From positions 1 to 21,837 of the IMG/VR virus record IMGVR_UViG_3300036715_000539: a stretch of 21,837 bases of DNA; one strand, written 5' to 3'. This document shows positions 1 through 21,837 of the stretch, piece by piece; the first letter of the stretch is position 1, and every line of letters starts with the position of its first letter. The position numbers were made by a program, and so were the translations under genes. The notes beneath the pieces were generated by a model that did not search any database, was not told where the DNA came from, and saw only the letters and a list, made by a program, of their open reading frames with translations. The DNA is from a virus.

Positions 1-290
1 GTCGCAGCGGAGGTCGCAGCGCGGGTCGCAGCGGAGGTCGCAGCGGAGGTCGCAGCGCGGGTCGCAGCGGAGGTCGCAGCGTCGGTCGCATCGTAGGTCG
101 CGACGTAGGTCGCGGCGTAGGTCGCTGCGTCGGTCGCAGCGGAGGTCGCAGCGGAGGTCGCAGCGCGGGTCGCAGCGGAGGTCGCATCGGCGGTCGCAGC
201 GGAGGTCGCAGCGGAGGTCGCAGCGGAGGTCGCTGCGCGGGTCGCCGCGCGGGTCGCATCGTCGGTCGCATCGTCGGTCGCAGCGGCGGG
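1..290. repeat. 12-bp tandem repeat array (unit GTCGCAGCGGAG), about 24 copies
   Basis: A 12-bp unit of the form GTCGCAGCGGAG recurs from the left edge to about 290. Variation is almost confined to the last codon of the unit (read on the minus strand TCC, CGC, GAC, TAC) and to single changes in the Ala codons. The array is inside the leftward repeat protein and stays in frame throughout, so it is coding repeat DNA, not an intergenic satellite. It continues past the window edge. Confidence 0.95.
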
Positions 291-554
291 GCTATTCCTT
301 TTCCACCAGATGGCTGCGGCAAACCCACCCGCAAACGCCATAGTCCGCGGACTAGGCACCACAACGACTCGAGGCTCTTTAAGCCCGGATACGGCGTACA
401 GAGCTTTGATGGCCGGCACCAGGCGGGCAGGGTCCACGGGCTGCGTGCTCATTGCGTTGGCGATCCACTTAGCAGTATGCGCGCGCATACGCTCCAGCTC
501 TTCAGCAGTGACGCCGCCCTTGGCTTGGGTCTTGGTTCTGATGATCTTGGTCAT
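1..554 (-). CDS. Tetrapeptide-repeat protein, partial (C-terminus beyond left edge)
   Basis: The minus strand is open from an ATG at 554 to the window edge with no stop (184 codons seen). A Shine-Dalgarno GGAG lies 6 bases before the ATG. The first ~85 residues form a non-repetitive domain with Trp and Pro landmarks (AKWIANAMSTQPVD near residue 30, then LYAVSGLKEPRVVVVPSPRT). From about residue 88 on the protein is a strict four-residue repeat of the type A-A-T-x (x = S, R, D or Y), about 24 copies. The organisation resembles phage and actinobacterial proteins annotated DUF6745, which have a similar N-terminal domain followed by A-S-V-x type repeats; that assignment is from memory and unverified. 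Such repeats may form a solenoid. Role unknown. It is the last visible gene of a leftward block, 62 bases after its upstream neighbour. Confidence 0.85.
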   Translation of the reverse strand, partial: MTKIIRTKTQAKGGVTAEELERMRAHTAKWIANAMSTQPVDPARLVPAIKALYAVSGLKEPRVVVVPSPRTMAFAGGFAAAIWWKRNSPAAATDDATDDATRAATRAATSAATSAATSAATADATSAATRAATSAATSAATDAATYAATYVATYDATDAATSAATRAATSAATSAATRAATSAA

Positions 555-575
555 TACGTTCTCCAAAACTAGAAC

Positions 576-599
576 AGGGTCCCGGATTACCGGGACCCT
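576..599 (-). terminator. Hairpin between two leftward genes (terminator or leader hairpin)
   Basis: AGGGTCCCGG (576-585), loop ATTA, then CCGGGACCCT (590-599): a perfect 10-bp GC-rich stem with a 4-base loop. Read leftward it is followed by GTTCTAGTTTTGG, a discontinuous T-rich stretch. It lies between the stop of the 617-919 gene and the ribosome binding site of the repeat-protein gene, so it could be a partial terminator that lowers expression of the downstream gene, or a stabilising 5' hairpin. Confidence 0.6.
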
Positions 600-616
600 A
601 GAGTGGTGACGGTAGG

Positions 617-919
617 TTAGCGGGTAACCTGTTCCAGCAGCGTGGGGCGTCCCACGTCGTTGCGCAGGAGCAGATGCTTGGGTGCGTCCGCCTGGGCGTA
701 GACCGCGTGGGCGTCCGCCCGACTGTCCGTGAACTCAACGCAATGTCCGCGGCTCAGAACCTCGAACACCGGGAACTGCTGCTTGCGCACGGGGGCAGCC
801 AGCACCACGTGCTCCAGCTTGCGGTGTGTGCAGTGCGTCTCCGCAGAACGCGGAGTGTAGTCCAGCACATGGGGCTGAGTACCGTGCTTCTCGGTACGGA
901 GACGCTTGTTCTTGGCCAT
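617..919 (-). CDS. Hypothetical small basic phage protein (100 aa)
   Basis: 100-residue protein starting MAKNKRLRTEKHG. I do not recognise its family. The ATG at 919 is preceded by GAGG about 9 bases upstream. The N-terminus is Lys/Arg-rich and the rest holds several His and Cys residues (THCTHRKLEH near residue 30) without a clear metal-binding spacing. No signal peptide or membrane segment is visible. It is the first gene after a predicted leftward promoter (-10 TATACT at 966-971) and a perfect dyad (938-956), and is followed by a hairpin and the repeat-protein gene. The competing plus-strand frame has no ribosome binding site and lies against the direction of its neighbours. Confidence 0.75.
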   Translation of the reverse strand: MAKNKRLRTEKHGTQPHVLDYTPRSAETHCTHRKLEHVVLAAPVRKQQFPVFEVLSRGHCVEFTDSRADAHAVYAQADAPKHLLLRNDVGRPTLLEQVTR

Positions 920-937
920 GATGTAGATCCTCGGTTA

Positions 938-956
938 CTGCCAGCACCGTGCTGGC
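938..956. promoter_or_regulatory. Perfect 19-base dyad in the leader of the 617-919 gene
   Basis: TGCCAGCAC-C-GTGCTGGCA is a perfect inverted repeat centred at 947. It sits between the predicted -10 box (966-971, minus strand) and the Shine-Dalgarno of the leftward gene, just downstream of the expected transcription start. It could be an operator or a 5' mRNA hairpin. Confidence 0.6.
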
Positions 957-965
957 ATGTGGTGT

Positions 966-971
966 AGTATA
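966..971 (-). promoter_or_regulatory. Predicted leftward promoter, -10 box TATACT
   Basis: On the minus strand the intergenic stretch 920-1008 contains TATACT, a near-consensus sigma70 -10 box. No convincing -35 hexamer is present at 16-18 bases upstream, so this may be an activated promoter or a weak one. It would serve the 617-919 gene and the repeat-protein gene. Confidence 0.45.
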
Positions 972-1008
972 CGCACGTAGCAGCGTCCACGTACTAGGGA
1001 TTGTGTAA

Positions 1009-1392
1009 CTAGAAGCTCCCGCGCCACCCTAGGCGGTAGTTGCGGGCCACCACGGCAACTTCCAGGCTGACGGCAACCTTGAGTAGCGCGCTGCGCTGGC
1101 TGGATGGCAGCAGGTCCGCCGCCAGCAGTACCGCACCAGTGCTGAGTACGAAGTACCCATCCACCCGCCCGGGGGTGGGGTGGCGTCCAAGCAAGGGGTT
1201 TACCTCCCAGCAGGGGTGCGCGTGGCGGGTGGGGCACGTGCGGGCCATCTGCTGGGTCTGCTGCCAGTCCAGTGCAGCGGCAGCCACGTACGCAGTGCCT
1301 AGCGCTTGCTGCGGCGGCGTCCACGCACCCGTGGCATGCGCCTGGGCAGCCAGCGCTAGGAGCGCTGCGGGGAGTAGTAGGTGTGTACGCAT
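1009..1392 (-). CDS. Secreted or membrane protein with signal peptide (127 aa)
   Basis: 127 residues. The N-terminus (MRTHLLLPAALLALAAQAHA, residues 1-20) is a clear signal peptide with an A-x-A cleavage motif at 18-20. The mature part contains an EVNPLLGRHPTPGRVDGYF stretch (about residues 63-81) and two hydrophobic stretches (VLSTGAVLLAADLL and ALLKVAVSLEVAVVA). Short phage and bacterial exported proteins with a similar x-x-NPLLG-x-HP motif exist, but I know of no assigned function. The ATG at 1392 is 5 bases past the stop of the upstream gene, and the GAGGAG of that stop region supplies the ribosome binding site, so the two genes are co-transcribed. Location is probably periplasm or inner membrane. 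Confidence 0.8.
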   Translation of the reverse strand: MRTHLLLPAALLALAAQAHATGAWTPPQQALGTAYVAAAALDWQQTQQMARTCPTRHAHPCWEVNPLLGRHPTPGRVDGYFVLSTGAVLLAADLLPSSQRSALLKVAVSLEVAVVARNYRLGWRGSF

Positions 1393-1397
1393 GCCGC

Positions 1398-1736
1398 CTA
1401 CTCCTCGGCGCTGAGGTAGCCGCCCAGGTACACGGCGGCGTGGCGATTAGCCACGTCGATCAGCACCACGCCAGCATCTCCGTGGGAGTCTGCAGCAGTC
1501 AGCAAGTGCTCGGCGTTCCATACTCCGAACCCCGCTGGTTCGACATCCCCGCACGGAATGGCACACTGCACCAAGCGGGCAGTAGAGTACTCGACGTCTC
1601 CGGGTCGGGATTGCATCTGTGCACGGAGGTTTTCCACGATCTTCTTAGCAGATGACCCGCCCCAGTGGCAGTACAGTACGGGACCGAACGTGCCCTCACG
1701 CGAAGAGTGGCACTGCATCAATACACGATCACCCAT
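1398..1736 (-). CDS. Hypothetical phage protein (112 aa), first gene of leftward block
   Basis: The open frame extends further upstream, but the best start is the ATG at 1736, preceded by AGGAG with a 7-base spacer; the extension has no ribosome binding site. The product begins MGDRVLMQCHSSREGTFGPV and is 112 residues, with no membrane segment. Features are a Gly/His/Trp patch (YCHWGGSSAKKI, about residues 22-33) and a C-terminal GVVLIDVANRHAAVYLGGY. I recognise the style of a conserved small phage protein but not a characterised domain. The stop is 5 bases from the start of the exported-protein gene, indicating one operon. Confidence 0.75.
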   Translation of the reverse strand: MGDRVLMQCHSSREGTFGPVLYCHWGGSSAKKIVENLRAQMQSRPGDVEYSTARLVQCAIPCGDVEPAGFGVWNAEHLLTAADSHGDAGVVLIDVANRHAAVYLGGYLSAEE

Positions 1737-1754
1737 TTCTATGCTCCTAGTACC

Positions 1755-1781
1755 CTGGCACAGCGCCAGTAGTACATAGCA
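1755..1781 (-). promoter_or_regulatory. Predicted leftward extended -10 promoter with adjacent dyad
   Basis: Read leftward, TGCTATGTA (1773-1781) matches an extended -10 element (TGnTATnnT-like). Immediately downstream CTGGC-ACAGC-GCCAG (1755-1769) is a 5-bp dyad overlapping the expected start point. The Shine-Dalgarno and ATG of the leftward block follow at 1736. No good -35 box is seen. Confidence 0.4.
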
Positions 1782-1868
1782 TGGGGCATGCGGCGGGGTC
1801 CACCAAGGCGGGAATTGTAACGGCGGAGTCCGTAGTTGCCCGCGCGCCGCGCGGGGGCCATAATGTGT

Positions 1869-1905
1869 AAACCCCCAGCGCCACATTCAAGGCGCTGGGG
1901 GTTTT
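1869..1905. terminator. Strong hairpin terminator between divergent genes
   Basis: AAACCCCCAGCGCC (1869-1882), 8-base loop, then GGCGCTGGGGGTTT (1891-1904): a perfect 14-bp stem. The plus strand continues TTTTGG and the minus strand TTTACACATT, so it may act both ways. It lies between two divergently transcribed genes rather than after a gene, so it probably shields one promoter from the other or ends an unannotated short transcript. Confidence 0.75.
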
Positions 1906-1945
1906 GGCAACTAGGCTGTCCGGCCTAGATTCTTGGAACTAGAGC

Positions 1946-1989
1946 TTACCTTGGGCGGGTAGGCTCACTATAGCATATCCGCCTGCGGA
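1946..1989 (+). promoter_or_regulatory. Predicted rightward promoter for the primase-helicase gene, with dyad at the start site
   Basis: TTACCT (1946-1951), 17 bases, TATAGC (1969-1974) fits a moderate sigma70 promoter. The same site contains CTCACTATAG (1964-1973), identical to the core of T7-type RNA polymerase promoters, although the upstream half of that consensus is absent. The dyad TCCGC-CT-GCGGA (1978-1989) overlaps the expected transcription start. The gene's Shine-Dalgarno follows. Confidence 0.5.
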
Positions 1990-2015
1990 CCCGCAAGCGG
2001 GTGCTAGGAGCGCAG

Positions 2016-4148
2016 ATGCTAGCATTCAATGAGATATCGTACTCATTTAAAAATCAGCGGGACGTAAAGAAGTTCCCGGGACTAGAAAAGGTATGGGAAT
2101 ACCTGGAGCGGCGCGGGGTTAGTAGAACGGTGGCCGATGCGTGCAGTTTGCATGTGATGCCCGCAGTTGAACTAATTGCCGCCGCACGACGCAGCGCCAA
2201 CGTCAACGCGGTGGACAGCCGTGCGGCCATAGTGTTCCCGCACTGGCGGCTGGGACAGGAGGAGCCGATTGAGTGGTGGAGCTCTCGGCTTGTGGAGCTT
2301 AGTATGGGGGGGCCAAGCCTAGTGGTGAGCTTTGGCGACCTCGTAGGCCCCGCCCGCAAGCCGGGCAAGATGTTCTGCCCCCCCAACGAAGCTCCCCACG
2401 CCTACCTGCCCCCCGTGTACGACTGGACCAAGCTGGCGCGTGGTGCGCGGGTATACATCCACGAGTCCTGCATCAAAGCCATTAACAGCGCGGTGCTGGG
2501 CCTGCCCAGCGTGGGGCTAAACGGCGTGTGGGGCTGGTGCAGCGCCAAGCACGGCATTGCCCTGGTGCCGGAGCTGCGGGACCTACCCTGGCGCGCCCTG
2601 GCCCTGGAGCCGGTGGTGGTGTTCGACTCCAACGCGCACACGGACCCGCACGTGCAGCTAGCCGCGCAGCGGTTGGCCATCAAACTGTACGAGATTACTG
2701 GCCGCCAAGCCACCGCGCTGCACGTGCCCATCGCCGACGACGGCACGCACCAGGGGTTTGACGACTACAGAGTCCGCGCTGGGGATGCGCGGGCGCGGGA
2801 GTTCCTGGATGGAGATGGGGCTGTAATAGAGATTGGGGAGCTCCAAGCCATGCTTCTCCAACTCTCTGAAGAGTGCTGCGTGGTGCACGAGATGAAGAAG
2901 GTAGCAATCCAGGAAACCGGCGTTCTGATGACTAAGGCGGAGTTCACGGAACTGATATACGCGCACTTCCTTGCAGAGATTGAGGACGGAGATGATGTGC
3001 GGAGAGTCAACGTGCCAAAACTCTGGCTTACGGATGCCGCACGGCGCGTGGTGGTGGGCAGCCTGGAGTACAGCCCCGGTGCGGGTAGGCTGGTGCCCCA
3101 GCCTGGGGGCGGCCTGCCAAACCTGAACATGTGGCGTGGCATGGGCCTGGAGCCCGACGGTGCCTGCGGTGTAGACCCCTGGCTGGAGCTGCTGGCGGGT
3201 AATATCGAGGACGAAGACCTGCGTAGGTGGCTTGTGGCATGGTGTGCGTACCCGCTACAGCACCTGGGGGCAAAAGTTAATAGCTTCCCACTCATCTTCG
3301 GCCCCAGCGGCGTGGGTAAGGACCTATTCCTCCGACCCATGCACGTAATCTACGGCGCGAATGCTGTGAAGGTGAGTAACAGCGAGATGAAGAGCAACTT
3401 CAACAGCATCTACGCTATGCGCCAGTGGGTACACGTGGACGAGTTGGAGCGCTCCCGTGGGGAGGGCGGTGTGGTGAACAACCGAATTAAAAGCATAACC
3501 ACGGATAAGACAGTGACTGTCAACCGCAAGGGCCAGCCCGAGTACGTGGTGGACAACCACATCAACCTAGTGGTTACGTCTAACTACTGGGACTGCGTGA
3601 AGCTGGACCAGGATGATCGGAGAAGCTGCGTACTGCGCTGGGAGCCCATTGCCGGGGTCGTAGACCACCGCGGAGACCAGCCCTACTGGCAGAGGTATGT
3701 TAAGTGGGCAGACAATGGCGGGGCTGCTGCGTTGTACCAGTACCTGCTAGACCTAGACATAGCGTGGTTCGACCCCGACGCCTGGGCACCCGCCACCCCG
3801 TGGAAGGAACAGGTGAAGCAGGCCACGATGGATGATATTGAGATCTGGGTAAAGGACCTCTGGGACAACGCGGATGACGTGCTCGGAATTCAGGGCGTGG
3901 GGAAGTGCTTGTTCACCAGCAAAGACCTCTGTGTTCTGTGCCATGGTCGTACAGAGGATGACATCACACGTAGCCAGATTACGCGCATGGGTGTAGCACT
4001 TAGGAACGTGGGGTTTAAGCAGGCGGCAGGCGGGGCGCAGCTCCGTAAGCCCGGTGGTGGGCCGGAACGGTGGTGGGCCGTGCGGCGGCGGGACCAAGCG
4101 TGGGGGCCTGAGGAGGCTGTTGAGCATCTAAGAGCTGTGTACCGCTAG
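2016..4148 (+). CDS. Phage primase-helicase (Toprim-like N-half, SF3/D5-type helicase C-half)
   Basis: 710 residues. The ATG at 2016 has AGGAG 5 bases upstream; the GTG at 2001 in the same frame has no site. The N-terminal half (about 100-255) resembles the Toprim-like DUF3854 domain of phage and plasmid primases: the acidic VVVFDSN strand (D204) and a GFDDY motif (247-251). The C-terminal half is a D5/P4-type SF3 helicase (DUF5906-like): Walker A GPSGVGKD at 429-436, Walker B-like WVHVDELE at 471-478, then NLVVTSN (sensor-like) and DDRR arginines around 525-540. The expected role is priming and unwinding at the phage origin. No zinc finger is visible. It is the only large gene here on its transcription unit, and the origin-like region lies just downstream. 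Confidence 0.88.
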   Translation: MLAFNEISYSFKNQRDVKKFPGLEKVWEYLERRGVSRTVADACSLHVMPAVELIAAARRSANVNAVDSRAAIVFPHWRLGQEEPIEWWSSRLVELSMGGPSLVVSFGDLVGPARKPGKMFCPPNEAPHAYLPPVYDWTKLARGARVYIHESCIKAINSAVLGLPSVGLNGVWGWCSAKHGIALVPELRDLPWRALALEPVVVFDSNAHTDPHVQLAAQRLAIKLYEITGRQATALHVPIADDGTHQGFDDYRVRAGDARAREFLDGDGAVIEIGELQAMLLQLSEECCVVHEMKKVAIQETGVLMTKAEFTELIYAHFLAEIEDGDDVRRVNVPKLWLTDAARRVVVGSLEYSPGAGRLVPQPGGGLPNLNMWRGMGLEPDGACGVDPWLELLAGNIEDEDLRRWLVAWCAYPLQHLGAKVNSFPLIFGPSGVGKDLFLRPMHVIYGANAVKVSNSEMKSNFNSIYAMRQWVHVDELERSRGEGGVVNNRIKSITTDKTVTVNRKGQPEYVVDNHINLVVTSNYWDCVKLDQDDRRSCVLRWEPIAGVVDHRGDQPYWQRYVKWADNGGAAALYQYLLDLDIAWFDPDAWAPATPWKEQVKQATMDDIEIWVKDLWDNADDVLGIQGVGKCLFTSKDLCVLCHGRTEDDITRSQITRMGVALRNVGFKQAAGGAQLRKPGGGPERWWAVRRRDQAWGPEEAVEHLRAVYR

Positions 4149-4151
4149 GAC

Positions 4152-4373
4152 GTAACATGGGCTTGGGTCTGAGTACCTGTTACAGGGAATGTTACTGGCA
4201 AAACCTAATATAAAACAACGGGTTATTGGTGTTTGTAACATTGTAACTTTGTAAACTCATAAATTAAATATGTGTAGTGCGTAGGTGCTCGAGTTAGTGG
4301 TCTTATCAATGCTGCCGCATATACACCCCCATTGTGGCTAATTTAAACCCCAATGTTACATGTTACCCGTTAC
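4152..4373. repeat. Phased GTAAC / GTTAC box arrays (iteron-like)
   Basis: GTAAC or its inverse GTTAC occurs at 4152, 4179, 4191, 4235, 4243, 4355, 4362 and 4369, with a variant GTAAA at 4251. Two groups are regularly spaced. TTGTAACA/TTGTAACT/TTGTAAAC run with an 8-bp period at 4233-4256. GTTAC at 4355, 4362 and 4369 runs with a 7-bp period in the opposite orientation. The two triple arrays flank an AT-rich core of about 100 bases. CCTGT-T-ACAGG at 4176-4186 is also a dyad. This is the pattern expected of binding sites for a replication initiator or regulator. Confidence 0.7.
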
Positions 4374-4422
4374 AAAAAGACGGCCGTTTTGGTAGTTTTG
4401 CTGGGGTTTACCCTTAAATCTG

Positions 4423-4479
4423 TGCACCGTGGTGGTGCTCGCTGATAAGTGTTCGTTTATCAGCAAGTGAGTCTCACTT
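4423..4479. other. Three consecutive hairpins
   Basis: GCACC-GTGGT-GGTGC (4423-4437), GCTGATAA with an 8-base loop and TTATCAGC (4441-4464), and AAGTGAG-T-CTCACTT (4465-4479) follow each other almost without gaps. None is followed by a T-tract, so these do not look like ordinary terminators. Single-strand origin structure, protein-binding dyads or a structured RNA are possible. Confidence 0.6.
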
Positions 4480-4490
4480 CTCAAATGTTA

Positions 4491-4569
4491 GTTCTCGGGA
4501 TTAAGTGCGTAGAATGTGCCGGAATTCTTAGCTCTAAGTACCTAATCTTTCGTTCTCAGTACCCGGCTC
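4491..4569 (+). repeat. Degenerate repeats related to GTTCTCAGGTCTAAGTGCTC
   Basis: Three imperfect copies are visible near 4491 (GTTCTCGGGATTAAGTGCG), 4525 (TTCTTAGCTCTAAGTACC) and 4552 (GTTCTCAGTACCCGGCTC). They match the reverse complement of the 33-bp tandem repeat at 6233-6298 at roughly 14-15 of 18-19 positions for the first two. Function unknown. Confidence 0.55.
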
Positions 4570-4615
4570 TTCATCCTCTGTAGCTAGACCTCGTGCTCAG
4601 TGTCTGCCTCTCCGA

Positions 4616-4630
4616 TCCACGAGCCGAGTA
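4616..4630. repeat. Left arm of a long-range inverted repeat (partner at 6145-6158)
   Basis: CCACGAGCCGAGTA (4617-4630) is the exact reverse complement of 6145-6158 (TACTCGGCTCGTGG). The two arms enclose the leftward small-gene block at 4805-5940. Fourteen exact bases between the two control regions, together with the other shared repeats, point to common ancestry or a common binding protein. Confidence 0.6.
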
Positions 4631-4685
4631 CCGAGCTCCACGTGCGCGCACGCGAGTTCTGAATTCATTCTAAAGGAGCCTTAAG

Positions 4686-4737
4686 ATCTAGGATCGTAGA
4701 GCAGAGTGTCTGGGCTCCTGGCATCTAGGATCGTAGA
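4686..4737 (+). repeat. 15-bp direct repeat ATCTAGGATCGTAGA, two copies
   Basis: Exact copies at 4686-4700 and 4723-4737, offset by 37 bases, in the non-coding region before the 32-bp palindrome. Possibly protein-binding sites or remnants of a duplication. An unused Shine-Dalgarno-like AAAGGAGCC sits just before the first copy. Confidence 0.7.
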
Positions 4738-4754
4738 CCGGAGCGACAAGATCA

Positions 4755-4786
4755 AAGACCCTGAGATCCGCGGATCTCAGGGTCTT
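4755..4786 (-). terminator. 32-bp perfect palindrome, likely terminator of the leftward block
   Basis: A perfect dyad of 16+16 bases with no unpaired loop: AAGACCCTGAGATCCG and its exact complement, centred at 4770.5. It lies 18 bases past the stop of the leftward 55-residue gene. Read leftward it is followed by TGATCTTGTC, after a stem that itself ends in TCTT. A terminator for the leftward block is the simplest reading; a cruciform or operator role is an alternative. Confidence 0.6.
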
Positions 4787-4804
4787 GACTTCAGTGCGTG
4801 GAAC

Positions 4805-4972
4805 TCAGTGCTCTGCGCCGTCGGGGCTGAACCAGAACTCCAGTGCCTGCTCAATGTCGTAGTCCAGGCGGCTGGGCGGTCCCACAAACCCGGCGCCGTA
4901 GCGGCCCAGGAACTCGGCCAGTAGGTTAGCTTCCAGCGGGGGCTGGGCGGGGGTGGCTTGGTGCTGTTGCAT
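4805..4972 (-). CDS. Small hypothetical protein (55 aa)
   Basis: A 55-residue frame too short for usual cut-offs: MQQHQATPAQPPLEANLLAE, then FLGRYGAGFVGPPSRLDYDI and a C-terminus EQALEFWFSPDGAEH. The ATG at 4972 has AAGGA 9 bases upstream. The composition (acidic, amphipathic, Pro-rich N-terminus) looks like a real soluble small protein, and the strand, spacing and following palindrome fit the leftward block. Family not recognised. The plus-strand frame that overlaps it has no ribosome binding site. Confidence 0.7.
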   Translation of the reverse strand: MQQHQATPAQPPLEANLLAEFLGRYGAGFVGPPSRLDYDIEQALEFWFSPDGAEH

Positions 4973-5004
4973 GCTGAGTAGTCCTTGGGTTGTAAAACGG
5001 TGCG

Positions 5005-5259
5005 CTAGGCGCTTTGGGCTGGGGTGGCAGTACCTACCCCTTGCCCACCATGCACTAGGCCAGGGGAGGGGCTATACGTGCGGCGCTGGGGGTGCGTGCT
5101 GGGCACTAGTGCCACGGCCCAGCCAAGCGGCAGGCTTGCGCCGTGCTGTAGGTACGCCAGCCCATGCGCTAGGGCTGCGGCGTGCTGGGCGCTGGTGGCT
5201 GGCAGGGTGTACGTAATGCGCAGTCCCTGGCGGGTGTAGCCGTGGCATGTGTACTTCAT
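5005..5259 (-). CDS. Small hypothetical protein (84 aa)
   Basis: 84 residues starting MKYTCHGYTRQGLRITYTLP. The start at 5259 is chosen because its context (CAAACCATGA) is shared with the start of the neighbouring 203-residue gene; an in-frame ATG at 5277 would add six residues (MYAPQT). Neither has a good Shine-Dalgarno. The N-terminal half reads like a folded domain (alternating strand, then an Ala/His-rich helix), while the last ~35 residues are Pro/Ser/Thr/Gly-rich and probably disordered. Family unknown. It lies 32 bases upstream of the 55-residue gene on the same strand, with a strong hairpin before it. Confidence 0.55.
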   Translation of the reverse strand: MKYTCHGYTRQGLRITYTLPATSAQHAAALAHGLAYLQHGASLPLGWAVALVPSTHPQRRTYSPSPGLVHGGQGVGTATPAQSA

Positions 5260-5283
5260 GGTTTGTGGTGCATACATGGCAGC

Positions 5284-5312
5284 ACGCCCCCGGCTTGTTG
5301 GGCCGGGGGCGT
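5284..5312. terminator. GC-rich hairpin between two leftward genes
   Basis: ACGCCCCCGGC (5284-5294), loop TTGTTGG, GCCGGGGGCGT (5302-5312): an 11-bp perfect stem located after the stop of the 203-residue gene and before the next start. No T-tract follows on either strand, so it may be an mRNA-stabilising 3' hairpin or processing site rather than a strong terminator. Confidence 0.55.
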
Positions 5313-5328
5313 AGGTTAGGTGCTAACG

Positions 5329-5940
5329 TTATGCTTGCACGGGGGCCAGCCAGCGGTTCTTCACTGCGTAACGCACAAAGTCTCCGGTACTGGCGCCGGC
5401 CAGTACCGCCCCCGTGGCTGCGCCGCCAGCGGCTGCCAGCGCAGCTTGTACGGCCTGCCAGCACTGCACCGTATACGGCACGCGCACCTTGCACAGCACC
5501 GGGCCAAGGGCCAAGCGCTTGGCGGCCAGCTCCGTAGGCACGTTGCCCAGGCTGGCCGCGCGGGCCAGCACGTTCTTGGCGGCGGAAACCTGCTGCCCAG
5601 CCACCACAACAGCCACGGGCAGCACAGGGGTAGCAGGGGCGCCGGCCACAGTAGCAGGCGCTGCGGGCTGTGCGGCAGCTTGGTCCTGCAGTACCAAGGC
5701 CATAGCTGCCAAGGGGCCCGCGCTGGCCTTTGGCGCGGCGGGCTGGGCGGGCTGGGCGGGCTGGGCGGGCTGGGCGGGCTGGGCAGCCAGGGCTGCAATT
5801 TCCGCAGCGCGCTGCTCGTCGGACTCGTACCCGGCTTGCGCTTCGGCTTGCTTGGGCAGCTTGGCGGCTGCCTTAGTGCCCGTGCCCTTGGTGGCTGCGG
5901 GCTTGGTTTGCTGAGTGCGTGTAGTGGTGGTCTTGCTCAT
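5329..5940 (-). CDS. Ala/Pro-rich hypothetical protein with AQP repeats (203 aa)
   Basis: 203 residues. The N-terminus (MSKTTTTRTQQTKPAATKGT) is basic and Thr/Lys-rich. A charged helix (about 38-52) precedes a run of (A)QP repeats at about 53-68, encoded by a 9-bp tandem repeat, then a long Ala/Val/Pro-rich linker. The last ~80 residues (from AAKNVLARAASLGNVPTELA) look folded and end GDFVRYAVKNRWLAPVQA. Much of the protein is probably disordered. Family and role unknown; the basic tail could bind DNA. It heads the leftward block 5940-4805. The ATG at 5940 has only a weak GTGAG upstream. Confidence 0.75.
   Translation of the reverse strand: MSKTTTTRTQQTKPAATKGTGTKAAAKLPKQAEAQAGYESDEQRAAEIAALAAQPAQPAQPAQPAQPAAPKASAGPLAAMALVLQDQAAAQPAAPATVAGAPATPVLPVAVVVAGQQVSAAKNVLARAASLGNVPTELAAKRLALGPVLCKVRVPYTVQCWQAVQAALAAAGGAATGAVLAGASTGDFVRYAVKNRWLAPVQA
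5740..5784 (-). repeat. 9-bp tandem repeat (GGGCTGGGC), five copies, in frame
   Basis: Five exact head-to-tail copies of GGGCTGGGC on the plus strand (GCCCAGCCC on the coding strand) encode the AQP repeats. Such a run can change copy number in 9-bp steps without breaking the frame. Confidence 0.9.
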
Positions 5941-6051
5941 GGTTTGCTCACTTGCCGGTACTAGGCCCCGGCTTGGCGTGCTGCGATGCGCAACATGCCT
6001 ATAGGTTAGGTGTTGGGGCCTAGTGGCGGGGGCGGTAAAGTGTTAATAAAT

Positions 6052-6075
6052 GTAACTGGCGTAACAAGGTGTAAC
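6052..6075 (+). repeat. Three GTAAC boxes
   Basis: GTAAC at 6052, 6061 and 6071 (spacing 9 and 10), the same box as in the 4152-4373 arrays. On the minus strand they overlap a possible leftward promoter (TTGTTA, 17 bases, AACACT), so they may be operators for the leftward small-gene block. Confidence 0.55.
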
Positions 6076-6144
6076 AGGCTAGCGCCTTGGTAGCACGCCG
6101 CTAATATATCTGGAGGTCGCAGTCGGCCCGAGCCTCGGGTCCCA

Positions 6145-6158
6145 TACTCGGCTCGTGG
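6145..6158. repeat. Right arm of long-range inverted repeat (partner at 4617-4630)
   Basis: TACTCGGCTCGTGG is the exact reverse complement of 4617-4630. It lies in the non-coding region upstream of the leftward block. Confidence 0.6.
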
Positions 6159-6232
6159 GACTAGGCCGAATCCGCCCAGAGCGAAGCGGGGGCTAGCGGC
6201 AGTGTCTGTCCCGAGCACCACGTTCCTGGTTC

Positions 6233-6298
6233 CGAGCACTTAGACCTGAGAACTGCTTGTCGGTACGAGCACTTAGACCTGAGAACTGCTTGTCTGTA
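6233..6298 (+). repeat. 33-bp tandem direct repeat, two copies
   Basis: Copies at 6233-6265 and 6266-6298 differ only at one base (29 identical bases, then GGTA or TGTA). Each contains GAGCACTTAGACCTGAGAAC. A partial CCGAGCAC occurs just upstream at about 6213. The inverse of this repeat is found in degenerate form at 4491-4569. Confidence 0.9.
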
Positions 6299-6377
6299 CC
6301 GGGGCGCTACTCTAGATTTTCGACTCTCAAATTTTCCAGAATTTTATTTTCAAAATCAGATTCTTGTTCTCCGCCCC

Positions 6378-6428
6378 TTGCGCGGCACCCCCCGCCCGCC
6401 GTACACTGGCGCTGGGGTAGTGTCCCCA
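6378..6428 (+). promoter_or_regulatory. Predicted rightward promoter of the structural block, with start-site dyad
   Basis: TTGCGC (6378-6383), 18 bases, TACACT (6402-6407). An AT-rich stretch lies 20-65 bases upstream of the -35 box, as for an UP element. TGGGG-TAGTGT-CCCCA (6413-6428) forms a dyad at the expected start, and AAAGGAG follows before the first gene. Confidence 0.6.
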
Positions 6429-6441
6429 AAGGAGCCTAGTC

Positions 6442-6660
6442 ATGCGAACACGCAAGGGGTGCGAGATGCACCAGTGCTGCCCCGCCGAGTGGCGCCGCAC
6501 GCCGGAGCTTACCGGCAGCTACGAGCTGGACGCGGTAATCGCCCGGAACTCCAATCGCGACATCCCTGCTCGCTTGGAGTACTACCTGGACCAATCCACC
6601 AACAACTACAGTCCGCGTACTGCGTACAATGGATATCACAACTACTCAGGAGATTCTTGA
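6442..6660 (+). CDS. Small hypothetical protein, first gene of structural block (72 aa)
   Basis: 72 residues, starting MRTRKGCEMHQCCPAEWRRT. The ATG at 6442 has AAAGGAG 8 bases upstream and comes 35 bases after the predicted -10 box. The Cys/His-rich N-terminus (C7, H10, C12, C13) might bind a metal, but the spacing is not diagnostic. The C-terminus is Tyr/Asn-rich (STNNYSPRTAYNGYHNYSGDS, residues 52-72). Family not recognised. The stop is 2 bases before the next start. Confidence 0.75.
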   Translation: MRTRKGCEMHQCCPAEWRRTPELTGSYELDAVIARNSNRDIPARLEYYLDQSTNNYSPRTAYNGYHNYSGDS

Positions 6661-6662
6661 TC

Positions 6663-6851
6663 ATGGATGCAGCAACTCTTACCGCAGTGTACGACCACTA
6701 CTTCCAGGACACGCACGTCGCCGGCCTGTGGGCGGTGTACGAGCTTGGCGTGGAAGCGGGCCGCCAAGCACAGGCGCAGGGCACCCCCACGGACCCCGCC
6801 CCAGTAGACGCAGGCACCCCCACTGAAGATGCCCCCGCTGCCCGACCGTAA
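6663..6851 (+). CDS. Small hypothetical protein before small terminase (62 aa)
   Basis: 62 residues from the ATG at 6663 (CAGGAG 10 bases upstream): MDAATLTAVYDHYFQDTHVA, an Ala/Gly helix, then a Pro/Thr/Asp-rich tail (GTPTDPAPVDAGTPTEDAP). The frame is open further upstream but only this start has a ribosome binding site. It overlaps the small terminase gene by 23 bases, so the two are translationally coupled. Role unknown. Confidence 0.7.
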   Translation: MDAATLTAVYDHYFQDTHVAGLWAVYELGVEAGRQAQAQGTPTDPAPVDAGTPTEDAPAARP

Positions 6852-7521
6852 CCAGGACTGGGCCTGGGCGCAGCTCCAGTACGAGACCACTGGGCGCGCC
6901 CAGGTGGACATTGCCAACGACATTGGCGTAAGCCCCACGATGCTTATCAGCAAGGCCAGCCGCCAGGGCTGGACTCGCCGTGGTGAGATCACAGTCCTGA
7001 ACAAGGTAGCTGAGATCGCGGCTGAGCGAGAGGAGAAGGTGCGGCTCAAGCAGGCGCAGCAGCTGGAGGTGATAGAGCGCGTCAACGTGGAGATGCAGGC
7101 TCGCAAGCTGATGGAGCACCGCAAGGACATCCAGCGGGTGCGCAAGCTGTGCATGCGCCTGTTCGACGAGCTGGAGCAGGCCACCGAGAACGTGCAGCCC
7201 CTGTCTGAGCTTGGAGAAATGCTACGCGACGAGAACGAACGTGGCGTCGACAAGCTGAACGACATGTACCAGCAGATCATCAGCATGCCGGAGCGGTCCA
7301 AGACGCTCAAGTCCTTGACCGAGGCGCTGAAGACCATGATTGCCCTCGAGCGCCAAGCGTTTGGTATTCAGGGCGCGCTGGAGGACCCCGAGAAGCCCTC
7401 CACCCCCGAGCAAGCCGTGGAGGGTATGGACGTCATTCTCAGCAAGTTTGCCACGGTACTGAGCCGCACTGCAGCACAGGTGGCGCCCAAGCAGATGGGT
7501 CCGGTGGTGGAGAACCAGTGA
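6829..7521 (+). CDS. Terminase small subunit
   Basis: 230 residues. The N-terminus (about 15-50) is a helix-turn-helix: YETTGRAQVDIANDIGVSPT followed by SKASRQGWTRRG, typical of terminase small subunits that recognise the packaging site. A long charged helical region (60-180) follows, likely for oligomerisation, and a Gln/Val-rich tail. It lies directly upstream of the large terminase, the usual order. The protein binds phage DNA concatemers and hands them to the large subunit. The start at 6829 is inside the preceding gene and has only a weak ribosome site, consistent with coupling. Confidence 0.85.
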   Translation: MPPLPDRNQDWAWAQLQYETTGRAQVDIANDIGVSPTMLISKASRQGWTRRGEITVLNKVAEIAAEREEKVRLKQAQQLEVIERVNVEMQARKLMEHRKDIQRVRKLCMRLFDELEQATENVQPLSELGEMLRDENERGVDKLNDMYQQIISMPERSKTLKSLTEALKTMIALERQAFGIQGALEDPEKPSTPEQAVEGMDVILSKFATVLSRTAAQVAPKQMGPVVENQ

Positions 7522-7598
7522 CTAAGCCCCGCATCCGCAAGCCTGCGCATCCCCACCAGTACCGCGAGTACGAAGGAACTGAGAATGCAGCTACCTAG
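7518..7598 (+). CDS. Possible 26-residue coupled ORF between small and large terminase
   Basis: GTG at 7518 with GGAG 6 bases upstream begins a short frame (MTKPRIRKPAHPHQYREYEG plus TENAAT) ending at 7598. It overlaps the small terminase stop and the large terminase start. The strongly basic peptide may be a leader whose translation couples the two terminase genes, or simply a spacer. No homology is known to me. Confidence 0.3.
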   Translation: MTKPRIRKPAHPHQYREYEGTENAAT

Positions 7599-10167
7599 CG
7601 AGATCAAGCAGGGGCTGATGTCTGCGCCATTCGAGAGCGTGGCGGAGCTGTGGCACATTCTCGAACTCGAGTACGGCGAGGCCGTAAAGCCCTGGCTCGC
7701 GCAGCACGACCGCTACTACCTGCTAGTGCGAGTACTCCACCGCCTGGACGTGGTACACCCCTGGCTTTACGCTCGGTGCCGAGAAGTTGAGCAAGACCCC
7801 GACGGGTTCCTGGACCTGTGGGCACGCGAGCATTACAAGGCTCTGGACCTGGACACTCCAGTGCCCACCCCCACTGGATGGAAGAAGCACGGGGACCTAG
7901 CCCCGGGTGACTGGGTATACGGGGCCGACGGAGCACCTACAAAGGTGGTTGCAACAACCCCTGTATTCACTGATGCAGAGTGCTTCAAGGTCTACTTTGA
8001 CGACGGAGCAGAGATTGTATGCAGCAAGCAGCATCTCTGGACAGTGGAAGTGAAAGATAGGCGCAGAATCTCGGGGTCGGAGAAACAGCGAGGCTGGATC
8101 ACTAGAACGGTAGACACCGAACAGCTTCAGCGCATGCAGGGCGTCTGCCGGATTAGGGTCGCCCCTGCGTTGCTGAATGCCGAGCACATGTTACCGGTGG
8201 CACCGTATACGCTCGGAGCATGGCTGGGAGACGGGGACAACAGCGGAGGAGTGGTGACCTGCGGAGACCCAGAAGTCTTTGAAAACATTCGGCTTGACGG
8301 GTACTCACATAAAGACGACCGACCAGATAAATCCTGTCAACACCACACTATCTACGGACTGGGCGCTATCCTGCATGATATGGGATTGCTGCACAACAAG
8401 CACATTCCCCAAGAGTATCATATTGCGAGTATCAATCAGCGTCGTGCCCTTCTTCAGGGTCTTATGGACACTGACGGGCACTGCAGTGTTCGGAGCACTT
8501 GCACCTTCGTCAACAAGCACGAGCCGCTGGCAGACTCTGTGTTTGAACTTGCAGTAGGGCTAGGGCTGCGCCCTACAAAGAATCATTTCGACTATGATCA
8601 CGGACGCGTGTACCACATCACGTTTACTGGGCGTAGGGTTGACGAGCCATTTCGCATTCCGCGTAAGCTGCTTCGTTGTAGGGACGATGGAAAAATTCGC
8701 AGTACCTACCGGCAAGTCTGGGGCGTCGTACCCGTGCCGACGGTGCCCGTATCGTGCATTCAGGTAGAAGCTAATGACGGGCTGTACTTGGCGGGTAGGC
8801 ATGCAGTCACTACGCACAATTCTACCATCATTACGTTTGCTGGCATCGTGCAGAAGGTGATCAACGATCCGGAAATTACGATCGGCATCTTCAGTCATAC
8901 AAAGCCCATCGCTAAGGCGTTCCTCCGGCAGATTCAGAAAGAGTTTGAGAACAATCAGGACCTACGTGCGCTGTTCCCAGGGCTGTTTTGGGAGAACCCG
9001 GACCGGGAAGCTCCGTCCTGGAGCTTGGACAACGGCATCACGGTGAACCGCAAGTCTAACCCCAAGGAAAACACCGTGGAGGCTCATGGGCTGGTGGACG
9101 GGCAGCCTACGTCCAAGCACTTTGGACTCCTGGTGTACGACGACGTGGTTACCCGTGAGTCTGTGTCCACACCTGAGCAGATCCAGAAGACCACGGAGGC
9201 CTGGGAGCTTAGCGACAACCTGGGCAGCATTGGCTGCCCCAAGTGGCACATCGGTACGCGGTACTCATACGCGGACACCTACGAATCTATAATGAAGCGC
9301 CACGCAGTCAAGGTGCGGACCTACCCCGCCACGGACGACGGAACGATAACCGGCAAGCCTGTGCTGTTCCCCCAGACCGTGTGGGACGAGAAGGTGCGCG
9401 CCCAGGGAGAGGCCACCATATCCTGCCAGATGCTGCAGAATCCGCTGGCCGGCCAGCAGAAGATGTTCAACGTAGAGGACCTCATGGTGTACGAAGTACG
9501 CCCCGAGGTGTTGAACGTCTACATCATGGTTGACCCCGCTCGCAGTAAGAAGAAGGGCAGTGCCAAGACCGCTATCGCAGTCATCGGGATCGACTACGCA
9601 CGGAACAAGTATCTGCTGGATGGGTTCAACCACAAGATGGATCTGCGTGAGCGCTGGGTACGCACCGCGCAGATGTACCACCGCTGGAAGCGCGCCCCAG
9701 GTGTACAGAATATATTTGTGGGGTATGAGTCCTTCGGTGCGCAGGCAGACCTCGACTACTTCGAGGAGCAGATGCAGAAGCCCACCGAGGGCGGACACTT
9801 CCCCATTGTGGAATTGGAGTGGCCGCGTGATGGCGAGGGCAGCAAGGTGGACCGCGTGCAGCGGCTTGGTCCTGACTTCCGAGCGCACAAGTTCTACCTT
9901 CCGTACGACACGGACCCCAAGAACCTGACCAAGCTCCAGCGCACCATGGAGAACACGGGCTACCGGCACCGCATAGCTATACCGATCAAACGCAAGTCTG
10001 AGACTGGAGAGATGTACGACCTGTCCAAAGACCTGCGCATGCAGGTGCACTTCTTCCCCTTCGGGGGAACGGTGGACTTGATAGATGCAACGTCTCGCAT
10101 CTACGACATGGAGCCCAAGGCCCCCAGCTTTGCGGAGCCTTCCTACCTAGAACCTGACTACACGTAA
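7585..10167 (+). CDS. terL: Terminase large subunit (ATPase and nuclease), interrupted by an intein
   Basis: 860-residue precursor: extein 1-85 and 413-860 (533 residues after splicing, the usual large terminase size) with a 327-residue intein at 86-412. The ATG at 7585 has GAAGGA 8 bases upstream. ATPase motifs: a deviant Walker A AREHYK/ST split exactly by the intein, Walker B LLVYDD at 515-520, and a coupling motif IGTRY at 556-560. Nuclease: MVDPA with D650, a GYESFG strand, and a VDRVQRLGPDF motif typical of RNase H-fold terminase nucleases. The protein pumps DNA through the portal into the prohead and cuts the concatemer. Without splicing the P-loop cannot form, so packaging should depend on intein removal. 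Confidence 0.95.
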   Translation: MQLPSEIKQGLMSAPFESVAELWHILELEYGEAVKPWLAQHDRYYLLVRVLHRLDVVHPWLYARCREVEQDPDGFLDLWAREHYKALDLDTPVPTPTGWKKHGDLAPGDWVYGADGAPTKVVATTPVFTDAECFKVYFDDGAEIVCSKQHLWTVEVKDRRRISGSEKQRGWITRTVDTEQLQRMQGVCRIRVAPALLNAEHMLPVAPYTLGAWLGDGDNSGGVVTCGDPEVFENIRLDGYSHKDDRPDKSCQHHTIYGLGAILHDMGLLHNKHIPQEYHIASINQRRALLQGLMDTDGHCSVRSTCTFVNKHEPLADSVFELAVGLGLRPTKNHFDYDHGRVYHITFTGRRVDEPFRIPRKLLRCRDDGKIRSTYRQVWGVVPVPTVPVSCIQVEANDGLYLAGRHAVTTHNSTIITFAGIVQKVINDPEITIGIFSHTKPIAKAFLRQIQKEFENNQDLRALFPGLFWENPDREAPSWSLDNGITVNRKSNPKENTVEAHGLVDGQPTSKHFGLLVYDDVVTRESVSTPEQIQKTTEAWELSDNLGSIGCPKWHIGTRYSYADTYESIMKRHAVKVRTYPATDDGTITGKPVLFPQTVWDEKVRAQGEATISCQMLQNPLAGQQKMFNVEDLMVYEVRPEVLNVYIMVDPARSKKKGSAKTAIAVIGIDYARNKYLLDGFNHKMDLRERWVRTAQMYHRWKRAPGVQNIFVGYESFGAQADLDYFEEQMQKPTEGGHFPIVELEWPRDGEGSKVDRVQRLGPDFRAHKFYLPYDTDPKNLTKLQRTMENTGYRHRIAIPIKRKSETGEMYDLSKDLRMQVHFFPFGGTVDLIDATSRIYDMEPKAPSFAEPSYLEPDYT
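7840..8820 (+). mobile_element. Class 3-type intein with LAGLIDADG (DOD) homing endonuclease in terL
   Basis: Precursor residues 86-412. Block A starts ALDLDTPVPTPTGW with Ala, not Cys or Ser, at position 1. Block B has H150 and W152 (CSKQHLW), block F has C391 (VPVSCIQV), and block G has T410-H411-N412 followed by Ser. That is the Trp-Cys-Thr set of class 3 inteins, in which the block F Cys is the branching nucleophile. Endonuclease motifs: GAWLGDGD (block C) and LLQGLMDTDGHC (block E), each with its acidic residues. The element sits at Lys-Ser of the terminase P-loop. Its codons look more AT-rich than the flanks, in keeping with later acquisition. Confidence 0.92.
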
Positions 10168-10178
10168 GGAGAAACGAA

Positions 10179-10469
10179 ATGCGGATTCCTAAGGACAAAG
10201 TTCTTCATCTTTCAGTTGGCGCAGCAGTGGCAGTATTCTCAGCTGCGGTGTACTCTGCGCTGCATGTGGCGTTCGGCTACCCGCTGGCGGGGCTGCCGGG
10301 GGCGGTGGCAATCGCTGGCGTGGTGGCAGGTGCCACTAAGGAGGCCACAGACTGGCTGGATAACCGCACCAACCCTGGCATGCACGTTGTGGAGGCGCTG
10401 GATGTCCTTGCCACCGCCGCGCCTGGGCTGGTGGCCGCTGTGCTGCTGCTGCACTGGGCACGTCTGTAG
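10179..10469 (+). CDS. Small membrane protein (96 aa), YfiM/DUF2279-like
   Basis: 96 residues; ATG at 10179 with AAGGAG 8 bases upstream. It starts MRIPKDKVLHLSVGAAVAVF and has hydrophobic segments at about 10-28, 37-52 and 76-94. The KDKxxH start and the GVVAGATKEATDWLDNR motif followed by a second conserved-looking stretch (NPGMHVVEALDVLAT) recall the YfiM/DUF2279 type of small membrane proteins found in phages and enterobacteria; this is from memory. A holin or accessory lysis role is possible but unproven. It follows terL after 11 bases. Confidence 0.75.
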   Translation: MRIPKDKVLHLSVGAAVAVFSAAVYSALHVAFGYPLAGLPGAVAIAGVVAGATKEATDWLDNRTNPGMHVVEALDVLATAAPGLVAAVLLLHWARL

Positions 10470-10481
10470 TAGTGGACTAAC

Positions 10482-10510
10482 TTGCTAACGGCCCGCACAG
10501 GGCCTACACT
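10482..10510 (+). promoter_or_regulatory. Predicted internal promoter before the spike genes
   Basis: TTGCTA (10482-10487), 17 bases, TACACT (10505-10510). A dyad GGCCC-GCACA-GGGCC (10490-10504) fills the spacer. The next gene's ATG is at 10518, about where transcription should begin, so its mRNA would be leaderless or nearly so. This suggests a separate late promoter for the spike and lysis genes. Confidence 0.55.
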
Positions 10511-10517
10511 ACGGGGC

Positions 10518-10796
10518 ATGGCAAATCCTGACCCCAACAACCTCGGTCATCGCGTAACAGCCAGGAATACCAACTGGTTAGACATGTGCACTCGTGCGTG
10601 GGGTAGCGAATTCTACGCTCCCGACCACGGCGTGTACGAGTTCAGCAATGGAGTGAAGAAAGACAGCACCGACAAGTATCTCACCGGCATCTACGGGGTG
10701 CGCGGTGAGAACTACATTATGGTCGCTGATAACTATCCAGACATGCGAACAGCCCTCGACACCGAGGGGCCGGTAGACATCTTGATCTCGGAGTAA
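10518..10796 (+). CDS. Hypothetical protein upstream of tail spike (92 aa)
   Basis: 92 residues from the ATG at 10518 (MANPDPNNLGHRVTARNTNW); the frame opens at a TTG at 10482, but that codon lies inside the predicted promoter -35 box. No Shine-Dalgarno is present, only GGGG. The protein is soluble, with an aromatic-rich middle (EFYAPDHGVYEFSNG) and an acidic end. Family not recognised. It is 4 bases before the spike gene and may be a spike-associated or tail protein. Confidence 0.7.
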   Translation: MANPDPNNLGHRVTARNTNWLDMCTRAWGSEFYAPDHGVYEFSNGVKKDSTDKYLTGIYGVRGENYIMVADNYPDMRTALDTEGPVDILISE

Positions 10797-10800
10797 TGCA

Positions 10801-13800
10801 GTGGCAAAGAGAATCTCTGACCTCCCGGCAGCAACTACGATCAATTCCACGGACGTGATGCCAGTGGACGTGGGTAGCCCCCCGCTGACGAAGAAAGTGA
10901 CACTTGCGCAGATCTTCGCGGGGGCCTTCGGTAATGTGAGCTTGCCGCTGCCGGTCAACTCACTGCTGAAGACGACACCTGACGGCATGGGCTTTGGCTC
11001 GGCTACCTCCATCACAGAGGACTTGTCCGGCAATGTTACGATTCACAAGGCTACGCTTGACGCCAGTAGTCTGAACGTGTACAGCCCGGACACAGGCGCG
11101 GTCAACACATACGTGATAACCACCAGTATCAATGCAGTAGCGCTGGTCACGGGGCTGTCGGTGCAGTTTGTGACTGCGAACGCCAACACCGGAGCAGCCA
11201 CGCTCAAGATCAACGCTCTCACGGCTAAGAGCATCGTGTTCCCTGGCGGTGCTGCACTGCAGGCAGGTGCCATACCGGCGGGCGTGGTCTGCTGCGTGGT
11301 GTACAACGGCACGGCGTTCGAGCTACAGAGCACCACCAGCGCGGAAGCTAATGGCACACTCCAGTGGCTGACGAGCGTGGCAGGCACGGACACTATTACT
11401 GCCGGCAACGCTGGCGCAGTGGCTGCGTACCGGGCGGGGCAGCAGTTCACGTTCATCCCCGCAGGAGTGAACACTGGGTCTTCCCCCACACTGAATGTGA
11501 ATAGTCTTGGCGACAAGACTATTGTTCTCCCTGGTGGGGGCACGGTTACGGCAGGTGCGCTCGCTGCAGGAACAGTGGTCAGTGTGATCTATAACGGTAC
11601 TGCATTCGAGCTACAGAACACGGGCAGCGGTGGCGGAGGAGGAGGGCCCAGCGGCTTTACTGTAGTGACCAGCATCGCAGGTCTCAAAGCTCTGTCTAAG
11701 CTGACATACAGTCAGGCGTACGTTGCTGGATACTACGCTGCTGGGGACGGCGGCGGGGGCATGTACTACTACGACGCCGCGGACACCACTACGCTAGCCT
11801 CCCCCACTATCAGCGGGGTCACCAATTCCGGTAGCGGGGGCACGCTGGCAGCAGCTACATACTCCTATCGGGTCACAGCGCTGAACGCCGTGGGCGAGAC
11901 GCTTGCTTCCTCAGCTAGCACTACCACCACGTCCGGCACTACGAGCACTGCGACTATCAACTGGGGCGCAGTCACTGGGGCCACAGCGTATCGCGTATAC
12001 GGCCGCACGGTAGGTGCTGAGGGATTTCTGGCAGAGGTGGGCGCGGTCACTTCGTTTACGGATACTGGATTCCTTTCTCCTCTGACTGTGGTCCCTGTTG
12101 CTGCCAGCACTCCGGACAATGGCGGCAGCGTGGTTGTAGCCAGTGACGGAGGCCGGTGGAAGTTGGCGGGCAGCGGTCCGTTCACCACTCGTCAATTTGG
12201 CGCCAAGCACGACGGAGCCACTGATGACTACGCAGCTCTCCAGGCGGCAATCACGTACTGCCAGAACAGCTACAGTCTTCGAATTTCTAGCGGAACCGCG
12301 TACACTACCAAGACGCTGATAGCCACCCAGCGGACACACCTGTTTGGTGAGCTGGCATGGCTCAGCGTTATCAAGTCGAACGCCACGTACGGACTAGTTC
12401 TGCAGCCGCGCTACGGTGCGGGCATCACGTTCCCGTACATGCACGACTTTAGCGTGATTCCGAATACGAACGGCGCTGGAACGAGCGGCATTCTGTTTCG
12501 ACTAATCCCGGACAATTCTGGCGCAGTTCCGAACTACGTCAGCAACTTCACTATCGCGCGCTGCTATATTGGGGACTTCGGTAGCTATGGCCTGAATCTT
12601 GACAACTCTGCCGTTAACGGAAACGGGTTCTTCACGTTTACGATTGAGCGAAACTGGATTAGCAACGGTATCGTCGCCAATCACATTGGGGACTCCTGCA
12701 ACATCCATCTAAACACCATTACGGACGGAGGCACTGTCGCAGCTAACCGCACGGGCGGCAGGGTGGGAATTCTGTACACGGGTCTCAGCGGTGCGCGCAA
12801 CTGCGTCTTCCGTGAGAACAGCATCACCACGTCTGGCGGGGCAATCGCAGCTCTGAATGGAGATCAGCTTCGTATTGAGAACAATCAGTGCGAACACCCG
12901 TTCTACTACAGCATTCCGTACGGGGCCAGTGGAATCTACAACGCACTGATCTACATATACAACTGCGCGTACGCCAAGATCTCTGGCAATACGATGCAGG
13001 CGGGACAGGGCGTGGTACTAGCGACGACTACCGCGACGACGACCAGTGGTAGCTCTACGCTCACGTCAGTGGCCTCATTTACTAATCTGTACGTGGGCGC
13101 TACCATTGCCGGCACGGGCATCCCCACTAGTGCGCGCATCGGCTCCGTGAACCCAGGTGCAGGCACCATTACCATGGTGCTGCCCGGGGGGGCTGCGGCG
13201 AATGCCACATCCTCCGGCGCTGGCCGCACGATGACGTTTGGCCTGGCCCCAGACTACACCGTTCTGTTTGACGGAACCAGTGCGTGTAGGTTCAACTTCC
13301 TCGAGAATGGCAACGACGTGTTCCCAGGAAATGTTTGCCACCTTGGATTCACCAGCGGGGTGGTAATGAATGGTCTCACTGGGATGAACACCTTTGTGGG
13401 TGGCAGCCACGGTAGTCTATTCCCAACAGTGTACGACGGGGGTGGCGGGGCTTACCCCCAGGTCGGCATCTGGCAGGCACTAGCGCTAAACACTGGGTAT
13501 TCTCCGTTTACATACCCGTCTGGTAGCCCAGCAGATGCTCTGTACTTTGTTGGTGTGGATGGCTACTGCACTCTAAGCGGGTGCGTGTACAACACCACGG
13601 CCAGTGCCATCACCCTGATTGCCTCATTTCTGTATCTTCGCTCACTTACCAGCCCGTCTGGCAATACCCGGTACAGATTCTGCACCAGTGCTAGCGACAG
13701 CGCGAACGTCAACATTATTCAAGCGAGGGGCAGTAGTATAGAGGCCGTTACTACTGTGGGTCTAGGAATTCAGGTATGTCTGGATGGAGTTCGATTTCCG

Positions 13801-13818
13801 TACGAGCTAAGCATCTAA
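10801..13818 (+). CDS. Tail spike / fibre with pectate-lyase-like beta-helix (1005 aa)
   Basis: GTG start at 10801 with GGAG 7 bases upstream. The N-terminus (MAKRISDLPAATTINSTDVM) is a typical virion-attachment start for fibres. Two homologous modules follow (about 84-178 and 194-272), each ending FPGG/LPGG...YNGTAFELQ. Next come a Gly linker (276-284), a fibronectin III-like segment (about 333-434, YSYRVTALNAVGETL), and a pectate lyase 3-type beta-helix beginning TRQFGAKHDGATDDYAALQA near 463, with repeated right-handed-helix features (RIENN, KISGNTM) to about 800. The C-terminus is a separate beta-rich domain. The protein probably binds and depolymerises a host surface polysaccharide. Substrate cannot be told from sequence. 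Confidence 0.88.
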   Translation: MAKRISDLPAATTINSTDVMPVDVGSPPLTKKVTLAQIFAGAFGNVSLPLPVNSLLKTTPDGMGFGSATSITEDLSGNVTIHKATLDASSLNVYSPDTGAVNTYVITTSINAVALVTGLSVQFVTANANTGAATLKINALTAKSIVFPGGAALQAGAIPAGVVCCVVYNGTAFELQSTTSAEANGTLQWLTSVAGTDTITAGNAGAVAAYRAGQQFTFIPAGVNTGSSPTLNVNSLGDKTIVLPGGGTVTAGALAAGTVVSVIYNGTAFELQNTGSGGGGGGPSGFTVVTSIAGLKALSKLTYSQAYVAGYYAAGDGGGGMYYYDAADTTTLASPTISGVTNSGSGGTLAAATYSYRVTALNAVGETLASSASTTTTSGTTSTATINWGAVTGATAYRVYGRTVGAEGFLAEVGAVTSFTDTGFLSPLTVVPVAASTPDNGGSVVVASDGGRWKLAGSGPFTTRQFGAKHDGATDDYAALQAAITYCQNSYSLRISSGTAYTTKTLIATQRTHLFGELAWLSVIKSNATYGLVLQPRYGAGITFPYMHDFSVIPNTNGAGTSGILFRLIPDNSGAVPNYVSNFTIARCYIGDFGSYGLNLDNSAVNGNGFFTFTIERNWISNGIVANHIGDSCNIHLNTITDGGTVAANRTGGRVGILYTGLSGARNCVFRENSITTSGGAIAALNGDQLRIENNQCEHPFYYSIPYGASGIYNALIYIYNCAYAKISGNTMQAGQGVVLATTTATTTSGSSTLTSVASFTNLYVGATIAGTGIPTSARIGSVNPGAGTITMVLPGGAAANATSSGAGRTMTFGLAPDYTVLFDGTSACRFNFLENGNDVFPGNVCHLGFTSGVVMNGLTGMNTFVGGSHGSLFPTVYDGGGGAYPQVGIWQALALNTGYSPFTYPSGSPADALYFVGVDGYCTLSGCVYNTTASAITLIASFLYLRSLTSPSGNTRYRFCTSASDSANVNIIQARGSSIEAVTTVGLGIQVCLDGVRFPYELSI

Positions 13819-13822
13819 GAAA

Positions 13823-14227
13823 ATGCGTCACCCAGTAATGCCAGCCGCGCTGATGCTAGTAGTGGCCGGGACACACTACGCACCAAGGCCCTTATCTTTG
13901 CTGTGGGACAATCCGCCCGCCGTAGAGCGGGCACTATTCTACGTGGCGCAGGGAATCAAGGGGTGCGTTCTTTACACAGTGATAATGCTGCTGCTCCCAC
14001 GCAAGCTCTATGCACTGCCCATGTGGGCCGTATGCTCCTGGGGAATGCTGGAGGACGCACAGGTCGCAGCTTGCCGGCTGGCTAGGGGTGTGGGCACCCA
14101 GGTGAGCGTGCAGGGCTTCCAGGGCTTGTGTGACGCTCTGCTGGGCCTGCCCGCGTACGGCATAGGTATGGCACTGGCCGTGCTGGTGGCGTGCATCGTA
14201 GAACATGGGAGCAATCATGCCAGATAA
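13823..14227 (+). CDS. Membrane protein of the lysis region (134 aa)
   Basis: 134 residues starting MRHPVMPAALMLVVAGTHYA. Hydrophobic segments lie near 5-16, 49-60 and 108-127. A CSWGMLEDAQVAACRLARG stretch (about 71-89) between two segments is Cys-rich. The start follows the spike stop by 4 bases and has only a weak ribosome site, so translation is probably coupled. The gene overlaps the candidate holin gene by 11 bases. Role unknown; a holin or antiholin is possible from position and topology. Confidence 0.7.
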   Translation: MRHPVMPAALMLVVAGTHYAPRPLSLLWDNPPAVERALFYVAQGIKGCVLYTVIMLLLPRKLYALPMWAVCSWGMLEDAQVAACRLARGVGTQVSVQGFQGLCDALLGLPAYGIGMALAVLVACIVEHGSNHAR

Positions 14228-14483
14228 CGACGAGGTAGACCCAATGCGCGCAGCAGTACGAGACGGGTTTAGGGACATCGTAAGTGATCCTGAAACCTAC
14301 AAAAACATCAAGCAGGGGCTGACAGCCTACGCCAAGAGCGAGGCTGGAGATTGGACAATCGGGGTAGTGGGCAGTGTGCTACGATGGATCTTGCGCGGAG
14401 TGCTGCTGCTCATTCTTCTGTACTACGTGGGCGGACTGCCGGCGCTGTTCGCGTATTTCAAGACCAGAGCGACAAATGGATAA
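14217..14483 (+). CDS. Candidate holin (88 aa)
   Basis: 88 residues from the ATG at 14217 (GGGAG 5 bases upstream; the in-frame ATG at 14205 has none). The charged N-terminal part (MPDNDEVDPMRAAVRDGFRD) is followed by one clear membrane segment near 57-80 (WILRGVLLLILLYYVGGLPA) and a short basic tail. Size, membrane segment, and position immediately before the endolysin suit a holin with a cytoplasmic N-terminal domain. It overlaps the endolysin gene by 8 bases (ATGGATAA). Confidence 0.65.
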   Translation: MPDNDEVDPMRAAVRDGFRDIVSDPETYKNIKQGLTAYAKSEAGDWTIGVVGSVLRWILRGVLLLILLYYVGGLPALFAYFKTRATNG

Positions 14484-15240
14484 GTACACTCCACCAAATC
14501 CTAACCTGCCATGGCCTATCTGTCTTGAGGGGGTGGAGCTCATTGCTCGGCGCGAGGGGCTTAGCTACCGCGCCTACCGCTGCCCCGCAGGAGTATGGAC
14601 TAACGGACGCGGCTGCACACGCGGTGTGGGAGCTACTGACGTATGGACTCTGGAGGAGTGTGATAGCCGGCTCTTGGCCGAGCTCATTGCCACTGCGCGA
14701 GCAGTGCAGCGTGTATGTGAGGTAGAACCCTCGGAACATCAGATGGCCGCCATGGTCAGTCTGGCGTTCAATATCGGACCGTCGGCGTTTCTGAAGTCTA
14801 CGGTTCTGAAGGCGCACAACCGTGGAGACTTTCTGGCAGCGAGCCGAGCGTTTGGGCTGTGGAACAAGGCTACTGTCAACGGCGTGCTTACCGAGCTAGC
14901 TGGTCTGACTGCTCGACGGGCAGAAGAAGCGGCAATGTATATCGATGGTAATCAGCCCACTTCGGAGAAGATGCCGCAGGCGGTCGCTGCTGAGTCCGGA
15001 ATTTCTAAGTCCCCCATTGCACAGGCTGGCGGAGTGACCGCTGGGCTGGGGGTGCTGGGCACAGTGTCTCAGGCGTCGGACCAAGTGTCTACGGTGGACA
15101 TTACCGTGAAGACAGTGAAGTCATTTGCTACGGACACGTTAGGAATTCCGGCCAACTACTTCCTTCCGCTGGTGTTGATTGCCGCTGGCGCCGCTGTGGT
15201 GTACTATAGGCACCGCCAGAGGAGTCAAGGATGGGCCTAG
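14476..15240 (+). CDS. Endolysin, GH24 lysozyme with C-terminal membrane segment (254 aa)
   Basis: 254 residues from the ATG at 14476. The frame is open further upstream but overlaps the holin. The lysozyme domain (about 15-160) has the GH24 catalytic pattern Glu-x8-(Asp/Cys)-x5-Thr: E27 in RREG, C36 in YRCP, T42 in VWTNGRG. The family Asp is Cys here, a known variant. The motif MVSLAFNIGPSAFLKSTVL (about 93-111) is typical of the family. After a Ser/Thr/Gly-rich linker, residues 228-244 form a membrane segment followed by RHRQR. There is no N-terminal signal. It cleaves peptidoglycan after membrane permeabilisation. The overlap with the candidate holin and Rz places it in a lysis operon. Confidence 0.9.
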   Translation: MDKYTPPNPNLPWPICLEGVELIARREGLSYRAYRCPAGVWTNGRGCTRGVGATDVWTLEECDSRLLAELIATARAVQRVCEVEPSEHQMAAMVSLAFNIGPSAFLKSTVLKAHNRGDFLAASRAFGLWNKATVNGVLTELAGLTARRAEEAAMYIDGNQPTSEKMPQAVAAESGISKSPIAQAGGVTAGLGVLGTVSQASDQVSTVDITVKTVKSFATDTLGIPANYFLPLVLIAAGAAVVYYRHRQRSQGWA

Positions 15241-15707
15241 GACTGCTAAAAGCTGCACCCCTGTGGGCCTGGGCGCTTGCAGCGGCGCTCCTGTGGGGGG
15301 CGTGGCAGCGGCACGCCGCCCAAGCTATAGCCGCGCAATACACGGCAGCGCAGCTCCAAGCCAGCGCAGAGCGGGAGAAGGCACTTTCTGATTCACTGAA
15401 GAAGGTTCAGCAGCGAATCGCAGATCAGGAGAAGGTGGTCGCAGATGCTAAAGAACAGACCGCGAAAATCGCAGCCACTGCTGCTGAGTATGATACTGCT
15501 CTTGGTAGGCTGCGCAGCCAGCTCGCCACTGTCCGTGCCCGTGTCGCCAGCAGTAATTCCCCCACTGCCAGCCGAGGCGAGGCAGACGTCCTCACCAGAC
15601 TTCTTGAAGAAAGCGCTGGAAGATATAGGGAAATGGCAGCGGCGGCTGACCGATCTACTATTGCCGGACTCGCCTGCGAGCGGTCCTACGACGCACTAAG
15701 GAAGTGA
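15231..15707 (+). CDS. Rz: Rz-like inner-membrane spanin
   Basis: 158 residues; ATG at 15231 with GAGGAG upstream, overlapping the endolysin stop. The N-terminal membrane segment is at about 6-23 (KAAPLWAWALAAALLWGAW). A long periplasmic coiled coil follows (about 28-105, with EREKALSDSLKKVQQRIADQ), and the tail has a Cys (ACERSY). This is the i-spanin layout: anchored in the inner membrane, pairing with the o-spanin to fuse the membranes and break the outer membrane at lysis. The o-spanin gene is nested inside it in another frame. Confidence 0.85.
   Translation: MGLGLLKAAPLWAWALAAALLWGAWQRHAAQAIAAQYTAAQLQASAEREKALSDSLKKVQQRIADQEKVVADAKEQTAKIAATAAEYDTALGRLRSQLATVRARVASSNSPTASRGEADVLTRLLEESAGRYREMAAAADRSTIAGLACERSYDALRK
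15445..15699 (+). CDS. Rz1: Rz1-like outer-membrane lipoprotein spanin, nested in Rz
   Basis: 84 residues in the +1 frame entirely within the Rz gene. Basic N-terminus, a hydrophobic core (PLLLSMILLLVGC) and a lipobox with C23, giving a 61-residue mature lipoprotein. The mature N-terminus is Pro-rich (SVPVSPAVIPPLPAEA), as usual for o-spanins, and is followed by a helical tail. The start has AGGAG about 14 bases upstream, a long spacing. Nested Rz/Rz1 is a known arrangement in phages of Gram-negative hosts and confirms the lysis cassette. Confidence 0.85.
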   Translation: MLKNRPRKSQPLLLSMILLLVGCAASSPLSVPVSPAVIPPLPAEARQTSSPDFLKKALEDIGKWQRRLTDLLLPDSPASGPTTH

Positions 15708-15709
15708 AC

Positions 15710-16051
15710 ATGGACCACATCGGCACAGACATTCAGGTGGTAGACTCTACGCCCGACGCAGAGAATACTCAGATGGAGATGTTCGCTAAGCTGGCAGCAC
15801 AGAAGCTGACTTCTTGCTACCCGGATCACATTTGGATGGTTGGATGGCTGCCAGGGATGGCACTAGTCATTAAGAACATGGCTATCGCGGATGGCCGCTA
15901 CGGGTTTACAGTGGATGTGGCGCGTGCGCATAGCATATCTCAGGTAGAGCACGCTGTGATGCTGGGCGGCGGCGAGCTACTCGAGCGCTGCGGGGTGCAG
16001 CGGGGTTCCTGGAATGGTGAATTCATGCACCTGCAGAACATGGAGAACTGA
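15710..16051 (+). CDS. Conserved-looking hypothetical phage protein (113 aa)
   Basis: 113 residues from the ATG at 15710 (AAGGA about 8 bases upstream, overlapping the Rz end); a GTG at 15704 is too close to that site. The protein starts MDHIGTDIQVVDSTPDAENT and contains YPDHIWMVGWLPGMALVIKN (about residues 38-57) and GGGELLERCGVQRGSWNGEF. I recall similar small proteins in other tailed phages, without known function. No membrane segment or signal. It lies one base before the next gene. Confidence 0.75.
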   Translation: MDHIGTDIQVVDSTPDAENTQMEMFAKLAAQKLTSCYPDHIWMVGWLPGMALVIKNMAIADGRYGFTVDVARAHSISQVEHAVMLGGGELLERCGVQRGSWNGEFMHLQNMEN

Positions 16052-16052
16052 A

Positions 16053-16277
16053 ATGAAATTCGCAGACATCAAAGCACACGCAGCGTCGTATCTCAGCAAT
16101 CTGGGGCATAGTGAAGAGAGTGAGTGGCACCGGGCGATCACTCATTTTCTCACTTGGGCGGAGGGCGCACAGGCAGAGGCGGATGCCAAAGCGTTCTTGG
16201 AATCTCGCGGCTACCGAGTGACTCCTCCCCCGTCTCCGGCACCAGCGGGTGGCGGGGGCCCTGGCGAGGAGCACTGA
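16053..16277 (+). CDS. Small hypothetical protein (74 aa)
   Basis: 74 residues from the ATG at 16053 (GGAG 7 bases upstream). It starts MKFADIKAHAASYLSNLGHS; the first 55 residues look helical and acidic, and the tail is Pro/Gly-rich (TPPPSPAPAGGGGPGEEH). Family not recognised. It sits between the 113-residue gene and the HAD phosphatase gene with almost no spacing. Confidence 0.7.
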   Translation: MKFADIKAHAASYLSNLGHSEESEWHRAITHFLTWAEGAQAEADAKAFLESRGYRVTPPPSPAPAGGGGPGEEH

Positions 16278-16279
16278 GC

Positions 16280-16636
16280 GTGACTAAGTATTCCCGCAGT
16301 AGTGGAGACGGATGGATTGGAGTGGACTTAGATGGCACGCTGGCGCACTACGACCACTACCGGGGAGACGAACACGTGGGCGCACCCGTGGAACCCATGG
16401 TTAAGCGAGTGCGTCAGTGGATCCAGGAGGGACGAGACGTGAGGCTGTTCACCGCACGCAGCCCCCACCCGGCTATTCGTAGATGGATGGCAGAGCATCT
16501 AGGCGCCGTACTGCCCATAACGAACACCAAAGATCCGAAGATGCAGGTTCTGTACGACGATAGAGCTGTGCAGGTTACCCGGAACACCGGCGCCACGCAC
16601 CCCGAGCATGAGAAACAGGTCTGGGAGAAGAAATAA
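16280..16636 (+). CDS. HAD-superfamily phosphatase-like protein (118 aa)
   Basis: GTG start at 16280 with GAGGAG 8 bases upstream. HAD motif I is GVDLDGTLAHY with D16 and D18; motif II is the Thr of LFTARSP; a Lys in TNTKDPKM may serve as motif III; and YDDRA supplies the acidic motif IV. At 118 residues it is a minimal, cap-less HAD fold. Such proteins hydrolyse phosphomonoesters (nucleotides or modified ends); the substrate here is unknown. It lies in the head gene cluster, sharing one base with the portal start (TAATG). Why a phosphatase is expressed with head genes is unclear. Confidence 0.85.
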   Translation: MTKYSRSSGDGWIGVDLDGTLAHYDHYRGDEHVGAPVEPMVKRVRQWIQEGRDVRLFTARSPHPAIRRWMAEHLGAVLPITNTKDPKMQVLYDDRAVQVTRNTGATHPEHEKQVWEKK

Positions 16637-18603
16637 TGCAACAAGATCCTCGTAACCGGCCACCGAGCGCTCAAGTAGGGGACGACGAAGACTCTGACGA
16701 GAACAAGAGCTGGATGCGTCGTGCGCGTTCAGCCTTCCGTACGAGCACTAGCTATGTGGACTCTAACTTCCGTAAGCAGTGGGACGATTCGATCCGCGCA
16801 TTCAACAACATGCACCCAGGGGACAGCAAGTACAACTCCCCGGCGTACGACAAGCGCAGCAAGCTCTACCGGCCAAAGATTAGATCCGTAATCCGCAAGA
16901 ATGAGGCTGCCGCTGCCGCAGCGTTCTTCTCTAACATGGACGTGGTGAGCGTTTCTGCCAGCGATCAGTCGGATCAAGCACAGCTTGTCAGTGCTGAGAT
17001 CATGAAGCAAGTGGTACAGTATCGGCTTACCCGCTCCATCCCGTGGTTCCAGACCGTGCTAGGTGGCATCCAGGATGCTCAGACAGTTGGCTTGGTGTGC
17101 GGACACATCTACTGGAAGTATGAGGAAACGAAGGACGGAATTATCGATAAGCCCTGTGTGGACCTCGTGCCCATTGAGAACATTAGGTTTGACCCAGGGG
17201 CTTCTTGGATTAACTTGGTGGAGACTAGCCCGTACTTCATCCACATACTACCCATGTGGGCCATGGACGTGCGTGCTAAGATGGAAACAGGCGAGTGGCA
17301 CTACATGCCAGTGACGTCCGCTGCGGCCACCACTGGGCTCGACAGCACTCGCGTAGCTCGTACGCAGAACAAGGAAGACCCTCTTTCCGGCGACAACCGC
17401 GCACTGGAGGACTATGAAATCTGCTGGGTACACCGCCACATTCATCGTCGTGATGGCGGTGACTGGATATTCTATACCCTAGGCGAAGTTGGCATGCTTA
17501 CGGACCCCGTGCCGCTGCGAGAAGTAGTGTTCCACGGCAAGCGACCCTACGTGCTGGGCACGTGCATCCTGGAGACTCACAAGGCGCTGCCGAGTGGCGT
17601 GCCCGTGCTGGCCCGTGGGCTGGCAGACGAGGTTAATGAGATCGCCAATCAGCGCATTGATAATGTCAAGTTCGCCCTGAACAAGAAGTGGTTCGCTAAG
17701 CGGGGGGTAGAAGTTGACCTAGCTGGATTGGTGCGCAATGTGCCGGGCGGCGTGGTGATGATGAATGACCCCATCAATGACGTGCGAGAGATCTCTTGGC
17801 CGGACGTCACTCAGAGTGCATACATGGAGCAGCAGGGCATAGACATGTCTATGGACGAGCTGCTGGGCAACTTCAACCCTGCTGCGTTGATGACTGCGGG
17901 CGCTGGTAATGCCCCCGCTCGCAACATGGCGATGCTCAATCAATCTAATGGAACGCTGGTTGAGTACCTCATCCGTACGTATGTGGAAACCTTTGTACAG
18001 CCCGTGCTTCGTCAGCTTGTTCTGCTTGAGCAGGAGTATGAGACTGATCGGGTGATCCTCGGTATTGCAGCTAAGAACGCAAAACTTCTGCAGAGATTTG
18101 GGGTAGACGAAGTAACAGATGAACTGCTTGAGCAAGAGATTACTCTCAGTGTGAACGTGGGTATGGGTGCTACGGACCCAACTCAGAAGCTTCAGAAGTT
18201 CCTCACCGCATTTACCGCATACACTAACGCTCTCAAGGCCCCCGCTCCCGGCGTGAACATGGTAGAAGTCGGTAAGGAGATCTTCGGACACCTGGGGTAC
18301 AGTGACGGTAGCAGGTTCTTCACTGTGGATGATCCACAAGTTGCTCAGCTACAGACTGCGCTCACCGGCGCACAGACGATGATCCAACAACTGCAACAGC
18401 AGCTCAAAGAGAAGACGACTGCACAGGTGATTGGTCTGCAGAAGACTCGGGAAACCAACCAGACCAAGGAACGAATCGCTGGACTTCACGAAGTAAACGA
18501 AAATAAGCGCAGCTTGGCTACGCACTTCACCGCCATAATGAGTAAGGACAAGGACCGCCATGCTCGATCCAGAACAACAAGCCGATCTACTGAACAGAGC
18601 TGA
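16636..18603 (+). CDS. Portal protein
   Basis: 655 residues; ATG at 16636 with GGGAG 8 bases upstream. The long N-terminal region reads as a podoviral portal (KLYRPKIRSVIRKNEAAAAA near 80, then DIVPIENIRFDP-like strand VDLVPIENIRFDPGASW). The RGLADEVNEIANQRIDNVKF helix region (about 330) and NAPARNMAMLNQSN (about 428) are typical of portals. The C-terminus is Gln-rich and coiled (QLQTALTGAQTMIQQLQQQL, about 573-592) and forms a barrel-like extension in relatives. It forms the dodecameric vertex through which terminase packages DNA. The gene lies directly before the scaffold and capsid genes, the standard order. Confidence 0.85.
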   Translation: MQQDPRNRPPSAQVGDDEDSDENKSWMRRARSAFRTSTSYVDSNFRKQWDDSIRAFNNMHPGDSKYNSPAYDKRSKLYRPKIRSVIRKNEAAAAAAFFSNMDVVSVSASDQSDQAQLVSAEIMKQVVQYRLTRSIPWFQTVLGGIQDAQTVGLVCGHIYWKYEETKDGIIDKPCVDLVPIENIRFDPGASWINLVETSPYFIHILPMWAMDVRAKMETGEWHYMPVTSAAATTGLDSTRVARTQNKEDPLSGDNRALEDYEICWVHRHIHRRDGGDWIFYTLGEVGMLTDPVPLREVVFHGKRPYVLGTCILETHKALPSGVPVLARGLADEVNEIANQRIDNVKFALNKKWFAKRGVEVDLAGLVRNVPGGVVMMNDPINDVREISWPDVTQSAYMEQQGIDMSMDELLGNFNPAALMTAGAGNAPARNMAMLNQSNGTLVEYLIRTYVETFVQPVLRQLVLLEQEYETDRVILGIAAKNAKLLQRFGVDEVTDELLEQEITLSVNVGMGATDPTQKLQKFLTAFTAYTNALKAPAPGVNMVEVGKEIFGHLGYSDGSRFFTVDDPQVAQLQTALTGAQTMIQQLQQQLKEKTTAQVIGLQKTRETNQTKERIAGLHEVNENKRSLATHFTAIMSKDKDRHARSRTTSRSTEQS

Positions 18604-18856
18604 GCTTGGCCGACAGGTAGAATTTTTTTGGGACTCCCGTGTGGGCACCTACTTGCGTGCCCGGGCAACTGAGGTATACAATACAGCCATTCAGGAACTC
18701 AAGCACTGCGACCCGACAGACTTTAAAGCTGTCGTCAAGCACCAGAACGATGTCGCGAAGGTAGAAATGTTCGAACAGTGGCTTGCAGAAGCCATGATGG
18801 ACGGACTGCAGAGCCTGGGAATTCTTGAAGGAGAAATAGATGCGGATCAGGAATAG
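18560..18856 (+). CDS. Small helical protein between portal and scaffold (98 aa)
   Basis: 98 residues; ATG at 18560 with AAGGAC upstream, overlapping the portal end by 44 bases and the scaffold start by 17. It starts MLDPEQQADLLNRAELGRQV and is mostly helical with an acidic tail (EGEIDADQE). No membrane segment. Small acidic helical proteins at this position are common in podoviral head clusters, but I cannot assign a function. Coupled translation is likely. Confidence 0.75.
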   Translation: MLDPEQQADLLNRAELGRQVEFFWDSRVGTYLRARATEVYNTAIQELKHCDPTDFKAVVKHQNDVAKVEMFEQWLAEAMMDGLQSLGILEGEIDADQE

Positions 18857-19835
18857 GTTTATTCGTCACTTCTATAGCCGTCCCGCGGACGATGGGTCCG
18901 AGGGTGGCGCTGGCGGCGCTGTTGGTACGGGCAACGATGCACGCATCGCGCTGCTGAACCAGATCGGGGATACACTTGACGAGTCTCGGTCTGATGAGCT
19001 TGCCAATGTCAATGACGACGACACCACGGAGCCCTTTCGGGTTGAGAAACTTGCTCCGGAGGACGATACGCGGGTCCCTGACCCGGAAGTTACTCCCCCC
19101 GCATCTGAGGTAGCTCCGGAACCAGCAGCACCTAAGAAGTTTAAGCTCAAGGTCAATGGCCGGGAGCTTGAGCTGACTCAAGAAGAACTGATTGCGCGAG
19201 CTCAGAAGGTTGAGTCCGCAGACGAATACCTGCGCACAGCCAAGCAGACGGCACGGCAGGCTGACCCTGAACCCCCTCGTCCGTCGGCTGAAGAACTTCA
19301 ACGACAGCAGGATGAAGAAGATCGAGCGCTGGTCCGCGCTATACAAATGGGGACCGAAGAAGAGGCCGCCGCCGCGCTGCGTAAGCTCCGGCAGCAAGCT
19401 AGTGCACGTCCATCCATTAACATGGACGACGTGTCCCGCACTATCGACGAACGCCTTGAATTCAACACTGCGATCACCCAGTTCAACAAGGACTTCAGTG
19501 ACATCGTGAGTGACCCGTTCCTGAAGAAGCTGGCGCTTGATCGCGACACTGAACTTCTGGCACAGGGTGACACGCGTCAGTACTCTGAGCGTTACCTTGA
19601 GATTGGGCAGCAACTCCGTGCGTGGAAGGAAAGTCTGGCTCCTGCGACAGCGGCTCCTACTTCCCCTACCACAAGTGAGAAGCTCGAGCGCAAAGCTGCT
19701 GCACCGGCAGTGCCCACGTCGGCTACGGCCAAGACCAAAGCGCCCGCTGCGGAAGTAGATGAAGACGATACGCCGTCTAGTGTGATCGCCAACATGGCAA
19801 AGAGCCGTGGCGGTCCTCAGTGGATGCGTAGCTAA
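18840..19835 (+). CDS. Scaffolding protein
   Basis: 331 residues; ATG at 18840 with AAGGAG. The composition is typical of a scaffold: very Glu/Asp/Lys/Ala/Pro-rich and low complexity, with helices (FKLKVNGRELELTQEELIAR near 100-119, then a charged region of about 140-190). The last ~60 residues are Ala/Pro/Thr-rich and end SSVIANMAKSRGGPQWMRS, a likely capsid-binding tail. It should direct prohead assembly and leave or be removed before packaging. It lies directly upstream of the capsid gene. The antisense frame over this and the capsid gene is a codon-bias shadow. Confidence 0.85.
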   Translation: MRIRNRFIRHFYSRPADDGSEGGAGGAVGTGNDARIALLNQIGDTLDESRSDELANVNDDDTTEPFRVEKLAPEDDTRVPDPEVTPPASEVAPEPAAPKKFKLKVNGRELELTQEELIARAQKVESADEYLRTAKQTARQADPEPPRPSAEELQRQQDEEDRALVRAIQMGTEEEAAAALRKLRQQASARPSINMDDVSRTIDERLEFNTAITQFNKDFSDIVSDPFLKKLALDRDTELLAQGDTRQYSERYLEIGQQLRAWKESLAPATAAPTSPTTSEKLERKAAAPAVPTSATAKTKAPAAEVDEDDTPSSVIANMAKSRGGPQWMRS

Positions 19836-19847
19836 AGGAGAAATGAG

Positions 19848-20819
19848 ATGGCTGGTCAAGTATGGGCAGTAAACTCGCTGGGCGGCTTCATGTACAGCCG
19901 CCAACTGAGTAACGTATTGCGTATGGCGGTCCAACCGCTGGTGAAGTTCCGTCAGTTTGCTGACGTGCGCGACGCCTCGCAGCAGGGCAAGAAGAAGGGT
20001 GACATATTCACCTGGGACGTGTTCTCGGATGTGGCGTCTGCTGGCGGCGTGCTGGTTGAAACCAACACCATGCCGGAAACCAACTTCACCATCACTCAGG
20101 GCACCCTGACGATGACTGAAGCGGGCAACAGCGTTCCGTACTCTGGCAAGCTGGACAACCTGTCCAAGTTCCCGGTCATGGAACTGATCCAGAAGGTGCT
20201 GAAGAACGACGCTGTTAAGACGTTTGATCGCTTCGCCTGGAACCAGTTCAACCAGACGGTGCTCCGTGCCATCCCGGTTGCGGGTACTGACACCGCTGCG
20301 GTCACTTTGTACACCAACGGCACCGTCACGGGCACGAACAACGTGGCGTACAACAACGGCCACGCTAAGTCGATCGTCGACACCATGAAGGAGCGTAACA
20401 TCCCCGCCTACCTTGGCGACGATTACTATGCTCTGGCATGGCCGTCTACGCTTCGTACGCTGAAGAACAATCTGGAAACGATCCACCAGTACAGCGACAC
20501 CGGCTTCAAGCTCATCATGAACGGTGAGATTGGTCGCTACGAAAACGTCCGCTACGTCGAGCAGACCAACATCGCCAAGGGCACTGGTACTGACGGCATC
20601 ACGCAGACCACCTGGACCAACGCTAAGAGTGACTGGATCTTCTTCTTCGGCAACGACACTGTCGCTGAAGCTATCGCAGTTCCTGAGGAAATGCGAGGCA
20701 AGATCCCCAGTGACTACGGTCGTAGCAAGGGCGTCGCCTGGTACTACCTGGGCGGCTTCGGTATCGTACACACTCTGGCAGCGAACGCTCGCATCGTCAA
20801 GTGGGATAGTCAGGCTTAA
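19848..20819 (+). CDS. Major capsid protein (N4 gp56-like family)
   Basis: 323 residues; ATG at 19848 with AAGGAG. It reads as an N4 gp56-type HK97-fold coat protein: FRQFADVRDASQQGKKKGDI near 35-54, GGVLVETNTMPETNF near 65-79, TLTMTEAGNSVPYSGKLDN near 85-103, then a helix-rich domain and a C-terminal NARIVKWDSQA. Codon use is more biased and less GC-varied than in neighbours, consistent with very high expression. It forms the icosahedral shell. The family name is from memory of similar phage sequences; a P22-like coat is a less likely alternative. Confidence 0.88.
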   Translation: MAGQVWAVNSLGGFMYSRQLSNVLRMAVQPLVKFRQFADVRDASQQGKKKGDIFTWDVFSDVASAGGVLVETNTMPETNFTITQGTLTMTEAGNSVPYSGKLDNLSKFPVMELIQKVLKNDAVKTFDRFAWNQFNQTVLRAIPVAGTDTAAVTLYTNGTVTGTNNVAYNNGHAKSIVDTMKERNIPAYLGDDYYALAWPSTLRTLKNNLETIHQYSDTGFKLIMNGEIGRYENVRYVEQTNIAKGTGTDGITQTTWTNAKSDWIFFFGNDTVAEAIAVPEEMRGKIPSDYGRSKGVAWYYLGGFGIVHTLAANARIVKWDSQA

Positions 20820-20830
20820 GGAGCAAGATC

Positions 20831-21238
20831 ATGGCAACCAAGAGTATGGTCTATAACCATCCCGTGTACCTCACTCGTATTGGGGAGGTTGTGGGCGAGG
20901 CGGGGGGTGGCGCCACCACGCAGTACGCCAAGTTCGTAGCGTTTACGGCCAAGCTGGCGTACTCCGCACAGCTTACGGTCACCACGGCGGGCACTGCGGC
21001 AGGCCACCTGTTCAGTCTCATCAAGATCAGCGGTACTGCGACTTCCACGCTTGCCACCACCACTCTCGGCACCGCAGCAGCGGGCACGACGACCAACGTG
21101 CTGCTCACTACAGCAGCGGGGGGTGTGGCGCTTGCGCAGGGCGACATCGTGTCTGTGCTTAGCGGCGCTGACACGGTAGGCAAGGCAGCAGTGGCCCTGG
21201 AAGTTTCTATTCAGCCACTGGCTAACGTCACGGCGTAA
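20831..21238 (+). CDS. Decoration or head-stabilising protein (135 aa), putative
   Basis: 135 residues; ATG at 20831 with AAGGAG. Starts MATKSMVYNHPVYLTRIGEV and is small-residue-rich (Ala, Thr, Gly, Val), with alternating strands, as in beta-sandwich decoration proteins (TTTLGTAAAGTTTNVLLTTA). It ends AKAAVALEVSIQPLANVTA-like (residues 118-135). No membrane segment. Position right after the capsid gene supports a decoration or head-completion role; this is inference from context and composition. Confidence 0.65.
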   Translation: MATKSMVYNHPVYLTRIGEVVGEAGGGATTQYAKFVAFTAKLAYSAQLTVTTAGTAAGHLFSLIKISGTATSTLATTTLGTAAAGTTTNVLLTTAAGGVALAQGDIVSVLSGADTVGKAAVALEVSIQPLANVTA

Positions 21239-21248
21239 GGAGAACGAA

Positions 21249-21671
21249 ATGGCTGGTAACGCATCTACCAAGAAGCAGTACGCCTCTATCAAGGGCCTGC
21301 CTGCAGGCACCACGCAGCCGAGCAAGACTGTGAGTATGGGCAACCATCGTGGTCACTACACCGGGGAACTTTCCGGCGGGGGCGGCTCGGAGAAGTTTGC
21401 AGCCCCCATGCAGGAGGTGGTTGCTGCCATCAAGGGCATTGGCGGCACGTACGATGACATCGGTGAGAAGTCTGGGTTCATCACTGACGGCTATCTGGAC
21501 AAGTCCAGTATCCCCTACGGTGAGAGTGCCAAGTTCAATTTCTTGCCCCCGGGCATGGACATCAGCAATCAAGAGAACGCTGAGATTCATGAAATGCCCA
21601 TGCGCAAGCTGACAGCTGAGTCCTACCCGGGCGACGGCTGGATGCCCGCACCTCGGGACATGCCCGAGTAA
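21249..21671 (+). CDS. Hypothetical virion-associated protein (140 aa)
   Basis: 140 residues; ATG at 21249 with AAGGAG. It starts MAGNASTKKQYASIKGLPAG, with a flexible Gly/Ser part (GELSGGGGSEKF, residues 39-50), a helix (QEVVAAIKGIGGTYDDIGEK) and a Pro/Met-rich end (GWMPAPRDMPE). Family unknown. It is the last gene of the head cluster before a new promoter, so a structural role is likely but unproven. Confidence 0.7.
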   Translation: MAGNASTKKQYASIKGLPAGTTQPSKTVSMGNHRGHYTGELSGGGGSEKFAAPMQEVVAAIKGIGGTYDDIGEKSGFITDGYLDKSSIPYGESAKFNFLPPGMDISNQENAEIHEMPMRKLTAESYPGDGWMPAPRDMPE

Positions 21672-21672
21672 T

Positions 21673-21719
21673 TTGCGCCGCACGGCGTAACGCACTATAC
21701 TGGGGGCCATGCGCCCCCA
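21673..21719 (+). promoter_or_regulatory. Predicted promoter with dyad over the start site
   Basis: TTGCGC (21673-21678), 17 bases, TATACT (21696-21701), the best sigma70 match in the window. TGGGGGC (21701-21707), loop CATGC, GCCCCCA (21713-21719) forms a 7-bp dyad overlapping the expected start near 21708. It may also reduce readthrough from the capsid genes, though no T-tract follows. Confidence 0.7.
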
Positions 21720-21739
21720 GATTCACATGGAGGATTGGT

Positions 21740-21837
21740 ATGCACCCCCTGCAAGAGAAGTTCCAAGTAATCGTTCCTGTTAAGGAAGAGGGAGAAGACC
21801 CCTGGGTCAGCCAAGCCAGTCAGCGAGACCTGCGTGG
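21740..21837 (+). CDS. Start of a further gene, partial at right edge
   Basis: ATG at 21740 with GGAGG about 7 bases upstream opens a frame that runs off the window (32 codons): MHPLQEKFQVIVPVKEEGED then PWVSQASQRDLR. It follows the promoter at 21673 by 39 bases. Too short to assign. Confidence 0.75.
   Translation, partial: MHPLQEKFQVIVPVKEEGEDPWVSQASQRDLR

Follow-up and report, generated by a model that had tools for sequence, protein, structure and literature searches.

The terminase large subunit (TerL) encoded in the phage DNA analysed here, a stretch of 21,837 nt referred to as the window, almost certainly carries a full-length mobile class 3 intein, consisting of a HINT domain and a LAGLIDADG endonuclease, within its Walker A-like loop. 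The sequence shows the exact junctions of the intein, its class 3 residues, the presence of an endonuclease domain, purifying selection, a patchy distribution among relatives and horizontal movement. The coordinates of the gene, the intein and their functional residues are collected in Table 1.

The interrupted gene and the insertion site

The interrupted reading frame matches the PHROG profile phrog_38 (terminase large subunit) with E=1.9e-46, and NCBIfam termin_lrg_T7 with E=2.4e-8, the latter being under the family cut-off. A TerS gene (phrog_1206) lies immediately upstream, and genes for the portal and the major head protein follow downstream. The family match, the packaging gene cluster and the Walker A-like loop all identify the gene as TerL. 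The loop reads WAREHYKST and is missing the usual Gly before Lys, yet it is kept across TerL relatives. No second, intein-free copy of TerL was found in the 21,837-nt record, which is itself a fragment. The portal protein is ~37% identical to those of Vibrio phages, and the phage lineage is distant from characterised phages.

Other features of the window include a tRNA-Pro (CGG) gene at 97-189, close to its left end, and a gene at 10801-13818, between TerL and the lysis genes, whose 1005-aa product contains a pectate-lyase-like domain and is probably a tail spike. After the lysozyme gene, two ORFs overlap in different frames (15231-15707 and 15445-15699), of which the inner ORF, 15445-15699, has the lipoprotein-like start LLVGCAASS. 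With this start and the overlap, the pair resembles embedded Rz/Rz1 spanins.

The insert in TerL comprises precursor residues 86-412 (327 aa, ALDLD...VTTHN), is in frame and is directly followed by Ser. It splits the Walker A-like loop between Lys85 and Ser86 of mature TerL (REHYK/ST, with the stroke at the insertion point). Comparison of the joined exteins with IMG/VR identified seven TerL relatives without the insert that read straight through this site, with identities to the joined exteins of 80-81% (L001-L003), 70-72% (L004-L005), 54% (L006) and 34% (L007). In L001-L006, LDLWAREHYK is directly joined to STIIT, and in the more distant L007, SRGHWK is followed by SSLIT. As the intein-free relatives are contiguous at the insertion point, both junctions are exact, and the in-frame insert is therefore not a chance ORF. 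An earlier note, made from the letters of this DNA alone, had placed an intein at 7840-8820, between Lys and Ser of the Walker A motif; the ORF translation and the contiguous empty-site relatives bear out both the extent and the position.

Table 1. Positions in the window of TerL, its intein and the residues and domains assigned to them.
Feature	Position	Strand	Basis
TerL precursor, intein included, 860 aa	7585..10167	+	PHROG phrog_38, NCBIfam, IMG/VR TerL relatives
N-extein, 85 aa, ending WAREHYK (first half of Walker A-like loop)	7585..7839	+	Joined to STIIT in intein-free relatives
Class 3 intein, Ala1 to Asn327, 327 aa	7840..8820	+	Empty sites, alignments, structure model
N-terminal splicing region, blocks A and B, intein residues 1-114 (approximate boundary)	7840..8181	+	Aligned to 6bs8 residues 1-74
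Codon of Cys48, counterpart of the Cys48 that pairs with the catalytic Cys in the Msm DnaBi1 disulfide	7981..7983	+	phmmer alignment to 6bs8
His65 (B:10) and Trp67 (B:12, class 3 Trp, precursor W152)	8032..8040	+	His in 72/72 and Trp in 71/72 inteins
Predicted LAGLIDADG homing endonuclease, intein residues 115-270 (approximate boundaries)	8182..8649	+	LAGLIDADG_3, PI-SceI profile match, Foldseek
First LAGLIDADG motif, LGAWLGDGD, acidic Asp131	8212..8238	+	Asp in 68/72 inteins, otherwise Asn (2), Glu (1), gap (1)
Second LAGLIDADG motif, LLQGLMDTDG, acidic Asp212	8449..8478	+	Asp in 70/72 inteins
C-terminal splicing region, blocks F and G, intein residues 271-327 (approximate boundary)	8650..8820	+	Residues 292-327 aligned to 6bs8 104-139
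Cys306 (F:4), predicted class 3 initiating nucleophile, precursor C391	8755..8757	+	Invariant in 72/72; aligned to Msm DnaBi1 Cys118
Thr325 (G:5), His326 (G:6), Asn327 (G:7), precursor T410-H411-N412	8812..8820	+	Invariant in 72 aligned inteins
C-extein, starting at Ser+1 (8821-8823), the Walker A Ser and predicted second splicing nucleophile	8821..10167	+	Empty-site relatives, terminase matches

Splicing residues and proposed mechanism

Class 3 inteins are defined by Trp at B:12, Cys at F:4 and Thr at G:5, do not require a nucleophile at residue 1, and have Ser or Thr at the +1 position (PMC5222942). The TerL insert shows all of these features, with Ala1, the triad W67/C306/T325 and Ser+1 (Ser413 of the precursor). 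Pfam and NCBIfam profiles returned almost nothing on the insert, and PDB profiles, PHROGs and a fold search were used instead. The best PDB matches found by phmmer are the class 3 DnaB-1 inteins of Mycobacterium (6bs8, E=1.7e-22; 6rix; 6riy), to which the N-terminal 71 and C-terminal 36 residues align, placing Trp67, Cys306, Thr325, His326 and Asn327 on their DnaB-1 counterparts. Intein-containing terminases in PHROG also match the insert (E about 1e-27). An alignment of 16 phage inteins from TerL, DnaB-like, Cas4-like and other hosts was subsequently extended to 72 inteins, in which His65, Cys306, Thr325, His326 and Asn327 are invariant and only a single member lacks Trp67. The Ala start without the usual Cys/Ser nucleophile that the earlier note had described is confirmed, since the N-junction is set by intein-free relatives. 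Its W152, C391 and T410, assigned to blocks B, F and G, are exactly as stated and fall on class 3 positions in the alignment with 6bs8/6rix and 71 other inteins, which was the check it had proposed.

The active site also displays a lineage-specific change. Block B of the TerL intein has Ser62 (window 8023-8025) in place of the Asp found in Msm DnaBi1 and in 40 of the 56 class 3 inteins from outside this TerL site; all 16 inteins of the site are without this Asp. Splicing kinetics may differ as a result.

Splicing, the order of its reactions, DNA cleavage and the inactivity of unspliced TerL are inferred, with the proposed splicing chemistry based on homology with studied class 3 inteins. Following translation, Cys306 would attack the Lys85-Ala1 peptide bond, and the N-extein would be handed from Cys306 to Ser+1. 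Cyclisation of Asn327 would release the intein, and an O-N shift would join REHYK to STIIT, rebuilding the ATP-binding loop and enabling the packaging motor to work. It can soundly be inferred that the motor needs splicing, and unspliced TerL would be expected not to bind ATP. The endonuclease, either freed or embedded, would cut the conserved P-loop DNA of intein-free TerL alleles, with repair copying the intein in.

A further layer of control has been considered in addition to this mechanism. In Msm DnaBi1, a disulfide linking the catalytic Cys118 to Cys48 shuts the intein reversibly (PMC6195587), and the TerL intein carries Cys at the corresponding position 48, as do most same-site and other class 3 inteins. 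Oxidation may form a Cys48-Cys306 disulfide in the TerL intein, turning splicing off and holding packaging until reducing conditions are met. Cys is found at this position in 60 of the 72 sampled class 3 inteins, the window included (14/16 same-site, 46/56 others), although the sample is weighted to the best family matches and actinobacterial DnaB and this share may not represent the class. Cys48 in about five-sixths of the sampled inteins is the reason for considering such a switch as common across class 3. In the Msm DnaBi1 paper, Cys48 was called non-conserved. However, that intein requires it for splicing as such (PMC6195587). Conservation of a residue needed for splicing itself is no argument for a redox switch on its own, and may be catalytic or structural rather than regulatory. 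The L197 and L191 inteins, both at the same TerL site, are without Cys48, and any benefit to the phage from redox control is hypothetical. Redox gating of the terminase intein, proposed as an addition to the splicing mechanism, is considered unlikely, and it is similarly doubtful that a Cys48-Cys306 type of switch is both present here and common across class 3.

Endonuclease, selection and movement at a fixed site

The central part of the intein is a predicted homing endonuclease. The Pfam profile LAGLIDADG_3 matches with E=3.5e-4 at 21.2 bits, just below the gathering cut-off of 22.5, and a profile of the intein family matches residues 209-388 of PI-SceI, its endonuclease, with E=6.6e-20. An AlphaFold2 model of the intein, built on 36 sequences, has a mean pLDDT of 94.1 and a pTM of 0.91. 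Foldseek with this model returned PI-SceI first (E=2.3e-19, TM about 0.8), followed by class 3 DnaB inteins (target TM 0.82-0.90) and I-DmoI. Two motifs with acidic residues and an endonuclease fold, the marks of a LAGLIDADG endonuclease, are thus present. Sequence and model together indicate that the intein carries an apparently intact two-motif enzyme of this family, which is absent from the earlier note.

Inteins at the same TerL site occur in several forms. Scanning IMG/VR for a DLWAREHYK junction with Ala or Gly as the next residue gave 19 stretches. These, with the window, the IMG/VR contigs L013 and L129, and L025 (from the genome of Pseudomethylobacillus aquaticus), provided 16 different TerLs for analysis, each with a class 3 intein inserted at exactly the same codon, so that about 15 TerLs besides that of the window hold class 3 inteins at the REHYK/ST site. 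A scan with the intein protein by itself found L013 only. The window intein is 68% identical to that of L013, 61% to that of L129 and 45% to that of L025. In addition to full-length inteins, the site holds one whose endonuclease has been deleted in part (L195) and a natural class 3 mini-intein of 148 aa (L190, with its TerL ORF on the - strand), in which the endonuclease is gone and the splicing residues are retained. Three additional stretches (L187, L198, L201) have an intein-like start with a C-junction outside the motif used. Some 80 fetched TerL relatives, a few of them the same contig fetched twice, are empty at the site, but filled and empty counts are not frequencies, as the two sets were fetched by different routes. 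The L025 TerL, at 2719-5346 of P. aquaticus contig01, lies in a bacterial genome contig and adjoins a lysozyme-like gene. This locus is probably a prophage, and it hints that relatives of the window phage infect Methylophilaceae.

Both the splicing and the endonuclease functions are under purifying selection. In comparison with the L013 intein, dN/dS is ~0.12 for the N-terminal splicing part and ~0.16 for the C-terminal part, with a similarly low value for the endonuclease; dS is saturated and these values hold to an order of magnitude only. The decay seen at the same site in L190 and L195, and the fact that the window is a 21.8-kb fragment, would be consistent with a decayed, non-splicing intein in a defective phage, or with a dead endonuclease under purely vertical inheritance. 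Either is improbable, as the frame is open, every catalytic residue is retained and both LAGLIDADG acids are there. Furthermore, the endonuclease is conserved like the splicing part, with 70% vs. 68% identity to L013 and a dN/dS of about 0.09.

The reading of a mobile intein is consistent with its distribution and phylogeny. GC3 is lower in the intein (0.60) than in the exteins (0.78), and L013 shows this contrast too. The window clusters with the empty L001-L003 in the TerL tree, and L013 has the empty L112 as its sister; with filled TerLs beside empty closest kin, the presence of the intein is patchy at short distances as well. Over all pairs, the identities of intein and extein show hardly any correlation (Spearman 0.17, p=0.06). 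The inteins of L025 and L197 are 55% identical and form a supported pair (95/97), whereas their exteins are 44% identical and a clade of these exteins is rejected, with an AU p=3e-38 that is descriptive, as the pair was picked after inspection of the data. This conflict between intein and extein trees indicates that the intein moved between TerL lineages. Together with the patchy presence, it is also an indirect sign of homing. In a wider class 3 tree, same-site inteins are strongly clustered (3 changes vs. 13.8 in shuffles), which suggests that movement is mostly to the same site.

Phylogeny also bears on the class of the intein. In a tree without a class 1 outgroup, the insert falls among class 3 inteins of the same TerL site, in a set of five (SH-aLRT 95); all tree members have the Cys and Thr of the triad and all but one have the Trp. 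This placement, alongside the triad, His at B:10, the His-Asn end and Ser+1, upholds the class 3 signature proposed in the earlier note, and on every sequence feature of the class the assignment holds. A class 1 or class 2 intein, with splicing started by residue 1 or directly by Ser+1, is extremely improbable, because although class 2 inteins too are without a residue-1 nucleophile (PMC5222942), the insert has Ala at residue 1, a complete Trp/Cys/Thr triad with Ser+1, and clusters with class 3 inteins.

Relation to known inteins

Class 3 inteins in TerL and DnaB have already been published (PMC5050341; PMC6195587). Mycobacteriophage TerL1-a inteins lie between the P-loop Lys and Thr, and TerL1-c and -e are class 3 (PMC5050341). 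The annotated TerLs of Sassay, ECD7 and 65FD have class 3 inteins exactly at GK/T or GK/S, and the window intein has matches in 765 records of a phage collection, with at least 80% of the intein covered in 503. Many annotated phages carry such inteins, and the TerL insert is a well-supported new example of a known element. A description of the REHYK/ST site family was not found in a literature search. The insert adds a clear class 3 intein in a phage lineage for which no published intein was found. One fixed site shows every stage of the homing cycle, from empty to full-length, partly deleted and mini-intein, making it a useful natural series for testing the spread of inteins among phages via an essential gene. 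The conserved Cys48 also offers a specific way to test whether redox control is confined to mycobacterial DnaB or shared by class 3 inteins in general.

The closest studied counterparts are Msm DnaBi1 (6bs8) and Mch DnaB1 (6rix/6riy), which are like the TerL intein in their triad, Ala1, His65, Cys48, THN end and Ser+1. Msm DnaBi1 likewise lies in a P-loop, with the P-loop Ser acting as the +1 residue in splicing (PMC6195587). The Mycobacterium DnaB-1 inteins are, however, endonuclease-free mini-inteins of a bacterial helicase, whereas the TerL intein keeps its endonuclease, resides in a phage TerL and has Ser62 rather than Asp62. The TerL inteins of mycobacteriophages and those in gp17 of the T4-like ECD7 and FL04 are, like that of the window, LAGLIDADG inteins in the TerL ATPase domain. 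They differ in terminase family and phage lineage, with about 35-39% intein identity to the window. L013, L129 and L025 share the TerL family, insertion codon and class 3 residues but belong to separate phages, and the L025 intein starts with Gly where that of the window starts with Ala. Finally, PI-SceI (the Sce VMA intein) shares the HINT and LAGLIDADG architecture of the window intein, but is larger, uses the class 1 mechanism and is hosted by a eukaryotic V-ATPase.
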